Shown: positions 1 to 64,000 of the stretch, piece after piece
How the letters are laid out: each line of letters begins with the position of its first letter
Numbering within the stretch: the stretch's first letter is position 1
IMG/VR virus record: IMGVR_UViG_3300032240_002045
Coordinates: 1 to 64,000 of that record
Reading direction: 5' to 3' (one strand)
DNA: 64,000 bases
Origin: a virus
The notes under the pieces: generated by a model
Database searches by the model: none
What the model saw: only the letters and a program-made list of their open reading frames with translations
Told to the model about the DNA's origin: nothing
Translations under genes and position numbers: made by a program

Positions 1-205
1 ATCACTGGACTTAGCTGTGTTTTTCCCCGATGATCGGGTAGAGGAAGCTAAAGCAGCACGAGAACTTAAATCTGTATGTAAAACGTGTAAGTTCCAAACC
101 GCTTGTTTAGAGTGGGCGCTTGAATATTCTGAAAAGGGTATATGGGCGGGAACTACGGAAGAAGAACGACGAGTAATACGCAGGAGACAAAAAGCTTCTG
201 CATAG
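1..205 (+). CDS. WhiB-family Fe-S transcription regulator (5' end outside window)
   Basis: The reading frame is open to the left edge, so the gene is truncated by the window; a GTG at 17 is probably internal because the residues before it (SLDLAV) join smoothly to the WhiB FFP motif. Visible are three of the four cluster cysteines in a C-x2-C-x5-C arrangement followed by LEWAL, then the turn motif GIWAGTTEEER and a basic tail (RRVIRRRQ). The first cysteine would lie upstream of the window. WhiB proteins bind a 4Fe-4S cluster and the primary sigma factor and are confined to actinobacteria and their phages. A second WhiB gene lies at 39427-39750. A terminator follows directly. Confidence 0.88.
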   Translation, partial: SLDLAVFFPDDRVEEAKAARELKSVCKTCKFQTACLEWALEYSEKGIWAGTTEEERRVIRRRQKASA

Positions 206-206
206 C

Positions 207-239
207 AAAAAGCCCCCGGTTATTAGCCGGGGGCTTTTT
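207..239. terminator. Bidirectional intrinsic terminator
   Basis: Perfect stem AAAAAGCCCCCGG/CCGGGGGCTTTTT (207-219 with 227-239) around the loop TTATTAG. It lies between convergent genes, the plus-strand WhiB gene and the minus-strand fibre-like gene ending at 256, and has T-runs in both directions. Its 21-nt core is identical to that of the terminator at 24949-24979. Confidence 0.9.
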
Positions 240-255
240 GTTGTTTGTGTTGGGG

Positions 256-1554
256 TTATGCCCAAGAAGTCATTGTGACTGTTGCTGATAGAGCTGTTGA
301 GGCTGTACCCGCTGCAATTGACTGTGACTTGACTGTGCCAGAAGCACCTGTGAGTTTTGTACCAGGTGTGATAGCGCCTGAGTCGGCAACTGTCCATCCT
401 GAACCTGCAATAACAAGTGTTGTTCCTGAACCACCGGTTACAGTCCAAGTACCAACAAGTGCTGCTGGGATACCTGTACCTGTAGCGATAGTTACCTTTG
501 TACCTACTGGCCATGTGCTTGTTCCGCCAGAGACGGTTACAGTTGCGGCAGTAGTTGTTGTTACGTTGATCTGTGTTGGCTGTGTAGCTGTATTTGTAGC
601 GCCAGTTGTATTTGTGATGTTAGCTGTAGCAAATCCAGCGTCCTTAAGGGAGTCAAGACCAAGAGCGGTTGTGAGACCAAGGATTGAAGGAACGTCGATG
701 TAAGCAACGCCTGATACGTAAGCTCCGTCAGATGCTGACAGTGCTGTAGCAAGCTGAACTTTACCGCGCTGTCCTGTAAGAAGACCTGCGTTAGCTGAGT
801 TAGTTACTGTGAACTTAAGAGCATCTGCTGAAGCAACAGTTGCTGCTGAAAGATTGTAAGCTCCTGCTGTAAGGCCTGTGATATCAACTGAGTCGTTCTT
901 TGCAAGCTTGTTCTGTGCTGTGTAAGTAACAGTTGTTCCATCGCCTGAAACTGCTGTAACCATGTAGTTACCTGCAGCTGGTGTAAATGATGGGTACCCG
1001 CCCCAACCTGTTTCATCAAGTTCGTGGTTACGTGTTGGAACTGTCTGAGTGATTCCGTTGTTTAGTGTCTTTGAGATTCCCGCAAACTCTAAACGAGCTC
1101 CAGTAACTTGAGTTGTAGCTGACCAACCCGCGTCCGCACCAAATCCTGAAAGGGATCCAACAAGGACCTTAGCAATACCTGACTGTGAAGAATCTGAAGT
1201 TGAACCTGAGTTAGTGACGGTGAAACCTGTGTAAGCACCAGCTGAACCTACAAGGGATGCAATCTTTACATCTGTAAGGTTACCTGCTGCGGTAGTAAGG
1301 CCGGAAATAGTTACGTTCTGACCAACTTGAAATGTGTTAGCAGCTGTGTATGTGATGGTTGTGCCATCGCTTGAAGTCGCTGTTACTACAGCTGTCTTGT
1401 AAGAAACTAGATTTGAACCTGTTGTTCCGCCAATATTGGACGCAGCTGTTTCTGTGCGTTCATCGTTTGGCTGTAATGGGAAATTTCCCCATACGTAATC
1501 GATAGCTGGGGATCCAGCGGTATCTAACGTGTGAGCGTTATTGTTTGTTGCCAT
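256..1554 (-). CDS. Virion structural protein, beta-rich repeat protein (fibre-like)
   Basis: 432 residues, Thr/Ser/Ala/Gly-rich and free of cysteine, as in extracellular virion fibre or decoration proteins. A roughly 55-60-residue module is repeated at about residues 56-116 and 199-253 (pattern DGTT-I/V-TYTA ... ITGL ... FTVTNS), with a weaker third copy near 337-385. The N-terminus has IDYVWGNFP, a motif I associate with phage structural proteins but cannot assign to a named family. A similar module appears at the end of the baseplate J-like protein (55858-57573). It is the last gene of the leftward structural operon; a promoter-like sequence lies in the 110-nt gap upstream. Confidence 0.6.
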   Translation of the reverse strand: MATNNNAHTLDTAGSPAIDYVWGNFPLQPNDERTETAASNIGGTTGSNLVSYKTAVVTATSSDGTTITYTAANTFQVGQNVTISGLTTAAGNLTDVKIASLVGSAGAYTGFTVTNSGSTSDSSQSGIAKVLVGSLSGFGADAGWSATTQVTGARLEFAGISKTLNNGITQTVPTRNHELDETGWGGYPSFTPAAGNYMVTAVSGDGTTVTYTAQNKLAKNDSVDITGLTAGAYNLSAATVASADALKFTVTNSANAGLLTGQRGKVQLATALSASDGAYVSGVAYIDVPSILGLTTALGLDSLKDAGFATANITNTTGATNTATQPTQINVTTTTAATVTVSGGTSTWPVGTKVTIATGTGIPAALVGTWTVTGGSGTTLVIAGSGWTVADSGAITPGTKLTGASGTVKSQSIAAGTASTALSATVTMTSWA

Positions 1555-1608
1555 TTAAATGACCTATTTCTCTAGAGTGGTTAAGCACCTGATCGGGGTG
1601 CAAGTACT

Positions 1609-1637
1609 ATTGTCTAAGAGGATTTAATCTTTGTCAG
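1609..1637 (-). promoter_or_regulatory. Putative minus-strand promoter
   Basis: On the minus strand CTGACA (1632-1637) and GACAAT (1609-1614) are 17 nt apart, five and four matches to the sigma-70-type hexamers, and lie upstream of the 256-1554 gene. It sits in one of the few real gaps between leftward structural genes. Weak evidence. Confidence 0.3.
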
Positions 1638-1664
1638 GTCTAGTATTGGACCCCTTTTAAAGGG

Positions 1665-2654
1665 CTAAAGTCCTTTTATTTCAAAGTAATATGCTTTAAA
1701 GTCTATACCGGCTTTTGTTTGGTAATCATCTAACAGTTCTTTTGTGGGAGACCCCCAATACCCCAATATCTCCCCTGTTGCAATCTTTTTAGCCCTAACT
1801 AAAGACGCATGGTAATTGCCCCACAGCTGCTCATTTTTTGACTTATCTGGCACGTTTGTTGATGTGCGCCAATCTTTTTTGTCTGGGTCTCTGCCTAATT
1901 TGTTTTTATGAAGTAACAAAGTATCTTTTATAGAAAAAATTCTGTAACCACGAGTCCATAGCCGTATAGCATACGAAAGCTCTTCACCTTCAAATACCAA
2001 CATAGGATCCGGCAGTACGTCTTCTAACATCGATATTGGTCCAAAAACGTAATGACCAACAATTGTGTACTGTTCAATAAACCCGTTTGGATGCTTTGAC
2101 CAATCAACCGATACAGGGCCTGCGCTAACGGATTTAACAAAATGATTTGGGTCATACGGCTTAAATTCTATTTTTCCATTGTAAATAGTGTCTGTTTTTA
2201 TGTAATTATACGGATCTATAAAATCTCCGTTATGAAGGCGCGGCTTATCCTCAGCATCACCGTACCAATAAGGGACGTAAGCGCTAATAATAGCTTTATC
2301 TATATTGTTAACTTTTAAAATATTTTTATAATTATTGACTATATCCGTGTCCCAGTGTTTTTCAAAAATCATATGAGCATCAACTTGCAAATGATAATTT
2401 TGTTTTCTATCACCTATTAATTGTGAATACATTCTGGCTTTTCCAACACCTAATGGGCCGCCATAGGATAACTTTATGTGGTTTATATTTAAAGTTAAAT
2501 TATCAAGATCATGATCGATTGGGTAAAAATCATGGGTAATTATGTCAAAATAAAGATTTTCGGGAACGTCAGCTGATATTAATGCACTCTTAATAGTTTG
2601 ATGAAGATCGCGCTCATTGCATGCAGAAATTGTTAAAAGTATAGTTTCACTCAT
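1665..2654 (-). CDS. Glycosyltransferase, GlcNAc-transferase family (Skp1 Gnt1-like, PF11397 type)
   Basis: 329 residues with a GT-A nucleotide-sugar fold: N-terminal strand ETILLTISACNER, a family-typical GPLGVGKAR segment (residues 67-74), a DxH metal-binding motif inside LQVDAHM (D92, H94), and the acceptor-side segment FEGEELSYAIRLWTRGY (221-237). These segments in this order are those of the cytoplasmic GlcNAc-transferase family that includes the Dictyostelium Skp1 hydroxyproline GlcNAc-transferase. The family call is from memory of motifs; donor and acceptor are not known. It overlaps by 8 nt the 2647-3366 gene and is two genes from a 2OG-Fe(II) hydroxylase. The likely role is glycosylating a virion or host-surface protein. 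Confidence 0.72.
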   Translation of the reverse strand: MSETILLTISACNERDLHQTIKSALISADVPENLYFDIITHDFYPIDHDLDNLTLNINHIKLSYGGPLGVGKARMYSQLIGDRKQNYHLQVDAHMIFEKHWDTDIVNNYKNILKVNNIDKAIISAYVPYWYGDAEDKPRLHNGDFIDPYNYIKTDTIYNGKIEFKPYDPNHFVKSVSAGPVSVDWSKHPNGFIEQYTIVGHYVFGPISMLEDVLPDPMLVFEGEELSYAIRLWTRGYRIFSIKDTLLLHKNKLGRDPDKKDWRTSTNVPDKSKNEQLWGNYHASLVRAKKIATGEILGYWGSPTKELLDDYQTKAGIDFKAYYFEIKGL

Positions 2655-3366
2655 TTTTGGTTATTACCTTTGGGCTTTGTGGGTTTGGCGGTAAAAGTTT
2701 TCCTAAAGATTTTTTGTATAAATTTGGAAACGATTTAAACCCAGGCTCATTTAAAGATGATCGCAAGTTAGAGTATTCTTCTACTTCTTTGTTCAACTCT
2801 TTAGTTACAGGGGCAATTATGAACGCTGTTGAGTTTAATAAATTTATTGGGTAGTTAAAAATAGTTACGTAGGGGGTACCAGCTTTAAATACCACCGGGA
2901 CATTTGGAACCATCATTTGCCAACAATATTGAATTTGATTAAAATGATTGATGTCAGACCTTAATAATGCAGACATCGGTGTAGCGCCTTCTACAAAATG
3001 ATTGGCAGGACCCTGAAGCAACAGGTAATGATCTGGGTCTGTTTCAATGTACGAATTTAAATAAAAAGTTATAGTCCCATTAGCGGTGGTTGTATCAACC
3101 AAACGCTGCCCGTTAGGAAGAAACTCACCTTTTAATATTTTTACATGGTCTTTGCTTGTGTCTCTCACACCATCCCACATTACTTCAACGTCTTGTGGTA
3201 GCAAGAACTCCCACCCATGCCGGTTTGCCATGGACATGGGTTGACATCTATAACCATGCCCTTCAATAGTGTTATCTAAAAAATCACGTTTGATAGGGGC
3301 GGGTCTAACAACCGGGTAAGAGCACGACGGATCAGATGACCATATTTTTATATATGGCTGGATCAT
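2647..3366 (-). CDS. DUF6065-like protein between hydroxylase and glycosyltransferase
   Basis: 239 residues, soluble. The segments YPVVRPAPIKRDF, GYRCQPMSMANRHGWEFLLP and VMWDGV, and the tail VPVVFKAGTPYVTIF, resemble the DUF6065 family (assignment from memory). That family often lies beside 2OG-dependent oxygenases in phage and bacterial genomes, and its function is unknown. Here it is sandwiched between a prolyl-hydroxylase-like gene (overlap of one base at 3366) and a GlcNAc-transferase-like gene, so all three are probably translated together and may act on the same substrate. I see no catalytic motif that would define a reaction. Confidence 0.55.
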   Translation of the reverse strand: MIQPYIKIWSSDPSCSYPVVRPAPIKRDFLDNTIEGHGYRCQPMSMANRHGWEFLLPQDVEVMWDGVRDTSKDHVKILKGEFLPNGQRLVDTTTANGTITFYLNSYIETDPDHYLLLQGPANHFVEGATPMSALLRSDINHFNQIQYCWQMMVPNVPVVFKAGTPYVTIFNYPINLLNSTAFIIAPVTKELNKEVEEYSNLRSSLNEPGFKSFPNLYKKSLGKLLPPNPQSPKVITKNE

Positions 3367-4079
3367 TAAGCTCTTTTTGTTCCATATTTGTTTGTAACAT
3401 CTTTTGGATGATATGTTGGCGATTCGTTACGATGAGCAAATTCATTTCTATCGGTCATAAGAACTAATGAATACTTAAAGCCATCGTCAGTCACAGGTTC
3501 AGCGGAATGTTCGTATATAAATGAAGACGGAAAAAGAACAACATCTCCGGCTTTAGGCTTGTATGTTAAATCAAATTTTGGAAAAGTTAGCTCTCCGCCC
3601 TCATAATCATCATTTGGGTATCCAACTACCGAAACGGTGCATCTGTAGGCTTCTCCATCATCCGTGTGTACTTTAAAGAATTCACCTTTTCCGTAACGAA
3701 CAATATTAATACACTCATAGTAATCAATGTAGTTTAAAGAGTGTTTTTGTAAATAATGAGACATGCAAATTTTAACAATGTCGATAAATTGTTCGTACAA
3801 TAAACAAAAGTCTTCGGAGTCATCGTCTCTAGGCCCTAACATGCCATCGTTTTTAATTTTAAAGTCTTTACACTTACGGCTTTCATCATCCTGCCGGTCG
3901 TAACTTAAATACGCAGATTTCCAAGCAAAACGCGTACCATCTTTAGCTAATCCGGTTTCAATGCGGTTAACTACGTCTAACTCTTCAATAATGGCATTAT
4001 GGTAAACATAAATTCCAGGAGCTACTTCTTCAAAATCTACTTCCCACTCTTGGTTATGGCAATAAGTTTTTTCTATCAT
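3366..4079 (-). CDS. 2OG-Fe(II) oxygenase, prolyl 4-hydroxylase-like
   Basis: 237 residues with a C-terminal double-stranded beta-helix. The iron triad is H138-x-D140 (VHTDDGE) and H191 (YEHSAEP), and K202 in GFKYSLVLM is placed to bind 2-oxoglutarate. The run GGELTFP...KPKAGDVVLFPSSFIYEHSAEPV is characteristic of P4Hc/PKHD-type hydroxylases. Such enzymes hydroxylate peptidyl proline or other side chains using O2 and 2-oxoglutarate. The gene opens a three-gene unit with the DUF6065-like and glycosyltransferase genes and lies about 0.5 kb downstream, in transcription order, of a fibre with Pro-Gly-Phe repeats, a plausible but unproven substrate. Confidence 0.85.
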   Translation of the reverse strand: MIEKTYCHNQEWEVDFEEVAPGIYVYHNAIIEELDVVNRIETGLAKDGTRFAWKSAYLSYDRQDDESRKCKDFKIKNDGMLGPRDDDSEDFCLLYEQFIDIVKICMSHYLQKHSLNYIDYYECINIVRYGKGEFFKVHTDDGEAYRCTVSVVGYPNDDYEGGELTFPKFDLTYKPKAGDVVLFPSSFIYEHSAEPVTDDGFKYSLVLMTDRNEFAHRNESPTYHPKDVTNKYGTKRA

Positions 4080-4104
4080 TTTACGCTCCTTTTATTTAAC
4101 TAAA

Positions 4105-4338
4105 TTACCATTTTCCAATTGGGCATACTGAATCTTGAAGTTTTACTTTTAAACTCATTAAACATCCGCATTTTTTGCATTGACGCGTTATAGGTATAAG
4201 TTCTGGGCACGTTTTGCAAATATTAAGTCTGGTAGCGGCAATATCCTCTGTAACTCTTAATTCTCCGCTAAGTATATGCCAAGGGCGAGTGGTTCCTAAA
4301 TTTTTTTTATACTGTTCCCAAGGAGTTAATTCAGACAT
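4105..4338 (-). CDS. Small zinc-ribbon phage protein
   Basis: 77 residues. The C-terminal half carries ICKTC ... QCKKCGCLM ... SVCPIGKW, six cysteines in a pattern common in small phage proteins from marine and freshwater viruses, consistent with a zinc ribbon. The N-terminus (PWEQYKKNLGTTRPWHIL) is also typical of that group. Function unknown. It sits between the hydroxylase and fibre genes and may be part of a tail-fibre or modification module. Confidence 0.65.
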   Translation of the reverse strand: MSELTPWEQYKKNLGTTRPWHILSGELRVTEDIAATRLNICKTCPELIPITRQCKKCGCLMSLKVKLQDSVCPIGKW

Positions 4339-4341
4339 AGG

Positions 4342-4548
4342 TTACTCAATTGGTGGGACAAACGTTGAGCCATCATAAGTCCATCCCGGTAAAACTTCCA
4401 AACCATCTGGAATTGATACAAATTTTGGATTTGAAGCCATGCCCGCGTCCATTCTAGGGCCGTAGTTATTAGATACCTCATCGGAGTCAAAGCTGAAAAT
4501 GGTAAAAACATCTTCACCCGCAACACCTGCATAACGTTTCCAAGTCAT
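4342..4548 (-). CDS. Hypothetical protein with fibre-tip-like C-terminus
   Basis: 68 residues; the end LPGWTYDGSTFVPP resembles the terminal segment of many small phage tail-fibre or assembly proteins (W-x-YDG-x-x-F-x-P). No catalytic motif. A Shine-Dalgarno-like AAGGAG lies upstream and the gene is in the run 5721-3366. Function unknown. Confidence 0.5.
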   Translation of the reverse strand: MTWKRYAGVAGEDVFTIFSFDSDEVSNNYGPRMDAGMASNPKFVSIPDGLEVLPGWTYDGSTFVPPIE

Positions 4549-4581
4549 AATTATCTCCTTTTTAAAAGTTTAACATAAAAG

Positions 4582-5721
4582 TTAAATTGCGCAAAGTGCT
4601 CCGCCATCTTGGCAACCATAGTATGGAGGTGGGCAAGGACGGCGACATCCGCTTGTAAAGCCAGGGTCAACAGCAAAGCCGGGATCAACAGCAAAGCCGG
4701 GATCAACAGCAAATCCAGGATCAACAGCAAAGCCAGGAGAAGTAAATCCAGGAGAAGCAAAGCCAGGATCAACAGCAAAGCCGGGAGAAGCAAAGCTTGG
4801 AGAACTAAAGCTTGGGGCGGGAGCAGCTGGTGTCACGCTGTTAGATGCTGGGCTGTCAATGCTTGTTCCATTAGCATTTGTTGCTTTTATTTTAAAAGTG
4901 TAGGCAGTTCCATTAGTTAACCCGGTAACTGAAATTGGGCTAGTTGTGTTAGTTCCGGTAAATGACCCGGGCGTAGAAGTGGCAGTAAACAGGCTAATTG
5001 ATTTCCCACCTGTTGAGCTGGAATCGCCAGGTATAGTAAAACTGACACTTGCTGAAGTATTACCAGCAGTAGCCGTTGGTGCAGACATAGTTTTCGGAAC
5101 AGTGGTTGCTTGGATAGACAAAGATGAAGAAGACTCAAGTGAGTACCCATTTACATTTTGAGCGGCGGTTGTTACTGAATAGTAAAGTCCTGAGGATAAT
5201 CCACCGACAGTTATGGATAATCCTGAAGATGTGTTAGTAAATGCCCCAGGGGATGTTGTAGCTCTGTACTGAGTAATGGCACTTCCGCCAGTATTAGGGG
5301 CCGTGTAAGTTGTCGTTATTGCACCATCACCCCAAGCTCGCGCAGTTCCCACATCCACAGCATTTGGTGTTCCCATAGTTTGAGGGACTGTTGTAACCGT
5401 AACTGACCCGCTGTAACTTGCAAATAAACTATCACCTGCGTCGTTTGTTGCAACACCAGTAAAAGTGTAAGGGGTAGCAGATACTAAGCCAGTTACTGTT
5501 TGCGTTAACGAAATGCTTGGGGTAGACGTATAAGAAGTTGGGTTTGAGATAGCTTTATAACTTGTTACTGGTAAACCGCCATCCCAAGAAGGTGCGGTAA
5601 GCACTACATCTACACGCCCATCGTTATATGCGCGACCGGTACCAACATTAGTTGCGGAAACAACTACTGGAGAATCTGGCACTTCACGGCTAGAGGATGA
5701 GATAATTCCAATTGATGGCAT
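4582..5721 (-). CDS. Tail fibre-like protein: FN3-like domains plus Pro-Gly-Phe repeat tail
   Basis: 379 residues. Three consecutive fibronectin-III-like beta domains occupy about residues 18-300 (repeated S/TPG-AFT or -SFT, T-V-x-GL-x-x-G/A-x-x-Y and T-VPxTM linkers). A tail follows with eight PGF units joined by AVD, AS or TS, preceded by two PSF units, and the protein closes with a Cys/Pro-rich end (CRRPCPPPYYGC). FN3 domains on phage structural proteins are thought to aid surface binding. The proline-rich tail lies next to a prolyl-hydroxylase-like gene and a GlcNAc-transferase-like gene, making it a candidate target. Confidence 0.68.
   Translation of the reverse strand: MPSIGIISSSSREVPDSPVVVSATNVGTGRAYNDGRVDVVLTAPSWDGGLPVTSYKAISNPTSYTSTPSISLTQTVTGLVSATPYTFTGVATNDAGDSLFASYSGSVTVTTVPQTMGTPNAVDVGTARAWGDGAITTTYTAPNTGGSAITQYRATTSPGAFTNTSSGLSITVGGLSSGLYYSVTTAAQNVNGYSLESSSSLSIQATTVPKTMSAPTATAGNTSASVSFTIPGDSSSTGGKSISLFTATSTPGSFTGTNTTSPISVTGLTNGTAYTFKIKATNANGTSIDSPASNSVTPAAPAPSFSSPSFASPGFAVDPGFASPGFTSPGFAVDPGFAVDPGFAVDPGFAVDPGFTSGCRRPCPPPYYGCQDGGALCAI
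4657..4797. repeat. Tandem coding repeat (Pro-Gly-Phe units)
   Basis: Near-identical 15-18-nt units (core GCAAAGCC-GGGATCAACA, with GGAGAA variants) run through this stretch and encode the PGF-AVD/AS/TS tail of the fibre gene. Such tracts are prone to slippage, so unit number may vary between isolates or be mis-assembled. Confidence 0.85.
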
Positions 5722-5728
5722 GATTACC

Positions 5729-6478
5729 TTAAGCTAACGATAAGTCTCCGACTAGCGCCCAATTATCAGCGTTGTCGAGCTTAATTAGGGTCGCAGATGA
5801 GTATTGAGCACGAAGGTAATAACCCGGTGTTCCTACAATAGAAGCGGTTCCCGCGCCAATAATTTGAACTTTTCCAGCACCCCTACGAAAAATATTAATT
5901 TGCGATCCCTGCGGAAAGGCAGTTGTGCTATTTGCTGGAACTGTAATTTGTAAATTAGAAGCGCTGTTTACAACAATTAAATTGTTTTTATCAGTTAAAG
6001 CTATTTGATACGCAGTTGTTTGGTTGTTAATTGCAAGATCTGGCGGGGTTACCGTTCCTACAAAAGCTCCGGAGGAGTTAACGTAAGATAATACAGTTGC
6101 TGAGGAATTTTGGAATTCAAGGAGATTAGCTGATTGTGACGCTGCCCCTTTTACAATAAGCCCTTTAGTTGTAGAGGCTCCAACCGTAATTACGTTAGCT
6201 GTGTCCCCAGCTTTACGGAGGTATTGTGTATGAGCGTCAGATACAACGCCAACTTCAAGATTGTTGAGGCGAAGACCTACTGTGGAAAATAAGGTAGATG
6301 TTCCATTAAAGGTTCCACCAGAACTAGGTGTGGTTGAACGATTTGGCTCTGTTCCAAGAGTGTTCTCAATAGCAATAACTTCAGCTTGAATTGAGTTAGG
6401 GTGAGAAGCGTCGATAATATCGACCACGTTAATTTTGTCTAAAAATCCCGCAATTGACGTTGGAAACGATGCCGCCAT
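5729..6478 (-). CDS. Tail fibre / minor tail protein
   Basis: 249 residues. The N-terminus (FPTSIAGFLDKINVVDIIDASHPNSIQAEVIAIENTLG, read in pieces) is a frequent N-terminal module of phage fibre proteins that attach to the tail, with a later DAHTQYLRKAGD segment typical of fibre shafts. The C-terminal part is a small beta domain (LQITVPANST...FPQGSQINIFRRGAGKVQIIGAG) common at fibre tips. Start is supported by an AAGGAC Shine-Dalgarno. It probably takes part in host binding. Confidence 0.65.
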   Translation of the reverse strand: MAASFPTSIAGFLDKINVVDIIDASHPNSIQAEVIAIENTLGTEPNRSTTPSSGGTFNGTSTLFSTVGLRLNNLEVGVVSDAHTQYLRKAGDTANVITVGASTTKGLIVKGAASQSANLLEFQNSSATVLSYVNSSGAFVGTVTPPDLAINNQTTAYQIALTDKNNLIVVNSASNLQITVPANSTTAFPQGSQINIFRRGAGKVQIIGAGTASIVGTPGYYLRAQYSSATLIKLDNADNWALVGDLSLA

Positions 6479-6542
6479 GGTTGTCCTTTCAAAAAACTAT
6501 GTCCTACCTTAGAGGAAATGACCTTGCTTTTGTCCCTAAACC

Positions 6543-6704
6543 TTAGCTTTGATGCTCTCCATTTGGGCCTTTACCTGGCATTGCGTAAATTCCGCCAATA
6601 CTTGGCTTTTCATTTTCGTTAATAAAAAACTTTCTAATACCAAAACGAGAATCATTTACAGTGATTGGCTTTTCAACTGAGCTTTTAAACTCTATGCCCC
6701 TCAT
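6543..6704 (-). CDS. Hypothetical 53-aa protein
   Basis: A 53-codon frame beginning MRGIEFKSSVEKPI and ending GPNGEHQS. Its ATG overlaps the stop of the gene at 6701-6868 as ATGA, the usual coupling signal in this genome, which is the main support. Middle segment SRFGIRKFFINENEKPSIGGIYAMPGKG. No family recognised. Confidence 0.6.
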   Translation of the reverse strand: MRGIEFKSSVEKPITVNDSRFGIRKFFINENEKPSIGGIYAMPGKGPNGEHQS

Positions 6705-6868
6705 GGTGAGTACCGATTCCATTGCTTTCCTTGAGTGTCTATTACCTTTGTTGCTCCCATAACGCGAGTTAAATTGTCTCTTCCCGCCCTAGTTGACCCA
6801 ATCAAAGCTGCAGCTTTTTGAGCTATTGCTGTTGTTTCAGTCAAAGCTAATTTTCTTTTTTTAGCCAT
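6701..6868 (-). CDS. Hypothetical 55-aa protein
   Basis: Reads MAKKRKLALTETTAIAQK...; the start at 6868 is preferred to an upstream ATG because it overlaps the stop of the preceding gene (6861-7202) and makes a normal spacing. Basic N-terminus, Ala-rich helix in the first half. Coupled to 6543-6704. Function unknown. Confidence 0.6.
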   Translation of the reverse strand: MAKKRKLALTETTAIAQKAAALIGSTRAGRDNLTRVMGATKVIDTQGKQWNRYSP

Positions 6869-7202
6869 TAAACTGACGACCTGGTTTAATTCCATTTTTA
6901 TTAAACTCTGAACCTGGGCCATGTGTTGGGAGCGTATATGGGTCAAATGAAATTGATTTTTTGTCTTTAGTTATAGATTTTGAAGGGGTAATGACTTCCG
7001 CGTCATATATCTCTGGTTCTTTTGTTGAAGTGCTTTTAGGTGAGGGCTCAATTAATTCGCCGTCCAACACTGTTGTTTTTGACGTAGAACTTTTAGAATT
7101 AGTTTTTTTACTTGGTTTTCCCTTTTTAGGTTTTGGAAAAGATCCAAGACCTTTGTTAATAGCTGCCCCTATAACGGCCGCATTTCTTACCTCATCACTC
7201 AT
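6861..7202 (-). CDS. Hypothetical Lys/Ser-rich protein
   Basis: 113 residues with a short Ala/Gly-rich N-terminal helix (NAAVIGAAINKGLGSF), then a Lys/Ser/Thr-rich low-complexity linker and a C-terminal segment FDPYTLPTHGPGSEFNKNGIKPGRQFNG. The final GRQFNG resembles GRQFGP in the protein at 12830-13414. Function unknown; it lies after the lysis genes in the leftward operon. Confidence 0.55.
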   Translation of the reverse strand: MSDEVRNAAVIGAAINKGLGSFPKPKKGKPSKKTNSKSSTSKTTVLDGELIEPSPKSTSTKEPEIYDAEVITPSKSITKDKKSISFDPYTLPTHGPGSEFNKNGIKPGRQFNG

Positions 7203-7314
7203 CCTCTAAGTCTAAGTGCTTTTCCTCGCAAGATCGGGCTAAAGACGGCACAGCAAAAACAAGACCGCATAAAGCACATATCCAAGGCTTTATGCGGTCT
7301 TTGTCTGAAAGCAC
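7195..7314 (-). CDS. Possible 39-aa Cys-containing peptide
   Basis: GTG-started frame whose first base is the last base of the endolysin stop and whose end overlaps the next start by 8 nt. It reads ...KPWICALCGLVF...RSCEEKHLDLEDE, with C-x2-C, then C-x4-H and an acidic tail, like other tiny zinc-binding proteins here. Against it, a perfect 15-bp inverted repeat (7261-7301) lies inside it and may simply be a terminator. Either or both may be true. Confidence 0.4.
   Translation of the reverse strand: MLSDKDRIKPWICALCGLVFAVPSLARSCEEKHLDLEDE
7261..7301 (-). terminator. Inverted repeat, probable terminator after endolysin
   Basis: A perfect 15-bp stem (AAGACCGCATAAAGC with GCTTTATGCGGTCTT) and an 11-nt loop, followed on the minus strand by TTGTTTTTG. 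It sits about 13 nt past the endolysin stop, as expected for an intrinsic terminator closing the lysis cassette, although it overlaps a possible small ORF. Confidence 0.6.
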
Positions 7315-8057
7315 TAAATAAGATCCATTAACGCTGCCCAAGTTTTTGGCCCAACAATTCCGTTGGAGTCTAAGTTAGCGTGGTTGTTTTGAAATGCAAC
7401 AACTTTTGCTTTTGTAGCCGGTCCAAAATCCCCATCTTCTACGAGTGTGAGTGCGTGTTGAATAGCTTTTACTGCTTCTCCCTTGTCTCCAGGTTTAATT
7501 TGTCCGGGAAAAGCTGGCTTAAGGGCGGGAACTGGATCTACGTGCACATCATTACCTACGTAATTAGGGCGCCCAAAACCTTCAATAAATACTGGGATAC
7601 CCTTAGCATTCTTTTTATAGGCACGAATCTTTTTTACGGCTTCTCCACCGTTTGCTTGCGAACCAGACTTCTTCTTATCTCCAGAAGTATTACCCTCCAT
7701 AGTAGTAACAGTTCCATCGCCATTATCCTTAACTACGATTCCAACGTGCTCAATTGGAGCACCGCCAGCCATAAAGTCAAAGTATACAATATCTCCCGGC
7801 TCTGGCTTTGCTACCGCGGCGTCTGTCCAAGTTCCAAGTTTTTTAAATGCGGCAGCCCCAGCCATTGTTGAAACAGTGTTAGGGATTTTAACTCCGGCTT
7901 GGTTTGCCACCCACATGCAGAAACTTCCGCACCAAGGCAAAAAGTTGGCTTTTGTAAAAGCTCCGTATTTGGTTTCATTATCTTTTGGGCCTTCTACATA
8001 GCCTTCTTCTTTAAGTGCAAGTTCTACCATTAATGCGGCTGTACCTTTGTCTGCCAT
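7314..8057 (-). CDS. Endolysin: CHAP amidase/endopeptidase with PG-binding domain
   Basis: 247 residues. The N-terminal CHAP (NlpC/P60-type) domain has catalytic C43 in PWCGSFC and H104 in IEHVGIV, with the PGDIVYFD strand between them. After a proline-rich linker near 175, a PG_binding_1 domain spans about 184-247 (PGDKGEAVKAIQ ... DGDFGPATKAKVVAFQ ... GIVGPKTWAAL). It cleaves peptidoglycan at the end of infection. Two membrane proteins directly upstream (8068-8591) complete a lysis cassette. No signal peptide, so export probably depends on a holin. Confidence 0.92.
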   Translation of the reverse strand: MADKGTAALMVELALKEEGYVEGPKDNETKYGAFTKANFLPWCGSFCMWVANQAGVKIPNTVSTMAGAAAFKKLGTWTDAAVAKPEPGDIVYFDFMAGGAPIEHVGIVVKDNGDGTVTTMEGNTSGDKKKSGSQANGGEAVKKIRAYKKNAKGIPVFIEGFGRPNYVGNDVHVDPVPALKPAFPGQIKPGDKGEAVKAIQHALTLVEDGDFGPATKAKVVAFQNNHANLDSNGIVGPKTWAALMDLI

Positions 8058-8067
8058 GTCTTACTCC

Positions 8068-8409
8068 TTAGTTATAGTCTGGGTGGTCTTCAGGCGCCTT
8101 GGCGGCCTCTGGCGCAATTGTAATAGCTGCACCTGTCTGGTTTGCCTCAACCTGTAGATCGGCGGCTGTTTTTGAGTTAACGTCAACTGCAGCAAATGCT
8201 GAATTGATCTCATCTAATGATAGTTTTCCGTCGTTCATAAACCCGCGAGCTAGCTTCTCTACAACTGCGGCAACTGCTGTAAGCCCAGCCACTGTTACTG
8301 CTTTTAATACTGATATACCGGCAATAGAGCCAGCTCCGATTACTCCAAGACCGCTAGCTGCAAAAACAGCAACAATACGAAGCAAAATATTTCCTGTTGT
8401 CTTAAACAT
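8068..8409 (-). CDS. Putative holin-type membrane protein
   Basis: 113 residues: an N-terminal hydrophobic stretch (about residues 8-50, LLRIVAVFAASGLGVIGAGSIAGISVLKAVTVAGLTAVAAVV) that can form one or two membrane helices, then a soluble acidic tail. Position 11 nt upstream of the endolysin and size fit an actinophage holin. No sequence motif proves it; an anti-holin or accessory lysis protein is equally possible. Confidence 0.6.
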   Translation of the reverse strand: MFKTTGNILLRIVAVFAASGLGVIGAGSIAGISVLKAVTVAGLTAVAAVVEKLARGFMNDGKLSLDEINSAFAAVDVNSKTAADLQVEANQTGAAITIAPEAAKAPEDHPDYN

Positions 8410-8591
8410 TATTCATCTCCTGGGTTTCTAAGTCTAAGGGTTATGCACCATACGACAAATGATGCAAGGGTTACTTTTCCAATAACCGTTTTTGCTGAGC
8501 CTGTAAGGACAAGCCAAGCTGAAAATAATCCAACAAACGTCCAAATTTCTGAAAAGAAATCTTTGGATATGTCTTTAAAAAATTGTTTCAT
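8409..8591 (-). CDS. Small two-TM protein, holin-like
   Basis: 60 residues with two short hydrophobic helices (IWTFVGLFSAWLVLTG and KVTLASFVVWCITL) separated by a basic turn, and a charged C-terminus. It is joined to the 8068-8409 gene by a one-base overlap and to the upstream secreted protein by another. A second holin or pinholin partner is likely from size, topology and position only. Confidence 0.6.
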   Translation of the reverse strand: MKQFFKDISKDFFSEIWTFVGLFSAWLVLTGSAKTVIGKVTLASFVVWCITLRLRNPGDE

Positions 8592-11554
8592 TAATTAAAT
8601 CTCCTCCGTATAGCGGCAACTACGACAGTTATAACTAAAATCTTTTTTGCTTTTTTACGAGTTACTGGGGACATGTCGTTTCCGATATTCGCAAGAGCCA
8701 CATAAGCTTGATTAATAGCTTGTGCTGCGGCGCCAACGCCTGGTAGAACATCTAATGCTGCGGGTAATTCAACAGGTACTAATTCTACAGGGACTGCAAT
8801 ATCTGGTGCATTAAAAGTAGTGCCTCCGGGTTGACCGATAAATGTGTCCTCTGTAGTAATAGCTTCTGGTGGAATTGGGTCACCTGATCCTGGTGCTGGA
8901 GCCGGCGGTGTTAAGTTGCCGTCTTCACCAACAACTTGCGGTGCTGTTTGAGTACCAAAGAATTGAATACCGCCATTCTCAACACCTGTAACATCTACTT
9001 GTATATGTGGAATTAAAATTTCCGCTGGCGCTGGTTTTGGAATATCTGTAGGCAATTGAGCTGGGTTATTAGGTACAAGACCAATAGCCTCAAAAGCTTT
9101 AATCTCAGTTTTAGTTAAGTAAGTTTCGGGAGCAACAGCTGGTTTCCAAGTCTCTGCTGTAGTATCCTTTGTAACTTCTATTACAACGGGAGGTTCAGGT
9201 GCAGGAGCGGGAGCTGGTTCTGGCGCAGGTGGCGGACCTTCTGGTGTTGGTGGAGGGTCTGCGGGTGTTTCAGGTGCGGGCGCAGGGTCAGGTTGAGGAG
9301 TGGGTATTTCCTCTGGAACGGGCGCTACGTCAGGTACGGGAGGTTGGTCAGGCCCTGTATCGGGATCCGCAACAGGTGGCTCCTCTGGTTGAGCAGGAGG
9401 CTCTGGTTGAGGTTCTGGAGCCACAGGAGCAGGCTCTTCAACGGGAGCGGGCTGTTCTACAGGAGCTGGCTCAGGGGCCACTGGTGGAGCTGTAGGCGAT
9501 GGATCAGGATTTAGGACCGGAGATGGCTCCGGAGACGGCTCAGGCATTGGAGAGGGCTGCTCAACGGGCGTTGGCAAAGGCTCTGGAGAAGAAGGCACAG
9601 CAGCAGCAGCAGCAGCAGCCTTAGCCGCATCGGCTGCCGCTTTATCTGCGGCTTGTTTAGCGGCTAATTCGTCCGCTGCTTTCTTATCGGCTAATGCTTT
9701 TGCTTCTGCAGCAAAACGTTCTTTTTCTGCCGTTTGAATAGCCGATACCGCCACGGTTACTTTTGTAACTGCGGACTCCGCAAATTGATCAGCGGTAGTG
9801 ATAGCTGAGGCTGTAGCTGTTGTTAAAGTTTGAGCAGTTGCTTGAATAACCGTTAAGTTTTCTTGAGATTTTGTTAAGTTTTGTTGAGCGACTACTAGGT
9901 TTTGTTTAGCGGTAGCCAAATCTTGTTGTGCTTGATCATAAGCAGTCTGTGCTTGAGCAATTGTTGCTGTTCCAGTATTTGCAGCATGTATAGCATTTTG
10001 CCATGATTCGTAGGCAGCATTTCTTTCAGCAAGCTTTGTATCGTATGCAGCTTGTGCGTCTGCAGCAGCTTGAGATGTGACGGGCACAGCTGCTTGCGCG
10101 GATGTAAGGGTTTGAGTTGCTGTAGCAAGGGAAGTTTGAGCGCTTGTTAACTGTTGGTTAGCTGCTACAAAAGTAGCAGATGCGGTATTAGCAGCAGCAA
10201 CCAATACAGGGTCTTTAGTAACCACTGTGGTTGCAAAAGCGGTATTCATTGGGTTAGTCCAATAACCAGTTCCATCAGCTCTAGTAATGCCCCAACCAAG
10301 TGTTACGTTTGCCCCACCACCATTTTCGTAGTACCAAAGAATAAAATCTTGTTGCTTATCTGTAGTTGTGTTGTACGTAGGCGAGAACTGACTCCACGTT
10401 GGGCCTTGGTCTCTCCAGTTATTAATAGCAAGTTGACCATCTATGTATAGCTTTGATCCATCATCTGAGTACACGCCATATTTAACCGCCACCGCTTCTT
10501 CTGGAACGGTAATGGTTCCTTCATATTTAATAATAACTCGATCACTACGAACACCCAAAACAACTCCGCTACCCCAACTTGCAGAAATGTATGGAACTGT
10601 TGTTGTTAACACAGGTGTTGCGTTTGCGTCAGGAATTGCGGGAGCGGCTCCTCCGTTATAAGTATATGCAGAGGCTTTCACACCATTAGTTGTGACTGTT
10701 ACGGAAGATGCTTCCGCTGCTGCTTTTGCTGCGGTGGATGCGGCTGTAGCGGCATCGACTGCAGATTGTTGATTTGCAACGTTTGTAGTAGCGACCTCTA
10801 CAACTGTTTGAGCAACTGGCACTGCCGCCACTGCCGCATCTGCTGCGGCTTGAGCTGGTGCAATTTGGTCATGCACGGGACCAAGCTCGGCGTTCTTATT
10901 ATAAAAATTAACGCAAGCAGACCCTGGTGCGCAAGAGGCTGCTGCATCTAAAACTGGTTGAGCTTCTTGTGCTGTAGTTAATGTTGTTTGTGTATTAGTA
11001 ACGGTTTGCGTGGCTAGTGCTACCACCGCTGTTTTATCTACAACTACAGCTGTGGCTGTATCAACAGAGGCTTGCGCGGCGGCAACCAGAACAACAGCCG
11101 TTGCTGCTGATTGCGCTGTTACTGTAGCTGTTTCTACTGCGGTTGTTGCGGCAACAATTGCTGTATGCGCTTCTGCTATTGGGGTTGCTGCAACGGTTGC
11201 AGAGGCGGGTGCGGCACTTGTAACAGCTGAACTTAGTGCTACAGTTGCGGTCTCTATTTTACTTTGAACGGAGGCAATTGCTAATGTGGCAGACTGTGGT
11301 GTACCCGTTGTTGAGTTTTGTTGCTGGGTGGGTTGTGGGTTTGATACAGGGGCACTACCCTGAACGGGAGAAGTCACGGTCGCTGTATCAGATGTTGCTG
11401 AAGGAGCAAGAGAAATCACAATACCTGGAGCAGAACCAGTGGAAGAATCAGGGCTAACTTGAACTGTAAGTTCGTCGGCCTTAGCGCCGTGTTGCCCAGT
11501 TAAATAAAAGAAAATTGCAACAAACAAAGTTGCATAAAAACGTGATGATTTCAT
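8591..11554 (-). CDS. Large secreted protein: signal peptide, Ala-rich coiled coil, PA14 domain, Pro-rich stalk
   Basis: 987 residues. Residues 1-26 look like a Sec signal peptide (KSSRFYATLFVAIFFYLTG, then AKA-DE). An Ala/Thr/Val/Gln-rich helical region follows to about 285, then a PA14-like beta domain at about 291-432 (VYSDDGSKLYIDGQLAINNWRDQG) with a Cys pair at 208/214 before it, a second coiled coil (450-650), a roughly 135-residue PEP/PAP-rich stalk (654-790), and a C-terminal domain ending in KKAKKILVITVVVAAIRRR. The stalk is of a length that could span a cell wall. It is cotranscribed with the lysis genes. Role unknown: surface adhesin, exclusion factor, lysis accessory or virion appendage. 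Confidence 0.7.
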   Translation of the reverse strand: MKSSRFYATLFVAIFFYLTGQHGAKADELTVQVSPDSSTGSAPGIVISLAPSATSDTATVTSPVQGSAPVSNPQPTQQQNSTTGTPQSATLAIASVQSKIETATVALSSAVTSAAPASATVAATPIAEAHTAIVAATTAVETATVTAQSAATAVVLVAAAQASVDTATAVVVDKTAVVALATQTVTNTQTTLTTAQEAQPVLDAAASCAPGSACVNFYNKNAELGPVHDQIAPAQAAADAAVAAVPVAQTVVEVATTNVANQQSAVDAATAASTAAKAAAEASSVTVTTNGVKASAYTYNGGAAPAIPDANATPVLTTTVPYISASWGSGVVLGVRSDRVIIKYEGTITVPEEAVAVKYGVYSDDGSKLYIDGQLAINNWRDQGPTWSQFSPTYNTTTDKQQDFILWYYENGGGANVTLGWGITRADGTGYWTNPMNTAFATTVVTKDPVLVAAANTASATFVAANQQLTSAQTSLATATQTLTSAQAAVPVTSQAAADAQAAYDTKLAERNAAYESWQNAIHAANTGTATIAQAQTAYDQAQQDLATAKQNLVVAQQNLTKSQENLTVIQATAQTLTTATASAITTADQFAESAVTKVTVAVSAIQTAEKERFAAEAKALADKKAADELAAKQAADKAAADAAKAAAAAAAVPSSPEPLPTPVEQPSPMPEPSPEPSPVLNPDPSPTAPPVAPEPAPVEQPAPVEEPAPVAPEPQPEPPAQPEEPPVADPDTGPDQPPVPDVAPVPEEIPTPQPDPAPAPETPADPPPTPEGPPPAPEPAPAPAPEPPVVIEVTKDTTAETWKPAVAPETYLTKTEIKAFEAIGLVPNNPAQLPTDIPKPAPAEILIPHIQVDVTGVENGGIQFFGTQTAPQVVGEDGNLTPPAPAPGSGDPIPPEAITTEDTFIGQPGGTTFNAPDIAVPVELVPVELPAALDVLPGVGAAAQAINQAYVALANIGNDMSPVTRKKAKKILVITVVVAAIRRRFN
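9598..9621. repeat. CAG triplet run encoding poly-Ala
   Basis: About seven consecutive GCA/CAG triplets in the secreted-protein gene encode an alanine tract just before the Pro-rich stalk. Possible slippage site. Confidence 0.7.
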
Positions 11555-11576
11555 CAGCCCCCCGGTGACTACGTCA

Positions 11577-11786
11577 TCAGTTTAAGGGCTTCGTTACACC
11601 TTCTGGGTCGTAAACACTTACAGCTTTAACTTTTAAAGTTTCTTGTAAATCACGTGCGTGGTGTCCGCAGAACAATAGCTCACCATTTAAAAAAGTAGCA
11701 ACAACTTTTGCAGCAGCGCTGCAAGAGTCACATCGATCCTGAAGCGTCAGCTCCCGTGCCGGCGTCTGCAGATCCGTTGTTGTCAT
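11577..11786 (-). CDS. DUF7455-like zinc-binding protein
   Basis: 69 residues from the ATG at 11786, chosen over an upstream ATG because GAAGGAG precedes it. The core LTLQDRCDSCSAAAKVVA...GELLFCGHHARDL matches the actinobacterial DUF7455 pattern (C-x2-C and C-x2-HH, probably one zinc). In hosts this small protein accompanies sigma-factor and other housekeeping loci; its function is unknown. It overlaps the 11728-11946 gene by 59 nt in another frame. Confidence 0.72.
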   Translation of the reverse strand: MTTTDLQTPARELTLQDRCDSCSAAAKVVATFLNGELLFCGHHARDLQETLKVKAVSVYDPEGVTKPLN

Positions 11787-11946
11787 TCTGCGCTCCTTCG
11801 GTAGTAGTTTGTCCGTGTTGTACATCGCCAATGCCACTCATACCGCCCCAATAAGAAGGCCAATACGGAATAACAACCCCGCCAACTCGTAAACCTAATT
11901 TAGAGTTTAAAGTGACGTGTTTGTGTTGGCGATGTTTTTTAGGCAT
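11728..11946 (-). CDS. Hypothetical 72-aa protein
   Basis: Start is coupled to the preceding stop (TAATG at 11946). Basic N-terminus (MPKKHRQHKHV), a WPSYWGG aromatic patch, and a Gly/Ala/Asp-rich tail. The tail is translated through the Shine-Dalgarno and first 20 codons of the DUF7455-like gene. No family recognised. Confidence 0.5.
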   Translation of the reverse strand: MPKKHRQHKHVTLNSKLGLRVGGVVIPYWPSYWGGMSGIGDVQHGQTTTEGAQNDNNGSADAGTGADASGSM

Positions 11947-12245
11947 TACTTTTTTAATTTAGATCCTGATACATAACCTGTATTTTTGTTGTATTGATCT
12001 GAACGCGTTCCAGACTTACCTAGTAAAGCGCCACCAACTTCTTTAACTTGATTAGTAAGATTGTTGCTAGCTGCTTTATTTACTGGGTCATTGTCGTAAA
12101 CAGTTTTAAGAGCGCCCGGGGTTGTTCCAACTTTGATGTTAGTGGCAAGAGCTGTACCAACATCGTGCACATTTTGAGCAATATTTCCTACGTAGCCTCC
12201 AACTTTTTTAGCTACATTACCAAACTGGGATGCTCCTGGAATCAT
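11946..12245 (-). CDS. Hypothetical protein
   Basis: 99 residues, Gly/Ala/Asn/Val-rich, no Cys; N-terminal amphipathic helix (FGNVAKKVGGYVGNIAQNVHDVG) and a Lys-rich end. It overlaps 12242-12535 by 4 nt. It belongs to the series of small basic proteins running from 14.9 to 11.6 kb. Function unknown. Confidence 0.6.
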   Translation of the reverse strand: MIPGASQFGNVAKKVGGYVGNIAQNVHDVGTALATNIKVGTTPGALKTVYDNDPVNKAASNNLTNQVKEVGGALLGKSGTRSDQYNKNTGYVSGSKLKK

Positions 12246-12535
12246 CGGCGCTTCATCTCTCTTTCTTTGGTCCGCTTAGCGTCTAACTTCTTAGCTTTAA
12301 GTTTTGCAAGCGCTGCCCCACTTACTGGGCCACCTAACATATCTGGGTTGGCGTTGGCTTCTTGCACAGTTGGATTTAAATTAACAGCGTTGTTAGCTCC
12401 TTGAACGCCTGAAGCAACATCTCTCTTAAAGCGCTGCTCACTCGTCATTCCTCGAGTAATATTCATTTCTCCAATAGCTTGATCTAATGCACGCTTTTCA
12501 AGACCCAGCTGTGAATCACCTTTACGATAAATCAT
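12242..12535 (-). CDS. Hypothetical charged helical protein
   Basis: 97 residues, Lys/Arg/Ala-rich, ends in AKLKAKKLDAKRTKEREMKRR. No family recognised. Four-base overlaps with both neighbours (12532 and 12245) show it is translated in series with them. Confidence 0.6.
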   Translation of the reverse strand: MIYRKGDSQLGLEKRALDQAIGEMNITRGMTSEQRFKRDVASGVQGANNAVNLNPTVQEANANPDMLGGPVSGAALAKLKAKKLDAKRTKEREMKRR

Positions 12536-12825
12536 TTTTCATTCTCCTTCTTGCCTGCACGACGCTTGTTCTCTTTTGCTGTGTTCTTGCTTCTAGAGAT
12601 AGCGCGGAGGTTACCTTTAGAGTCATTACTATGATTGTTGTCTTTATGATCAACAGTTGTGTTCTTAGACTTAATCTTACCGTTAGTTGACTCATAATCA
12701 GCACGAGCTTTGTTTTTAGAAGTAGTAACCCATTTATCTCCTACTTTTTTCTTGTAGACGTAGATAGGGCGTCCGCCATTAGCGTCACTTCCCTTATACG
12801 GACCAAACTTCTTTGTTTCTGCCAT
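12532..12825 (-). CDS. HNH-like nuclease-type small protein
   Basis: 97 residues. C-terminal motif TVDHKDNNHSNDSKGNLRAISRSKNTAKENKRR matches the HNH endonuclease core (VDHxDxN ... NL-R-x-S-x-x-N-x-x-x-x), with the DH pair and following Asn residues in place; the first half (YVYKKKVGDKWVTTSKNKARADYE) is a DNA-binding AP2-like strand region. It might nick DNA, act with the packaging machinery, or be a homing remnant. Confidence 0.65.
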   Translation of the reverse strand: MAETKKFGPYKGSDANGGRPIYVYKKKVGDKWVTTSKNKARADYESTNGKIKSKNTTVDHKDNNHSNDSKGNLRAISRSKNTAKENKRRAGKKENEK

Positions 12826-12829
12826 GTAC

Positions 12830-13414
12830 TTAGACTATCGCACTCGGGGTCCAACGTTCATCACCCTTAGGGGCTCCTGACCCGGCTAATGCGGCAGCTG
12901 CTGCTCCTGCAGCAAATGCTTTACCTCGTCCAGTAGATGTACTTTCTGCAGCTTTTGGTTTTGCTTCTGTTTTAGGCGCAGCCTCCGCTTTAGGAGCAGC
13001 TTCAACTTTAGGAGCAGCTTCTGTAGGTTTTGCTACAGTTTTTGGACGTTCCAACACGGCGGTTTTTCCTCCACCGGTAGATGGGCCAAATTGACGTCCG
13101 CTTGGAATTCCCCCCTTAAACGGCGTTTCAATTTTCTTTGGAGTTTTGCCAATAACTTTGCTTACACCTTTAGCTACAGCGTTTGCGGCACCTTCTGCTT
13201 TTGCTTCTGGAATAAGAAGTGAACCAACGTTAACAACTGCTTTTCCTATACCTAAAGCACCGTAACCTAATTCTTTACCTACTGCTTTAAAGTAATCGCC
13301 GGTGCCCTTTTTTGAAGAGTTGTACTCATCTTGTGCCTGTTTAACTTTGTGAAATTCATTAACGCCAACGGCGTCTTTGGCGGTATCTGATAACCACTTA
13401 CCAATGTCTGCCAT
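12830..13414 (-). CDS. Hypothetical Ala/Lys/Pro-rich protein
   Basis: 194 residues. The N-terminal half has amphipathic helices and a glycine-rich hydrophobic patch (GYGALGIGKAVVNVGSLLIPEAKAEGAANAV); the second half has a repeated AAPK-V/A/T-EA motif (about residues 135-160), then an Ala-rich helix near the end. Resembles flexible virion-associated or DNA-associated proteins, but no family is recognised. Confidence 0.55.
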   Translation of the reverse strand: MADIGKWLSDTAKDAVGVNEFHKVKQAQDEYNSSKKGTGDYFKAVGKELGYGALGIGKAVVNVGSLLIPEAKAEGAANAVAKGVSKVIGKTPKKIETPFKGGIPSGRQFGPSTGGGKTAVLERPKTVAKPTEAAPKVEAAPKAEAAPKTEAKPKAAESTSTGRGKAFAAGAAAAALAGSGAPKGDERWTPSAIV

Positions 13415-13416
13415 GA

Positions 13417-13605
13417 CTACCTCGTCTTCTTATTAAGGGAACGGTTTAATATGTCCGCCGCTTGCTCAGATACATTGTATCTTCCATAGCTTGGGCGCGG
13501 TCCTGAAAACATACCTGGATTTGCTGACCTGAACTCATTAGCGCGTCCAGGCTTAACAACGCCACTATTTTCAGCGCGGGTGCGGCCTACTGCCGGATCT
13601 TTCAT
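13417..13605 (-). CDS. Hypothetical 62-aa basic protein
   Basis: Arg/Asn/Gly-rich, no Cys, ends SLNKKTR. One-base overlap with the 13605-13994 gene supports translation. The segment GRANEFRSANPGMFSGPRPSYGRYN has the look of a structural tail peptide. Function unknown. Confidence 0.5.
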   Translation of the reverse strand: MKDPAVGRTRAENSGVVKPGRANEFRSANPGMFSGPRPSYGRYNVSEQAADILNRSLNKKTR

Positions 13606-13994
13606 TACTTGCCTTTCAAGGCGCGATTGGCATTAGTAAGTTTATTAGGGTTAGCTTTAGCCCAAGCAATTTGTTTTTGACGCTTAACCTCTTTGTCCTC
13701 ATCAGACTTAGCACCGCCCTTACCTGTTACAGGTCGGGCTGCTTGCCACTTTTTAACCATAGCCTTGCGGTCTTTACTTCCAGCTTTGGTCATGGTTGTT
13801 GGGACGTTTTGAAATTCTTTTTTACGATCTTTGGCGTTAGCTTTACGATTAGGGTTTGCCGCTCCCCATTCAGACCATGACTGATCTCCGCCGGCTGCAG
13901 GAGATGAGTTCTTCCATTCAGTGTTATCTACACGTGTAATCTTTGTCTTTGGTGCTTTTGGTGTAGTGGTTTTAGTAATCTTTGGCTTAGCCAT
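13605..13994 (-). CDS. Hypothetical highly basic protein
   Basis: 129 residues rich in Lys, Thr, Ala and Asn, with Trp-Ala repeats (SWSEWGAANPNRKA; KKWQAARPV; IAWAKANPNKL). It may bind nucleic acid by charge. Coupled by overlap to 13994-14119. No family recognised. Confidence 0.55.
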   Translation of the reverse strand: MAKPKITKTTTPKAPKTKITRVDNTEWKNSSPAAGGDQSWSEWGAANPNRKANAKDRKKEFQNVPTTMTKAGSKDRKAMVKKWQAARPVTGKGGAKSDEDKEVKRQKQIAWAKANPNKLTNANRALKGK

Positions 13995-14119
13995 TACTTA
14001 CTCTTTTTTGTAGAAGCCTTTGGCTTACCGTCTTTGATAGGTACACAATTAGGAACTTCTTTACCATTTTTCATTTTCATACCTAATTGACGATAGTTAG
14101 CCCAACATGGATCAGCCAT
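13994..14119 (-). CDS. 41-aa phage protein with NGKEVPNCVP motif
   Basis: ATG at 14119 overlaps the stop of the previous gene (TAATG) and its stop overlaps the next start, so it is a real link in the chain. Sequence features CWANYRQLGMKMKNGKEVPNCVP, a motif seen at the C-termini of many marine and freshwater phage proteins (K-x-GGK-x-VPNCVP). Function unknown. Confidence 0.68.
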   Translation of the reverse strand: MADPCWANYRQLGMKMKNGKEVPNCVPIKDGKPKASTKKSK

Positions 14120-14382
14120 TAACAATCCCACTTTCTACGCGCCTTATTTAATCTGCTATTTGGATCTGCTGCTGCTTTTGGAAAATCTTTAGCTTGTCCA
14201 GCAGAACGTGCGCAATATGATTTACGACGTGCGGCAGACTTTGGAGACTTCTTTGCTTGTTCTTTGCTTACAGGCGGTTTAATGTTTTGACCTTTAGCTT
14301 TAAGGGAGGCGCGACCTTTAGCGTTTAATCCGCCTTCTGGGTTTTGTCCCTCTTTGCGTTGCCATGCTGCTGTCTTAGCCAT
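14119..14382 (-). CDS. DUF6321-like protein
   Basis: 87 residues. AAWQRKEGQNPEGGLNAKGRAS at the start, RRKSYCARSAGQ in the middle and DPNSRLNKARRKWDC at the end match the DUF6321 family as I remember it from cyanophages and related viruses. The family is small, basic and of unknown role, perhaps virion- or DNA-associated. Confidence 0.75.
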   Translation of the reverse strand: MAKTAAWQRKEGQNPEGGLNAKGRASLKAKGQNIKPPVSKEQAKKSPKSAARRKSYCARSAGQAKDFPKAAADPNSRLNKARRKWDC

Positions 14383-14563
14383 TCTTCTTATGCCAATCTT
14401 TAGTTGCTTTTACGCCTTGCTTAATAGTTTTAGCGCCAGCTTTCTTTGTAAGATTAATTTTATCGTACTTGCCTTTATTTCCAGCGTGATCAACAATAAC
14501 TTCGCCTTTTTTGTTCTTTTTAATAGTGTGGCCTTCACCGGCAACTTTAATTGTTTTTGCCAT
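14375..14563 (-). CDS. Hypothetical 62-aa basic protein
   Basis: Start taken at 14563 because GGAGGT lies six bases ahead; a start four codons upstream lacks this. Lys/Gly-rich, beta-like first half (IKVAGEGHTIKKNKKGEVIVDH), ends DWHKKNG. Overlaps the DUF6321-like gene by 8 nt. Function unknown. Confidence 0.6.
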   Translation of the reverse strand: MAKTIKVAGEGHTIKKNKKGEVIVDHAGNKGKYDKINLTKKAGAKTIKQGVKATKDWHKKNG

Positions 14564-14708
14564 TTTTACCTCCAATTAAAAACTTATTTCTAATTTTTTT
14601 AAAAAATAACTCTACTTTTTGTTCTGTTTTGTATTCAATACTGTTTTTATAATAATCTGATGCAAAATGTGGGCTTTCGGTAGTCCTAGCAATATGACGT
14701 GGTGTCAA
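14547..14708 (-). CDS. Putative 53-aa protein, TTG start
   Basis: Opens with TTG overlapping the stop of the previous gene (TTGA) and reads through to 14547, overlapping the next start. Reads as a plausible soluble helix-rich peptide (RHIARTTESPHFASDYYKNS ... KVELFFKKIRNK). It fills an otherwise empty 140-nt gap in a fully packed operon. The non-ATG start lowers confidence. Confidence 0.45.
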   Translation of the reverse strand: MTPRHIARTTESPHFASDYYKNSIEYKTEQKVELFFKKIRNKFLIGGKNGKNN

Positions 14709-14896
14709 CTGTTCTCACCCATCCAACCAGGACCGGCAATTAATTTAGCCTTTGTATTGGCCGCTGGCTTGTTGTGTGGGACTGGAACAACCTTTGGCTT
14801 AGGGTTTCCTGTCATCTCTGCATGAAACTCGCGTAGGCCGCGTGTGCGGGTTAGATCGATAACGCGGTGCTTGTCATGAGCTTTATCATCTGCCAT
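14705..14896 (-). CDS. Hypothetical 63-aa protein
   Basis: N-terminus DDKAHDKHRVIDLTRTRGLREFHAEM followed by a Pro/Lys/Ala linker and the end LIAGPGWMGENS. Looks like a small adaptor or virion protein; no family recognised. Confidence 0.5.
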   Translation of the reverse strand: MADDKAHDKHRVIDLTRTRGLREFHAEMTGNPKPKVVPVPHNKPAANTKAKLIAGPGWMGENS

Positions 14897-14910
14897 AGGT
14901 AAAGTTTGCC

Positions 14911-15138
14911 CTATTTGCTTTTAAAAGTCAGGGCGTATTTTGCATATGCCAGAATAAGCATATCTGTGAGCTTATCTTTGCTCTCTGGGTGCTTTTCCTT
15001 AAAATGATCACGCCACTGAATTGCGGTGAATTTACTGCTGGCACAGCCATTATTAATGTCATCCCAGATAAGTTTGCTAAAGACGTTTGTACGCGAAGGC
15101 GTGTCTAAGTTATCAAAGAGCCACGTATTAAAAGTCAT
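14911..15138 (-). CDS. YozE/SAM-like small helical protein
   Basis: 75 residues, all-helical in appearance: FNTWLFDNLDTPSRTNVFSKLIWDD...FTAIQWRDHFKEKHPESKDKLTDML resembles YozE SAM-like domains (a FxxWL opening and a later W-x-x-HL/F segment), a fold seen in small phage proteins that replace W-x-x-L host partners. Assignment is weak. Function unknown. Confidence 0.5.
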   Translation of the reverse strand: MTFNTWLFDNLDTPSRTNVFSKLIWDDINNGCASSKFTAIQWRDHFKEKHPESKDKLTDMLILAYAKYALTFKSK

Positions 15139-15160
15139 GGGGGAAAGATAGCAAGTACAG

Positions 15161-15256
15161 TTATACTTTAAAGTCTAAAGATTCAAACTCATCTACAGCA
15201 TCATCCAAAGTTCGTTCAACATGCTCAGCTGTGCAATCGCCACAATTTCTACACAT
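15161..15256 (-). CDS. Putative 31-aa Cys-motif peptide
   Basis: Begins MCRNCGDCTAEH (C-x2-C-x2-C then H) and ends in an acidic helix (LDDAVDEFESLDF). Similar tiny Cys peptides with acidic tails occur elsewhere in this window (7195-7314, 19121-19207, 21027-21110), giving modest support. Confidence 0.4.
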   Translation of the reverse strand: MCRNCGDCTAEHVERTLDDAVDEFESLDFKV

Positions 15257-15312
15257 GATTATAGTTTAGCTTCAAAACGGGAAAAAGCAGGGTAATTACA
15301 CCGCGGTTGCTA

Positions 15313-15498
15313 CTAACCCCAAAGCCCTTTTCGCCTCCACAGCTTTATAGTAAACAAGCGCTTGCCACGTATTGCAAATTCTAAGAGTAGACGGCTGCGC
15401 TTGTGATCATCTGATAGCTGATACGCCCGAAAGACACCAGTGCGTTTTAAATATCTTTCAAGATAGCGCTCTAGCTCTGGTGACAATTCTTCGCTCAT
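15313..15498 (-). CDS. Hypothetical 61-aa protein, probably leaderless
   Basis: Charged and helical N-terminus (EELSPELERYLERYLKRTGVFRAYQL) and a basic aromatic end (FTIKLWRRKGLWG). No Shine-Dalgarno; instead TTGACA and TAAGGT lie upstream with six bases between the -10 element and the ATG, so the transcript should start at the ATG itself. First gene of the leftward run, divergent from the HNH gene. Function unknown. Confidence 0.55.
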   Translation of the reverse strand: MSEELSPELERYLERYLKRTGVFRAYQLSDDHKRSRLLLEFAIRGKRLFTIKLWRRKGLWG

Positions 15499-15535
15499 AC
15501 AACAACCTTAACACATTTGGCTACTGCCTTGTCAA
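15499..15535 (-). promoter_or_regulatory. Putative leaderless promoter, minus strand
   Basis: Minus strand: perfect -35 TTGACA (15530-15535), 19-nt spacer, -10 TAAGGT (15505-15510, TAnnnT), six bases, then ATG at 15498. The transcription start would coincide with the A of ATG. Confidence 0.6.
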
Positions 15536-15558
15536 CAGGTGTACCTCTTCAAAAATTT

Positions 15559-15573
15559 TGATAGGGTGTCTTT
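15559..15573 (+). promoter_or_regulatory. Putative leaderless extended -10 promoter, plus strand
   Basis: TGATAGGGT gives an extended -10 (TG-n-TAGGGT, TAGGGT at 15562-15567), six bases, then the ATG at 15574. No clear -35 box and no Shine-Dalgarno. Mirror image of the minus-strand promoter in the same 75-nt gap. Confidence 0.5.
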
Positions 15574-16557
15574 ATGAAATGTGGCACTTACTCTGGTTAC
15601 AAAAAACATAGAAAAGATAAAAGCTTTATTTGTCAACCCTGCAGATTGGCTATGAATGCCTATCGTAGGGAGTACAACAAGCGTAAGCCTGAGAAGAATG
15701 CTCAATACCATGCTAAGTACAAAGCAAAGTTTGCTCCTGCTAAGGAGGCTGAAAGGGCTGCTAAGAAAGCTGCTCGTGATATTGCGTCTGCAGAAAAGGC
15801 TCAAAAGCTCGCGGTTGCTCGTGCAGAGCGTGCTGCACTCAAAGAAGCTCGCAGGATTGAGAGAGAAGCAGAGTTAGCTAAGATAAAGGCTAACAAAGCT
15901 AAAGTTAGTGCTGCTCAGATGCGTGATGTTCTTAGGTATATCAGGTACCAAAGGCTGCTCATTAATAGCCAACTTAAGAAGCATGCACGTCAAGAGGCTA
16001 TTAATGCTCAAAAAGAACAAGCTAGATTAGCCAAAGAGGTTGCGGTTGCAGAAGAGCAACTTAGACGTCAGCAACGTGAGCAACATAGGCAACTTATGCT
16101 CAACCAGCATGGAACTAGCATTGGTGATTACTCTCGTTGTAAGAAGGCTAACACCACAGCTTGCGCAGACTGCTTAAAAGCAGCCTCCGCCTACCGCAAA
16201 GCTCAAGTAGCAAGAGACCCTGAAAAATTTAAACAACAAAAGAAAAAGTATTTAAAAGCTAATCCTAATAGACGCCATCACAGCAATAGAGATCGTGCCC
16301 GCAAGAAGGGCGTGCCTAGCCAGTACTACACCCGCCAACAGATCTTTAATCGTGATGGCTACGACTGTTACCTATGTAACCTGCCTGTAGATCTCACCGC
16401 GAACCATGTTCAGGGCCAACCTGGTTGGGAGCTGTATCCGCACGTTGAGCACGTTATCCCACTAGCACTCGGTGGCCATGACACCTTAGATAATGTCAAG
16501 ATTGCTCACGCTATTTGTAACATCCGCAAAGGGGTCTCCGCGCCTGTTGCCGTTTAG
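15574..16557 (+). CDS. HNH endonuclease with long coiled coil
   Basis: 327 residues. A C-terminal HNH domain (about 255-322) has zinc cysteines in CYLCN, the HNH core EHVIPLALGGHDTLDN and a final AHAICNIRKG. The N-terminus has a small Cys module (CGTYSGYKKH...CQPC-RLAMNAYRR) with a second related copy near 180-225 (HGTSIGDYSRCKK...CADCLKAASAYRK); between them lies a Lys/Ala/Glu coiled coil of over 100 residues. First gene of the plus-strand island. It may be a free-standing homing nuclease or cut host DNA. Confidence 0.85.
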   Translation: MKCGTYSGYKKHRKDKSFICQPCRLAMNAYRREYNKRKPEKNAQYHAKYKAKFAPAKEAERAAKKAARDIASAEKAQKLAVARAERAALKEARRIEREAELAKIKANKAKVSAAQMRDVLRYIRYQRLLINSQLKKHARQEAINAQKEQARLAKEVAVAEEQLRRQQREQHRQLMLNQHGTSIGDYSRCKKANTTACADCLKAASAYRKAQVARDPEKFKQQKKKYLKANPNRRHHSNRDRARKKGVPSQYYTRQQIFNRDGYDCYLCNLPVDLTANHVQGQPGWELYPHVEHVIPLALGGHDTLDNVKIAHAICNIRKGVSAPVAV

Positions 16558-16752
16558 GGCTACGGACTTGAGGTCACCCTTGTTACCTACGGCTGAACAC
16601 TGGTGGCTTCCAAATTGTCGACTTTTCCTAACCGTGGGGGGGTCTTCTGACCAGTCATAGTTTGCGAGTGCTCGGCGTGTCGCTTGCATTCGTGTGGCGT
16701 GTGCACTATCTTTCATTTATCGCCACAAGGCGAGCCGATAGGAAGGCATAAC
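16558..16752 (+). promoter_or_regulatory. Intergenic control region upstream of the ArdC operon
   Basis: No gene seen. Contains half of the TTGTCGACAA palindrome (16615-16622), a TGACCAGTCA site (about 16649-16658), the conserved island motif CGGCGTGTCGC (16673-16683) and, before the next ATG, CCGATAGGAAGG (16735-16746). No clear terminator. Confidence 0.55.
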
Positions 16753-16923
16753 ATGACACCAGAAATAGGCGATTGGTACACGACACACAATAGCGGGGTG
16801 ATTGGTTGGGTCTGTGAAATAGTTCCCAACCGCACTGGCACATTCCGCTTGCGCTTGCGCACTGTGGACTTAGACATCAAATGGACGACTTTCATTCCAG
16901 AGGGTGTTAAGGTGAGCGCATGA
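16753..16923 (+). CDS. Hypothetical 56-aa protein
   Basis: Start at 16753 is set by the GATAGGAAGG Shine-Dalgarno; a longer frame from 16684 lacks one. Beta-rich (DWYTTHNSGVIGWVCEIVPNRTGTFRLRLRT, PEGVKVSA), probably an SH3-like barrel. Coupled to the ArdC-like gene by an ATGA overlap at 16920, so the two probably work together or share control. Confidence 0.65.
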   Translation: MTPEIGDWYTTHNSGVIGWVCEIVPNRTGTFRLRLRTVDLDIKWTTFIPEGVKVSA

Positions 16924-17789
16924 GCACAATTAAGGAAGACATCACCGCGCTACTCGTTAAGGCGCTCGAGGAAGGCAATGCGCCATGGCGTAAGGGTTGG
17001 GTTGGTGGCATGGCGCCAACATCTCTTGCAACGGGTAAACCGTATCAAGGCATCAACACTCTCATTCTCTCTCTACTAGGTGAGGGATACGCGCACCCGC
17101 TCTGGCTCACATATAAACAAGCCGAGGCCCTAGGCGGTAACGTCAAGAAGGGCGAGAAGTCGGTCCGCGTAGTTTACGCAGCGCAGAAGTCAATCGAGCC
17201 AACCGAGGAGAAGGAGGGCACAAGCTTCTTCTTCTATAAATGGTTTAACGTGTTCAACGTAGATCAATGCGAAGGTATCGAGATCCCCGCACAATTCTTG
17301 CCTACTGGTGAGACCGTCGAGCCACTCGATGCCATTAACACTCTATGGGATGGATACACCAACCGCCCGGAGATGTTCTACAGCGAACAGGGCCGGGCCT
17401 TCTATTCACCTTCGGCCGATTCGATCACGCTTCCAACCTTGCATCAATTCAAGAGCGCAGAAGAGCACGCGTACACCTTCGCTCATGAGATGATTCATTC
17501 AACTGGACACGAGTCCCGCACCAACCGTTGGAAGAATGCGGAAGACAAGCCAAGCCGATTTGGATGCGACACCTACGCCAAGGAAGAATTAATCGCAGAA
17601 GTAGGCGCATGCATGTTGCTAGCGAGCGCCGGGGTTGAATTCGATATCCCTAACTCTGCAGCCTACCTTCGCTCATGGATCAAGGCTTTAAACGATGACA
17701 AGAGCCTAATCTTTAAAGCATCAGCGAAAGCACAAGCAGCAGCCAACTACATCACCGGGGTCAAAGTACAAGAGGAGGTGAATGCATGA
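16920..17789 (+). CDS. ardC: ArdC-like antirestriction protein (ssDNA-binding plus zincin metallopeptidase)
   Basis: 289 residues. The N-terminal domain (about 5-120) is the ArdC/DUF1738 ssDNA-binding module: IKEDITALLVKALEEGNAPWRKGW, then GKPYQGINTLILS and PLWLTYKQAEALGG. The C-terminal zincin-like peptidase domain carries HEMIHSTGHESR (HExxH plus a third His) and a downstream KEELIAEVGACML helix with the third ligand. Plasmid ArdC protects incoming ssDNA from restriction; in a phage it is a plausible anti-defence factor made early. Confidence 0.88.
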   Translation: MSTIKEDITALLVKALEEGNAPWRKGWVGGMAPTSLATGKPYQGINTLILSLLGEGYAHPLWLTYKQAEALGGNVKKGEKSVRVVYAAQKSIEPTEEKEGTSFFFYKWFNVFNVDQCEGIEIPAQFLPTGETVEPLDAINTLWDGYTNRPEMFYSEQGRAFYSPSADSITLPTLHQFKSAEEHAYTFAHEMIHSTGHESRTNRWKNAEDKPSRFGCDTYAKEELIAEVGACMLLASAGVEFDIPNSAAYLRSWIKALNDDKSLIFKASAKAQAAANYITGVKVQEEVNA

Positions 17790-17890
17790 ACCGCCTACTT
17801 ACTTCACTAGTGCAGCTAGTACTGCTAGGAGTCACCGCGCCGTTGGTTGTATTAATGGTCAAAGACTTCCGCGAGAATAAACTCGAATAG
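17786..17890 (+). CDS. 34-aa single-TM peptide
   Basis: ATGA overlap with the ArdC-like stop. Reads MNRLLTSLVQLVLLGVTAP and so on: one hydrophobic helix of about 22 residues, then a charged end (KDFRENKLE). A membrane microprotein translated with ArdC; function unknown. Confidence 0.6.
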   Translation: MNRLLTSLVQLVLLGVTAPLVVLMVKDFRENKLE

Positions 17891-17891
17891 C

Positions 17892-17908
17892 TTTCCCCCT
17901 ATCGGAAA
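17892..17908 (+). promoter_or_regulatory. 3' hairpin with Shine-Dalgarno-complementary loop (copy 1)
   Basis: TTTCC/GGAAA stem (17892-17896 with 17904-17908) with a CCCTATC loop. CCTATCGG here is the exact reverse complement of CCGATAGG, the core of the Shine-Dalgarno sequences at 16735, 18135 and 18688. See also 21111-21129. Confidence 0.5.
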
Positions 17909-17914
17909 ACACAG

Positions 17915-17950
17915 AGCCCCGGCCCAACAGCTGGGGCTTTGCTGTTGGCC
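17915..17950 (+). terminator. Terminator with competing second hairpin
   Basis: AGCCCC (17915-17920) pairs with GGGGCT (17933-17938), followed by TTTG. The loop GGCCCAACAGC (17921-17931) can instead pair with GCTGTTGGCC (17941-17950), with one bulged base. The two structures cannot coexist, as in attenuators. Confidence 0.55.
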
Positions 17951-17955
17951 GGCGC

Positions 17956-18010
17956 ATTTGTTTGTGTTGGCCCACCCGCCCCGTTTATAAGGGAGTATGT
18001 ATGTAGAGAG
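17956..18010 (+). promoter_or_regulatory. Repeated promoter-like cassette, copy A
   Basis: ATTTGTTTGTGTTGG, a C-rich tract, TATAAGGGA and AGAGAG in order. The same series occurs at 19639, 21181 and 22486, each just after a gene or terminator. TTGTGT and TATAAG are 18 nt apart, consistent with a sigma-type promoter. Confidence 0.6.
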
Positions 18011-18020
18011 ATACACAGCC

Positions 18021-18041
18021 TGTGGATAAACCTGTGGATAA
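18021..18041 (+). other. Two perfect DnaA boxes (candidate origin element)
   Basis: TGTGGATAA at 18021-18029 and 18033-18041, same orientation, 12-nt repeat distance; both are exact reverse complements of the DnaA box TTATCCACA. A 17-mer motif adjoins at 18043. Non-coding gap. Confidence 0.5.
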
Positions 18042-18042
18042 A

Positions 18043-18059
18043 GTTATCTAATTGTTATA
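18043..18059 (-). repeat. 17-mer motif TATAACRATTWGATAAC, copy 1
   Basis: TATAACAATTAGATAAC on the minus strand; other copies at 19702-19718 and 22777-22793 on the plus strand. TATAAC and GATAAC are 11 bp apart, one helical turn, suggesting a dimeric protein site. Confidence 0.6.
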
Positions 18060-18065
18060 CAACTA

Positions 18066-18076
18066 CGGCGTGTCGC
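18066..18076 (+). promoter_or_regulatory. Conserved island motif CGGCGTGTCGC
   Basis: One of five copies in gaps of the plus-strand island (16673, 18066, 19724 inverted, 21306, 22552 with one change). Followed by TATTGG here. Putative regulator-binding site between promoter-like cassette and Shine-Dalgarno. Confidence 0.5.
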
Positions 18077-18152
18077 TATTGGTTTTGTCGGTGAGTTAGT
18101 TTAGATTTATCTCATCAAGCAAACGGCTTGATTACCGATAGGAGAACAGAAA

Positions 18153-18638
18153 GTGACTACAACAACTAAGCCAACAGTACGCGAGGCTAAATTGGTAATT
18201 GACCACCAATTCACCCGTTTCATGGACGGTCAATACATTGACCCCCTAGCACTAGACATCATTGGCTATTCCGTAGCAAATGAAATGCAAATCCGCGATT
18301 ACCTTTTGGGGTACTCAATGGAAACAGGCGATAACACCCTCGCCGTCAAGTATGTAGCTCACCTAATTGAGCAAGGTATCTCCGAACAGTATCGTCACGC
18401 TTTCTATACTGTGCTTTCCGCGCTTTACTTTATGGACGGCGATAGCGACCTTGCTTTCTTAGCACTAGATGAGGCGAAAGCCCTCAAATCTGATTACGCC
18501 CTTGCTGGCTTGCTAACACGCGTCTATGGAACAGGGTGGAACAGTCAAGAGTTTCGCTCTATGACTGTGGAACTGCACCCAAAAGTGCTAAGCACGATAG
18601 AGGACATAGCAGACAACACGATTGAGCAAATCGCTTAA
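18153..18638 (+). CDS. DUF4192-like protein
   Basis: 161 residues from GTG at 18153, preceded by CCGATAGGAG. The region VLSALYFMDGDSDLAFLALDEAKALKSDYALAGLLTRV resembles the C-terminal part of actinobacterial DUF4192 proteins (W/F-x-x-GD-x-x-A-x-x-A-x-x-x-A-L-x-x-D-Y-x-LA-x-LL); the N-terminal portion of that family is shortened. The function of DUF4192 is unknown; homologues occur widely in actinobacteria and their phages. Confidence 0.68.
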   Translation: MTTTTKPTVREAKLVIDHQFTRFMDGQYIDPLALDIIGYSVANEMQIRDYLLGYSMETGDNTLAVKYVAHLIEQGISEQYRHAFYTVLSALYFMDGDSDLAFLALDEAKALKSDYALAGLLTRVYGTGWNSQEFRSMTVELHPKVLSTIEDIADNTIEQIA

Positions 18639-18707
18639 ATCCGCAATTCTCCCTGAGCATGGAGTTAAACTGCTCACCCAACAACTACCGATAGGAAAGG
18701 TAATACC

Positions 18708-19124
18708 ATGTCAAGAGCATTAACAGTAAAAGTGCCGGTTACAAAAGTAATTGCGGCATTAGAGGCATCACTAGCAAAACTAGAAAAGGACTACTCAACT
18801 CAAGAGGGAAAGGAGGCTAAGTACCAAAAGGCACGCGAGGCATGGATTAAAGAACTAACCAACTATGCCATAGCAAACATCAAGAGCGCGGTTAATTTCC
18901 GTACTAACTATCGCGAATGGAATAACACCCTTAACATTGACTATGACATCACAGTTAATGAAAAGGACTTACCAAAAGAGCCGGAAAAAGATTTCGTTAC
19001 TATTCATCAACACTCTTACAATGATAGTAAAGAGGAAATCGAAAGTGCCCTCCGCATCTTAAAGATGACCGACGAGGAGTTCGTTGCCGCATCTACTATG
19101 AAAGCAATCTCCAAATACCTATGA
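18708..19124 (+). CDS. Hypothetical helical protein
   Basis: 138 residues preceded by CCGATAGGAAAGG. Coiled-coil-like first half (VTKVIAALEASLAKLEKDY...YQKAREAWIKELTNYAIANIK) and a charged second half. Resembles small unknown proteins of actinophage early regions; no function assigned. It precedes two zinc-binding genes joined by ATGA overlaps. Confidence 0.6.
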   Translation: MSRALTVKVPVTKVIAALEASLAKLEKDYSTQEGKEAKYQKAREAWIKELTNYAIANIKSAVNFRTNYREWNNTLNIDYDITVNEKDLPKEPEKDFVTIHQHSYNDSKEEIESALRILKMTDEEFVAASTMKAISKYL

Positions 19125-19207
19125 CTATGATGCCTGTCTGTGGGGAGTGCCGTAAGGCACTCTCCCCAGACGAATACGGATACGGACACGATTGTGAGGG
19201 GGAATGA
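19121..19207 (+). CDS. 28-aa zinc-knuckle microprotein
   Basis: ATGA overlap with both neighbours. Four metal-ligand residues in the order C-x2-C-x12-H-x-C (C7, C10, H23, C25), followed by a short acidic end. The same spacing occurs in the 27-residue product of 21027-21110. Probably a stand-alone zinc finger of unknown role. Confidence 0.65.
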   Translation: MTMMPVCGECRKALSPDEYGYGHDCEGE

Positions 19208-19404
19208 TGAAAAAGCCTACATGTGCTAATTGCGGGGTGTTCCTTAAAGATGAGGAGATCCTCAACGCTATCTATTGGAATACGATCCTGTTTGGTAGCG
19301 AGCGCGTAGCTGAAGCTAATTGCGAAAAGTGCGAGGACTTTAACTACGCTAAAGAAAACTCAATCATTAAAGAACCACACCACAAGTACGATTGGCGGGT
19401 ATAG
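19204..19404 (+). CDS. Zinc-ribbon protein
   Basis: 66 residues with CANC near the start and CEKC at about residues 41-44, four cysteines likely binding one zinc. The connecting region is helical (DEEILNAIYWNTILFGSERVAEAN). Coupled to the microprotein upstream. Function unknown. Confidence 0.6.
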   Translation: MMKKPTCANCGVFLKDEEILNAIYWNTILFGSERVAEANCEKCEDFNYAKENSIIKEPHHKYDWRV

Positions 19405-19430
19405 TTGGAGGCATGATGTAAACAATACTT

Positions 19431-19590
19431 AGGCGCTAGATCGGGCGCCTGTCTTATAAATGAGTCGATCTAGCTCGGCGGTCGGTGAACAGGAACCGCA
19501 CATGGGAAAGCTGCCACCCTCTGGCAGGTTATTAAGGCTCGCAATGATAAACGAGTAAGAGTGCCGTAGTCGGTACCGCCTTTGGGATCG
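19431..19590 (+). ncRNA. Candidate structured non-coding RNA
   Basis: A GC-rich, gene-free 160 nt with several exact complements: GCTAGATCG (19435-19443) with CGATCTAGC (19466-19474); GCGGT/ACCGC (19478-19482, 19495-19499); CTGCCA/TGGCAG (19511-19516, 19522-19527); CTCG/CGAG (19538-19541, 19552-19555). A 10-bp terminator follows immediately. It could be a processed 3' UTR or an independent RNA. No known RNA family recognised. Confidence 0.45.
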
Positions 19591-19620
19591 CCCCGTAGCT
19601 AATCAGCTGCGGGGCTTTCT
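19591..19620 (+). terminator. Intrinsic terminator
   Basis: CCCCGTAGCT (19591-19600), loop AATC, AGCTGCGGGG (19605-19614), then CTTTCT: a 10-bp stem with one T-G wobble. Ends the 18.15-19.4 kb operon or the candidate RNA. Confidence 0.8.
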
Positions 19621-19638
19621 CATGCTCGCGATTCGCGG

Positions 19639-19700
19639 AATGTTTGTGTTGGCCCGCCCTCCCCATTCTATTTCATAGGGAATACATACAGGAGAGAGAT
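19639..19700 (+). promoter_or_regulatory. Repeated promoter-like cassette, copy B
   Basis: AATGTTTGTGTTGGCCC, a C-rich tract, CATAGGGAATA and GGAGAGAGAT; insertions of several bases before ATAGGG relative to copies A and D. Lies between the terminator and the 19816 gene. Confidence 0.55.
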
Positions 19701-19701
19701 T

Positions 19702-19718
19702 TATAACGATTTGATAAC
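19702..19718 (+). repeat. 17-mer motif TATAACRATTWGATAAC, copy 2
   Basis: TATAACGATTTGATAAC, one base different from the copy at 22777. Directly follows cassette B. An inverted CGGCGTGTCGC motif follows at 19724-19734. Confidence 0.6.
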
Positions 19719-19723
19719 GCTTT

Positions 19724-19734
19724 GCGACACGCCG
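19724..19734 (-). promoter_or_regulatory. Conserved island motif CGGCGTGTCGC, inverted copy
   Basis: Eleven-base exact match on the minus strand, in the same position relative to a downstream plus-strand start as the other copies. Orientation independence suggests a protein-binding site rather than an RNA element. Confidence 0.5.
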
Positions 19735-19815
19735 TTGAAATGGTAGGAGATGTCGGTGGCATGCATTACCTTGTGCTTGTGGGTAACAATGCCTACAACA
19801 CGATAGGAGATTCAA

Positions 19816-20379
19816 GTGGGTTATTACGTAGATTTGGTGGATGCTGATTTTATCATCCCTGAGACAGAAGAGGTACTGCAGGCACTCCGCGAGATGCCTA
19901 AGAAGTACAAGTCAATACAGCGCGGTGGCTCATCTAATGGAGATAAGTGGTTCTCATGGATGAATGATGAAGAGATAGAGAGTGCTGAGAGTGCCCAATC
20001 TATATTTGAGGCTCTCGGATTTGAGTGCGAGAAGGACAAGTACGGGACTCCAAATACTTTCTCCCTGGAGTCATACAACAGCAAGACTGGACAAGAAGAC
20101 CTCTTCCTAGCCGTCGTTGCTCAATTCATGCCAGATGATGCATATACAGAGTGGCGCGGTGAAGACGGCGAGATTTGGCGCTACACAGTCAAGGGTAAGA
20201 AACTGATGGTTCAATCCTCTCGTATTGAGTGGAATTATCCTGAGACTTTCCGCGTGGCAAAATTCCATTCAACTGGCTCTTTCAAGGATAATACCTACCA
20301 ATCGCACACAATCTATGTAGACCCATATGAAGATGTGGATGCACAGATTCAAGCAAAATTGGAGAAGGTAAATGCCTAA
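19816..20379 (+). CDS. Hypothetical phage early protein
   Basis: 187 residues from GTG at 19816 behind ACGATAGGAG. Mixed alpha/beta with MGYYVDLVDADFIIPE at the start and a later WRYTVKGKKLMVQSSRIEW strand pair. Similar proteins of unknown function occur in actinophage genomes, often beside Api92-like proteins as here. Overlaps the next gene by 8 nt. Confidence 0.58.
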   Translation: MGYYVDLVDADFIIPETEEVLQALREMPKKYKSIQRGGSSNGDKWFSWMNDEEIESAESAQSIFEALGFECEKDKYGTPNTFSLESYNSKTGQEDLFLAVVAQFMPDDAYTEWRGEDGEIWRYTVKGKKLMVQSSRIEWNYPETFRVAKFHSTGSFKDNTYQSHTIYVDPYEDVDAQIQAKLEKVNA

Positions 20380-21034
20380 CTGGGTCACTAATGAATTAAC
20401 AATCGAATGTGCTGATAGAGATTACCTACTAGCGGTTGGGGCGCGGTTACGCGCTCCAATCCCTGGAAGGGACGGTGACATTCATATAGTTACAGATACC
20501 AAGTTCTCATTTTGGAATATCACTGCTCCTACTGATTTAGATGCTTATCACAGCGTTTGCGATTCAGAGGGGATGAAGAACCCTGATAACTGGTACAACT
20601 GGAACATACGTAACTGGGGAGTTAAGTGGGATGCACGAGTTCATTCTGCTGATGTCAATCATGACTCCCTGACTTATGATTTTGATACAGCCTGGGCTCC
20701 ACCAATCAAAGCCTTAGAGTCTTTATGCGAAGAGTTACCTGACCTTAAGATTACCCTCCGCTACGTTGAAGAACAGGGCTGGGGTGGAGTTATGGTCTTT
20801 AAAGAAGGTGAGACTTATGAGATTGAGGAGTGGGATATCCCTGAGTCTCATGAAGAGGCTGTAAAGGCTTTTGGCGAGTGCTATCACTGCGACGACATTG
20901 GTAATCTCTATGGTGACTGCCCAGAAGCCATAGCATCACAGTCTCACGATCGTGACATTGAGTTAATGGGAGAATGCCGGTGGTGCGAGATTAACGAAGA
21001 TGGTCGCTACGACGATTGTCCGCCAAATGAGTAA
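20372..21034 (+). CDS. Api92/DUF1281-like protein with Cys-rich C-terminal extension
   Basis: 220 residues. The main part has the DUF1281 (Api92-like, ferredoxin-fold) pattern: start MPNWVTNELTIE, then NWYNWNIRNWGVKWDA, and TAWAPPIKALESLCEELPDLKITLRYVEEQGWGGVMVFKEG. The C-terminal extension has two Cys modules (CYHCDDIGNLYGDC and CRWCEINEDGRYDDC). The fold is frequent on plasmids and phages; role unknown. Confidence 0.75.
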   Translation: MPNWVTNELTIECADRDYLLAVGARLRAPIPGRDGDIHIVTDTKFSFWNITAPTDLDAYHSVCDSEGMKNPDNWYNWNIRNWGVKWDARVHSADVNHDSLTYDFDTAWAPPIKALESLCEELPDLKITLRYVEEQGWGGVMVFKEGETYEIEEWDIPESHEEAVKAFGECYHCDDIGNLYGDCPEAIASQSHDRDIELMGECRWCEINEDGRYDDCPPNE

Positions 21035-21110
21035 GGCAAGATGCCCGTGGTGCGGGGATGACTACGAAGTAACAGCGTGGGATCCACCGCACGAATGTAA
21101 GAAAGACTAA
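21027..21110 (+). CDS. 27-aa zinc-knuckle microprotein
   Basis: Start overlaps the end of the Api92-like gene by 8 nt. Ligands C6, C9, H22, C24 in the spacing C-x2-C-x12-H-x-C, exactly that of the 19121-19207 product although the other residues differ. Ends the operon; the hairpin at 21111 begins one base after its stop. Confidence 0.62.
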   Translation: MSKARCPWCGDDYEVTAWDPPHECKKD

Positions 21111-21129
21111 GTTTCCTCCTATCGGAAAC
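21111..21129 (+). promoter_or_regulatory. 3' hairpin with Shine-Dalgarno-complementary loop (copy 2)
   Basis: GTTTCC/GGAAAC stem (21111-21116 with 21124-21129), seven-base loop TCCTATC, perfectly complementary to GATAGGA in the Shine-Dalgarno of five island genes. A terminator follows at 21134. Confidence 0.55.
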
Positions 21130-21133
21130 GCCA

Positions 21134-21164
21134 GGCCCTAGCTGAGAAATCGGCTGGGGCTTTG
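21134..21164 (+). terminator. Intrinsic terminator
   Basis: GCCCTAGC (21135-21142) pairs with GCTGGGGC (21153-21160), one wobble, followed by TTTG. Ends the 19.8-21.1 kb operon. Confidence 0.65.
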
Positions 21165-21180
21165 TGCGTTGCGCTTGCGG

Positions 21181-21236
21181 ATTTGTTTGTGTTGAAGCCC
21201 ACCCTCCCTCATTAGGGAAATAGGAGGAGGAGAGAG
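21181..21236 (+). promoter_or_regulatory. Repeated promoter-like cassette, copy C
   Basis: ATTTGTTTGTGTTG, C-rich tract, ATTAGGGAAATA and GGAGGAGAGAG. TGACCAGTCA-type sites follow immediately, so this copy may be repressor-controlled. Confidence 0.58.
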
Positions 21237-21282
21237 TGACCAGTCATGACTGCTTATGACCAGTTATAGGCGTGACTGGTCA
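21237..21282 (+). promoter_or_regulatory. Cluster of TGACCAGTCA-type operator-like sites
   Basis: TGACCAGTCA (21237-21246), TGACCAGTTA (21257-21266) and its inverse TGACTGGTCA (21273-21282), with start spacings of 20 and 16 bp; a CAGTCATGACTG palindrome overlaps the first. Another TGACCAGTCA lies in the gap at about 16649. Confidence 0.5.
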
Positions 21283-21305
21283 GAGTTTATTAGTTGGGCG
21301 TCTTG

Positions 21306-21315
21306 CGGCGTGTCG
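21306..21315 (+). promoter_or_regulatory. Conserved island motif CGGCGTGTCG
   Basis: Ten-base exact copy, followed by ATTGG as the 18066 copy is followed by TATTGG; lies between the operator-like cluster and the Shine-Dalgarno at 21371. Confidence 0.5.
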
Positions 21316-21386
21316 ATTGGATTAAGCGAGGAAGCCGAGTAAGTTGATCCTGTGGACATAAGTTCACCAAGAGATAGGAGAAAATA

Positions 21387-21677
21387 GTGAGTGAGATGGG
21401 CAAGTTTTACAATGAGAGAGGCAAGGCCTTTTATAACCGTTATTACAAGCAATTAGAAGGCGCCAAGATAGTTCGCTATTACGGCATGTCTGAAGGAGAG
21501 TTCCCTACCTTTGAAGTGGAGTTATCTAACTGTCAGATTATTAAGATAGAGATCTCCCGCGATCCTGAGGGCAATGGCGGTGGCTTTGTGTTTGGTCTAA
21601 ATCATCCTGATATGGCTGACTGGGATAAGAAGCAAGCCCTATTAGCCCAATTACTGGAGGAGGAAGCTCATGCCTGA
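21387..21677 (+). CDS. Hypothetical 96-aa protein
   Basis: GTG start behind GAGATAGGAG. Alpha/beta with FYNERGKAFYNRYYKQLEGAKIVRYYGM and ISRDPEGNGGGFVFGL. First of four small overlapping genes (21387-22430). No family recognised. Confidence 0.55.
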   Translation: MSEMGKFYNERGKAFYNRYYKQLEGAKIVRYYGMSEGEFPTFEVELSNCQIIKIEISRDPEGNGGGFVFGLNHPDMADWDKKQALLAQLLEEEAHA

Positions 21678-21993
21678 GACGCTACCCTGCAGCGAGCGCA
21701 TTCGCGGTGAGCTAGCTCAGCGCAATGCCATGCTGCGCCAGGTTATGGACAATCCCAACCATGATGATTACTTTGATGACCCAGCTTTATCTATAGATCA
21801 CATGGATGTAACCCGCGTTTGTTTCTCTTACGGCGGTCCAAGCGACTACCTGGAGATCACCCACAATGGGCGGGACATTATTAAAGCCGAGTACCTGTTC
21901 CATGACTGGTATGACGGTGCCCGCGTGTCGGTCGACGAGGGCACGCCTATGTATGAGTATGCTAAAACCCTATTAGAGAACCAGGAGATGTAA
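21670..21993 (+). CDS. Hypothetical 107-aa protein
   Basis: Shine-Dalgarno GGAGGAAG and an 8-nt overlap with the gene upstream. Acidic, with the central strand VCFSYGGPSDYLEITHNGRDIIKAEYLFHDWYDGARV. No family recognised. Confidence 0.55.
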   Translation: MPETLPCSERIRGELAQRNAMLRQVMDNPNHDDYFDDPALSIDHMDVTRVCFSYGGPSDYLEITHNGRDIIKAEYLFHDWYDGARVSVDEGTPMYEYAKTLLENQEM

Positions 21994-22227
21994 ATGGAGC
22001 TTATGACGAGAGGTACCCTGCGGGGCACACAGCTGCAAAACGGAGCGCTGTGCATCGAGAGTTGGCAGATCAACCAGGATGAGCACGTAGTTCTAGCTCT
22101 GCGGGAGCATTCTTATGATCCCTATGTAGTGTGGACAGCTACAGAGGATGGAATCTGTTCCCGCGGCGATTACTGCCGCACGATCCAGGAGGCTGTAGCT
22201 GCAGCTGAGCGGAGGGCGGGGGTCTAA
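21994..22227 (+). CDS. Hypothetical 77-aa protein
   Basis: Starts directly after the previous stop. Beta-rich first part (GTLRGTQLQNGALCIESWQINQDEHVVLALREHS) and an alpha-helical end with CRTIQEAVAAAERRAGV. No family recognised; shares its stop region with the next start. Confidence 0.52.
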   Translation: MELMTRGTLRGTQLQNGALCIESWQINQDEHVVLALREHSYDPYVVWTATEDGICSRGDYCRTIQEAVAAAERRAGV

Positions 22228-22430
22228 TGGAAGGAACAATGACAAAAGAAGCTGTAGACACCCTGGTAGAGAGCTTCCTAGCTATTAAAGAGTGGGACGT
22301 TGTAGTCAATGCCCTGGCTTTGGAGGTATTAATAGCCATTCCGCGCTCGCCAGGTGATAGCTACACAGACGAAGAATGCGTTGAAATGATAGCTGAGGTG
22401 ACTGATCACTGGAGGAAGCTCAAGAGTTGA
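22227..22430 (+). CDS. Hypothetical 67-aa helical protein
   Basis: Overlaps the previous stop by one base. A second Met at codon 5 could be the start. Helical and acidic (AVDTLVESFLAIKEWDVVVNALALEVLIAIP). No family recognised. Confidence 0.5.
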   Translation: MEGTMTKEAVDTLVESFLAIKEWDVVVNALALEVLIAIPRSPGDSYTDEECVEMIAEVTDHWRKLKS

Positions 22431-22485
22431 GTCGACACGGCTCAAGTTTGCTGAGCTGGCTGGGCGCGAGCCTGGCCGGCTCGGC

Positions 22486-22538
22486 AAATGTTTGTGTTGG
22501 CCCACCCACCCCATAAGGGAATATATATAAAGAGAGAG
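22486..22538 (+). promoter_or_regulatory. Repeated promoter-like cassette, copy D
   Basis: AATGTTTGTGTTGGCCC, C-rich tract, ATAAGGGAATATATA and AGAGAGAG. The gap before it holds an imperfect hairpin (GCTGAGC ... GCTCGGC) without a T-run. Confidence 0.58.
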
Positions 22539-22551
22539 GTGATGCAGCTCA

Positions 22552-22562
22552 CGGCGTGTTGC
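22552..22562 (+). promoter_or_regulatory. Conserved island motif, variant copy CGGCGTGTTGC
   Basis: One mismatch from CGGCGTGTCGC, followed by TATTG as at 18077. Placed just downstream of cassette D. Confidence 0.45.
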
Positions 22563-22598
22563 TATTGACTTATCCGGCCCATTCTGCCATGGGGCTCA

Positions 22599-22651
22599 AT
22601 TGTCGACAAAGCGATTTGCCGATCTAGGCTACTGCTAATTGTCGACAAAGC
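22599..22651 (+). repeat. Two direct copies of AATTGTCGACAAAGC
   Basis: Copies at 22599-22613 and 22637-22651, 38 bp apart start to start, each centred on the perfect palindrome TTGTCGACAA. Operator-like. Another TTGTCGACAA is in the coding region at about 28398. Confidence 0.6.
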
Positions 22652-22712
22652 AACACTGCGGATACGGCCAGATTTACAGCCCATTCCCAGAATGACTTAG
22701 CTGATAACTACT

Positions 22713-22742
22713 AAGAGAGAGAGAGAGCAAGAGAGAGAGAAA
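22713..22742 (+). repeat. GA dinucleotide tract
   Basis: Two runs of (GA)n separated by CA in the 470-nt gap between 22430 and 22903. Purine-only on this strand. Other gap contents: cassette D, palindromes, a 17-mer and small hairpins; no gene above 40 codons. Confidence 0.7.
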
Positions 22743-22776
22743 GCCTTACAGGCTCAAATAGCCCTCTAGCCCTCAA

Positions 22777-22793
22777 TATAACGATTAGATAAC
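22777..22793 (+). repeat. 17-mer motif TATAACRATTWGATAAC, copy 3
   Basis: TATAACGATTAGATAAC, agreeing in 16 of 17 positions with each of the other copies (18043 minus strand, 19702 plus strand). Confidence 0.6.
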
Positions 22794-22855
22794 AATATGA
22801 CTATGAGCGTGGGAGAGCCTTGACTCTCTATGTATCCCTATGGTTATCATTCTCT

Positions 22856-22874
22856 TAACGGTGAAGGTATCACC
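22856..22874 (+). promoter_or_regulatory. Small hairpin upstream of 22903 gene
   Basis: CGGTGA and TCACCG around a short AGGTA-containing loop, about 28 nt before the ATG at 22903. It could be a 5' UTR stem; no riboswitch class recognised. Confidence 0.35.
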
Positions 22875-22902
22875 GCGATATAAATTACAGTGAGGTATTA
22901 AC

Positions 22903-23040
22903 ATGGCAAAGAAAGCGTTCACACGCATTATTGATATAGAGACTGGCGAGGAGCTAGTTTCAGCTGATTTAACCGAAGCTGCTGCAAAGCGCTTCATTAA
23001 GTACTATCAGGTATTCGGCATATATGGAAAGGTGGCTTAA
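22903..23040 (+). CDS. Hypothetical 45-aa protein
   Basis: Good Shine-Dalgarno (GTGAGG) eight bases ahead. Reads MAKKAFTRIIDIETGEELVSADLTEAAAKRFIKYYQVFGIYG in outline; mixed strand and helix. Two bases separate it from the next ATG. No family recognised. Confidence 0.62.
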   Translation: MAKKAFTRIIDIETGEELVSADLTEAAAKRFIKYYQVFGIYGKVA

Positions 23041-23042
23041 TC

Positions 23043-23624
23043 ATGGCTATTGAGCAAGTCCTATATAAGGACTACCTAATCTCTATTGAACCTGATATGG
23101 AGCCTATGAACCCCCGCGAGTGGGATAACTTCGGCACTATGGTGTGTTTCCACAATAAGTACCGCCTAGGCGATACACACACTATTGATTCTCCCGACTT
23201 TAGCTCATGGAGCGAGGTGCGTGACTACATTGAGGCTGATCTAGGTGGCATGGTTATCCTGCCTCTATTCTTATATGACCATAGTGGTATCTCTATGTCA
23301 GTAGGTGCTCCCCGCGCCCAACACGCTTCATGGGATAGTGGTCAAGTTGGGTTTATTTATTGTACTGATGGCGACATGGTGCGCGAAAACCTCAAGGATC
23401 TTGAGCAAGCCGAAGCCTTACTTCGTGGTGAGGTTGCTGCATATAACCGTTACTTAACTGGAGACGTATATACCTACCGCATTGAGAAAGCTTCAACCTG
23501 TGATAGTTGTAATCATACCTCCGCGGAATTTGTAGACTCATGCAGTGGTTGGGATAGCGTCGATGATGCTATGAAAGAGGCTATGCAAGTAGTTGACTAC
23601 CAAGCTGCGCAGGTGAGCGCATGA
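23043..23624 (+). CDS. Conserved phage protein of unknown function
   Basis: 193 residues. PMNPREWDNFGTMVCFHNKYRLGD at residues 21-44 is a motif I associate with a widespread phage early protein family; the centre has LPLFLYDHSGISMSVGA and the run WDSGQVGFIYCT. A four-Cys segment near the end (CDSCNHTSAEFVDSC) may bind zinc. Function unknown. Confidence 0.6.
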   Translation: MAIEQVLYKDYLISIEPDMEPMNPREWDNFGTMVCFHNKYRLGDTHTIDSPDFSSWSEVRDYIEADLGGMVILPLFLYDHSGISMSVGAPRAQHASWDSGQVGFIYCTDGDMVRENLKDLEQAEALLRGEVAAYNRYLTGDVYTYRIEKASTCDSCNHTSAEFVDSCSGWDSVDDAMKEAMQVVDYQAAQVSA

Positions 23625-23764
23625 GTCAAGATCAAGAGTCAATTAGCTGGGGAGAGTTGGCGGAGCTAACTCATGCAACCCAAGTTGAACGGTTTAATTG
23701 GTGCTCATGCGAAGAGCAAGAGGACTTTCCCTATTCAGACTGCCCAAGAAAGGAGTTAGTATGA
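23621..23764 (+). CDS. Hypothetical 47-aa Cys-containing protein
   Basis: ATGA overlaps with both neighbours. Tail NWCSCEEQEDFPYSDC has three cysteines in a small-knuckle arrangement similar to the Api92-like extension. Function unknown. Confidence 0.6.
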   Translation: MSQDQESISWGELAELTHATQVERFNWCSCEEQEDFPYSDCPRKELV

Positions 23765-24015
23765 CAAGAAAGTACTCTGTAAGAAAAGAAGTTGAACCCC
23801 GAAAATATTGTTCTGTGCAGTTTGATATGCAGATACGACTAGATTCTCCTGAAATAACTGATGAGCAATTAGAAAAGCTTATAGTTAACTTGAGAAAGTA
23901 TTCTAGAAAAGCCACGTATGACTCCGGGGTTCGAGCCCGTATGGTGCTTGTAACGGCGCAAGTTGGAGAAGCAAAAGTTGTCCCAGAGCAACATCCAGGA
24001 AAGGGGTTAGTATGA
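23761..24015 (+). CDS. Hypothetical 84-aa protein
   Basis: Start at 23761 has an AAGGAG Shine-Dalgarno and an ATGA overlap; a longer frame from 23698 lacks both. Two beta-alpha segments (YCSVQFDMQIRLDSPEITDEQLEKLIVNLRKY and ARMVLVTAQVGEAKVV). No family recognised. Confidence 0.58.
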   Translation: MTRKYSVRKEVEPRKYCSVQFDMQIRLDSPEITDEQLEKLIVNLRKYSRKATYDSGVRARMVLVTAQVGEAKVVPEQHPGKGLV

Positions 24016-24131
24016 GCTATAAGATAACCGCAGAAGTTGATGATCAATGGTTTGAGATTCTAGGCCAAATTACACGTCACCAAGAGGGTTTCGTGTGGAT
24101 GGGGGTAGAGGAGAATAAAGATGGATTATGA
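24012..24131 (+). CDS. Hypothetical 39-aa protein
   Basis: ATGA overlap and AAAGGGG Shine-Dalgarno. Short beta-hairpin-like sequence (ITAEVDDQWFEILGQI ... FVWMGVEENK). The next gene starts within its last codons. Confidence 0.5.
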   Translation: MSYKITAEVDDQWFEILGQITRHQEGFVWMGVEENKDGL

Positions 24132-24351
24132 GACAGTTAACCTAATAGTTGGGAGTATTAAAGTGTGTAAAAAAATACGCGCTACCGCCGTCATAGAGTA
24201 CGATATTGAAGAGGTACTAAGAGATTTACGTACGGACTTCCCTGATGAGGAGTTTACAGAAGAGAGTGTTGTGGATATGATTCATAACTGGATTAAAGAC
24301 GACTTCGGGAATACCCTCGCGGACGTCAGAATTGAGGAGATCAATGGCTAA
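24121..24351 (+). CDS. Hypothetical 76-aa acidic protein
   Basis: AGGAG seven bases before the ATG. Reads as strand-helix-helix (KKIRATAVIEYDIEEVLRDLRTDFPDEEFTEESVVDMIHNWIKDDFG). Four such early proteins in series (23.6-24.8 kb) suggest one operon of host-directed factors; function unknown. Confidence 0.55.
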   Translation: MDYETVNLIVGSIKVCKKIRATAVIEYDIEEVLRDLRTDFPDEEFTEESVVDMIHNWIKDDFGNTLADVRIEEING

Positions 24352-24634
24352 GAGAGTAACTGCTAACTTTAATGGTGAGCTTCGTAAAAACAATGTCAGA
24401 GGTGGTGGTTGGATTGCAGAATATTCAGTTACTCGAGCTGATCTAGATAAGCCTGTAGCTGCAAATTATTCAGCGTGGGCTAACCCATCAGCTGGTAAGA
24501 AGTGGTTGAAAGAGATGGTGCTAGCCCATACTCCTAAGAAGAGTATCAAGATGGTTGCCGGTACGGATAAAGATGATAAAGGTAAGCCTATTTACTTTAA
24601 TGGCGACGTTCCCTTTAAGGTTGATTTGGTTTAA
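24344..24634 (+). CDS. Hypothetical 96-aa basic protein
   Basis: Start at 24344 (MAKRV) preferred to one four codons upstream because it keeps the short 8-nt overlap. Sequence has Gly-rich GGGWIAEYSVTRADLD and SAWANPSAGKKWLKEMVL. No family recognised. Confidence 0.52.
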   Translation: MAKRVTANFNGELRKNNVRGGGWIAEYSVTRADLDKPVAANYSAWANPSAGKKWLKEMVLAHTPKKSIKMVAGTDKDDKGKPIYFNGDVPFKVDLV

Positions 24635-24816
24635 TGGAAGAGATCATTCCTGAGCCTAATTGGCTCCCAAGCGCTGACCCAACCGCAATTCCATATGAGG
24701 ATGATGAGGAAGATGAAGACGATCACGATCACGAAGACGACGGTGACGACGACGGTGACTACGACAAGCATGCACTTGACGAAATTACCTTTGGATTCAC
24801 CCAACCTACTAACTGA
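24634..24816 (+). CDS. Hypothetical 60-aa acidic protein (possible DNA mimic)
   Basis: About one-third Asp/Glu with an unbroken acidic and His tract (DDEEDEDDHDHEDDGDDDGD, residues 23-42). Such tracts occur in DNA-mimic and histone-like-binding inhibitors, but also as neutral linkers. Last gene of the plus-strand island. Confidence 0.5.
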   Translation: MEEIIPEPNWLPSADPTAIPYEDDEEDEDDHDHEDDGDDDGDYDKHALDEITFGFTQPTN

Positions 24817-24948
24817 GCTGTACTCATACCTTGAAGATCAAGAGAGTTTAACTAAAACATAAGAGCGTTAAAGCATATCTAAACCTTTCTGATGCTAAGG
24901 ACGGTCATGACTCTCTCACTAGACGAGCCGCACCTGCGCTACTTATGA

Positions 24949-24979
24949 AAAAACCCCCGGTTATTAGCCGGGGGTTTTT
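24949..24979. terminator. Bidirectional intrinsic terminator
   Basis: AAAAACCCCCGG/CCGGGGGTTTTT stem with loop TTATTAG, between the plus-strand island and the minus-strand RNR gene. The 21-nt core is identical to the terminator at 207-239. Confidence 0.92.
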
Positions 24980-24987
24980 ACTATTTG

Positions 24988-27012
24988 TTATGCCTTAGGC
25001 ACTTCACAAAAATCTGTTGAACAATACTTTTCACCGATTGCATCTGCAGCCATTCCTGCGTATACATCAGTAAAATCAATTGGCAAGAGAGTAAGAGTGT
25101 AAGCTTCGTAATCTTCTTTAGTCATCTGTGTGTATGGCATCTGTGGATAAGTCATATTACCCATAGGTAAGAATGAGACAGTCTTTAATTGTCCGTCGAA
25201 CATATGAAGTACAGTTCCAACCGCGTCTTTTTCCTTCTCCGCATCAAAAGAGATCGTTACTGATACAGAGTTGTCGGACCAATGGCGTTGAGCCATAGCT
25301 GCAATTGAAGTCTTCTCGTAAATAGATACATCTTTTTCTGATCGAAGAGCAAGAGATTTAATTGGGAAAAACGTTACAGAAGTTCCGGTTGGATCTTCAC
25401 TTGCTGGTTCAATACGATATCCGGAAGCTTTGAACAATGGGAGCATGGGATCTTCGTTAGCAAAACGAATGGCACGAAGGAAGTACTCACCGCCCGGTGT
25501 CCAGTGAACGCCAGGTGATTCACCAGCCAAGATTGACACTGTGCCTGATGGCTTTACAGTTGTTGTCTTGATTGATTCACGGATACCAAGCCACTCTGAG
25601 TATGACTTATCGTATGACTGGATCTTTTCGTATCCCGCATCCATCCATTCACGTAGTGTTGGTAGCCCTACACGATCTGCAAAGTTAGCTATACCTGAGA
25701 TTGAAGTTCCAATACGACGATTGCGTTGCATGATCGCGTTGGTTTCTTCCCAATGTGTAGGCAATAGAGTTACAGTCTTTGCGTATAGGTAGGCAAACTT
25801 AAGTGTGCGCTTGAAGTCTTCCAAGTTGTCATGGCGATTTAAGTAAGTTTCTACCAATGTGCAACACTCAAATGATTCAAGTGATTGTTCTGCGCATGGG
25901 TTGTAACCCGCAGCTCGCCAGTCCTTGTTGTTAGGTGGATCAATGAGACGACCATACTTACGTGTCACGTCCATCCAAATAACACCCGGCTCACCATTCA
26001 AAGCTATGCCTTCAACAATGTGGTTCATGTCGTCTCCAACATTAACTTCCACGCTGTTGTTAGACATCCACGCCCAACCCGGTGCTGCTGGATCATATGA
26101 GTTGCGCTCTGGGTATACCGCTGGGTTCTTTAGGTTTAGGAAGTCCTTGTCATCAAGGCGACCCATGAGTAGCTCTGCTGATCTGCGAACGTTACCGCTT
26201 ACAACACAAACTCCGATCAAGTTACCGATATCAGCAATATCACGACGAGTTAGCTTCTCTCCCGCACGTCCCTTGAATAGGTTACGTACATAGTTGTGAA
26301 GCTTCTCTAGTGGTTCGTGTCCCGCGGCTGTTCCTCCAAAGGTTTTGATCGGAGTTCCGGCTGGTCTGATTTGTGAGTAGTCAAATACTGGGCTCTTCTG
26401 ATCTGGCTTAAGGTAGCTATTGATGACTGTGGTAACTGAGTCGACCCAACCTTCGCGGGTATCTGGGATAACGATTGGTTCTGTATCTGGTTCTGGTGCA
26501 TAGATTGTAAAGTCCTTATCTGCCCCTTTATCATCGAAGCCGACACCCACGCCAAGCATGGAGGCTTCCATTAAGAAGGCGAATGGTTTAGCTGGGTTGA
26601 TCTTGGTCATCGAGTCGGTTGATACGAATGAACAATTTTGTAGCGCTGCTGAGTTCTTCTGCTCATTAACAAGAGGAGTACCCATAACCCATAGTCCGCG
26701 ACCCGGCGGGGTCCACTTCAAATTAAAGAGTCGATCAAACGCTTCTTTAGCTGAGGACTGAGCCTTTGAGTCATTCCAAGGTAGTCGCTGGCTTTTAGCG
26801 TGATCCTTTTGGATTGAGTACATGCCGTTAACTACTCGCTCGCATACATCTACCCAAGTCTCTTTGGTGCCATCCTCTTTCAAACGGGAGTATGTTCGGA
26901 GAAAAGTAATCTCTCCAACTGAGTTTCCGCCAGCATCTTTATAGCCCCAAGGTACAGTTTTACCCTTGTAGCTGTTTACATGATCCTCGGCTAAACGAAA
27001 TGACAGTGCCAT
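24988..27012 (-). CDS. nrdJ: Adenosylcobalamin-dependent (class II) ribonucleotide reductase
   Basis: 674 residues, the size and form of monomeric class II enzymes. Typical segments: YSRLKEDGTKETW near the start, LWTPPGRGLWVMG-like segment, LQNCSF (first redox Cys), NPCAEQSLESFECC (catalytic Cys loop), KPSGTVSILAGESPGVH, and a C-terminal C-x4-C (CSTDFC) that reduces the active site. It makes deoxynucleotides without oxygen-sensitive partners but needs host vitamin B12. Shine-Dalgarno AAGGGAG. Faces the plus-strand island across a terminator. Confidence 0.93.
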   Translation of the reverse strand: MALSFRLAEDHVNSYKGKTVPWGYKDAGGNSVGEITFLRTYSRLKEDGTKETWVDVCERVVNGMYSIQKDHAKSQRLPWNDSKAQSSAKEAFDRLFNLKWTPPGRGLWVMGTPLVNEQKNSAALQNCSFVSTDSMTKINPAKPFAFLMEASMLGVGVGFDDKGADKDFTIYAPEPDTEPIVIPDTREGWVDSVTTVINSYLKPDQKSPVFDYSQIRPAGTPIKTFGGTAAGHEPLEKLHNYVRNLFKGRAGEKLTRRDIADIGNLIGVCVVSGNVRRSAELLMGRLDDKDFLNLKNPAVYPERNSYDPAAPGWAWMSNNSVEVNVGDDMNHIVEGIALNGEPGVIWMDVTRKYGRLIDPPNNKDWRAAGYNPCAEQSLESFECCTLVETYLNRHDNLEDFKRTLKFAYLYAKTVTLLPTHWEETNAIMQRNRRIGTSISGIANFADRVGLPTLREWMDAGYEKIQSYDKSYSEWLGIRESIKTTTVKPSGTVSILAGESPGVHWTPGGEYFLRAIRFANEDPMLPLFKASGYRIEPASEDPTGTSVTFFPIKSLALRSEKDVSIYEKTSIAAMAQRHWSDNSVSVTISFDAEKEKDAVGTVLHMFDGQLKTVSFLPMGNMTYPQMPYTQMTKEDYEAYTLTLLPIDFTDVYAGMAADAIGEKYCSTDFCEVPKA

Positions 27013-27123
27013 AGTTCTCCCTTATTTTGTGAATGGTTTCTTAGTTTAACGACTTACTCAGAGTAGTTCGAGACTTACCCTGTTCCATGCTGTGGTACCA
27101 AGCTCTTATATGATAATAAGAAG

Positions 27124-28605
27124 CTATTTATCTTCAAGCGATTGACGAATAATCTCCGTCGTTTGAGCTTCATTAAGACCACCGTTTGGTAGTTCTCGAA
27201 GAGCTTGAGCCTTATCTCCAAAGATAGAAGATAGCACTCCCGCTGACCCGCTTTTTTCTACAGTCATACGGATAAACTCTTTTGATGAACCCATATCGTT
27301 AAGTTTTCCAATCAAACTATAAAGTCTATCGATCTCTTGTGAAAGGTTTGGATCTGCGTATCCGCCGTTCATTTCTTCAGCAAAACGCATAAAAGCGACC
27401 CTTTGACCCTGCATTTCAATGATTGCATTAAGTAAACCTTTAACCTGTTCAGTCGTCTTTACCTCTACTGGAAGCTTAAATGCGCACACTGATTGAGGTT
27501 TAAAAGCTGGACAATTAGAAGCTACAAAACAAGTGTCACACACCCTAAGACTGGTTGATTGTGACTCCAAAATAGTAACGTCTTTGATGACATCATTACC
27601 ATCACCATCTTGCTCAACAACAGATTTTTGAGTGTATCCAAAGACCGGTAAATTGCCCATTTCCTCTGGAGTTCGGGGTTCAAGTTTCCGCATCTGGACC
27701 CCCCTGTTATCAGCTACGGGAGGGGTAGTTTCCCCACTTTGCTCCACTTCACTCCCCCCACTGTTATCATATAAGAAGTCGTCATCAGGCTCGTTAATCA
27801 TCTTGTTCATCCTCATTTCAAACTGTTCATATGACCACACCGCTAATCTACAAACCTCTTGATCATCATCTTCTAAGATTTTATCGGCATCAAGTCCGGC
27901 TGTTCCGTAGATATGGTTGTACCTCATCCGAGCTTGATCTTTCATCTTCTTGGGGTAACGTACCAGACGTGAGCCATCCCAAATAATAGTTTCCCCGTGC
28001 ATCATAGGTGATAGCCACGACAATGTGCTGGCGGTCTCTACCTTGACCTGCCGTAGGTTGTCAGGCTTGGCACAGCCTAGTGCGTGAAACCTAGTTCCGT
28101 CTTGAATAGCGTGAGCTCTGGTTGCCGAGGCAAGCATGCTGTCTGCCTCTATGGCCTCTCCAGGAATGGCTATGTCTAAATATGTATCTACCAACCTTTT
28201 TAAGCCTCGTAGGCCGCTTTGTGGGTTCCATACGGGCTGGAATTTGCCCGGTGGTACCTCCGCCCAAGCTGTCTTACGTTGAGCCTCTACAAATTCTGGG
28301 CTAATGCGTTCACCATTAATCTCCGTAAACACAGTCAAACGATCAATATTGTTGGCTATAAAGTTTTCGTAATTAGCTGCAAATTCTTCTAATTCAATTG
28401 TCGACAAATTGGTATTTTTAGGAATCCCAGGGTGAACATAAATATAACTGTCTTTAGAAAAGTAGTTGTCCAACATATAGTCACTCTTTTTTGGCAAACC
28501 TCGCTTGACCAAACGCCAAAAGCTAACGCCGACATGGTTAGCGGTGGTTGACTCTAAGAGTAGACGGTTAGAAGGGACTTCCGCCCCTAGGTAAATAATC
28601 TTCAT
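27124..28605 (-). CDS. Conserved actinophage protein, TGT/DpdA-like barrel plus Cys4 tail (tentative)
   Basis: 493 residues. N-terminal half reads like a TIM barrel of the tRNA-guanine transglycosylase/DpdA group: IYLGAEVPSNRLLLE, DIAIPGEAIEADSM, TRFHALGCAKPDNLRQVKVETASTLSW, then ETIIWDGSRLVRYPKKM. The C-terminal half has a four-Cys cluster (CDTCFVASNCPAFKPQSVC) and helical segments. The barrel idea rests on memory of motifs, and no other 7-deazaguanine gene is seen. Conserved in actinophages as an unknown protein next to the following HAD-like gene. The palindrome TTGTCGACAA occurs in its coding sequence near 28398. Confidence 0.5.
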   Translation of the reverse strand: MKIIYLGAEVPSNRLLLESTTANHVGVSFWRLVKRGLPKKSDYMLDNYFSKDSYIYVHPGIPKNTNLSTIELEEFAANYENFIANNIDRLTVFTEINGERISPEFVEAQRKTAWAEVPPGKFQPVWNPQSGLRGLKRLVDTYLDIAIPGEAIEADSMLASATRAHAIQDGTRFHALGCAKPDNLRQVKVETASTLSWLSPMMHGETIIWDGSRLVRYPKKMKDQARMRYNHIYGTAGLDADKILEDDDQEVCRLAVWSYEQFEMRMNKMINEPDDDFLYDNSGGSEVEQSGETTPPVADNRGVQMRKLEPRTPEEMGNLPVFGYTQKSVVEQDGDGNDVIKDVTILESQSTSLRVCDTCFVASNCPAFKPQSVCAFKLPVEVKTTEQVKGLLNAIIEMQGQRVAFMRFAEEMNGGYADPNLSQEIDRLYSLIGKLNDMGSSKEFIRMTVEKSGSAGVLSSIFGDKAQALRELPNGGLNEAQTTEIIRQSLEDK

Positions 28606-28607
28606 TG

Positions 28608-29066
28608 TTATTTAATGCGGCCATCTTCAATAAAAGCCTCTTGCTGTTGCACAATCTCTTCGACTATCTCATTCCATTTACGAATGCCAACCTTGCTGTC
28701 GGGTCTAAACTCTTCACGGATATAGGTAGGGTTCATAAATACTAACGTGGTTACACCGATTTCCAACAATCTTTTAGTAAGGTTTGGATCAGGAGTTATC
28801 ACATAATCAACTGGTCCTTGGGATCTAACCCATTCTACTTGTCTAAATGCTGGAAACTCACCGGGCATAGGCACCTCACCAATAATGTCATCTACCTTGG
28901 TGATTTTGTGTTGGCGCAGCCAGTGGTCTGCTTTGTCTTTATCTTCCGCCAAAAGAAATACTTTGTTGTGTTCTTTTAATGTGTGATACAGCAACATCCC
29001 ATTTGGAATCGGTGCATTGGTATTTGTATGACGAAGTACCCCGTCTATAAACATTAACACGGCCAT
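28608..29066 (-). CDS. HAD-like protein with degenerate first motif
   Basis: 152 residues. Opens with LMFIDGVLRH, a D-x-D/DG-like HAD motif I lacking the second Asp; the rest alternates strands and helices with VDYVITPDPNLTKRLLEIGVTTLVFMNP. Neighbours the 27124 gene as in other actinophages. Possibly a non-catalytic or kinase-like nucleotide enzyme; function unknown. Confidence 0.5.
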   Translation of the reverse strand: MAVLMFIDGVLRHTNTNAPIPNGMLLYHTLKEHNKVFLLAEDKDKADHWLRQHKITKVDDIIGEVPMPGEFPAFRQVEWVRSQGPVDYVITPDPNLTKRLLEIGVTTLVFMNPTYIREEFRPDSKVGIRKWNEIVEEIVQQQEAFIEDGRIK

Positions 29067-29089
29067 GGCCGAACACTACCACCTTTTAA

Positions 29090-30019
29090 TTACTTGCGAG
29101 CCCCTAGAGCGCGTCGTATCAATGTGTTAGCGTCTGGTAGTTCCATACCGTAAGTGCTAGCTTCGTATTCTTTTTTAGAAGCGGTTCCTATATCTTTTAA
29201 CTTACGTAATGCTTGAATAGTTCCAACAGATTTTCCGGCTTGCCATCGATAATTGTGTACATCTGAATACCCTAAACCTGTAGGGCTGAAAGCGTATTTT
29301 CGTCCTTGGTGTATGTCCTCAAATAATGCTGTCCCTTGATCAACCGCTAGTTTTAATGCGGACTCCGCATTTCGACGAGCTGTATCAGTGGTAGCTGCTT
29401 GAATGTCATTAAAAGCCTTTGAATAACGCGACAATATCTCAGTAGCTAATGAAGTATCGGTATCAACTTTTTTTTCCCACATTTTATTTATTGGTGGGGA
29501 TTTAACCTCCGGTTGCACTGTCCACTCATCTTGTGTAAGTGAATAAGCTGCATAAGGTTTAATATTTTTAATATCTGATTGAACATTTACATAAAATGTA
29601 AGTTCGTAAGCTTCTAAAAAATTACCGGTATGCGGATGAAGCTCACGAAAACCCTCATTAAACATAGAAGCAATTTGTTTGTCGCTTAAAGTTTTATATT
29701 GTGGGTTGTTTTGTCTAAAAGCTAAATAATTAACTCCAATTAAACAATCTAAATCTGCTGGAGTTCTTGCGGCCGTCCACTGATAAGAAACTGCGGATCC
29801 GGCTAACCAAACATGAACATAAGCCTCAGGGTTAGCGTAATTAGCTTTTAAATGTTCAAGAAGAATGCGTAAAACAGATGATCTAACTGACGGAATTATC
29901 TTGTTGTTTCTAAATAAACGCGGATCCAAACCGGCGCCGGAAGGACTAAAATATGAAGTTTCTGAAGGTTCCAATGACACGGGGTGCGCTTGCGCAATCA
30001 ACGCGTCATAAATACTCAT
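29090..30019 (-). CDS. Nucleotidyltransferase-like protein
   Basis: 309 residues. VWLAGSAVSYQWTAARTPADLDCLIGV has the GS-x(n)-DLD pattern of minimal nucleotidyltransferases (Gly-Ser then paired carboxylates). Later parts are helical. It may adenylylate or nucleotidylate a protein or RNA; substrate unknown. Conserved in actinophages. Confidence 0.6.
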   Translation of the reverse strand: MSIYDALIAQAHPVSLEPSETSYFSPSGAGLDPRLFRNNKIIPSVRSSVLRILLEHLKANYANPEAYVHVWLAGSAVSYQWTAARTPADLDCLIGVNYLAFRQNNPQYKTLSDKQIASMFNEGFRELHPHTGNFLEAYELTFYVNVQSDIKNIKPYAAYSLTQDEWTVQPEVKSPPINKMWEKKVDTDTSLATEILSRYSKAFNDIQAATTDTARRNAESALKLAVDQGTALFEDIHQGRKYAFSPTGLGYSDVHNYRWQAGKSVGTIQALRKLKDIGTASKKEYEASTYGMELPDANTLIRRALGARK

Positions 30020-30026
30020 TTAAGTA

Positions 30027-30254
30027 TTATAGTTCTTTTTCCTTATGTTCTTTGTACATAACATCGGATTCAAACTCAAATTTACGATGACGCTCTGATG
30101 CATCGGACACAGCTTTTGTCATGTACCCGCAAGCTTGATGCGCCCCAACAAATTGTTGTGCCCATAAAATAGCCAGCGTTTCGTTCTCCGCGACATCAAC
30201 TTGGAAAGACGCCATACAAGTGCATGTCATTTCGATGAAAGCCATAACGGCCAC
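30027..30254 (-). CDS. Hypothetical 75-aa protein
   Basis: Begins MAVMAFIEMTCTCMASFQVDVAENETLAILWAQQFVGAHQACGYM: cysteines near the start and an amphipathic helix resembling a small Fe-S or zinc motif without full ligands. Cotranscribed with the nucleotidyltransferase-like gene. Function unknown. Confidence 0.5.
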   Translation of the reverse strand: MAVMAFIEMTCTCMASFQVDVAENETLAILWAQQFVGAHQACGYMTKAVSDASERHRKFEFESDVMYKEHKEKEL

Positions 30255-30268
30255 CCTTCACTGTGTAG

Positions 30269-30577
30269 TTACAGTATACCGCGCTCGTCTAGGGCCTCGC
30301 GGATTGAACCCGAAACTGTTTCTTCCTCTTTAGGCTTCAAAATCTCCATAATTAACCCAGCAGTCATGTTTGACTGGTCAGAGTAGTTAATAATGTCCAA
30401 AATGTCCTGACACCCGTGCTTCATGTCTTGCCTATTAGCTACCCGGTCAATCTTGACAGCTTCTCCTAGATCAGCGGTGGCAAAAAATGAACCGTCTTGG
30501 CGCTTAACAATTAAAAAAGCTGTTGCATCATTTGATACTTCTTCGTCGTGTGTATGTTCTGTTGTTTCTTCGCTCAT
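30269..30577 (-). CDS. Hypothetical 102-aa protein
   Basis: Acidic N-terminus (SEETTEHTHDEEV) then a strand-helix domain (TAFLIVKRQDGSFFATADLGEAVKIDRVAN..QDMKHGCQDILDIINY). Overlaps 30574 by 4 nt. Conserved-looking in actinophages, function unknown. Confidence 0.55.
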   Translation of the reverse strand: MSEETTEHTHDEEVSNDATAFLIVKRQDGSFFATADLGEAVKIDRVANRQDMKHGCQDILDIINYSDQSNMTAGLIMEILKPKEEETVSGSIREALDERGIL

Positions 30578-31131
30578 TTGTATAGTCCTCTTTCAGTATA
30601 GGCTTTTTTCTGGTTATACATTTTAACTGGGCAAAAATCACATAAATGAATCTTAGTCTTAGTCGCTCCTAGACCGGCATCTTTACGCTCTTTAGCTGTG
30701 TCCGGCTTTAACTCTTTGCGATCGCTCTTATAATCTGGACACTGACCTTTTGGGCTATTGTGGATTTTCCAACAAGACATGGCGTCCGCTGAATAAGTAT
30801 CCTTTACATTGTAAAAATTAGTCCCAAGAATATCTAAACCTTTTGAACCGCCACCTAAAATTTGTTCTTTAATTTGAGCAAGAATTTTTTCTTTTAATTG
30901 GGGGTTACCCATCCAAGCAACAGTTAAACAATCGGTTAAAACACCAAAATGCCCAGCTTGTTGGCATGTTCCAATATACATATCAATAAAAGGATTATCG
31001 GATTGATCGTAGCGACCTTCGCCTAAAGCTTTTCCGCTTTTTGTATAGGGAACTTCTTGAATCGTTTTACACTGCTTACATACAAGCAGGTTTATCCGAT
31101 CGGGTTCTAAATTATCAATTGGATTTGCCAT
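30574..31131 (-). CDS. Cys-rich conserved phage protein
   Basis: 185 residues. CKQCKT near the start; a middle DMYIGTCQQAGHFGVLTDCLTVAW segment; and a C-terminal CWKIHNSPKGQC ... HLCDFCPVKM. The seven or more Cys and His suggest two metal sites. Resembles a conserved actinophage protein of unknown function. Confidence 0.58.
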   Translation of the reverse strand: MANPIDNLEPDRINLLVCKQCKTIQEVPYTKSGKALGEGRYDQSDNPFIDMYIGTCQQAGHFGVLTDCLTVAWMGNPQLKEKILAQIKEQILGGGSKGLDILGTNFYNVKDTYSADAMSCWKIHNSPKGQCPDYKSDRKELKPDTAKERKDAGLGATKTKIHLCDFCPVKMYNQKKAYTERGLYK

Positions 31132-31174
31132 GGGCAGATCCTACCACAGGGTTAATTGGCAGAATTAATTTTAA

Positions 31175-31396
31175 TTACGGGGTGCCTTTTAAAGGCATTG
31201 GTGCTTTAGTTCGTGCTTTTGTGTCATATGGCATAGTTTGAGGAGCTTTTGGCATTGCTTTTGTATCAAACGGTATATTGCTAACGCTGGGAGATCCGGA
31301 AAAAACACGTGAAGGGTCGGATGCGCGGTTAGGGGGAGTTTTTGTAGGCAAGGGGCTAGATGCTGAGCGTGGAGTAACAGGCGGCATTGAGCTCAT
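31175..31396 (-). CDS. Hypothetical Pro/Ser-rich protein
   Basis: 73 residues after AGAGGAT. Low complexity with repeated PYDTKARTKAP/PFDTKAMPKAP. First of a series of repetitive proteins up to 33919. Likely disordered and virion- or assembly-associated; not proven. Confidence 0.5.
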   Translation of the reverse strand: MSSMPPVTPRSASSPLPTKTPPNRASDPSRVFSGSPSVSNIPFDTKAMPKAPQTMPYDTKARTKAPMPLKGTP

Positions 31397-31423
31397 TAAT
31401 ATCCTCTTTCTTATTCCGCTAAA

Positions 31424-31852
31424 TTAGCGATTTCCGCTGTTAATTTTAATAACTTTTTTAGGGCCATCGTTTTTTACTTTAGCCTGTGCCTCTTTAGCGG
31501 CTTGACCGCTTTTAGCTTTGTTTACATAGTCAGTTGATGCGCGGTTATACGCCATTTGACGAGCTTTATTTGCGCTAGAAATAGGTTTATCACCCTCTTC
31601 ATATGAAGGGCCAGAAAAACCACTTGCTGAATGAAAACGCCCTTGTGGGTGACGTTTAAAGCTAGACGCTTCAAATGTGTTTTCGTCTTCCCACGCCCGT
31701 CTAACTGAAACCTCGTGGTTAGAACCGCCAAGTCGTTGCCTAAATCCAGAAGAAGTATCGTCTTCCTCAGGATGATTAGGCACATCATCGTTATTTAATG
31801 ATCGCATTTTGCGAACATGACTTAACGGAAACTGCGAGCTGTCTGGATTCAT
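31424..31852 (-). CDS. Hypothetical charged protein
   Basis: 142 residues, polar and probably disordered, with RRAWEDENTFEASSFKRHPQGRFHSASGFSG and a Lys/Ala end (KSGQAAKEAQAKVKNDG). Coupled by one-base overlap to the next gene. Function unknown. Confidence 0.55.
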   Translation of the reverse strand: MNPDSSQFPLSHVRKMRSLNNDDVPNHPEEDDTSSGFRQRLGGSNHEVSVRRAWEDENTFEASSFKRHPQGRFHSASGFSGPSYEEGDKPISSANKARQMAYNRASTDYVNKAKSGQAAKEAQAKVKNDGPKKVIKINSGNR

Positions 31853-32058
31853 TACTCTCCCGGATTAACCTTATTTGGCTCTTCGGAATTAATAAAACCA
31901 TAATTCATATATGGATGCAAACCTGAGCGGTTCTTGACCACTTCTTGATCGCCCATACCAGATGCAACAGTTGTATTTGGACGACGCTTACGGTACTTGC
32001 CGTCAGTTGCGCCTTCGTTAAGCTCAGCGTTCTGTGAACGTGAAATGTTTACTGTCAT
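31852..32058 (-). CDS. Hypothetical 68-aa protein
   Basis: Start at 32058 overlaps the previous stop (ATGA) and is preferred to an upstream ATG at 32169. Sequence MTVNISRSQNAELNEGATDGKYRKRRPNTTVASGMGDQEVV in outline. Function unknown. Confidence 0.52.
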   Translation of the reverse strand: MTVNISRSQNAELNEGATDGKYRKRRPNTTVASGMGDQEVVKNRSGLHPYMNYGFINSEEPNKVNPGE

Positions 32059-32288
32059 GCCATTCGGCCTTTCACTAGTTTGCTCGCCTTGCGTCGATTG
32101 CATGATGGGCAAATGGTTTGGTTCTGTAATGATTGTACGGGGTTCATGACACTTCCGCACGAAGAACACGCTTTTGAACCGTTGTATACGGTAGTTTTTA
32201 GCTCATTCTGTGTGGATAACTTAACGTCTTCCGCCCCTGCCATGCCTTCGCCGGTGGAGTCAGTAAATAGCCCTGGATCGTTCTTCAT
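32055..32288 (-). CDS. Small zinc-ribbon protein
   Basis: 77 residues; ACSSCGSVMNPVQSLQNQTICPSCNRRK gives C-x2-C and C-x2-C 16-17 residues apart, a zinc ribbon. N-terminus acidic and flexible. Chained by 4-nt overlaps with both neighbours. Function unknown. Confidence 0.6.
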   Translation of the reverse strand: MKNDPGLFTDSTGEGMAGAEDVKLSTQNELKTTVYNGSKACSSCGSVMNPVQSLQNQTICPSCNRRKASKLVKGRMA

Positions 32289-32656
32289 ACGTTTCCTAAC
32301 GTGTTACGGCTGGATGACTGTGTTGTATTTGGGGTCTGGCTAAAGTCAGACTCGTTACGCTGTACTGTAGCAGTACGGCGCGGAAGCTCAATTATGTCTG
32401 CAATACCTATCTCATACTCAGTAAATCCATAGCGTGATGGGAATAGCTTTACCTGTGGAAGCGGTGGGCGGACATATTCTTGGATTTCCGCGGCTGTCAT
32501 ATTCCATGTGGCAAGTGATTGACTGAGAAGGCGCTCTTGATTAGAAGAAAATGGGCCAATGTATTCCTGTGGCGGCATAGCAGCTTCAGCTGGAGCTGAA
32601 GTAGTTGCTGTCCACGCTCTGCGCCCGTAGACGCCGTCTGCTTGTTTACCGGACAT
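32285..32656 (-). CDS. Hypothetical 123-aa protein
   Basis: Middle part EYVRPPLPQVKLFPSRYGFTEYEIGIADIIELPRRTATVQ looks folded; both ends are low-complexity (TSAPAEAAMPPQE; TPNTTQSSSRN). One-base overlap with 32656-33039. Function unknown. Confidence 0.55.
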   Translation of the reverse strand: MSGKQADGVYGRRAWTATTSAPAEAAMPPQEYIGPFSSNQERLLSQSLATWNMTAAEIQEYVRPPLPQVKLFPSRYGFTEYEIGIADIIELPRRTATVQRNESDFSQTPNTTQSSSRNTLGNV

Positions 32657-33039
32657 TATTGACTCATTGTTGCGTTTGAAAATTGCGTGGTTCTATTAGT
32701 AGGCATGTTGTTTGCCGGGTTGTAACGTGAGTGAGGTGAATACGAAGGCGTGCGTGGAGCGCGTGGGCCAGCTGGTACTGCTTGAGTAAAATCAACGGAA
32801 CCGCCCATTGGGTGTTGAACAACTTGACCCATATTCTTGCTAACTCCATTTGGATTTGGAGCGGATTGAGCGGCATTAAAAGCGCGAGGTGATACCCGAG
32901 AAGCTGGTTGTGCTTGCGTAAAATCAATCTGTCCGCCTGCGGGGCCTGTTACAACTTTTCCAATATTAGAATTAATTTGTGGTACGCGATTCATATTTGA
33001 AGATCGGTCCATAGGCGTCATGCCAATTGAATTAGGCAT
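32656..33039 (-). CDS. Repetitive low-complexity protein
   Basis: 127 residues with two related units (NIGKVVTGPAGGQIDFTQAQPA and NMGQVVQHPMGGSVDFTQAVPA). Its N-terminus, DRSSNMNRVPQINSNIG, is a clear relative of DRSSNTNRVPKINPNAG in the next gene, so the two arose by duplication. Probably disordered; function unknown. Confidence 0.6.
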   Translation of the reverse strand: MPNSIGMTPMDRSSNMNRVPQINSNIGKVVTGPAGGQIDFTQAQPASRVSPRAFNAAQSAPNPNGVSKNMGQVVQHPMGGSVDFTQAVPAGPRAPRTPSYSPHSRYNPANNMPTNRTTQFSNATMSQ

Positions 33040-33042
33040 AGT

Positions 33043-33387
33043 TTATCCCACCACAGTCATGTCGTAATTATTAGTTTTTGCTCCAACTGGTGGCTTGCTA
33101 GCAAGACCGGGGCCCGTGTTACGTTGCATAGGTGTGGAACCAATAACTTTCATACCTGCATTAGGATTTTTTTTAACAGGAGCTGATGGCTTAATAGGGT
33201 TTGATGGCATGGGCCCACCAACAACAGTCATATCGTAATTATTAGTTTTTGCTCCAACTGGTGGCTTGCTAGCAAGACCAGGACCGGTATTGCGTTGCAT
33301 TGGTGTTGAACCAATAACTTGCATACCGGCATTAGGATTAATTTTTGGAACGCGATTTGTATTTGACGACCTGTCTATAGCTGCCAT
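33043..33387 (-). CDS. Repetitive low-complexity protein
   Basis: 114 residues made mainly of two near-identical 40-residue units (NPNAGM-Q/K-VIGSTPMQR..GLASKPPVGAKTNNYDMTVVG) joined by a Pro-rich linker. Paralogue of 32656-33039. Also encoded by a direct DNA repeat (33052-33160 against 33225-33340, roughly). Confidence 0.6.
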   Translation of the reverse strand: MAAIDRSSNTNRVPKINPNAGMQVIGSTPMQRNTGPGLASKPPVGAKTNNYDMTVVGGPMPSNPIKPSAPVKKNPNAGMKVIGSTPMQRNTGPGLASKPPVGAKTNNYDMTVVG

Positions 33388-33388
33388 G

Positions 33389-33919
33389 TTATTTCCATCC
33401 CGGACGCATACGCGCCATTTGATCGACTCTTTGCTTATCTAGGGCTAATGGGGCTGTACTGCGCATATTTGCTTTACCGTCATTTGGTAAATGTGGTGCG
33501 GGTGCAGCCATAGCGTTTTCAACATTGCGAGCGCTACGATAAACGTTTCCATCTTTTGCGGCTTTCATTTGTCGCGCAATTCCGCGAGTATTTTCTAATC
33601 CTTCTGGATAGTAATAACCCGCAGAATCAATGCGTTCGCCTTTGTGCACACCGCGTTGGTATGAACGCTGTCCTACACGAATCTTTAATGAATTAAGTAC
33701 TGTGTCTGAGGTGCTTGAAGGACGACCGCGATCGTCACGACGTGATCGAATAGTTCCTAAATAACCATCTGGGTACTCTGCTTGCGGTGCGCGTCCAACG
33801 CCTAAACGAAGGAAGTCAAGCTCAGAACGAGCAACAGGTACACCGCCACCACCATAATTAGTATTCGTACCATACATCCCGGCAGCGCCGAGGTTTTGTA
33901 CGTTTTGATGGGTAGCCAT
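33389..33919 (-). CDS. Hypothetical 176-aa basic protein
   Basis: Gly/Asn-rich start (AAGMYGTNTNYGGGGVPVARSELDFLRLGVG), Arg/Ser-rich middle, and PLALDKQRVDQMARMRPGWK at the end. No family recognised; looks like the most folded member of the 31-34 kb group. Confidence 0.52.
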   Translation of the reverse strand: MATHQNVQNLGAAGMYGTNTNYGGGGVPVARSELDFLRLGVGRAPQAEYPDGYLGTIRSRRDDRGRPSSTSDTVLNSLKIRVGQRSYQRGVHKGERIDSAGYYYPEGLENTRGIARQMKAAKDGNVYRSARNVENAMAAPAPHLPNDGKANMRSTAPLALDKQRVDQMARMRPGWK

Positions 33920-33923
33920 AAGA

Positions 33924-35126
33924 CTATGGTAAGCGGTTTTCGCCCGCCAAAACTGCTAAATCTCTACGTGGGTCATATCCGTCCCCAACAACTAATGAAA
34001 CAATACCTGTTGGTGATTCTAAACCACTCTTGTCACGGAACCAGGCGCTTCCGCCATCCATAGCCGGCACTTGAATCCACAAACGTGGGCCAACTTGATC
34101 AGCGCGGAAATGGTGGAAGTGACCTGTTAACAAAATGTCAGCAGAACCTACAGGTGTGCGACCAGTAGCTTGTCCTGCAATCCATTTGCCCATATCTTTT
34201 GCTTGATGGCCGTGTGCCATACCAACAATAGTTCCGCCTAAATCAATTGCTAACGTTGCGTTGTCTGGCTTTGGATAATAAAAAGTAACATGTGACAATG
34301 CGGAATTTTCCGCGCATGCATCTTGCACGGCTGATACAACTTCAATTTGCCATGAATCGATTGGGTCAGTCATCATAATTCTATGCGTTTCATCATGGTT
34401 ACCTGGAACAACTGGAACAATAAGCTTTTCACATAATGGTGCAAAAGCTTTAATCCAAGCCATTAATACACGGCGTCCTACACGCACTTGTTGGCTTACT
34501 CCAAGGTCACTGCGACCTAATACTTTTCCATTTTGTGAAGTGCTTCCTTCAATGCAATCACCTAATTGAGGAAGTACTACTGTGCCAATCTTTCGCCCCA
34601 ACTTCAATAGTTCTTTGTGACGAGCTACTGACTCGTCTATCCCCTTCAAAACTCTTTGAATTGTAGCTTCGGTTCCACCGTTGGCGTCCTTCCCATACTG
34701 GGTATCGCCTATTGCGTAAATGGCAAACAGCTCCCCAACGTAAGATTCTGTCTTGTTTGGTTTCCACTTGCTTACCTCTTTTACCAATTCATCATAATCA
34801 ACGTCATGCCCAGAAGTGTGCTCCGCAGGCTTTACGCTTACACGTGCCGCCTCTAGCCACTCACCGTCGTAACGTTGCCAACGGCTTTTACGCACACTAA
34901 TTACTGTCCATACTTTTGGATCTAAATCAAAGTCTTTAAACATCTCTACAGCATCAGGTAACTCTCCGGCTGTACGGGGTGTAGAAACAAAATAACCACC
35001 ATCTGGCCCAATGTCTAAACGAGCTCTGTACTCTGGTGGTGTGTTAGTTCTTTTGTAATCATTTTCCGCGCCATTTAAATCAGCGTTAATCAATGCTTTT
35101 CCAAGTATGTTTAATTTTTTGGACAC
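33924..35126 (-). CDS. Calcineurin-like metallophosphoesterase
   Basis: About 400 residues; GTG at 35126 is the better start because AGGAG lies nine bases ahead, while a TTG two codons upstream is too close. Metallophosphoesterase motifs in order: AIGDTQYG (GD-x-Q replaces D-x-H), LPQLGDCIEG, VPGNHDE, MAHGHQ and LLTGHFHH. Similar phage proteins act as nucleases or phosphatases in the Mre11/SbcD superfamily, probably processing DNA ends or removing 5' groups. Substrate unknown. Confidence 0.82.
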   Translation of the reverse strand: MSKKLNILGKALINADLNGAENDYKRTNTPPEYRARLDIGPDGGYFVSTPRTAGELPDAVEMFKDFDLDPKVWTVISVRKSRWQRYDGEWLEAARVSVKPAEHTSGHDVDYDELVKEVSKWKPNKTESYVGELFAIYAIGDTQYGKDANGGTEATIQRVLKGIDESVARHKELLKLGRKIGTVVLPQLGDCIEGSTSQNGKVLGRSDLGVSQQVRVGRRVLMAWIKAFAPLCEKLIVPVVPGNHDETHRIMMTDPIDSWQIEVVSAVQDACAENSALSHVTFYYPKPDNATLAIDLGGTIVGMAHGHQAKDMGKWIAGQATGRTPVGSADILLTGHFHHFRADQVGPRLWIQVPAMDGGSAWFRDKSGLESPTGIVSLVVGDGYDPRRDLAVLAGENRLP

Positions 35127-35452
35127 GTGCAATAGCTCCTTAAATGTGAGCGGAATGCGGTTAATTTAAAAGGAAGATCCTCATTTAAATTTAATTCCGC
35201 ATAAAGGCTTGAAATATTAATGTTTTTGCTATTTTCTTTAATAGACTCAAACGCTTTTTGCTCATCTACAGCTAGAGTAGAAAGCCAATAACCAACTGAG
35301 CATGCATCTGAAGCTGTTTGGATATGTTTATTAAGGACTTCCAACACGCGTAGTCTCCCGTCTCGTCGCGACGTATCAAGACTAACATAAAAGTTAGGTT
35401 GGCGGGGGTTGTGAGATCCCCCAACTCCTGTAGCTGCATGTGCCAACTTCAT
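35111..35452 (-). CDS. Hypothetical 113-aa protein
   Basis: Start at 35452 (MKLAHAATG). A longer frame to 35596 would translate backwards through the tRNA and is rejected. VSLDTSRRDGRLRVLEVLNKHIQTASDACSVGYWLSTLAVDEQK looks like a folded helical domain. Overlaps the phosphoesterase start. Function unknown. Confidence 0.58.
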   Translation of the reverse strand: MKLAHAATGVGGSHNPRQPNFYVSLDTSRRDGRLRVLEVLNKHIQTASDACSVGYWLSTLAVDEQKAFESIKENSKNINISSLYAELNLNEDLPFKLTAFRSHLRSYCTCPKN

Positions 35453-35505
35453 GATGTAGTAACTGTGCACAGTCCTACAAGACACGATCTTGTGTCTGCC
35501 TCCCG

Positions 35506-35578
35506 CTGCCCTTCCTGGGATCGAACCAGGGACACCGCGATTAACAGTCGCGTGCTCTGCCGGCTGAGCTAAAGGGCA
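35506..35578 (-). tRNA. tRNA-Asn (anticodon GUU)
   Basis: Seven-bp acceptor stem TGCCCTT/AAGGGCA, D-stem GCTC/GAGC, anticodon stem CGCGA/TCGCG with loop CTGTTAA (anticodon GTT), T-arm CCTGG-TTCGATC-CCAGG, and discriminator G. CCA is not encoded. A GTGTCT/AGACAC hairpin and the palindrome ACTGTGCACAGT follow at 35462-35494, perhaps for processing. Phages carry tRNAs to match codon demand. Confidence 0.93.
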
Positions 35579-35639
35579 AAAACTAGGGACACCCAAAGGT
35601 GCCCCTAGGACAAGGTAGCGATACTCTGTCGAGCTTAGT

Positions 35640-36134
35640 CTACTTGATTTTTATAGTTTTTGGTTTTAGCTCTTCTGGAATTTGACGTTCTACAGTGATA
35701 GTTAACAAGCCGTCTTTAAGATCGGCCCCCTTAACTACCATGTATTCGCCAAGTACAAATTGCTGTGTCCATAAACGTTTTGCAATGCCTTGATGAAGAA
35801 CCTCATCGGTATCTTCGTCAACTTTTTCAATACTTTTTACTTTAAGAAGGTCTTTTTCTACAGTAATTTCTACATCTTCTTTTGAATACCCCGCTAAAGC
35901 TAATTCTACTTTGTAAGTATCATCATCAACTTTTAACAAGTTATAGGGTGGAAAAGAAGACTGTTTAATGGGTAAAGTAGACCAACGATGAATTTGATCT
36001 TGAAACCCTAAAAAGAATTGATTACTTAAAATTTCGTTTAAACTCGTTTGATTATTAACAATCTTATGAGCAAACGCTGGTGTTAATTTAGGATTTGGGT
36101 GATCCCATTGAGGATTTGCAAGGCCTGAAGCCAT
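35640..36134 (-). CDS. Hsp20 / alpha-crystallin small heat-shock protein
   Basis: 164 residues. After a variable N-terminus, the alpha-crystallin domain runs from about 60 to 155: NLLKVDDDTYKVELALAGYSKEDVEITVEKDLLKVKS, ... LKDGLLTITVERQIPEE, with the typical A-x-x-x-x-G-V/L-L motif partly replaced by GADLKDGLLTI. Phage small heat-shock proteins may protect capsid or tail subunits from aggregation. GGAGA Shine-Dalgarno. Confidence 0.9.
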   Translation of the reverse strand: MASGLANPQWDHPNPKLTPAFAHKIVNNQTSLNEILSNQFFLGFQDQIHRWSTLPIKQSSFPPYNLLKVDDDTYKVELALAGYSKEDVEITVEKDLLKVKSIEKVDEDTDEVLHQGIAKRLWTQQFVLGEYMVVKGADLKDGLLTITVERQIPEELKPKTIKIK

Positions 36135-36201
36135 AATATATCTCCTTAGACGATATAAGTTAATTGACTCCCAATCGGCGAGTCCCTATAAGTATACATA
36201 A

Positions 36202-36233
36202 AAAAACCCCCGCTAGTCATAGACTGCGGGGGT
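36202..36233 (-). terminator. Intrinsic terminator
   Basis: On the minus strand AAACCCCCGCA pairs with T/AGCGGGGGTTT (36203-36213 with 36226-36233), followed by seven T. Ends the transcript after the 36247 gene and isolates the Hsp20 gene. Confidence 0.88.
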
Positions 36234-36246
36234 TTATTTTTAAAAC

Positions 36247-36573
36247 TTATTCAGACATACCATCTTTAAACGTTGGAGCTGAGCGCTTAACGGAAGGTGA
36301 AAGGATACGACCGTTCCCTTGAGTAGCAGACGCTTCCGGTGAAGTCTGCTTCTGGAACATTACGCGAATTCCGTAACGAGCGCCGCCAGTTGCGGTAACA
36401 AACTTACGTGATGGCTTAGCCATACCGTATGGATCGCCAGCTGCCGTGTTCTTCTTCTTCATAAGCTTGCCCTTTAGAGGCTGAGCAACTACTGGCTTTG
36501 CGCCAGCCGCGTTGCGTGGTTCAGCCGATGTTGGGGCAATCGGTGCTGGGTTCTTCTTTGAATCTGATTTCAT
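36247..36573 (-). CDS. Hypothetical basic protein
   Basis: 108 residues, Pro/Ala/Lys-rich start (SDSKKNPAPIAPTSAEPRNAAG) then GDPYGMAKPSRKFVTATGGARYGIRVMFQKQ and a charged end. Probably partly disordered; function unknown. Terminator directly after it. Confidence 0.55.
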   Translation of the reverse strand: MKSDSKKNPAPIAPTSAEPRNAAGAKPVVAQPLKGKLMKKKNTAAGDPYGMAKPSRKFVTATGGARYGIRVMFQKQTSPEASATQGNGRILSPSVKRSAPTFKDGMSE

Positions 36574-36614
36574 GTGTTTTCCTTTGGCCTAAGGTTTAAA
36601 TAACTGTATCAGGG

Positions 36615-36893
36615 TTAACGTACTTCAACGGTGTAAACAATGGCAGAGATCTGACCATCGTGGCTATCAATTGTTGAAAACCCTGGGATGCACACTAGGT
36701 CAAGGCCTCGTGGTGCGGTGTAACCACGAGCAATTGCTATGGCTTTTGTTGCTTGGTTTACTGCTCCAGCGCCAACAGCGCGAAGTTTACATCCGCGTGT
36801 TTCATAAATGCTGTGTGCGATTGCTGACGCAACTGCTTGTGGGTTGGATCCAGCACTAACGCGTAGGATCTGTTCTTCTGTATGCTCGGTCAT
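36615..36893 (-). CDS. SpoVS/Alba-like protein
   Basis: 92 residues matching stage V sporulation protein S almost along its whole length: ILRVSAGSNPQAVASAIAHSIYE, then LRAVGAGAVNQATKAIAIARGYTAPRGLDLVCIPGFSTI and a final IVYTVEVR. SpoVS has an Alba-like fold and may bind nucleic acid; in Bacillus it affects sporulation and division. Its place in a phage is unusual; perhaps a regulator or nucleoid protein. Confidence 0.88.
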   Translation of the reverse strand: MTEHTEEQILRVSAGSNPQAVASAIAHSIYETRGCKLRAVGAGAVNQATKAIAIARGYTAPRGLDLVCIPGFSTIDSHDGQISAIVYTVEVR

Positions 36894-36964
36894 GTGTTCC
36901 TTCGGTGTACGAATAGTGGTGCCCCGCAGGAATAATTATGAAGTACTTAAGCTCAGGTGTAAGT

Positions 36965-37135
36965 CTAAAAATCAATAGGGGTAGGGGCGGTAGCCAAAGC
37001 CCCGCAAAGCTCGCATTCCATATCAAGCATATATAGGGATATTTCCCCATCTTCGAACATAGCTTTAACGTTCCACAGGGTGGAACCGCAAATGCAAACG
37101 TGTAGTGGGGCTTCTTTATCCCTTAGATCAAGCAT
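36965..37135 (-). CDS. 56-aa zinc-ribbon protein
   Basis: ATG at 37135 inside the previous gene's last codons. C-I-C-G near the start, then MECELCGALATAPTP: four Cys in two pairs, with a well-formed MFEDGEISLYMLDM helix between. Shorter and better supported than an overlapping hydrophobic frame at 36856-37050 on the same strand. Confidence 0.62.
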   Translation of the reverse strand: MLDLRDKEAPLHVCICGSTLWNVKAMFEDGEISLYMLDMECELCGALATAPTPIDF

Positions 37136-37358
37136 CCCATTTAGCCTTTAACTCATCAAGTAATTTGCGGTTGCTTTCAATCTCTGCCTCAATCAAAGCA
37201 ACCTCTTCTTCAGACATTTTGTCTTTATTTTCTTCATAAAAGTTAAGACCAACATTAAAATTACTTTCAAATACGGCAATTTGCGCTTGTTTACGTTGTT
37301 TTAAAAATTCATGCTGTTCGGCTATATTAGCCGCAATCTTGTCTTGACGATTACTCAT
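37128..37358 (-). CDS. Hypothetical 76-aa coiled-coil protein
   Basis: Start at 37358 (MSNRQDK) from the ATGA overlap with the previous gene. Helical: KIAANIAEQHEFLKQRKQAQIAVFESNF and EEEVALIEAEIESNRKLLDELKAKW. Function unknown. Confidence 0.58.
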   Translation of the reverse strand: MSNRQDKIAANIAEQHEFLKQRKQAQIAVFESNFNVGLNFYEENKDKMSEEEVALIEAEIESNRKLLDELKAKWDA

Positions 37359-37525
37359 GATTGACCGCCCCAACCCCCGCCTTTAAATTGAACGGCTGGT
37401 GGGGTCCACACTTTAGTCATAAAGTTTGCGCATTTAGAGCACACAGGCCGGTCAACGGCATCAAAAGCCATGTGAATCTCAACAGTGCTATCACATGTTA
37501 CGCATGTAAAATCGTAATTAGGCAT
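37355..37525 (-). CDS. FmdB-like zinc-ribbon protein
   Basis: 56 residues. MPNYDFTCVTCDSTVEI ... RPVCSKCANFM ... PAVQFKGGGWGGQ follows the FmdB/CxxC_CxxC_SSSS small-protein pattern (MPxYxxxCxxC, C-x2-C, FxGGGW). Start overlaps the RuvC-like stop (TAATG). Function unknown. Confidence 0.72.
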   Translation of the reverse strand: MPNYDFTCVTCDSTVEIHMAFDAVDRPVCSKCANFMTKVWTPPAVQFKGGGWGGQS

Positions 37526-38061
37526 TATTTCTCCCTGAACTTTGGGTCTTGTAGCTTATCGTACACTTCTTTTTCATATGCCGTTTCGTGCATCCCCGCG
37601 ACTAAACGGGCTAACGAGTAAGAGTCAGCAGCGTTGTCGTCTGTAAACTCAACCCCCCACTTCTTGTACACGTACAAAAGCATTTGACTCTTTGGAACCC
37701 CGTTGCCTTTTCCGGTTACATACTTCTTTAAATTAGTGGGTGGGACAATAAGCGGGTAAATGCCAAAATCTAATAACGTAAGTTTTACCATTCCCCCAAG
37801 TTCACCAAGCATGTTAGCCATCTGGGATCCAAATGCGTAACCTTCCATAGCTACGTCTACAATTTCAAAATTAAACAAAGTCTCCATGATGTGAACCTGT
37901 ATGTCTTTAAGGCGCTCAATTCCACGCTTTTCTGACTTGTAAACAGTAGTCCATTGGTTTTCCCCGCGAAGTACAGTTATGGCAAATCCACTATAAGACT
38001 GGTCTATTCCTACGTGTACTGGGCCGTTAAATAACTCAGCGGGGCTACCAAAACTTTTCAA
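37525..38061 (-). CDS. RuvC-like Holliday junction resolvase
   Basis: 178 residues of RNase H fold: HVGIDQSYSGFAITV (first Asp), AMEGYAFGSQMANMLGELGG (Glu), PPTNLKKYVTGKGNGVPKSQM (basic K-x-x-x-TG-x-G loop) and DDNAADSYSLARLVAG (last acidic pair). Resolves branched replication or recombination DNA before packaging. Overlaps the next genes by short stretches. One of three resolvase or recombination nucleases in this region. Confidence 0.85.
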   Translation of the reverse strand: MKSFGSPAELFNGPVHVGIDQSYSGFAITVLRGENQWTTVYKSEKRGIERLKDIQVHIMETLFNFEIVDVAMEGYAFGSQMANMLGELGGMVKLTLLDFGIYPLIVPPTNLKKYVTGKGNGVPKSQMLLYVYKKWGVEFTDDNAADSYSLARLVAGMHETAYEKEVYDKLQDPKFREK

Positions 38062-38555
38062 GTAGTCATCCAGGTCGATCTGCCTGACATCTTGTTAAGG
38101 TTGACTCGGCGGGTGATCTCACGATTAATAAAAGATATATCTTTAGAAAGCTTGCCTGACATAATATTAATTAAACCGTGATAATTAGACAACTCTTGAA
38201 ACTTATCCGCGCTTGTGCGGTAATCCTCATCTACTTCAATCTCCGCATCAAGTAAAGCTACTGCTATACCGGCAGCTTTCATTGACAATTTTTTCTTAGC
38301 CTTAATCACAGTCATTTCTTTTTCAGCTTCTGCTTTATCAGTATTTGCGCACCACATTTGCAGGTTAATAAACTCTAAATAAGCCACGTACTTTGCATAC
38401 ATATCCATCAGTTCATCGTCGTCCACGGAAGTAACGTCGTCTGGAATTGCTGGCGGATCGTAACTATAACCTTCATTAAGGGTTAAACCTTGACCTTTTA
38501 ACTTATCAATAGCACGTTTGCTGGCCTCTGCTAGCTGTAGCTCAATTGGACTCAT
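38058..38555 (-). CDS. Conserved actinophage protein
   Basis: Start at 38555 (MSPIELQ) because GAGGGG lies eight bases ahead; a longer frame begins at 38606. Helical and acidic: ELQLAEASKRAIDKLKGQGLTL, DELMDMYAKYVAYLEFINLQMWCANTDKAEAEKEM. Lies between a Cas4-like nuclease and a RuvC-like resolvase, so a recombination role is likely but unproven. Confidence 0.6.
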   Translation of the reverse strand: MSPIELQLAEASKRAIDKLKGQGLTLNEGYSYDPPAIPDDVTSVDDDELMDMYAKYVAYLEFINLQMWCANTDKAEAEKEMTVIKAKKKLSMKAAGIAVALLDAEIEVDEDYRTSADKFQELSNYHGLINIMSGKLSKDISFINREITRRVNLNKMSGRSTWMTT

Positions 38556-39414
38556 TTGTGTACCCCTCACATTTTTTGCAACCTGCTGGGTTAATATTAC
38601 AGTCAAGAGGGGTTAACGCGTCAACCGCTTTAACAATACGTTCTGCTGCTGCAAAAATATGGTTGATAGAAAAATCACTCTTTGGAACAATAAATTCTTT
38701 TATATCTTGTGTTGCTTTAGACTCATAAATAAGAACGGCTTCTTGAGGGACATCTGGGTAACCAATTAATTCAGCTAATTTCATGTAAATTTGGATTTGA
38801 GTTACATGTTTACCAAAAGGTTCTGTTAATTTTTTCCAAGTTTTTTCAAAATCATTATCATTTTCTTTAAGTAATTGAGGGGCTTCGTACCTAAAAGTTC
38901 CTACACCCACTGATTTAATTTCTAACATTAAAGGGTTGCCAAACCCAATCAACCAACCATCTGAGTGGCCTGATATACGCAAGGGTTCGTAGTTAAGCGG
39001 GACTTCGTTATATTTCCAATTGTTTTCTCCGCAATCAGCACACTCTGTGTTTCCCATATTCCAAAACTTTGATCGACAATTACGGCATAAATAAAGGCCA
39101 TAAAGTTTTCCCATTCCATGTAACCAACCTTGCCATTTAGCATGGATTGAATGGCCCTCTTCAAATACAGAAAGCAATTTAAATGAAAATTTACGGTCAG
39201 CTGGAGCGTGACCTAAAAGTTGAAAATACGAAGCTCTGTGGCACCAATCAGCTCCTGCCATCTCTGAAGGATGTAATACATCATGTCGACGGGCTTCTTC
39301 GTCTCTAGGGGTTGTTAATACGTGTCGTTCTACTGAACCTAACACGCGGGTATCTGTTTTACCAGCTTTTACAAATGCTTCTAATGATCCGGTTGATTTA
39401 TATTGCTTTGTCAT
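38542..39414 (-). CDS. Cas4/RecB-family PD-(D/E)XK exonuclease
   Basis: 290 residues. LHPSEMAGADWCHRASYFQL (first Cys), EEGHSIHAKWQGWLH (His motif), RISGHSDGWLI ... LMLEIKSV (D and E-x-K), TQIQIYMKLAEL (Q motif), and C-terminal CKKCEGY complete the Cas4/AddB-type Fe-S cysteines; an inserted zinc ribbon (CRNC ... CADC) lies at about 110-130. Probably a 5'-3' ssDNA exonuclease for recombination or repair. No CRISPR genes nearby, so not an adaptation protein. Confidence 0.82.
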   Translation of the reverse strand: MTKQYKSTGSLEAFVKAGKTDTRVLGSVERHVLTTPRDEEARRHDVLHPSEMAGADWCHRASYFQLLGHAPADRKFSFKLLSVFEEGHSIHAKWQGWLHGMGKLYGLYLCRNCRSKFWNMGNTECADCGENNWKYNEVPLNYEPLRISGHSDGWLIGFGNPLMLEIKSVGVGTFRYEAPQLLKENDNDFEKTWKKLTEPFGKHVTQIQIYMKLAELIGYPDVPQEAVLIYESKATQDIKEFIVPKSDFSINHIFAAAERIVKAVDALTPLDCNINPAGCKKCEGYTNESN

Positions 39415-39426
39415 ACGCGGACACTA

Positions 39427-39750
39427 TCACGCTTTTTTAAGCTCTACCCATTCCTTTAAAGTTTTTCCCGCTTTTGTTGCTTTACGTTTTAACGCGTTGC
39501 GTTCGCGGTGTGACATGCCTCCCCATATACCGTGTTGTTCATCCATCTTGTCTGCGTACAACAAGCATTGTTTACGAACAGGGCATTCAGGTAATCCATC
39601 TTTACCGTAACACACTGCTTTAGATATCTCCGCAATTGGTTTGTACTTTGCTTTATCTCTTGGGGGATACCAAAGCTCCGTGTCTAATCCACGGCATTTA
39701 GCGTTGTATCGCCAACTTTCGACATGCTCGTTATCTTGGTACAAGTACAC
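39427..39750 (-). CDS. WhiB-family Fe-S transcription regulator
   Basis: 107 residues with four cluster cysteines: C19, then C47, C56 and C62 in VCYGKDGLPECPVRKQC, where the spacing between the second and third Cys is longer than usual. LLYADKMDEQHGIWGGMSHRERN and a basic tail complete the family pattern. Mycobacteriophage WhiB proteins block host WhiB and alter septation or superinfection. No later ATG is available, so it overlaps the upstream nuclease gene by 67 nt. Confidence 0.9.
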   Translation of the reverse strand: MYLYQDNEHVESWRYNAKCRGLDTELWYPPRDKAKYKPIAEISKAVCYGKDGLPECPVRKQCLLYADKMDEQHGIWGGMSHRERNALKRKATKAGKTLKEWVELKKA

Positions 39751-40061
39751 TCCTGAAGATTCTGGCGTAGTTCCAGAAAATCATCTTCAGTAAGCACAAC
39801 GTAATTTTCGTTGTTCAAACTAAAACCGAGGACGGGTGTCCGACTGTCAAGAATTGCTTCTTTAACAATCTTTTCCAAAACTGTCGCTTTGACAGTGAAG
39901 GAAGTTTTGCCCGTCCACTTATGTTCAATAAGTAGATCGCTACTACGGACATCACCTTTACGACTCCAGAATGATCCGCTTCCAGCTGAGCGCTGTCCGC
40001 CAATCTCTTTTGCTAGTCGTACCTCGTGCTTCTTAGACTGCTTTTGTCCCTCAGTCCTCAT
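39684..40061 (-). CDS. Holliday junction resolvase-like PD-(D/E)XK nuclease
   Basis: 125 residues from the ATG at 40061 (a TTG three codons upstream is weaker). KKHEVRLAKEIGGQRSAGSGSFWSRKGDVRSSDLLIEHKWTGKTSF has the E ... G-x-G ... D ... E-x-K arrangement of small phage resolvases; downstream strands and helix follow the fold. It could cleave branched DNA. Its C-terminus overlaps the WhiB start. Confidence 0.72.
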   Translation of the reverse strand: MRTEGQKQSKKHEVRLAKEIGGQRSAGSGSFWSRKGDVRSSDLLIEHKWTGKTSFTVKATVLEKIVKEAILDSRTPVLGFSLNNENYVVLTEDDFLELRQNLQECTCTKITSMSKVGDTTLNAVD

Positions 40062-41112
40062 CGGACTCAACAGCTACGTGCTTAGATCCGGCTTTAATCG
40101 AATCCAACACGTCCCGTTCAAGGGCTTCTTTCAAGTCTAGCTCTTCCCGTATAGAATCAAGCATAGCATCACTGCCCTGCCACTGGCGACCTGCGTAACG
40201 GTAGTAAGCGCCCGCTCTAACAATAACTTTGTTAATGATGCCCATCGCTACAATTTCTTTAGCAAAATCAAATTCACCGGCTGGTATGTCTCCACCGGAG
40301 GCAAAGTAAAAGTCAACTGTTGCCGTCTGTGAGGGTGGGGCTGACTTGTTCTTAATAATTCTTACCTTAATAGACTGACCAATACGACGTTTTTCTTGAC
40401 CCGTTCCCGACTCAATCCATTCATCACGGCGTACCTCCATGCGGGTAAAGAACGCGTAGTCCTTTCCTAAACCACCTGGGGTTGTTCGTGGGTCGCCGTA
40501 CATAACGCCAATTTTAGAACGCCACTGGTTGATAACAATTCCAATGAATGGGCGCTCTGCTTCTGTAAGGGAACGCTTTGAAGCTTTACCTACCTTGCGA
40601 AAGAACTTGTTAGTTAAAAGGGCTGTTCGTCCGACTGTTGATTCTTCCATTTGTTTTTCATCTTCAGATGAAGGTACAAGGGCAGGAAGGCTATCAATAA
40701 CGATACAGTCCACAGCTTTACTTTCAGTGAACTCGATAACTGCTTCATATGCCATCTCCATAATGTTAGTAGAAACTACGTATACGCGTGAAGTGTCAAC
40801 CCCGCACATCTCTGCGTAACCGGGTACCCACTCTTCTGCTGCAACCCATACTGTTGTAAAATTTGGGTCACGTTTTTGGTTTGCTGCAATAGTCTTTAAC
40901 GCTAAAGCAGTTTTACCATTGCTTGCTTCACCAATAACCTCATGCCATTGATTAGCCGGCCATCCGCCACCAAGTGAAACGTCTACAGCTATAGATCCTG
41001 TTGTAAAACGAGCTGCTACAGCAATAATATCTGACCCTAAAACAACAGTGTCTGCACCCATCTTCTTGTTAATTGCGTTAAGAACTTTTGCTAAATCTGC
41101 TGTTATTGCCAT
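40051..41112 (-). CDS. recA: RecA recombinase
   Basis: 353 residues. Walker A is GEASNGKT (in place of the usual GPESSGKT), Walker B CIVIDSLPALVP, an EMAYEAVIEF core and the L2-region TPGGLGKDYAFFTRMEVRR. C-terminal basic segment SIKVRIIKNKSAPPSQTATVDFYF. Drives strand exchange for recombination-dependent replication. The altered P-loop is unusual but keeps Gly-Lys-Thr. Confidence 0.94.
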   Translation of the reverse strand: MAITADLAKVLNAINKKMGADTVVLGSDIIAVAARFTTGSIAVDVSLGGGWPANQWHEVIGEASNGKTALALKTIAANQKRDPNFTTVWVAAEEWVPGYAEMCGVDTSRVYVVSTNIMEMAYEAVIEFTESKAVDCIVIDSLPALVPSSEDEKQMEESTVGRTALLTNKFFRKVGKASKRSLTEAERPFIGIVINQWRSKIGVMYGDPRTTPGGLGKDYAFFTRMEVRRDEWIESGTGQEKRRIGQSIKVRIIKNKSAPPSQTATVDFYFASGGDIPAGEFDFAKEIVAMGIINKVIVRAGAYYRYAGRQWQGSDAMLDSIREELDLKEALERDVLDSIKAGSKHVAVESDED

Positions 41113-41471
41113 TAAATATGTCCAATGATTGTCTGTGGGTTAAATCCGCCTGCTTGTACCTGCTTTGATGCTTGAGTTGGCCCGGATGATTTAGGTCCAC
41201 TAGTAATACCGGTGCCTATACCTGAACCGCTTTGTTGAAGTGGGTAACCGCAATCGTAACAACGTTTACGTGCTTCAGGAGTAGCCCCTCCATAGTTACC
41301 ACTACCGCAACCGGGACAACGATCACCTACAGGTGTTCGCATAGTCGGGTAATTTTGTGGCGCATTAGGCGTCTGTGGCGCTTGTTGTTGAGGTATTGCC
41401 ACACCTTGGTATGAGGGCTGTTGTGGTACCGGCGTGGTACCAAGTTTATTTGCCCACCAATTAGAACTCAT
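41112..41471 (-). CDS. Pro/Gln-rich protein with zinc ribbon
   Basis: 119 residues; start at 41471 keeps six bases from GGAG, whereas the ATG two codons earlier sits against it. CPGCGSGNYGGATPEARKRCYDCGY is a zinc ribbon (two C-x2-C pairs) flanked by Pro/Gln-rich disordered stretches. Follows the RecA gene in the genome. Function unknown. Confidence 0.55.
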   Translation of the reverse strand: MSSNWWANKLGTTPVPQQPSYQGVAIPQQQAPQTPNAPQNYPTMRTPVGDRCPGCGSGNYGGATPEARKRCYDCGYPLQQSGSGIGTGITSGPKSSGPTQASKQVQAGGFNPQTIIGHI

Positions 41472-41961
41472 CGTCATCTCCTTTTATCTCAATCTCTTCC
41501 AAGGCTACTCCGCCTTGCTCTAAAACGCCAAGTCTTACTCCGATAGATATAGCTCCAAGTAAAGTTGTGGCAGCTACAGATTTATAAATTTCCCGCATAA
41601 TTTTTAAATCATCTTCTAATTCTTTTTGAAGCTCTGGGCTTTTACTTTCAGTACTTTCTTTTAATATTTTTAATTGGGCTGCGGTAATCACATCCGAACT
41701 AATAGTTGAAATATAATCTATATACGGTAAAACTTCTTTAATCTCAATTAACCTATTGTCGCTATCTTCTTGTTCTTTTGTATTTCCCTCGTCACTTACA
41801 CGAGTTAACCCTAAATACTCTGCAAGAGCGTTCTCATCTCCCACTCCTACGTCGTATATAAACCAACGAAGTAAAGTACTAGAAGGAAACTCATCTGAAA
41901 CAAAGTCAAAATCAAGGTTGTCATCGTCATCTTTTTTAAAGAAATTTGAAAACCAACTCAC
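41461..41961 (-). CDS. Hypothetical acidic protein
   Basis: 166 residues; N-terminus SWFSNFFKKDDDDNLDFDFV, then helical regions ENALAEYLGLTRV and LQKELEDDLKIMREIYKSVAATTLLGAISIGV. No family recognised. Between the polymerase and RecA genes, so it may belong to the replication apparatus. Confidence 0.52.
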   Translation of the reverse strand: MSWFSNFFKKDDDDNLDFDFVSDEFPSSTLLRWFIYDVGVGDENALAEYLGLTRVSDEGNTKEQEDSDNRLIEIKEVLPYIDYISTISSDVITAAQLKILKESTESKSPELQKELEDDLKIMREIYKSVAATTLLGAISIGVRLGVLEQGGVALEEIEIKGDDDEF

Positions 41962-43922
41962 TTAGCATCTCCCCAACGCTGAACAACTGAAATGTCAGCA
42001 ATCAAAGGGATTGGAATAATCTTTAAATCCTCCATCGCTTCGCGAATAGCTTCTTTGGTTTGATCTACCAAATGATCGGGAGTAAGTGTCACCAATTCGT
42101 CATGAACGGTTAAAATCAACTTAGCCTCCTTTGGAATCAAGTTATGAGCGCGAACCATGGCTAACTTAATAATGTCAGCAGCTGAACCTTGAATACGAGT
42201 ATTAAAGGCCTGTCGCTCTGCGCTTGCCCGAAAGCCTACCACGCGTGAGTTAATGTCAGGGAGATAGCGTCTACGCTTAAGAAGGGTGGTTACGTAACCT
42301 AAGTTACGCGCCACGCCGATAACAAGGGTGCGGTATTCGTTAACGGCTGAAAACTTGTCACCGAAATCTGTTAAAAGTTTACGAGCCTCTTTTACGGTAC
42401 ACCCAATGCTTTTAGCAATTTTGTCTGGCCCCACACCATAAGCCATAGCTAATACAAGTACCTTACCGGCTTTACGATCTACACCCATAGTGTCACCTAC
42501 GGTTGTATAGATATCCCCGCCCTTTAAATAATTGTCCATCATGATGGGATCTTGAGACATTGCAGCAATAACACGTGGTTCGATCTGTGAATAGTCAGCC
42601 ACTACAAGCTTGTAACCTTCTGGAGCTTTGAACAAGTTCCGAATCGCTTTACCGTGGTCTGTGTTAGGTGCGGGAACGTTTTGTAAATTTGGATTACGGC
42701 TTGAAAAACGCCCGGTCTCCGCCCCCCATTGAATGAAATCTGCATAGACGCGACCATTTACCAAAAGGCTGTCCTTATGCTCTGTCTTAACCTTACCGTT
42801 TGTAGTCTTGGTAACCTCTCCGCCAAGGTAAGGAATCACATAGGTGCTTAATAATTTGTTTAAATCAGCGTATTTAAGCAAAGCACCAGCTAACTCATCA
42901 GTATCACGAAAAGGTTCTAAAGCCTCAGCTGATACAGAATAATCTTTGTAGTTTAAAGCGCCTTCGTTCTTCTCACCTTTACCGGTCAAAATAACGGGCT
43001 TGAGTCCACGGCAACCTTCGTCTTTAGGGCCGTACAGAAGATACTGTTTTTCGGAATTAGAGTTAATATTAAAAACCCCAGCTATTGAATAAATCTCTTT
43101 GCGTACATCTTCAATCTCGATGTTTAGCTTGTCGTACAAAATTTGTAACTGCTCCATGTCAATCGGTGCACCTGTAAGTTTCATATCGCATAAGACTTTA
43201 AGAACATCCATCTCTATACCCATAACATAATCAACATCCGCGGCTTTTACTTTTTCGCGAACAGCTTTCCACAAAAGAAATGTGTACTTAGCGTCAAGGT
43301 AAGCGTACTTGGCAACCTCATCAAATGAATAGATCTCCACCATGTGGCCAATGCCTTTTTCCATCTTAAAACCAAACTCACGATCTAAACAATCATCAAG
43401 TCCAACTTTGTTTTTGTTCTTGTTGTCGTAAAGAAACGAAGCCATAAGCGTGTCAAAATAAGGACCTGAAGGTATTTGACCATCGTAGTACTTGGCAACA
43501 GAACTGAGATCAAATCCTAAATTGTGACCAATAGTTAAGATCTTGTCATTAAAAAATAAAGGTTTTAAAGCTTTGAATACTTGCGCAGGATATAGTTGCG
43601 TGGGTGCTGGACCAAAAGCTTTAATAGCTTTTTTCTTATCCCTAGAATAATCCGAGTCTCTAGCTTGAAGACCAGCGAGGATGCGCTTCTCCCCTTGTCC
43701 GGTGAGAGGAAATGCTTCACTAATAAACGCACCATGAGGGTGGCCAAGCGGTATGACATCACCTCTATCATGCGTAGACAGACTAATCCAAAGAACCTCA
43801 TTTACCGCCGGAACCCCTCTTCGGTCCCCAACTGTTTCTACGTCAAATGCAAACGCATCTTGTTTCATGTAATGCTCGACCATATTGTTAAGTTGCTCAA
43901 CGGTCGTAATTATGTGCTCCAA
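41958..43922 (-). CDS. polA: DNA polymerase I (family A) with 3'-5' exonuclease
   Basis: About 654 residues; TTG at 43922 has GGAG six bases ahead, whereas a TTG at 43934 has none. Exonuclease: AFDVETVGD near the start, TLMASFLYDNKNKNKVGLDD. Polymerase motif A VVADYSQIEPRVIAAMS, motif B region KAGKVLVLAMAYGVG, motif C LTVHDELVTL. No 5'-3' nuclease domain, as in T7-like phage polymerases. The terminator at 43943 ends only about 20 nt upstream. Confidence 0.95.
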   Translation of the reverse strand: MEHIITTVEQLNNMVEHYMKQDAFAFDVETVGDRRGVPAVNEVLWISLSTHDRGDVIPLGHPHGAFISEAFPLTGQGEKRILAGLQARDSDYSRDKKKAIKAFGPAPTQLYPAQVFKALKPLFFNDKILTIGHNLGFDLSSVAKYYDGQIPSGPYFDTLMASFLYDNKNKNKVGLDDCLDREFGFKMEKGIGHMVEIYSFDEVAKYAYLDAKYTFLLWKAVREKVKAADVDYVMGIEMDVLKVLCDMKLTGAPIDMEQLQILYDKLNIEIEDVRKEIYSIAGVFNINSNSEKQYLLYGPKDEGCRGLKPVILTGKGEKNEGALNYKDYSVSAEALEPFRDTDELAGALLKYADLNKLLSTYVIPYLGGEVTKTTNGKVKTEHKDSLLVNGRVYADFIQWGAETGRFSSRNPNLQNVPAPNTDHGKAIRNLFKAPEGYKLVVADYSQIEPRVIAAMSQDPIMMDNYLKGGDIYTTVGDTMGVDRKAGKVLVLAMAYGVGPDKIAKSIGCTVKEARKLLTDFGDKFSAVNEYRTLVIGVARNLGYVTTLLKRRRYLPDINSRVVGFRASAERQAFNTRIQGSAADIIKLAMVRAHNLIPKEAKLILTVHDELVTLTPDHLVDQTKEAIREAMEDLKIIPIPLIADISVVQRWGDAK

Positions 43923-43936
43923 AGTAATCTCCAATT

Positions 43937-43976
43937 AAAAAAGGGGGCTAGGAAAGAGTGTGCAAACCTAGCCCCC
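43937..43976 (-). terminator. Intrinsic terminator between SSB-like and polymerase genes
   Basis: GGGGGCTAGG (43943-43952) with CCTAGCCCCC (43967-43976), then TTTTTT on the minus strand (43942-43937). A strong structure inside an otherwise continuous leftward operon, ahead of polA. Confidence 0.9.
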
Positions 43977-43982
43977 AACTAA

Positions 43983-44672
43983 TTAAATAAGGGAAAGTGC
44001 TACGCCCTCAAGCTCATCCCAAGTCGATTCCTTAATTGCGGAACGATCAAAAGGCTTGAACTGCTGGAACGCTGCTTCCCCAGCGGCTTCGTCAAGACCA
44101 AGATGTGAAGCATCTTCGGCCAAATCACGAGGCTTAATTGGAGTAATGATGTAGTTGGTTGTTTGCTGCTTACCTGTGCGTGTAACTGACCAATACTTGC
44201 TGGTTAGTGGGCCTGCTCCGGAGTGTTCAATCCCGGCAAGTTGCTTAAACAACTTTGCACTAGCAACTAAAAGTTGACGTTGTGGGCCACCCTCTACGCT
44301 GTAGTTAATTACAGTAAAAGCCTTCTTATCTTCGGCTTTGTCTTGTAAACGAATACATAGCGGACAGTTGTTTTCTAAACAAACGTAAGAACGCTTACCG
44401 CTTGTTTTTTGATTAAGAAAATGTTGCTTATAAACAGCAAACGGTCCCTTAATACCTTCTGGATCCATGAAACGAATAATCTGGTATTCGCCCTCAAGGA
44501 ACTTAAAATCTGTTGGGTAGTCTCCAACAGGTGCTGCTGCTTTTTCTGCTGCATCCCAACCAGCTTGAATAACTGAGCTAGTTGCTTGAATTGGGCGTGC
44601 TGTTAAAGCATCGCTATTGATTGAGAACTCGTCGTTCTCTGGTACGAACGTATCTGTTCGGTCTATGGCCAT
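43983..44672 (-). CDS. Putative ssDNA-binding protein
   Basis: 229 residues. GDYPTDFKFLEGEYQIIRFMDPEGIKGPFAVYKQHFLN gives an OB-like start, and SYVCLENNCPLCIRLQD has Cys ligands as in zinc-containing phage SSBs; later QLLVASAKLFKQLAG and TRTGKQQTTNYIITPIKP are paired strands. Location beside the polymerase supports the role; the fold is inferred. Acidic tail near the end (DLAEDASHLGLDEAAGEAAF). Confidence 0.65.
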   Translation of the reverse strand: MAIDRTDTFVPENDEFSINSDALTARPIQATSSVIQAGWDAAEKAAAPVGDYPTDFKFLEGEYQIIRFMDPEGIKGPFAVYKQHFLNQKTSGKRSYVCLENNCPLCIRLQDKAEDKKAFTVINYSVEGGPQRQLLVASAKLFKQLAGIEHSGAGPLTSKYWSVTRTGKQQTTNYIITPIKPRDLAEDASHLGLDEAAGEAAFQQFKPFDRSAIKESTWDELEGVALSLI

Positions 44673-44685
44673 TGGCTGATTTCTC

Positions 44686-45159
44686 CTAGTTTAGTTTAGT
44701 TTCGGTTGCGCGGATGTTATCCCACGCCTCGGCTATCTCGTTAGTGAGTTTCCGGTGTTCTGTCCATTCTATACGTTTAATGTGTAGAAGTCCAGCTTTT
44801 CCAAATACCTCAATAACGGTTTCAATCATGGAACGCGTATAAAGCCTACGCCCCATTTGGTCCTCTCCGCGAATATTTTTCTTGGAAGGGAGTCGGTATG
44901 GTGAAGCAGGAAGATGTCCTTCTTTTATCCATGTTCGGATTGTTATTACAGGACGACCTAGTGCTTGCGCAAGCGCACCAATAGTAAACATCTCAACGTC
45001 TACACCGTTAGGTAATGTTTTCATATACGGCTTTGAGTCCCAACCTTGAAGAGGTTCAATCTCTCTCTTCTTTGGTTCTGCAACTTTTCGCTTACGTTTA
45101 CTGCCTGGATAAAATGCATCCAAGTCAGAAAAAGTAGAATCAATTAAATCATCAGACAT
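44686..45159 (-). CDS. MerR-type helix-turn-helix protein
   Basis: 157 residues. FTIGALAQALGRPVITIRTWIKEGHLPASPYRLPSK is a MerR/excisionase winged-helix DNA-binding motif, continued by GRRLYTRSMIETVIEVFGKAGLL. A basic KRKRK segment precedes it. May regulate the replication genes or bind the origin. Confidence 0.72.
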   Translation of the reverse strand: MSDDLIDSTFSDLDAFYPGSKRKRKVAEPKKREIEPLQGWDSKPYMKTLPNGVDVEMFTIGALAQALGRPVITIRTWIKEGHLPASPYRLPSKKNIRGEDQMGRRLYTRSMIETVIEVFGKAGLLHIKRIEWTEHRKLTNEIAEAWDNIRATETKLN

Positions 45160-45551
45160 TAGAGCTCTTTTACAATAAACGCATAAGAAATCTTTTTAGG
45201 GAACATCTCATCAATATCATTTTCGGAAAGTTCCCCGGTATACACACAAGCTAAAATTTCATTTTCTTGTAGTACTGGAACCATTTTTATACATTTGTCA
45301 TAAATGTTTCGTTCCTTAAGCAATCTTTCAGCAATATCCATATCTAAAGGATTGGAAACTTTTCTTTGATTAGTTAATTTAACGTCGTCAATTTCTAAAA
45401 CAATGTGACCACGCTCGTCTGTTTTGCCAAGAGCTTCAACATCCGCTTTTAAACGAGTTTTAAGTTCGTTTGAGCGATCAACCAATAAATCAATCTCTGA
45501 TTTAATGTTTAAATACTGTTTGACCGTTTGTTTTACCGTGTTAATGTCCAT
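45159..45551 (-). CDS. Conserved phage protein (helical N-terminus)
   Basis: 130 residues; coiled-coil-like start (VKQTVKQYLNIKSEIDLLVDRSNELKTRLKADVEALG), then strands (GHIVLEIDDVKLTNQRKVSNPLD). Similar to small replication-region phage proteins; function unknown. Confidence 0.55.
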   Translation of the reverse strand: MDINTVKQTVKQYLNIKSEIDLLVDRSNELKTRLKADVEALGKTDERGHIVLEIDDVKLTNQRKVSNPLDMDIAERLLKERNIYDKCIKMVPVLQENEILACVYTGELSENDIDEMFPKKISYAFIVKEL

Positions 45552-45599
45552 AGCCAGAACCTAATGGCTACCCCTGACAAACGTCAAGACGACACGCGG

Positions 45600-45743
45600 T
45601 TAGTCTTTTAAGTAAGCCTCAAGAGCGGCAATAATTATGCTTGTGACTGTGACGCCTTCAATAGCGGCTTTCTTTTGAACGGCTGTCCACAGGTCATCGG
45701 ACACGCGGATAGTACGCGTAGGGGTCTTAGGTGCGTTAGGCAT
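45600..45743 (-). CDS. Ribbon-helix-helix DNA-binding protein
   Basis: 47 residues: TRTIRVSDDLWTAVQKKAAIEGVTVTSIIIAALEAYLKD is a textbook Arc/CopG-type ribbon-helix-helix (strand RTIRVSD, two helices, turn EGVT). Likely a dimeric repressor of a nearby operator. Located in the gap between 45551 and 45785. Confidence 0.8.
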   Translation of the reverse strand: MPNAPKTPTRTIRVSDDLWTAVQKKAAIEGVTVTSIIIAALEAYLKD

Positions 45744-45784
45744 TAGATAATTGTAATGTCACCCAACCGGTATTATTGGGTAAA

Positions 45785-47374
45785 TTAGACCGCAGAAGCC
45801 CCTAGGAAGGCTTTTAAGCTCCCAACCGTCATTGGAATACCCCCCTTGTCGTCAATCCCCTCACCGTCCACCACAGCACTTGCTAGGGCATTTTTCTGTT
45901 GAAGAGACTCAAACTGACGTTCTTCAATAGATCCTTGGACAATCAAATCTTGAATAACTATCGACGGCCACGTTGACGAAGCGCGTTTAATGCGGCCATT
46001 GCGTTGGGTAGCAGCGCCAGAAGACCATGGTAAATCAAAGTTGATAAGAAGGTTAGCAGCAGGCAGGTCCACGCCGTAACCCCCAGCATCAGAGCTAATA
46101 AGAACACGGATATTGGGTAAAGTATTAAATGCAATTTTGTTCTCCTCTTTAGTTTTAGCGTCAATTTTACCTGAGTAAAGTCGACATTGATCTGGACCTA
46201 ACGCTTCTGCAATCATATTTAACATGTCTACATAAGTTGCAAAAATAACAACTTTGTTAGCGTCATTTTGATCAAGAAACTCATTTACGTATTGAATTAG
46301 GTAATCAAGTTTTGGGGAATTATCTAAACCATCAAGCGCTCCTGATTGTTTTAAGTCATTAGCGTAAGCAGATCCTTCACCTTTTGCATCAAGGTATTTC
46401 TTTGAACTTGTATGTAACAGTTGCGGATGGGAACAAAGCATTTTTAAACAACCTACCTTAGACATAATACGTCCGCGGATTTCATCTTCTGGACCACCGT
46501 GCTTGTTTTCATACCCGTAATGAGCCATTACGTTAAATCCAGCGCCAAAAAGGTTCTGCGCTTCATCAAGGTCATTAACCAAATCGTTAGCTATGCGGGC
46601 GTACAAACGGGAAGATTTACGGTCTAGAACAATCTTTACCGGCTCTTTATGAATTGAGTCGGGCAAGAAAGGAGCAACGTCAGCATCTTTCTGAGCTTTA
46701 CGTACACATGCATCTTTAAGTTTTGTATGAAGCACGGGCAGATTGCGATAGTTGTTAACCGCTCCCCAATTGTTACGTACGATAAAAGTAGAGTCAAAAA
46801 TATCAAATCTACCTAATACGCCAGGGTCTACAAACTGCATGATGCTGTACAGCTCTTCCGGCTTACCATTCTCAATTGGGGTGCCAGTTAAAGCAAATCT
46901 AAAATCAGCATTGCCTAGCTTCTTTACAGCTTTAGATCTTTTTGATTTAAAAGACTTAATAGCTGTTGCTTCGTCAAGTACTACAAATCCGCGAGGTAAG
47001 TTTCGTACGGACTCCCAATCATTGACAACTTGTTCATAATTAAGAATGATGTAATCGACCCCAGAATTACGCCAATCAAGGGCTTCTTGGTACTGCTCAC
47101 TTCGTTTCTTAGGCGTTCCATCAATAACAAGAGACTTTGAAGTTCCATTTGTAAATTTTCCAATCTGGTTGTGCCATTGGTATTTAAGACTTGATAAACA
47201 AATAACAAGCCCTGGCTCTTTGATTTTCTTTTCATCCATCAAGCGCTCAATTGCGGCAATAGTCAAAACTGTTTTGCCAAGACCTAAGTCGTACGCAACC
47301 AGCATCTTTTGTCGGTCGCACATGCGATCAACTGCTTCTGGTTGGTAGGGCAATAATGTCCCTGTAAAAGTCAT
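45785..47374 (-). CDS. SNF2-family helicase/translocase
   Basis: 529 residues. Motif I DLGLGKTVLTIA, motif II VLDEATAIKS (DEAT), motif III RFALTGTPIEN, then the second lobe: KVVIFATYVDMLNMI, LISSDAGGYGVDLPAANLLINFDLPWSSGAATQRNGRIKR (motifs V and VI). Single-subunit SNF2-type ATPase, probably remodelling replication or recombination intermediates. Confidence 0.92.
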   Translation of the reverse strand: MTFTGTLLPYQPEAVDRMCDRQKMLVAYDLGLGKTVLTIAAIERLMDEKKIKEPGLVICLSSLKYQWHNQIGKFTNGTSKSLVIDGTPKKRSEQYQEALDWRNSGVDYIILNYEQVVNDWESVRNLPRGFVVLDEATAIKSFKSKRSKAVKKLGNADFRFALTGTPIENGKPEELYSIMQFVDPGVLGRFDIFDSTFIVRNNWGAVNNYRNLPVLHTKLKDACVRKAQKDADVAPFLPDSIHKEPVKIVLDRKSSRLYARIANDLVNDLDEAQNLFGAGFNVMAHYGYENKHGGPEDEIRGRIMSKVGCLKMLCSHPQLLHTSSKKYLDAKGEGSAYANDLKQSGALDGLDNSPKLDYLIQYVNEFLDQNDANKVVIFATYVDMLNMIAEALGPDQCRLYSGKIDAKTKEENKIAFNTLPNIRVLISSDAGGYGVDLPAANLLINFDLPWSSGAATQRNGRIKRASSTWPSIVIQDLIVQGSIEERQFESLQQKNALASAVVDGEGIDDKGGIPMTVGSLKAFLGASAV

Positions 47375-47378
47375 GGCG

Positions 47379-47909
47379 TTACCCTAGCAGGGTACGTATC
47401 TGCTTAATCAAATTGGGCATATCGCTGTTGTTGGTGATAACCCCGTCAAAATCCCAATCATCCAAATCAATCTCTGAAATATGGTCATTGGCTGGCCCTA
47501 CGTTTACCCTATTAATACGCCAAATATGTCCGCCAAGATTTTTAATACGCGCTGCTTCATTCTTAAATCTAACATCAGTAACAACAACCTTGTCGTCTGC
47601 AGTAAAGCTGTTAAGGGCAGCGTTAATCCAAACCGTGTCGTCTAACAGTTGTCTACCACCCACACCTAAATCTTGTAAAAGACGTCGAATCTCAGGATGC
47701 TGTGTTTTTGCTTCTTCCCAACCTTTAAACTCAACGATATCCTGTAAACGAAAACTCATACCGTTATGATCAATAAGAGGGTCCATAGCAAAAAGAAGTT
47801 CGCGGATTTTGTCAGCAAAGGCTACACGTTCGTATCCATGAATTCCCATAAGCATCCCAGCTACAGTGTCTTTTCCTGATCGTGCGTAACCTGATAATCC
47901 AATAATCAT
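47379..47909 (-). CDS. Deoxynucleoside monophosphate kinase
   Basis: 176 residues. P-loop GLSGYARSGKDTVAGML, FADKIRELLFAMDP, LLQDLGVGGRQLLDDTVWINA and VVTDVRFKNEAARI resemble T4-gp1-like dNMP kinases. Phosphorylates dNMPs from host DNA breakdown to feed dNTP synthesis, with the class II RNR. Confidence 0.87.
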   Translation of the reverse strand: MIIGLSGYARSGKDTVAGMLMGIHGYERVAFADKIRELLFAMDPLIDHNGMSFRLQDIVEFKGWEEAKTQHPEIRRLLQDLGVGGRQLLDDTVWINAALNSFTADDKVVVTDVRFKNEAARIKNLGGHIWRINRVNVGPANDHISEIDLDDWDFDGVITNNSDMPNLIKQIRTLLG

Positions 47910-48835
47910 AAAACCGCCTTTAATCCGTGTACGGAATGTCTAGCATTTGTTATACCTAAATTTACCTCATCAAGACTCATTCCGCCAATATCTTTCATAT
48001 CGGTGTGGTTGTAGTTAAAAAACCAAGCTTCCATGTCGTACTCTTGACAAATTGATAACACGGATTTAGAGGCGTTCTTTCCCGCTTCATCGTTGTCTAA
48101 AGCAAATATTAAACGATCAGCTCCGCGTAAGTAAGTAAGTTGTGACATTGAAATTAAAGCACCGTAAGTAGCAACTCCACCAGTAATTCCAAGGGAGGCT
48201 AAACGAACAACATCTAAAGGAGACTCAACAACAATCATATCCCCTCCAACATATTGTTGATAACCAAACAATGAGTTGCTTTTCTTCATTTTTGCTGGTG
48301 TGTTATTAAAATATCGTTTTGAGTAACCTTTCTCCTGCCACCCAAGTAACTTTTGAGTTTTTGCATCTCGAATAGGGATAATCCAATTTTTGTTTCTTGC
48401 GTCCCAGCACAGCTCATAGTAACGCGCCGCGTTACTAGTCAATCCCCTAGCGATTAAAGCCTCTGCTGGTGGTTCTACAAAAGCACTAAGCATTGATTCT
48501 GTTATATGAGTGGGTTCCTCAATTGGAGCTTTCTTCTCTTCGATAATTCGGTTAAATCTAGAAACTAAAAGAGAAGGGGAATCAAACCATTCTTTAGCTT
48601 TATCGTAGTCAATACCTGAAACATAATTAATAAGTGAATAAACGTTTCCTTTAAACTGACAAGAAAAACATATAAATGCACCGGTGTCGGCGTTAATCCA
48701 AAAAGAAGGGTTTCTATCTTCATGCCCTGTTCTGTCTTTGTGTGCAGGGCAGTAACTCTGTAGCTCATCACCGCGAGTTGTAATTGTTTCCATACCTAAA
48801 CGTGTAAGCGTGTCCTCCATCTCCTCAACTGTCAT
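47906..48835 (-). CDS. DNA primase (DnaG-like)
   Basis: 309 residues. CHC2 zinc finger: YCPAHKDRTGHEDRNPSFWINADTGAFICFSCQFKG. Toprim: MIVVESPLDVVRLASLG, then LIFALDNDEAGKNAS (DxD replaced by DND). Lays RNA primers for the lagging strand. Shorter than bacterial DnaG, lacking a helicase-binding domain; helicase is encoded by the next gene. Confidence 0.92.
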   Translation of the reverse strand: MTVEEMEDTLTRLGMETITTRGDELQSYCPAHKDRTGHEDRNPSFWINADTGAFICFSCQFKGNVYSLINYVSGIDYDKAKEWFDSPSLLVSRFNRIIEEKKAPIEEPTHITESMLSAFVEPPAEALIARGLTSNAARYYELCWDARNKNWIIPIRDAKTQKLLGWQEKGYSKRYFNNTPAKMKKSNSLFGYQQYVGGDMIVVESPLDVVRLASLGITGGVATYGALISMSQLTYLRGADRLIFALDNDEAGKNASKSVLSICQEYDMEAWFFNYNHTDMKDIGGMSLDEVNLGITNARHSVHGLKAVL

Positions 48836-50058
48836 AGATCTTCCATACCTAATTCACGGAATTGACCAGTCTCCCAATCCCAACATAGGGAAACTTCGCT
48901 GTTGCCGGAGTTACGACTTGCAACAACTCGGAGCAAACGCGTGTCGTCTACAGCCTCATCTTCTTTCTGCAAACCAAAAATAACATCCGCATCTTGATGA
49001 AATGATGATGAGTAACCAATTGCATCTGCTGTTACTTGTCCCTTCTTCATCTTCCAAGAAAGTACTTGAGTTGAAATAACAATAGGCTTTTCAATCTTTT
49101 GAGCAAGACGTTTTAAAGAACGTGTAATGTTGGTGAGAGCCTGTGGCGTATTTGATTCCCCAGTCTGCTCATCAATCATTAAGTAAGTGCCGTCAATAAA
49201 AACAATATCAGGATTCTTAGCTTGAATTTTGCTAGCAATACCGCTTACAGTTTGTCCGCCAGATGAATCAATAAACCAAAACTTATCGCGCATATTAGGT
49301 ATGTTATTAACAATGCGGTAATACATAGCTTCTTCTTCAGGAGTAAGAGCTCCGGTCATTAAACGCCTATGTGAAATACGAGATCGCATTGCGTAGTAAC
49401 GGCTTAACTGTTCTGAGTTGCTCATCTCAAACGAGTAAAACATTGGCGTGTGCCCTTGTAGCTGAGCATTTATAGCAATCTGCAAAGCAAGAGTTGACTT
49501 ACCCGTTTTAGGGGGAGCAATAATTACAACAAGCTGACCGGGTTGTAGCCCAGAAGTAGATTGGTCAATAGTGTTAAATCCTGTAGGTATGCCAAGTAAC
49601 CCGGGATTACTTTTACGCCATTCGTAATCTGCTATTGCTGTTGCGGCGGCCTTAGTTACTTCAAGGTCATTAGATTTGTTAAGCCCATCTTCTTCAAGCT
49701 TAATCATTCCATTTTGCAAAGCAAGTAACGCAGATTCGTGGTCTTGTTCTCTTTCTAAAGCCTCTAAAGCAGAACCAAGCGTAGAAACAATACGTTGCTT
49801 GCGTCTTTCCGCAATTAACTTATCAATTAAATAAAAAATACTATCTGGACAAGGAGTTAGCTCATAAGTTGGAAAATTTTCTTTTACAACATCAATACTT
49901 GGGCACTCTTGATACTCAGAAAAATGACTTTGAATAAACCTAAATAATTTTTTATCTGTAGCGTCAGCAAACCAAGACTCGTTAATATTTTTTTCTAAGG
50001 CTAAAGATGCATCGCGACTATCGATGATCTTGCTAATTAACTTAACTTGGTTATTCAT
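48832..50058 (-). CDS. dnaB: Replicative DNA helicase (DnaB-like)
   Basis: About 408 residues; start at 50058 from an ATGA overlap with the preceding gene. P-loop VVIIAPPKTGKSTLALQIAINAQ, MFYSFEMSNSEQLSRYYAMRS, Walker B IVFIDGTYLMIDEQ, and QADVIFGLQKEDEA. N-terminal helical region. Forms a hexameric ring; a DnaC-like loader lies upstream. Confidence 0.93.
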   Translation of the reverse strand: MNNQVKLISKIIDSRDASLALEKNINESWFADATDKKLFRFIQSHFSEYQECPSIDVVKENFPTYELTPCPDSIFYLIDKLIAERRKQRIVSTLGSALEALEREQDHESALLALQNGMIKLEEDGLNKSNDLEVTKAAATAIADYEWRKSNPGLLGIPTGFNTIDQSTSGLQPGQLVVIIAPPKTGKSTLALQIAINAQLQGHTPMFYSFEMSNSEQLSRYYAMRSRISHRRLMTGALTPEEEAMYYRIVNNIPNMRDKFWFIDSSGGQTVSGIASKIQAKNPDIVFIDGTYLMIDEQTGESNTPQALTNITRSLKRLAQKIEKPIVISTQVLSWKMKKGQVTADAIGYSSSFHQDADVIFGLQKEDEAVDDTRLLRVVASRNSGNSEVSLCWDWETGQFRELGMEDL

Positions 50059-50462
50059 AAACTTTGTATGTCCAATCCCCAATGGCCGTAACTTAGAATT
50101 CTCTTTGGTATGTCAAGCACACCAATTACTTCTGGTCTATACGGTAACTCTGCTACTAAATGATTTATTGAATCGTACGCCGAGAAGTATCTAAACGGAT
50201 TAGTACCCATGCTGTCAAGCACATCTACTGTTTTGCCTAGTTCTTCTTGGTCTATGTCAAAAGAGGCAAGCTCTAAAGTCACACCGTTTTTTGTAGTATA
50301 CAAATAAAGAAAACTTAAAATTTCTCTTCTAATTTTCTTGTCGACCTTTGGTACAGGGAAGAACTTTAATTTTTTTTCAACCTTGAGCTCAACTGTTAAG
50401 AATATATCGCTGACTACAATAATTCTTCTGGGGAGCTCGTTACTGATGTCCCCGTTTCTCAA
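50055..50462 (-). CDS. Hypothetical alpha/beta protein
   Basis: 135 residues, alternating strands (RRIIVVSDIFLTVELK; GVTLELASFDIDQE; VIGVLDIPKRILSYG). Conserved location between DnaB and a SWIM gene. A degenerate HAD-like or helicase-accessory fold is possible; no motifs confirm it. Confidence 0.48.
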   Translation of the reverse strand: MRNGDISNELPRRIIVVSDIFLTVELKVEKKLKFFPVPKVDKKIRREILSFLYLYTTKNGVTLELASFDIDQEELGKTVDVLDSMGTNPFRYFSAYDSINHLVAELPYRPEVIGVLDIPKRILSYGHWGLDIQSL

Positions 50463-50463
50463 T

Positions 50464-50778
50464 CTAAAGTACCTCTACCTTGCCAAACTTAATAATGAAC
50501 TCACGGAAGTCTTTGCTTGACTTCTGGGCTTTGGCAGCATCGTCAGTAGTTGCCCTGCTTGAGATCTCTAACGGGTATGTCCCGTTATTTGTTTCAATTC
50601 TTGCTTGAACAAATTTAACATGTTTGCAGGTATCTCTTGAAGAAAAACCGGGGCAAGTGCAATTAAATTCTTCCGTGTCACCGACGGACACTTCATAAAT
50701 TCCCGGTCCTTGCACATTTTTTTGAGGTAAAAAAACTTGAACTAAACGAAAATCATCAGTCATTTGAAATTCTTTCAT
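50464..50778 (-). CDS. SWIM zinc-finger protein
   Basis: 104 residues. CTCPGFSSRDTCKHVKFV gives C-x-C-x(n)-C-x-H, the SWIM zinc finger, after two beta strands. SWIM domains bind DNA or proteins in recombination and transposition. Four-base overlap with the loader gene. Confidence 0.82.
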   Translation of the reverse strand: MKEFQMTDDFRLVQVFLPQKNVQGPGIYEVSVGDTEEFNCTCPGFSSRDTCKHVKFVQARIETNNGTYPLEISSRATTDDAAKAQKSSKDFREFIIKFGKVEVL

Positions 50779-51464
50779 CGACGCAGGTCCCCTTTAGCGG
50801 CAGTGATGGGTAAATAAGAAAAAGCTTCGTTTGCAAAGCTTTCAGTTGCATCACCGTAGAGTCCCGCCCAGTTCTTGAGTTCGATATTCGTTGTGACAAT
50901 AGTAGGCAATCCATTGTTAAAACGGGTTCTCAACACGTGATGAAGTAAGTTCTTTTGCCACCCGGACAGACTAGCGTGTTCTTTGCCCAAGTCGTCAATA
51001 ATGAGAACGCGGATGTTATAGGCGTCATCCTTGCATTCCCCTAACATACCGTTATAGAGGTTTTCCGCCTCGGCGGTAAAATCATCCATAAGCTCACCCT
51101 TTAAATCAATAATGTCATTAAAGGTGGCAAAGTAGCAAGGTCGTATTAAAACCTTGTTCTCAGATGGTGAGAAAGAATCTAAAGGAAACTTAGTAATCAT
51201 CTCTTGAATTATTGCTAAAGCTAAAGTTGTTTTGCCTCGACCCGGTTGACCGCAGAGGAGAAGACCGCGGCCACAGGCCTTTGAACCAACTGCACGGATA
51301 ATCTTTCCGTCCTCTACTGATTTAATCCAACGCCGGATCTTTTCAATATCTGAAGGTTCGGTATCTGTGCAATCGTCAAGGGTCCAACCGACCCGTGCAT
51401 CGGGAACAGATGCAATCTGCAACCAAGAACGGCGTCGAACCTTTAACTCTTTTGGATTAAACAT
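50775..51464 (-). CDS. DnaC-like AAA+ helicase loader
   Basis: About 229 residues from the ATG at 51464 (GGAAGG ahead, TAATG overlap). Walker A LLLCGQPGRGKTTLALAIIQEM, Walker B VLIIDDLGKEH, sensor region TIVTTNIELKNW. Loads the DnaB ring with the initiator-like protein encoded next to it. Confidence 0.88.
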   Translation of the reverse strand: MFNPKELKVRRRSWLQIASVPDARVGWTLDDCTDTEPSDIEKIRRWIKSVEDGKIIRAVGSKACGRGLLLCGQPGRGKTTLALAIIQEMITKFPLDSFSPSENKVLIRPCYFATFNDIIDLKGELMDDFTAEAENLYNGMLGECKDDAYNIRVLIIDDLGKEHASLSGWQKNLLHHVLRTRFNNGLPTIVTTNIELKNWAGLYGDATESFANEAFSYLPITAAKGDLRR

Positions 51465-52339
51465 TAAATACCTTCCCAAGATTTCTCCGCGGAGACCTTA
51501 GCAGTTTCAAGATCTTCATCGGTAACACTAGCCCTTCGGCAATCAATTGCAAGAGAGCCAAATTGGGAAACAAACCTTTTCCAAATATGTTCAGGGTCAT
51601 TGATATGAGTTTCATGAGCTAACTGACTGAAATACCGGTCCATCATAAGTAACTCAAGTTCGCCATCTGTGCCGTGAGCTTTTCTAGCATTTGCAAAAGC
51701 TATCTTAAAACGGCTCTTAGCCACGGTCCAAGGTTTAACATGCCACATGTCCTCAAGTCTGCGAACAAATTCTGTTGAAGACTTATCGGCAGACCACAAA
51801 GCAGGATTTTGATTTACGGAAGCTGCCAAAACGGAATCGTGCTTTTTCTGTTTTGCTTCTTGGTATTCCGCGGTTCGGCGGGCCCTGTCTTTTAATAGCC
51901 GGTCTTGGATGTCATCCGGGTCGTTATCCATCTGCCCTAAGAACGTCATTTCGCCTCCCGTTTTTAAATCTACTTTGATAAAAGTTTCTTCCCCGACCTC
52001 GTCGGGAACTCTTTCTTGCTTATCAGCAAATAAGCTATTAGTGCTTAATCTGCTATTTGACTGTGTCTGTATACAGAGAGAACGGGTTTTCAGTACTTCT
52101 GAAATACGGCTTTCCAGTAAATCCCACCCAGCGGGTGTGATCTCAATAATGCTTCTATACGCACCATTGGAATACTTCTGTTTTGTTGTACGGGTCAATC
52201 CAGAGGCCTTTAACTCGTTCAGTGATTTTTGGCAAGCATCTCTACCCTCTTCAAATACCTCTGAAAGGGCTTTGGCGCCCCCGTAGAGCTCTTTAGAGGC
52301 AATCTCCATGAGAACACCTAGGGCTCGGGCTGTAATCAC
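51464..52339 (-). CDS. Winged-helix replication initiator-like protein
   Basis: 291 residues. N-terminal winged helix (ALGVLMEIASKELYGGAKALSEVFEEGRDACQKSLNELKASGLTRTTKQKYSNGAYRSIIEITPAG) binds DNA; the C-terminal part (KPWTVAKSRFKIAFANARKAHG...DPEHIWKRFVSQFG) is helical and resembles DnaD-type or replisome-organiser proteins. Its place before the loader and helicase supports an origin-recognition role. Confidence 0.65.
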   Translation of the reverse strand: MITARALGVLMEIASKELYGGAKALSEVFEEGRDACQKSLNELKASGLTRTTKQKYSNGAYRSIIEITPAGWDLLESRISEVLKTRSLCIQTQSNSRLSTNSLFADKQERVPDEVGEETFIKVDLKTGGEMTFLGQMDNDPDDIQDRLLKDRARRTAEYQEAKQKKHDSVLAASVNQNPALWSADKSSTEFVRRLEDMWHVKPWTVAKSRFKIAFANARKAHGTDGELELLMMDRYFSQLAHETHINDPEHIWKRFVSQFGSLAIDCRRASVTDEDLETAKVSAEKSWEGI

Positions 52340-52947
52340 GCCTCAGAGGCCTTTCTGACTCTTTCTAACTCCTCAACAATAGCCTTAGCAAAGATGTTGG
52401 CAATAGCTTCAATTCCAAAATAAAGGTTGGCTGCGTGCTCTTCATCGTAGGTCTCATCTTCATCATCTTCGTCTTCATCTTCCTCGTCTATATCCTCATC
52501 CTCAGGTTCAACGTAAGGCTCTTCCACAACTTTTGGCGTTTCCTCTTCCGCGGTTGGGATTACAGGTTCTACTACAGACTTGACCCCATCGGATGCCTTG
52601 ATTGGTAGAAGCCCCTCGGTTAGATCAAAACAGGGAATTCCCAATTGAGTTGCTAAGGCAAGAGCATTTTGGCATTCAGGGTCTTCATCAGACCACAGGA
52701 TAAAACACGAAGTGTTCTTTGGGTCGGTTTTGCCAAGCGCCTCTGAAATCGGGCTTTGAAAGACTGGCTTGTTTTTGTCTTTAGAAAATTGGGCTGCAAA
52801 TATTTTTGCTTGACTCATTTTTCCAAACTCAACAATATGAACAACACCATCTGCGCCTTTAGCGTAAAAATGATCTTCCATAAGGGCTTCTAAATTAGCT
52901 CTGCTAGTTATCCCATTGCCGGCAATAACTACATAATATTTTTCCAT
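52336..52947 (-). CDS. Hypothetical protein with Rossmann-like start and acidic tract
   Basis: 203 residues. Opens YYVVIAGNGITSRANLEALMEDHFYAKGADGVVHIVEF, a nucleotide-binding-like beta-alpha-beta. A long acidic stretch (DEDIDEEDEDEDDEDETYDEE, about 155-175) precedes a hydrophobic helical end. Might bind a nucleotide or a host protein; undefined. Confidence 0.55.
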   Translation of the reverse strand: MEKYYVVIAGNGITSRANLEALMEDHFYAKGADGVVHIVEFGKMSQAKIFAAQFSKDKNKPVFQSPISEALGKTDPKNTSCFILWSDEDPECQNALALATQLGIPCFDLTEGLLPIKASDGVKSVVEPVIPTAEEETPKVVEEPYVEPEDEDIDEEDEDEDDEDETYDEEHAANLYFGIEAIANIFAKAIVEELERVRKASEA

Positions 52948-52987
52948 TAGCTCTCCTTGTTAGGGGAGGCCTACCATACACGATTAT

Positions 52988-53269
52988 TTACTCAGGTCTA
53001 GTCGGGTTAATGACGGCTGATCGGTGTGTTGCGACCTTTTCAGCTAAGGCTAGTAAAAACGATCCAAAATATCCCCCAGCAATTGCCCATACAACAAGTT
53101 TAGGGAACGGTTGAGAGACCATCACATAAACAGAAACAGAAGAAATTCCCAAAGAAAATGACGCATTAATAAACAAATTTCCACCAAGAATTGATAAAAA
53201 ATTAATAAGTGGTTTTAATACAGCTAAACAAAAAGCTGTAAACATACCAATAAGCAATAGCTCTATCAT
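52988..53269 (-). CDS. Small membrane protein
   Basis: 93 residues with three hydrophobic segments (ELLLIGMFTAFCLAVLK, FINASFSLGISSVSVYVMV, LVVWAIAGGYFGSFLLALA). No motif. Between replication and tail operons; possibly a late membrane or exclusion protein. Confidence 0.55.
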   Translation of the reverse strand: MIELLLIGMFTAFCLAVLKPLINFLSILGGNLFINASFSLGISSVSVYVMVSQPFPKLVVWAIAGGYFGSFLLALAEKVATHRSAVINPTRPE

Positions 53270-53281
53270 GAGCCGATACTA

Positions 53282-55858
53282 CTACGTTTTTGGTTGAGCT
53301 AGGTAAATTGCTACAGTGCTACCAAGGTTTAATTGATTTTTAAGTGCGTAGTCCCCAAGTCGTGTTTGAACAGCAAAACGATTTTTATAAAAATGGCTTC
53401 TAGCAGCATTTGTTGCTCCACCTTCCCATAACAAATCATTTGATGTTCCAGGGCCACTACTGCCATCAAAAAACGAAGAAAGAGCGGATGCATTTTCAAA
53501 TAGTGCCGAGTCAAGCCACATAATGTGTGTGCTCACAGCTACCCAATTAACTCCAACAACAGCTGAATAAGCATTTGATGGTGCTGTGCTAGTTACATAC
53601 GCTCTATCCCAAACAGTTTCAAAAGAGGTTACATTGGTAGTTGATCCTGTAGTAGTGCTAATTAGTGTGTTGGTATTGTCGTACCAAGATATATATGGGG
53701 TAACTAATTCGTCTCCAGTTACATATTCATATTTTTGTAAATAAACACTAAATGTGTAATTTGTATTTGGGTAATAAATTGGCATTAATTGAGATGTTGT
53801 TGATCCGTCCCACGATTTAACGTTTACTGTTCCATCAGCCGTTGCTACTAATTTAAGTGAATTTCCCGAAGTCCAAGATGTTCCAGTAGTGGCCACTCTT
53901 GTTATATTTGTGTTAGTTACAGCAAATTCAATATATGATTTTTGCAAATTTGCTGTATCAACCCCTACTGCTGTAATAGTACGAAGTCCGTCAAAAGGCG
54001 CACCCACACCATAAACATAAACTACGCTGCCAACTCGATAATTATTGCTATAGGTTGTCTCTAATCTTGCAACATTTGAAGTAAGGCTTTTAAAAGCAAT
54101 TGCCCATACTTCCGCACCAGGTTCTGCCGAGTTAGGATCAATTGTTTTTGTTGTTGCGCTTCCCGATACGGACCAAGGAGTTACAACAGGTGAAGAGTTA
54201 GTTCCACTAATTAAAGCAAAATGTGGGTTAGTCAATTCATTAATTCTTGTAGCTCGAAGAGTCATGTGTATTTGTCTAGCTTCATCAAATGACGTTACTG
54301 ATGCCGCTTGTTCAAATTGCGCACAATCAAAATAATGATATTCATTAGAAGAAGACGCTGCGGCAGATGCAATAGTTATAAGTGGTGCGGCGTAATATGC
54401 CGTAGAGGGAGCTGTTGCTGTAATTGTCGGTCTAGCGGAAAATGCCCCGACCGCGTTATTAACTGCGCTGCCTGTACTTGTGGAAATAAATTCTCCAAGT
54501 CGGTCGTACCAATTTATTTTAAGAGTGATAGCTCTTAAAGTAGTTCCAGCTGCGGAGTAGACACTAAATACATAGCTCAAACCCCCGGTAACGGGTATTC
54601 CTTTAAGAACAGGAGATGAGACACCGCAAGAGATAGTTACGGTACCTGCGGATGCTGTGGCATTTTTTACAGCTAAAATTCCAAGTTGTTTATTTGGGTA
54701 TTGAGTTAAAGCTGTGGATTCAGCCCAAGGGGTTGGGTACGGAACAAGATTTGGGTACGCATCAGTAGCTACGTTAAAACAATTAAACGAGGCGATATCA
54801 CTTGCAGTTAACGCCCAAGATATTGAAGTAGATGTGACAGCTGTAATTGTTTTTGGCGTTCCTACGGTGTTAAACAGCGGTTGAGCAAACCCGTCTGTGT
54901 TTATTTTATTTCCTACGGCGTAGTTGTGAGCTCCGATAACAGCTGTAACAACGTTACTAGTTAAAGATATGCTGGTAATTAAATCTTTAGTTAAAGCTTT
55001 AAACAACCCAGTTCCGTCTACAGATAACCAATGACCAGAGCTTTCTTCAAAAGATGAATCGTTATAATCAAGCATTAAATTATTGCTTTTTACAATGCCG
55101 TCTACACTTGGGTTTGGTGTACCAGATACAGGTTGTGGAACCGCGTAGCCTGTAAATGCTTTCATAAACTCTCTAAGCCCTTTTGAGCTTCCCTTTTTTT
55201 GACCAATTAATACCGCATCACGAACCAAAATACGAGTTTGTTGATAACCAATTTCAGGTTCATAGGTAAGACCAAATTCTTGCAAAAGGGATGGCAAAAG
55301 TGACCCATTAACTCGTTCAATGTCGTAACGGTTAATTAATAAAGATGTAATTGTTTGAGCATAGTCCAATTCAAAACCAAATAAGTTTAAAAATGAACGC
55401 AAATCATCGTTATCCCAATCAGAGGTTGCGGTATAAGCTTGTGTAATTTTATAAATTTCAGGAAGATATTTATATAAGTTATCCCCATTGTTATAATTTT
55501 TTACAGATACGCCTGTAACATCACCGGCGCGTACCCACGCATAAGTTAAAGTATTATAAACAAACATAGAATAATAGAAGAAAGCTTCTTGACGTAAAGT
55601 TTGATCGTTATAATACGTATTTGTTAAAGCTTCTTTTGGAGAATTAACAAGAATATCTCCATCCCAAGCATTTACGGGATAACCGTAGCTATTTCTTACA
55701 ATACGAATATTTGACCATTTACCAGAAGGCGTTGTCCATTTAAGCTGAATGTACCCATGGTCGCGGGATTGAGCAGTAAAAGATCCGGCTAAATAGCTAA
55801 CGGATGCAGAAGATCCATAGCTACTTAAACCGTAATAATCAATACCGTAACGTGACAT
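53282..55858 (-). CDS. Baseplate/tail protein, gpI-like N-terminus with carbohydrate-binding-like repeats
   Basis: 858 residues. N-terminal half contains a gpI-type motif (DNLYKYLPEIYKIT, DDLRSFLNLFGFELDYAQTITSLL) and a tail-wedge arrangement; the long C-terminal part has several beta-sandwich units (PTITATAPSTAYYAAPLITIASA and a paralogous ETVWDRAYVTSTAPSNAYSAVVGV) typical of phage carbohydrate-binding modules. Likely joins the baseplate to receptor-binding structures. Confidence 0.75.
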   Translation of the reverse strand: MSRYGIDYYGLSSYGSSASVSYLAGSFTAQSRDHGYIQLKWTTPSGKWSNIRIVRNSYGYPVNAWDGDILVNSPKEALTNTYYNDQTLRQEAFFYYSMFVYNTLTYAWVRAGDVTGVSVKNYNNGDNLYKYLPEIYKITQAYTATSDWDNDDLRSFLNLFGFELDYAQTITSLLINRYDIERVNGSLLPSLLQEFGLTYEPEIGYQQTRILVRDAVLIGQKKGSSKGLREFMKAFTGYAVPQPVSGTPNPSVDGIVKSNNLMLDYNDSSFEESSGHWLSVDGTGLFKALTKDLITSISLTSNVVTAVIGAHNYAVGNKINTDGFAQPLFNTVGTPKTITAVTSTSISWALTASDIASFNCFNVATDAYPNLVPYPTPWAESTALTQYPNKQLGILAVKNATASAGTVTISCGVSSPVLKGIPVTGGLSYVFSVYSAAGTTLRAITLKINWYDRLGEFISTSTGSAVNNAVGAFSARPTITATAPSTAYYAAPLITIASAAASSSNEYHYFDCAQFEQAASVTSFDEARQIHMTLRATRINELTNPHFALISGTNSSPVVTPWSVSGSATTKTIDPNSAEPGAEVWAIAFKSLTSNVARLETTYSNNYRVGSVVYVYGVGAPFDGLRTITAVGVDTANLQKSYIEFAVTNTNITRVATTGTSWTSGNSLKLVATADGTVNVKSWDGSTTSQLMPIYYPNTNYTFSVYLQKYEYVTGDELVTPYISWYDNTNTLISTTTGSTTNVTSFETVWDRAYVTSTAPSNAYSAVVGVNWVAVSTHIMWLDSALFENASALSSFFDGSSGPGTSNDLLWEGGATNAARSHFYKNRFAVQTRLGDYALKNQLNLGSTVAIYLAQPKT

Positions 55859-57573
55859 TAGCTTAAGATACCCCCAGTAAGAGTTAAGCCTATGTTGGTT
55901 GCGTAATCAGTTTTTGGGATTTCATTAACGTTACAAACAATATCCCCAACTGTTAATGCCGTAACGCCGTTTGCAATGCTTACTACGGTTGTTGAAACAT
56001 TTCCCGCAATACAAGCATATGAAAAAGTAGTTCCTGTAACAACCGTAACAACGTACGTTCCGTCAAAAGTGCTATCCACTCCAGTAACTTTAATGGTTGT
56101 TCCAACGGTTAAAGTGTGAGTAACACTTGTAGTTAAAGTTGCCACATTTGAGGTAAGAATTTTATTTGTAATATTGTAAGTTTTATCTTGGTCTGATCGA
56201 ACAAGTTTTGTAATTGCAACTCTAGAGACCCCGTCTATAGAAGCTATTGTTGTCATAACATCTTGCAAAGTAATTCTGTCGCCAAAGGCAACGTTTTCAA
56301 ATGCAAGTAACTCTGTCAAAATTGCGTTTATATCTGTTTGAACAAGAGATTGTCGGTATTGAGGTAGCACAGTGATTGATGCGTTAATAAGAACTGTTAC
56401 ATAAGAAGGTGGTTGAAATGTTATGGTCGTATTTGCTGGAATTTTGTCTGTCATATACGACGATACTGTTGTTTTAAGAGAATTAAAGATTGTGGAGGGT
56501 GTTACGCCATCTACTTGAACTCCCGAATCTCCGTAAGGAGCAAAAAATACAGTTACACTTGTGTATACATCTGCAATAGCTGTTGCTTTAGCAACTCCAG
56601 ATACTTGTACAACAAGGGACGCATAGTCTGATAAAGCTACGGCTCGGTTTAAAGTTTTAATACTTGCGGGCGCTGATACGCGAATTGAATCAGTGCTTTC
56701 CTGATCAGCTCCTCCGCTAGCAGATCCCGGAATTGATGAAGAAATGTATTTATTAAGAACTGTTAACCCTGTTGCGGAAAAGTTAGTAATGTACTTAATA
56801 GTGTTAACCGCAACATTTCCGGCAGCTCCTCCACCAATTCTATAGGTGGCTGTAATTTGAGCCGTATTTGGCGGAATACGTCCGCTAATACCGTCACCAA
56901 ACACAATGTAAGTAACACCATTACCGTTTGTGTATGTAGAAAATACTGGGTCATAGCCATTGTAATCAATAAGATACGGAACTTGGGTGTAGTTAGTGCC
57001 GCCCACTACAACTGAAATGCTTCCGTTAATAACGGAAGATTGGTTTAATTCAAAAGATTGATTTACTGTTCCGTCTGAGGTACCAATCTGCTCATCTGTA
57101 ATAGTTTGCCCTTGAGTAACCGTAACCGTAGTTGTAGTAGAACCCGCCGGTACAACGACGGCAGCATCGGTTTCAAAGATAATTTGAGTTGTAGAAGCAT
57201 TAGAAACTGCAGAAGTTGCTACTTTTGTAAGTTTAGGGACAGTAACGTTAACAGCGGATGTGTTACTAAATGTAACCGTACAGGTAGCTGCGGTTGGTTC
57301 TGTTGGCTTATACCCTAAAAGTTTTGCTAATTGAAGGACGTTTTCACGTTGGCTAGCTGTAGAGATAAATGCTTCATTTGCAGATTTATCAATATAATAA
57401 TTAAGGATATCTCCCATATAGGCAAACGTTTCAAGGATGGTCATGCCAAAATCTGCGGGATCGCGGTTTGTCCAAAGTGGGGCATAGTATGGAATTAGAT
57501 CAACTAGATCTGCGCGAAGAGATGTGTAATCTCTAGAGGTGTAATCCACCTGTGGGATGTAATTGCTTGCCAT
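55858..57573 (-). CDS. Baseplate J-like protein (gpJ)
   Basis: 571 residues. N-terminus DYTSRDYTSLRADLVDLIPYYAPLWTNRDPADFGMTILETFAYMGDILNYYIDKSANEAFI matches the baseplate J family; downstream GSASGGADQESTDSIRVSAPASIKT is the conserved second part. A C-terminal repeat module like that in the gene at 256-1554 follows. Part of the tail baseplate wedge of contractile phages. Confidence 0.88.
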   Translation of the reverse strand: MASNYIPQVDYTSRDYTSLRADLVDLIPYYAPLWTNRDPADFGMTILETFAYMGDILNYYIDKSANEAFISTASQRENVLQLAKLLGYKPTEPTAATCTVTFSNTSAVNVTVPKLTKVATSAVSNASTTQIIFETDAAVVVPAGSTTTTVTVTQGQTITDEQIGTSDGTVNQSFELNQSSVINGSISVVVGGTNYTQVPYLIDYNGYDPVFSTYTNGNGVTYIVFGDGISGRIPPNTAQITATYRIGGGAAGNVAVNTIKYITNFSATGLTVLNKYISSSIPGSASGGADQESTDSIRVSAPASIKTLNRAVALSDYASLVVQVSGVAKATAIADVYTSVTVFFAPYGDSGVQVDGVTPSTIFNSLKTTVSSYMTDKIPANTTITFQPPSYVTVLINASITVLPQYRQSLVQTDINAILTELLAFENVAFGDRITLQDVMTTIASIDGVSRVAITKLVRSDQDKTYNITNKILTSNVATLTTSVTHTLTVGTTIKVTGVDSTFDGTYVVTVVTGTTFSYACIAGNVSTTVVSIANGVTALTVGDIVCNVNEIPKTDYATNIGLTLTGGILS

Positions 57574-57980
57574 TAGTTGCTTACCTCCAAGATAACATCC
57601 CCTGATCGGCTAAGAATAGCCGTTTTAATTTGAACGCTTTGTTCATTTCTTTCTTTTTCGTACTTATATTGTACGGTAGCAATTACGTATCCGTCTGCTG
57701 GGTCTGTAGTAACGGTAACTTTTGTTAAAGTTAGGGGTTTTAACCATTGAGCAAACCCCGCTGCAACAGCTTGTTGAATAGATGATTCAGCCGTGGTTTC
57801 AGGTTCAAAAGCCGAGTTGCCGGCGGTGCTGCCAAAGGTAGGGCGCATTACGCGTTCACTCAACCTAGTCATAACTACCAAAACCACACGGTCTTGCCAA
57901 ATCTTTTTTTCATCAGTTGTATAAGACACCGCCCCCGATGAATCAAAAGAAAACGGCAAAGAGATAGCTCTTTCTGTCAT
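57573..57980 (-). CDS. Baseplate wedge protein (GPW/gp25 family)
   Basis: 135 residues; start at 57980 because its ATG overlaps the preceding stop (ATGA) and GGGGG lies ahead. Core DRVVLVVMTRLSERVMRPTFGSTAGNSAFEPETTAESSIQQAVAAGFAQWLKP and a strand-rich tail match gp25/GpW, small lysozyme-fold wedge proteins. Acts in baseplate assembly. Confidence 0.88.
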   Translation of the reverse strand: MTERAISLPFSFDSSGAVSYTTDEKKIWQDRVVLVVMTRLSERVMRPTFGSTAGNSAFEPETTAESSIQQAVAAGFAQWLKPLTLTKVTVTTDPADGYVIATVQYKYEKERNEQSVQIKTAILSRSGDVILEVSN

Positions 57981-58513
57981 GATAATACCCCCATCCATAC
58001 CGGAAAGTTAGGATCTCCGGCTATAAACATAACCCAAACTTTTTGATCTAAAGTTGGAACTCCGCGATGAGCTGTGTGCTCTTTTGCATCTGTTGAATCA
58101 TTAAAAGCAGTACCTGAAGATTCATTCCATTTTTTGGCTGTATCTGCGGCGGTTTCGTGTTTATGGTCAAGATAATATGTTGAGTCTGGGGAGTTGCCTA
58201 CATGGTTATTTGTATGAGCTAGATTTAACGTAATGCCATGAGTGTGCGCCGGACTTCCGCCACTTGCGGTTGTAACAGAGTCTGAGTGGTTAGCGTGAGC
58301 TTGGAGTAGGGCAGCCACCTCAGATGCTAAATGTTTTTTATGATTAGGGTGATCAGCATTAAAAACCACAGGTAAACATGGGTCTGCCCATTCAGTAGGG
58401 TTACTCCCAAGAACTTGTGGAACGATAAGTTTAATACGTTGTTTATTATCTGGGTCCGCGTTGTCTACGCATATCCCTAAATAAATTCCATAAAAACGTT
58501 TATCAAAAGTCAT
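57977..58513 (-). CDS. Baseplate spike protein (gp5/gpV-like OB domain)
   Basis: 178 residues. YGIYLGICVDNADPDNKQRIKLIVPQVLGSNPTEWADPCLPVV is the OB domain of central-spike proteins. The next part is His-rich (AHTHGI, LAHTNNH, LDHKHE), a repeated HxH pattern seen in spike tips that bind metal. Probably sits at the tip of the tail tube and punctures the envelope. Confidence 0.8.
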   Translation of the reverse strand: MTFDKRFYGIYLGICVDNADPDNKQRIKLIVPQVLGSNPTEWADPCLPVVFNADHPNHKKHLASEVAALLQAHANHSDSVTTASGGSPAHTHGITLNLAHTNNHVGNSPDSTYYLDHKHETAADTAKKWNESSGTAFNDSTDAKEHTAHRGVPTLDQKVWVMFIAGDPNFPVWMGVLS

Positions 58514-58515
58514 GA

Positions 58516-59853
58516 TTATGCCCCTTTCTTCAATACACGTTTAGTAATAATAGGGGATTTTTTGGTTTGAGGGATTATGTTATTAAGAGTTCGAGTTGTG
58601 CTTTTCCAAACAGGATTTGCTTGATCGCGTTTAGCCGCTGGCAACTGTTTACGGTTAGAAGATCCACCAAATGTGCCTTTACTTTGTGGGGTTGGAAAAG
58701 TAGCTGGTTTACTCAAACCTGTTTGGGGCACCACTTTTGTCTGTTTTACATTAGGAATGATTGTTCGTTTTTGCAAATAATCCGGTGAGGTAATAACCTT
58801 GTTATCTGCCCAAGAGCCGGCAATACCCAAAGAATCAGCTCCAACGGTAATAACTGTTGTATAAAGTTGTTGGTTAAGCTGCTGCTCAATAATCTTATGC
58901 TCAGTGCTAAGAACTGTCCAATACCCAGAATAAGTCGTACCGAGCCCATCTAAAAAGATTGGTAGATCTGGGCGTAGGTCTGGATTTCCCAAAACTTCAA
59001 CATAAGCACGGTATGGAAAAGTATTTCTATTCTCTGCAGCATCGGCCTCATATTGCGCGGTTTCAACGTCTTGAGCAACAATACTTGCGTCAAAATGATC
59101 AAAAATTTCAGGCTCTTGTTTACGTCTTGTTTTTGGGTTTTTAATTTGTTTTGTTATTGCCAACCTAGAGTTTGTAGTCTTATCTACACCACTAACCGCC
59201 ACCGCAGATTTTTGAGCATCTTGAAACGCCAAAGTTTCACCAATTAATGGTTTAAAAGAATAAATAGTTGACCCTTGTGGATCTGTAACCGCACGCATAA
59301 TAAATTTAGGGGCATTTTGTCGAAGATTTGTAAAATCTTCTAGCATTGGTTGAAAATAAAGTTCAGTATTTTCCGCTCGTAAAGTGTAACCAGATTGTTT
59401 TGCTAAACGAACCATAAATTCCCAATCAGTGTGGCCCGCTTGAGAAATTTGCGGGTAGACACGAGGGTGCGGTGTTGGATCGCAAACAAATGAATGTTTT
59501 GTAGCAATTTCTTTAATAACCCTGTCAGCAGTGGTATTGCTATATATTCTTTGAGAAGGCTGCCCCATAAGATAAGACGCACCAATAATTACAAGTTCTG
59601 TAAAGTTTTTTCCAGGCGTTTGGTCTGTTCGTATATGGTGAACATAGCCATAAAAGTTTCTTTTTGTGGTTGTTCCAGTAATTACAAGTTTTACAGCTGT
59701 TTTTGGTTTTATAACATCATAATCAACCCCCCAATCCCTAAATTTAACAATAGCAATTTCATGTTCAAATCGACTTTGTTTAAGGGTGGCAGAATAAACA
59801 TAATGGGGAGTTAAGTTAGTTCCAGGAAATTCTACTTGGATATGATTAAACAT
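58516..59853 (-). CDS. Baseplate hub, gpD/gp27-like (VgrG-type) protein
   Basis: 445 residues. KLVITGTTTKRNFYGYVHHIRTDQTP, LVIIGASYLMGQPSQRIYSNTTADRVIKEIATKH, then WEFMVRLAKQSGYTLRAENTELYFQP are gpD/VgrG hub features. The C-terminal tail is basic and flexible. Together with the spike at 57977-58513 it forms the tail hub. Confidence 0.8.
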   Translation of the reverse strand: MFNHIQVEFPGTNLTPHYVYSATLKQSRFEHEIAIVKFRDWGVDYDVIKPKTAVKLVITGTTTKRNFYGYVHHIRTDQTPGKNFTELVIIGASYLMGQPSQRIYSNTTADRVIKEIATKHSFVCDPTPHPRVYPQISQAGHTDWEFMVRLAKQSGYTLRAENTELYFQPMLEDFTNLRQNAPKFIMRAVTDPQGSTIYSFKPLIGETLAFQDAQKSAVAVSGVDKTTNSRLAITKQIKNPKTRRKQEPEIFDHFDASIVAQDVETAQYEADAAENRNTFPYRAYVEVLGNPDLRPDLPIFLDGLGTTYSGYWTVLSTEHKIIEQQLNQQLYTTVITVGADSLGIAGSWADNKVITSPDYLQKRTIIPNVKQTKVVPQTGLSKPATFPTPQSKGTFGGSSNRKQLPAAKRDQANPVWKSTTRTLNNIIPQTKKSPIITKRVLKKGA

Positions 59854-60127
59854 TTGGAATTCTCAACACAGTTCCAGGTGTAATATCTGTTAAGTTTGTA
59901 ATTGTAGGATTGTATTCTGGAATAATCCACCAATATCCCGGACGTTTGTAGTATTTATAGGCAATTTGATCTAAACGTTCCCCTTGTACATAAACGTGTT
60001 CCCAATACTCAACAAGGCCAAGTTGTGAAAATTCATAAAAAACAACAACATTGTCATCTTTTGTTATTTTTGTTGAAAAGTAGTCAACTGTTGAATATTC
60101 GTATCTGGAACCTTTATAAATAGCCAT
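59846..60127 (-). CDS. LysM-domain baseplate protein
   Basis: 93 residues; start at 60127 by TAATG overlap (a longer frame begins at 60163). HVYVQGERLDQIAYKYYKRPGYWWIIPEYNPTITNLTDITPGTVLRIPNV is a LysM motif with the Y-x-x-x-x-WW-x-I signature of phage LysM baseplate proteins. Connects tube and hub, possibly touching peptidoglycan. Confidence 0.85.
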   Translation of the reverse strand: MAIYKGSRYEYSTVDYFSTKITKDDNVVVFYEFSQLGLVEYWEHVYVQGERLDQIAYKYYKRPGYWWIIPEYNPTITNLTDITPGTVLRIPNV

Positions 60128-61203
60128 TATGCACCTGCTGAAATTCCTGAGCCTGAGAAGCACTCGATTGAGAAAGATACAGTAGTACGAAGTGGAATCA
60201 TTGTTTCCGTAAATGCGGTATGGTTAATTGATATATTTGAAATCCATCCCACGTAAGATAAATTGTTTTGGGCATCTGGACCCAATGAAAAAGCCAACAA
60301 AGTTGGCGATAAATAACCAACATTTGATGTTTTTTTCTGTAAAAGAGTTGTCCACTCACCTGTAGCGGTTCCAGCACCGTTAATAGCTTTAAACAAATAT
60401 TCTATATCTGCCATTGTGCCTTGTTCTAACAGTTTATTAATTTGTTCATTAAAATTGTATTTTGCTAAAGGATAACCGCTTGCATAATAAGTAGAATCAT
60501 AAATATTTGAAGCTTTTGCATAAGCAAAATCATTTGTTCTATCAAGCATAATACTTAAAGATACTGACTCTTGACCCGGAAATACTCCAGACACAACGCG
60601 CAAAGTATCAGCGTTAGAAGGCGTAATATCCATATTACGTTGTACGTTTGTGCTAATGCTCTCAGGGTTCCAAAGGAATTGAAAACCATAATTGTGGTCA
60701 ATTTGTACGCGCTTAGGTCCGGTTGTTGTGCCCGTTCCACCGCTTCTTGTTGCGTCTCCACTAGTGGTATCAACAGTGCTTACGTCTCCAGCGCCCGCAA
60801 AATACCAAATACGCCCGCGACGAAGTCCATGAAAATTTGAAGAAAACGTTTTGCCAACAACTTCTCGATCAACTATTCCGGGTCTAAGGGGTAGGCTCCA
60901 AGTATGAGGGGGAAGATTAAATTGATAACCTTCAGGTGTTATTTTACCCGTAAAAGGTTCAGCAACAGTATCCGATGAAGTAGGTTTAGCGGCAGCCAAC
61001 TTTGCTAAAGCCAAACGACGTTCCATTGCAGCATCTGATAGATAGACCGCAGAAATCGTTCCAGTACCTGTTGCCGCTGTTACAGCGTGTACATCAGTAT
61101 TTTGATCAAGGCGATTTACGCCAACAGCCGTAGCTGCGTCTGTATTTGTAGCCGAAATGGCGGAAGCGTACCCACCGTCAATTAACAATCTAGAAATAAT
61201 CAT
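60127..61203 (-). CDS. Tail protein upstream of LysM protein
   Basis: 358 residues. FQFLWNPESISTNVQRNMDITP and ISINHTAFTETMIPLRTTVSFSIECF are characteristic of contractile-tail tube-initiator/baseplate proteins in actinophages (T4 gp48/gp54-like in role). First 60 residues are flexible. Function inferred from position. Confidence 0.6.
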   Translation of the reverse strand: MIISRLLIDGGYASAISATNTDAATAVGVNRLDQNTDVHAVTAATGTGTISAVYLSDAAMERRLALAKLAAAKPTSSDTVAEPFTGKITPEGYQFNLPPHTWSLPLRPGIVDREVVGKTFSSNFHGLRRGRIWYFAGAGDVSTVDTTSGDATRSGGTGTTTGPKRVQIDHNYGFQFLWNPESISTNVQRNMDITPSNADTLRVVSGVFPGQESVSLSIMLDRTNDFAYAKASNIYDSTYYASGYPLAKYNFNEQINKLLEQGTMADIEYLFKAINGAGTATGEWTTLLQKKTSNVGYLSPTLLAFSLGPDAQNNLSYVGWISNISINHTAFTETMIPLRTTVSFSIECFSGSGISAGA

Positions 61204-63302
61204 TTAGTGGCCGCTCCCTTAATTAGTTCTTCGCTTTCCAATAAACGTTTAAATTCATCAAAAAGTTGTTGAGCATTTTTACCATCCGCGTTAATTTGAA
61301 GAGTAACTCCGCCAAGGTTATAAACTTTTCCATTATCACCAGTTGCTTTAAAACCAGCTAAACCTTTGTAGCCTGAGTTAGTTCCGCCATTTCCACCATC
61401 CCAGCTTGAAGAAAGGATTGCAGCAATAGCCGTTGTTTCATCGCCAGATTTTAAAGCGGCAATAATATTATCGTAACCTCTTGAAGCGCTGTCTTTTCCA
61501 GTTAAAGTTTTTGCGGTTGCAGATACTCCAGCTTCCCAACTTCCATAAGCTTTAACACCTGAATCAAGTTGACCTACAGCGCCCTCATCTAATTTTGTAT
61601 TAAGTGGGTTATATGCTGCACTGTTTTTCCAGTGACCGCCTTCTTTTTGTTCCCACATAACAAGTGCATCAATTGCACCTTTAGTTGGTTTAATATTTAA
61701 TTGTGTAAGAAGGGCAGAAGCAAACGCTTTTTGTCCCTTAGAAGAGTCTTTGTTACTGATGGTCATGTTACCGGCGCGAGGACCCCGTGGAGTTTGGGCT
61801 TGATACTCATATGATTGATCGGTCGCTGTTCCCTTTGGACCGCCAGCTGTCCCTGAGCCAGTTGACGGTAGAGTTCCGCCACCCACGGCTCCGGTTCCGC
61901 CCATAGGGCCAGTTTCATCAATTCCATATGCCGCAAATAGCCCTGTTCCAGCAAGAATTGCTGCTATCGCGGAATTTATTTTGCCGCCTCCAGCAATCTT
62001 TGATGCAATTACTTTTTCACCTGCTCCGCCAGCTGCTCCTAAAAACGTAACAATTGCCGCATTCATTGAGGTAAGTTTCTTTAACATACCAAGAGAGTTT
62101 TTAGTAATTGCTTCGCTCATATCAGAAATTGCATTAGCTGCTGTTGTGTATCCAGATGCACCAGCATCTTGTACACCCGCTAATTGTTTTGTAGCTGTTG
62201 AAGCGCGTCGACTTGTAGCAAGTACTGCGGTAGTTGTAGCTCCCAGTTCATTTAATTTTTCTTTAGATATAGCTTCTCCACCGGTTTCAGCTTTAAACAA
62301 AAGACCGTTAGCAACCATTTGTTTAGCCATTGGGTCATTTCCAAAATACATTTCAAGCATTGAGTCCATAGAGTTTCCTGGTTGTAAACCGATTTGCATC
62401 TCTTGTTTGCTTGGTTTTTTACCAGAGCCATAGTTAGCTGAGTAATCTCGACAAATTTTTAACCACAAATCTTGAATAATTTGATCAGGCGGTTTCATAT
62501 TGCCTTCAGCGTCGCGGATTTGAATACCGATACCGCGAAGCATATTTACATTTCGACCCTGTTGCATCGAACCGTAAGCTCGCATTGTTCCTTCAAATCC
62601 CTGTCCTGGGATGAGGTTAGATGCGCTTGCAACTCCCATAGCTACGCTATTAGCACCACCAGTTATATTAGGGCCAGATATACCCATGCTCTGTGCGGCA
62701 GCTAGCCCTCTTTGTACATCCATTGAGTTTGTAATTGTTCCTGCGCTAGCAAGACTGCCTACAGTGCCTTTCATGTTGTTGTAGGCTTGATTAGACCCAA
62801 TTTGTTTATTAAAATTGTTAAAGTAGGAAGTACGGGCCATAAGAAGTTGGCTTTCAACAGCTTCTCCTGGAGAGAACATCATTCCACTTGCTATAGACCC
62901 TGCGTATAAAGCTCCAGCCGCGGGGTTGTTTTTAATATAACTAGATAGATTAACGCCACCGCCACCGCCCGAGCCACCATTGCTTGTGTTAACGTTATTA
63001 ACTGGCGGTACGGTTGCAACAATATTTCCGCCCATAGGCTGATACGGAACCATAACTCCGCCAGCACTTTGATAATCCCTACTCCCAGCTGGAGGGGTAA
63101 ATTTAGGGTTGGCAGCTACTTGAGTGCTGCTATAGCCACCGCCGCCTCCGCCGCCTCCGCCGCCTCCGCCAGACATGCGGGAAACGCCAGAGCTTAAGCT
63201 ACTGACCCATCCTGCAGTGTCTTGCTTAAGAAGGTTCATTTGCTGGCGTACGTCAGAAAGGCCGTTCTTTATATCAACAATGACATTTTTTGGATCTGCC
63301 AT
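61200..63302 (-). CDS. Tape-measure-type tail protein with muramidase-like C-terminus
   Basis: 700 residues. Start: ADPKNVIVDIKNGLSDVRQQMNLLKQD, a Gly12 tract, then long helical/Ala-Gly regions. The C-terminal part has IKPTKGAIDALVMWEQKEGGHWKNSAAYNPLNTK ... GVKAYGSWEAGVSATAKTL, resembling a lysozyme-like/transglycosylase fold with E in EQKEGG. Follows the frameshifted chaperone-type gene, the usual position of a tape measure. At 700 residues it implies a fairly short tail. Confidence 0.75.
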   Translation of the reverse strand: MADPKNVIVDIKNGLSDVRQQMNLLKQDTAGWVSSLSSGVSRMSGGGGGGGGGGGGYSSTQVAANPKFTPPAGSRDYQSAGGVMVPYQPMGGNIVATVPPVNNVNTSNGGSGGGGGVNLSSYIKNNPAAGALYAGSIASGMMFSPGEAVESQLLMARTSYFNNFNKQIGSNQAYNNMKGTVGSLASAGTITNSMDVQRGLAAAQSMGISGPNITGGANSVAMGVASASNLIPGQGFEGTMRAYGSMQQGRNVNMLRGIGIQIRDAEGNMKPPDQIIQDLWLKICRDYSANYGSGKKPSKQEMQIGLQPGNSMDSMLEMYFGNDPMAKQMVANGLLFKAETGGEAISKEKLNELGATTTAVLATSRRASTATKQLAGVQDAGASGYTTAANAISDMSEAITKNSLGMLKKLTSMNAAIVTFLGAAGGAGEKVIASKIAGGGKINSAIAAILAGTGLFAAYGIDETGPMGGTGAVGGGTLPSTGSGTAGGPKGTATDQSYEYQAQTPRGPRAGNMTISNKDSSKGQKAFASALLTQLNIKPTKGAIDALVMWEQKEGGHWKNSAAYNPLNTKLDEGAVGQLDSGVKAYGSWEAGVSATAKTLTGKDSASRGYDNIIAALKSGDETTAIAAILSSSWDGGNGGTNSGYKGLAGFKATGDNGKVYNLGGVTLQINADGKNAQQLFDEFKRLLESEELIKGAATK
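63137..63172. repeat. GCCTCC/GCC tract encoding poly-Gly
   Basis: Roughly 12 glycine codons (GGC/GGA/GGG) in a row in the tape-measure gene; a simple-sequence tract liable to slippage and to sequencing error. Confidence 0.8.
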
Positions 63303-63305
63303 GTG

Positions 63306-63461
63306 TTACTTCCTTCCTGAGTGCCGTTGAGACCTAGATATCCAGTTAGAACGTTCTCTAACTGACAAACCGCGAATTTCCGTTAATGTCCATCCTGTAA
63401 ACATCCTAGTAAGTAACTCGTACTCATTAAGAAGTTCGTCGTAATCTGTTGCGCTATAGTC
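63306..63461 (-). CDS. +1 frameshift extension of the gp26-like gene (tail assembly chaperone-like)
   Basis: An open frame with no in-frame ATG until its middle, preceded by a stop just upstream. It reads ...DYSATDYDELLNEYELLTRMFTGWTLTEIRGLSVRERSNWISRSQRHSGRK in pieces: a W-T/x-EI ... RER-x-W signature of the downstream half of tail-assembly proteins. Best explained as +1 frameshift from 63454-64000 at TTG-TTT-CGA (63460-63468), where Phe-tRNA can slip from TTT to TTC at a slow CGA codon. It lies directly before the tape measure, as expected. A separate start at an ATT cannot be excluded. Confidence 0.6.
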   Translation of the reverse strand, partial: DYSATDYDELLNEYELLTRMFTGWTLTEIRGLSVRERSNWISRSQRHSGRK

Positions 63462-64000
63462 GAAACAAATCTGTCAAACTAAGCGGAAGATTAATATCTT
63501 CACCGCATGCCTGACAAGCTTTCTTCACCTCCCCGAGGCGTGGTCCCGGGTTACGTTTAATAATTTCGTCAAGAATTTTAGTTCGGTCAGCCATACCTAA
63601 ACTAAGAGCTGTAGTTGCTCCAGAAGATGGTCGATCGTCAATTCCTGTAATACATCCAGCTAACAAAATGGTGTTAATTTCCGCCACAGTTTTATCTGTG
63701 TTATCAACCAACTTTTTTTGAACTATACCGTTTGGAAGAATTACAGAAACAGCCCCGCTTTTAGTTAACACTTTAAAGCTTCTGTCTGCAATTGGGTCTT
63801 CTAATGTTTGTGTTGGAACGTCTTCTACAAGGTCAATTTCTGCAGTTTGAGGTTGGTTACAATTTGGACATTGAATATTAAGAGAAAGAGTTTCCCCAAA
63901 AGTTGCTCTGCGAATACCGATTAAAATTGCGTCTCGATCACCCGAAAGCAAACTATCAATGTACTCTTTAGTAACTTCTTCATTTCCAAGTTTTACAAGC
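63454..64000 (-). CDS. T4 gp26-like baseplate hub/tail assembly protein (5' end outside window)
   Basis: The frame runs off the right edge; a TTG near 63951 is probably internal because ...KLGNEEVTKEYIDSLL continues in frame upstream. Zinc pairs in CPNCNQPQ and CQACGEDI; DRDAILIGIRRATFGETLS and IPLS-like strands. Resembles T4 base-plate protein (gp26 type) as used in gp26/gp51-like pairs in other phages. Zero-frame stop at 63454 is just after TTG-TTT-CGA-CTA-TAG; see the frameshift extension. Confidence 0.62.
   Translation of the reverse strand, partial: LVKLGNEEVTKEYIDSLLSGDRDAILIGIRRATFGETLSLNIQCPNCNQPQTAEIDLVEDVPTQTLEDPIADRSFKVLTKSGAVSVILPNGIVQKKLVDNTDKTVAEINTILLAGCITGIDDRPSSGATTALSLGMADRTKILDEIIKRNPGPRLGEVKKACQACGEDINLPLSLTDLFRL

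Follow-up and report, generated by a model that had tools for sequence, protein, structure and literature searches.

A prolyl-4-hydroxylase-like 2OG-Fe(II) oxygenase and a tail protein ending in proline-aromatic repeats are neighbors in dozens of divergent phage loci, and the association holds both when the search starts from the enzyme and when it starts from the repeat. We infer, with good support, that the tail repeat would be hydroxylated by the neighboring enzyme. The initial annotation of the window had proposed hydroxylation followed by glycosylation of a Pro-Gly-Phe tail or of another virion protein. The first half of this proposal is well supported by the two-way association and is far more general than could be seen from a single sequence, while the transfer of GlcNAc to hydroxyproline is no more than consistent with the data. 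The glycosyltransferase is optional, but those linked to the hydroxylase form their own clade.

Organization of the cassette

The window (the whole stretch analyzed, covering the initial 64 kb of a myovirus record 98 kb long) contains a single cassette on the minus strand, made up of a repeat tail protein (4582..5721), two small open reading frames (ORFs), the hydroxylase (3366..4079), a DUF6065 protein (2647..3366), and a GT60-type glycosyltransferase (1665..2654). All the parts named in the initial annotation were recovered at their positions and on this strand. The two small ORFs between the fiber and the hydroxylase, absent from that annotation, are a 68-amino-acid ORF without a Pfam match (4342..4548, minus strand) and a small Cys-rich, zinc-ribbon-like DUF6171 protein (4105..4338, minus strand; Pfam, 3e-8). 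A DUF6171-type ORF sits in the equivalent slot in L006, L007, and L008 and was found in 15 of 164 loci with a strong hydroxylase. The cassette is preceded by a tail/fiber protein of 249 amino acids (5729..6478, minus strand; PHROG minor tail protein, 3e-16). Its counterpart, with the ending ...RxQxSSAT...W...GDLxA, lies 5' of the repeat protein in relatives (e.g., L006 to L008, L014, L064, L070, L071, L090, and L431). Between positions 1400 and 6600 there were no terminator-like sites, fewer than in shuffled sequences, and promoter-like sites barely exceeded the shuffle level.

Repeat tail protein

The proposed substrate contains an fn3 domain (Pfam E value, 4e-12), has PHROG tail matches, and ends in Pro-x-Phe repeats, with a unit of 5 to 6 residues containing Pro-Gly-Phe. 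We counted 10 P-[GS]-F units at residues 303 to 355 (4657..4815, minus strand), i.e., the eight PGF noted initially and two additional PSF. The resulting density of 10 Pro-x-aromatic motifs per 60 amino acids was matched by none of 2,000 whole-protein shuffles. The window fiber was also considered as a collagen-like protein, and this was rejected, as it has no Gly-X-Y triplet repeat. Across loci, the repeats are of the DPGF, PNF, PPTFTA, PPGFFA, NPGF, and FFPP types, and the composition of 59 distinct repeat tails is 36% Pro, 35% Phe, and 5% Tyr, so few other residues are available as targets. FFPP repeats are almost entirely Pro, Phe, and Tyr, and therefore Pro is the likely target residue in them. 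Because Pro and Phe abound in the fibers of the relatives, their whole-protein shuffles reached six Pro-x-aromatic motifs in 22% of cases, and the association thus rests on gene position and the reverse search described below, not on motif order alone.

Hydroxylase and its association with proline repeats

The window oxygenase is prolyl-4-hydroxylase-like. It matches PF13640 (2OG-FeII_Oxy_3) with 50 bits against a cut-off of 27 (E value, 4.8e-13), and its best PDB matches are the Bacillus prolyl 4-hydroxylases (P4Hs) 3itq/5hv0 (E value, 7e-5, a modest similarity; 3e-5 by profile). The P4H-type iron triad and the 2OG-binding lysine (H138xD140, H191, and K202) are present, which bears out the full H-D-H-K set read earlier from the translation, and these residues are invariant across 158 dereplicated homologues. 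Among 84,980 bacterial/archaeal genomes, there was a single match, on a phage-like contig, so we consider the module to be viral.

A Pro-x-aromatic repeat ORF was found less than 4 kb upstream of the hydroxylase in 32 of 34 dereplicated viral loci, compared with 2 of the 255 other genes in these loci and, in loci with GT60 only, 3 of 948. That is, the repeats are nearly always present where the enzyme is conserved, the point on which the initial annotation had considered its proposal open to refutation. In the reverse search, for which loci were fetched solely by a repeat DNA pattern and then dereplicated, the hydroxylase was less than 5 kb downstream in 55 of 73 FFPPFFPPFF loci and in all 5 PGF[ND]PGF loci, against 4 of 62 loci for the Pro-Thr control PTPTPTPTPT (Fisher, 4e-17 versus FFPP). 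DUF6065 came next in 52 of the 73 FFPP loci. Hydroxylases 31 to 61% identical to each other adjoin differing repeats, all of them with Pro near an aromatic residue. Dereplication was by sequence similarity and not by phylogeny, and the synteny could reflect co-inheritance of hydroxylase and fiber as a block instead of an enzyme-substrate pairing. In three Pro-Thr loci (L389, L406, and L415), the hydroxylase also lies behind a tail-type protein, and the link may therefore be to Pro repeats generally and not to the Pro-aromatic type only.

DUF6065

The DUF6065 protein of the window is a clear member of its family (PF19541, 113 bits against a cut-off of 26.6; E value, 1.4e-32), and its AlphaFold2 (AF2) model (pLDDT, 85) is predicted to have a dUTPase-like beta-clip fold. 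Foldseek matched this model to dUTPases (E value, 2e-4), with a TM score of about 0.6 on the target and 0.37 on the query, and a PDB profile match to Wsv112 was weak (0.07). No Pfam dUTPase match was obtained at an E value of ≤1, and the catalytic motifs were inspected by eye only. We found no DUF6065 in isolate phages, and no hydroxylase was seen alongside the family members on Sinorhizobium plasmids.

Glycosyltransferase

The last gene of the cassette matches PF11397 (GlcNAc) with 83 bits (cut-off, 21; E value, 2.9e-23), a family that we take to include the transferase type that acts on the hydroxyproline of Skp1. Residues D92, H94, and H249 are invariant in 40 phage homologues, so both the family placement and the catalytic residues, on which the initial annotation had made its proposal depend, hold. 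The DxH is the metal motif. The AF2 model (pLDDT, 92; pTM, 0.92) has a predicted GT-A fold, nearest by Foldseek to the polypeptide GalNAc-transferases (GalNAc-T2; E value, 6e-12), and also resembling the wall teichoic acid GlcNAc-transferases TarP and TarS. The single-sequence search returned no PDB relative, and the retinol-binding proteins suggested by profile were discarded as spurious, as only a short C-terminal stretch was covered. Viral-contig scans with a single glycosyltransferase or DUF6065 protein gave no matches, and alignments were needed to find relatives.

GT60 is an accessory, present in just 4 of the 73 FFPP loci, and because most hydroxylase loci do without it, glycosylation is ruled out as a general step. 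A rather unlikely alternative, though one that deserves consideration, is that the hydroxylase matures the Pro repeat while GT60 acts elsewhere, its acceptor being either Ser/Thr, in the tail or in a different virion protein, or a glycan of the host wall. The similarity of its fold to enzymes with such acceptors is in keeping with this, as is the frequency of GT60 in phages without a strong hydroxylase: when loci were retrieved with GT60, 79 of 80 had none; the jumbo phages XacN1 and RAS14 have GT60 with no hydroxylase adjoining. The repeats of the window, L010, and L090 also contain Ser or Thr. Nonetheless, the GT60s that adjoin the hydroxylase or DUF6065 group in a separate clade (9 of its 12 rows, the remaining 3 having weaker 2OG oxygenase homologues nearby), compared with none among the 64 of the main other clade. 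Besides, the repeats of the GT-bearing loci L006 (PNFPNF) and L070 (FFPPYF) are nearly devoid of Ser/Thr, so that, provided the enzyme targets the repeat, hydroxyproline would be its likely acceptor, and the presumed Skp1-type members of PF11397 point the same way. The addition of GlcNAc to hydroxyproline by GT60 is a plausible but hypothetical step. The window GT60 lies on a long branch.

Proposed role of the cassette

We consider it somewhat probable that the cassette as a whole, as one account, serves the posttranslational maturation of a virion tail protein. Upon late expression, the P4H-like oxygenase, with Fe(II), 2-oxoglutarate, and O2, would hydroxylate Pro in the Pro-Gly-Phe repeats of the fn3 tail, assisted by DUF6065, probably as a noncatalytic dUTPase-fold partner that keeps hold of either the enzyme or the tail. 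Next, the GT60-type glycosyltransferase would most likely put GlcNAc/HexNAc on the hydroxyl of hydroxyproline in that same tail, and the modified tip may serve in adsorption, stability, or protection; a role in host range or immune-type evasion is speculation. A wider reading, which we regard as quite possible but tentative, is that a large group of uncultivated phages hydroxylates Pro-aromatic tail tips with dedicated batteries of 2OG oxygenases plus DUF6065, and that a sublineage including the window phage caps the hydroxyproline with HexNAc through the hydroxylase-linked GT60 clade, which would make this the equivalent, in viruses of prokaryotes, of the P4H-Gnt1 pathway of eukaryotes.

It is improbable that the oxygenases modify another residue, another protein, or a small molecule and adjoin the fiber merely as late or host-range genes of the same operon. 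Many loci do contain several extra R-type 2OG oxygenases together with SDR, FkbM-methyltransferase, and GSH-peroxidase-like genes, superfluous for simple proline hydroxylation, and the numerous cyanophage 2OG oxygenases are also found away from fibers, but the tie to Pro repeats is two-way and that to Pro-Thr repeats or to phage genes generally is weak, and FFPP repeats offer essentially Pro, Phe, and Tyr alone. A chance neighborhood of unrelated mobile accessory genes is very improbable, as the order tail protein, repeat tail, hydroxylase, and DUF6065 is constant in dozens of divergent loci, which already refutes it for the hydroxylase and the repeat, and the clade result opposes it for GT60.

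Aquatic phages commonly carry P4H/2OG oxygenase genes, which are counted as "auxiliary metabolic genes" and whose use "remains cryptic" (PMC9301287), and their human EGLN3-like fold has been highlighted without a substrate (PMC12774648). With the two-way link, an enzyme-substrate hypothesis can be framed for these genes and tested. The wider reading, if true, would explain the purpose of the "prolyl 4-hydroxylase" genes that abound in phages, many supposed metabolic genes would become virion maturation genes, and the O2 requirement would couple tail maturation to oxic growth. DUF6065 gains its first functional context, and the cassette suggests that hydroxyproline glycosylation may exist in prokaryotic viruses. 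It also suggests that these phages give their tail tips a chemical finish comparable to the one that collagen receives in animals and cell wall proteins in algae.

Comparison with known systems

The claim that no described phage uses this two-step chemistry stands within the searchable literature, the nearest precedents being eukaryotic viruses (mimivirus L230 and the PBCV-1 P4H). L230 is a bifunctional lysyl hydroxylase-glucosyltransferase in a virus with collagen-like proteins (PMC9614988). As proposed for the phage, a viral 2OG hydroxylase and a glycosyltransferase act sequentially on a viral repeat protein, but in a eukaryotic virus, with one bifunctional protein, on Lys, with Glc placed on hydroxylysine, and with a collagen G-X-Y substrate. 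The PBCV-1 prolyl 4-hydroxylase is credited to Eriksson 1999 in PMC9301287. Unlike the phage cassette, it belongs to an algal virus and concerns different repeats. Viral Pro-repeat proteins are reported to be its proposed substrates, and we know of no glycosyltransferase or DUF6065 linked to it.

In the PhyA-Gnt1 pathway of Dictyostelium and Toxoplasma, a P4H and then a GlcNAc-transferase act on Skp1 (PMC9485057). That pathway serves cytosolic O2 sensing through one Skp1 Pro, whereas the phage acceptor would be a structural repeat. Gnt1 is, we assume, of the PF11397 type, the family matched by the window glycosyltransferase. Polypeptide GalNAc-transferases (GT27) glycosylate peptides at Ser/Thr acceptors; they have the closest solved fold and share the DxH metal motif but form a separate Pfam/CAZy family. 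Last, the cyanophage 2OG-Fe(II) oxygenases (PHROG 61; e.g., S-CAM9 and S-SCSM1) share the superfamily and also adjoin tail fibers, but they share only about 25 to 37% identity, and DUF6065 was found in no isolate phage. The S-CAM9 fiber has collagen-like GPT repeats.

Organization of the cassette

The window covers bases 1 to 64,000 of an IMG/VR virus record of 97,993 bases. The phage is likely a myovirus, as it codes for baseplate-wedge and tail proteins, and a gene resembling WhiB points to an actinobacterial host. Read on the minus strand, this region codes for a tail protein (5729 to 6478), followed by an fn3 tail protein with a Pro-x-Phe C terminus (4582 to 5721), a 68-amino-acid ORF, and a Cys-rich DUF6171 protein. 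The last three genes, which overlap or touch at their ends, code for a 2OG-Fe(II) oxygenase (3366 to 4079), a DUF6065 protein (2647 to 3366), and a PF11397 (GT60) glycosyltransferase (1665 to 2654). The eight PGF units described in the initial annotation were confirmed in the fn3 tail protein, together with two PSF units (nucleotides 4657 to 4815), a repeat density reached in none of 2,000 shuffles. Elsewhere, the window codes for a 987-amino-acid protein that has a PA14 domain and low-complexity stretches rich in Ala and in Pro (8591 to 11554), near a CHAP/peptidoglycan-binding endolysin, and a product that matches the PHROG for queuine tRNA-ribosyltransferase (27124 to 28605; 1.5e-49).

Predicted prolyl hydroxylase and proline-repeat tails

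The oxygenase passes Pfam 2OG-FeII_Oxy_3 and is placed by PHROGs among the 2OG-Fe(II) oxygenases (phrog_61, 1e-23), with Bacillus P4H enzymes as its closest solved structures (E 7e-5; profile 3e-5). H138, D140, H191, and K202 are invariant among 158 dereplicated viral homologs, as are E122, N125, Y129, G142, N156, G162, P184, S185, and G200. The 2OG position is a Lys, of the P4H type, while the extra 2OG oxygenases found farther down many operons mostly have Arg, as in loci L014, L020, L064, and L070, where several of them lie downstream of DUF6065. Many loci with these extra enzymes also carry genes of the SDR, FkbM-type methyltransferase, or GSH-peroxidase-like kind, which suggests that several modifications may be made in succession.

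An alignment of six hydroxylases was used to fetch 80 viral loci. Nearly all the loci of sufficient length have, a short distance upstream of the hydroxylase, a gene whose 3' end codes for closely spaced Pro-aromatic repeats (FFPPFFPPYFPP, PPGFFAPPGFFA, NPGFNPGF, PPTFTAPPTF, FPPHFPPHF, or PNFPNF), and in most of them DUF6065, usually in two copies, comes after the hydroxylase; it was not recognizable in the NPGF loci. Among the 34 dereplicated loci with at least 2 kb of upstream sequence, 32 had a repeat ORF within 4 kb upstream, compared with 2/255 of the other genes in the same loci, 3/948 genes in GT60-only loci, and 2/1018 genes in Pro-Thr loci lacking the hydroxylase.

The association was also found from the repeat side, scanning viral contigs by DNA pattern alone, with no reference to the enzyme. 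Among the matches listed, 55 of 73 dereplicated usable FFPPFFPPFF loci had a clear homolog of the hydroxylase at most 5 kb downstream, and DUF6065 was present in 52, against a hydroxylase in 4/62 control PTPTPTPTPT loci (Fisher p = 4e-17, with loci dereplicated by sequence similarity, not phylogeny). All five dereplicated PGF[ND]PGF[ND]PGF loci had the hydroxylase within the same distance. Three of the four positive PTPT loci carry the Pro-Thr repeat in a minus-strand tail-type protein upstream of a more divergent hydroxylase (L389, 6923 to 8734; L406, 3642 to 5801; L415, 6042 to 7586), so what matters may be that this tail protein has a Pro repeat at all, Pro-aromatic or not. L406 also has a GT60.

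The composition of 59 distinct repeat tails was 36% Pro, 35% Phe, and 5% Tyr, with an aromatic residue at most two positions after most prolines. In FFPP-type repeats, almost nothing except Pro would be available as a target for a P4H-type enzyme. Hydroxylases of different repeat classes share 31 to 61% identity, and from this homology and the gene position we infer that the Pro of the AVDPGF/ASPGF units of the window is hydroxylated. The initial annotation had proposed hydroxylation followed by glycosylation of the PGF tail or another virion protein, with host-range or immune-type evasion as a speculative purpose; the two-way association strengthens the first step well beyond the original evidence, and hydroxylation of the tail repeat is likely.

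In several repeat tail proteins, the Pro-aromatic repeats are followed by a Hint/intein-like domain, such as CIDGETRILTSDRGYVPAKEIEVGDKVLTIDP (L016, 4255 to 5523; L021, 3229 to 4512; L064, 658 to 1962, with a weak Pfam Hint_2 match; L068, 5488 to 6786; and others), hinting at a tail tip that might undergo self-cleavage or ligation.

Glycosyltransferase

The family assigned to the glycosyltransferase in the initial annotation proved right, as the protein passes PF11397. The closest structures to its AlphaFold2 model (pLDDT 92, pTM 0.92) are human GalNAc-T2 (E 6e-12) and, after it, TarP/TarS and Toxoplasma GalNAc-T3. D92, H94, and H249 are conserved without exception in 40 phage homologs and presumably correspond to the Mn ligands of GalNAc-Ts.

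GT60 is accessory to the hydroxylase-repeat system, since it is often present in phages that lack the hydroxylase and seldom adjoins FFPP repeats (4/73 loci among the matches listed). When 81 dereplicated phage GT60s were placed in a tree, most of those adjoining hydroxylase/DUF6065 grouped in one clade (9/12 rows, SH-aLRT 100), the other three rows having weaker 2OG oxygenase homologs close by; none of the 64 in the main other clade is linked. The exact position of the window GT60 is uncertain because of its long branch. Six loci have a hydroxylase at least 50% identical to that of the window, and GT60 is present in L006, L010, L011, and L090, while the L007 and L008 contigs stop just past DUF6065, so its absence there cannot be claimed. 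Ser and Thr are almost missing from the L006 and L070 repeats, so if these are glycosylated, hydroxyproline would be the likely acceptor. The second proposed step, glycosylation of hydroxyproline by the neighboring enzyme, is plausible but tentative.

DUF6065

The AlphaFold2 model of DUF6065 (pLDDT 85) retrieved dUTPases with Foldseek (E 2e-4; TM about 0.6 on target, 0.37 on query), in agreement with a weak profile match (E 0.07) to Wsv112, which we take to be a viral dUTPase. No dUTPase family was matched in the Pfam search. Our best guess is a reused beta-clip scaffold that would bind the substrate or the enzyme. A bacterial DUF6065 on Sinorhizobium pSymA (L429, 7959 to 8690) also adjoins a surface protein, directly 3' of autotransporter beta-barrel genes.

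Distribution and known systems

DUF6065 was not found by tblastn among 50,697 isolate phage records, and 84,980 prokaryote genomes gave a single match, a phage-like contig of 5.3 kb, assigned to a Chitinophagaceae MAG, that keeps the full order (fn3-FFPP, two hydroxylases, two DUF6065). The system thus appears to be viral and essentially uncultivated. Viral P4HA has been described as abundant in metagenomes, with a use that "remains cryptic" (PMC9301287), and EGLN3 is the most frequent human match of phage proteins in Phold (PMC12774648). In mimivirus, L230 both hydroxylates viral collagen and adds glucose to it (PMC9614988), and Dictyostelium Skp1 is modified by the prolyl hydroxylase PhyA and Gnt1 (PMC9485057). 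Neither the hydroxylase-repeat link nor phage hydroxyproline glycosylation was described in the literature searched, which covers a minority of subscription papers and preprints. Looser analogs occur in two isolated cyanophages: S-CAM9 codes for a tail fiber with collagen-like GPTGPT repeats (L433, 603 to 6095) with two 2OG oxygenases behind it, and S-SCSM1 for a Pro/Arg-rich short tail fiber with APFNFRAPVPF/RQPRNF repeats (L424, 4069 to 5334) flanked by seven. Both offer cultivable test systems.
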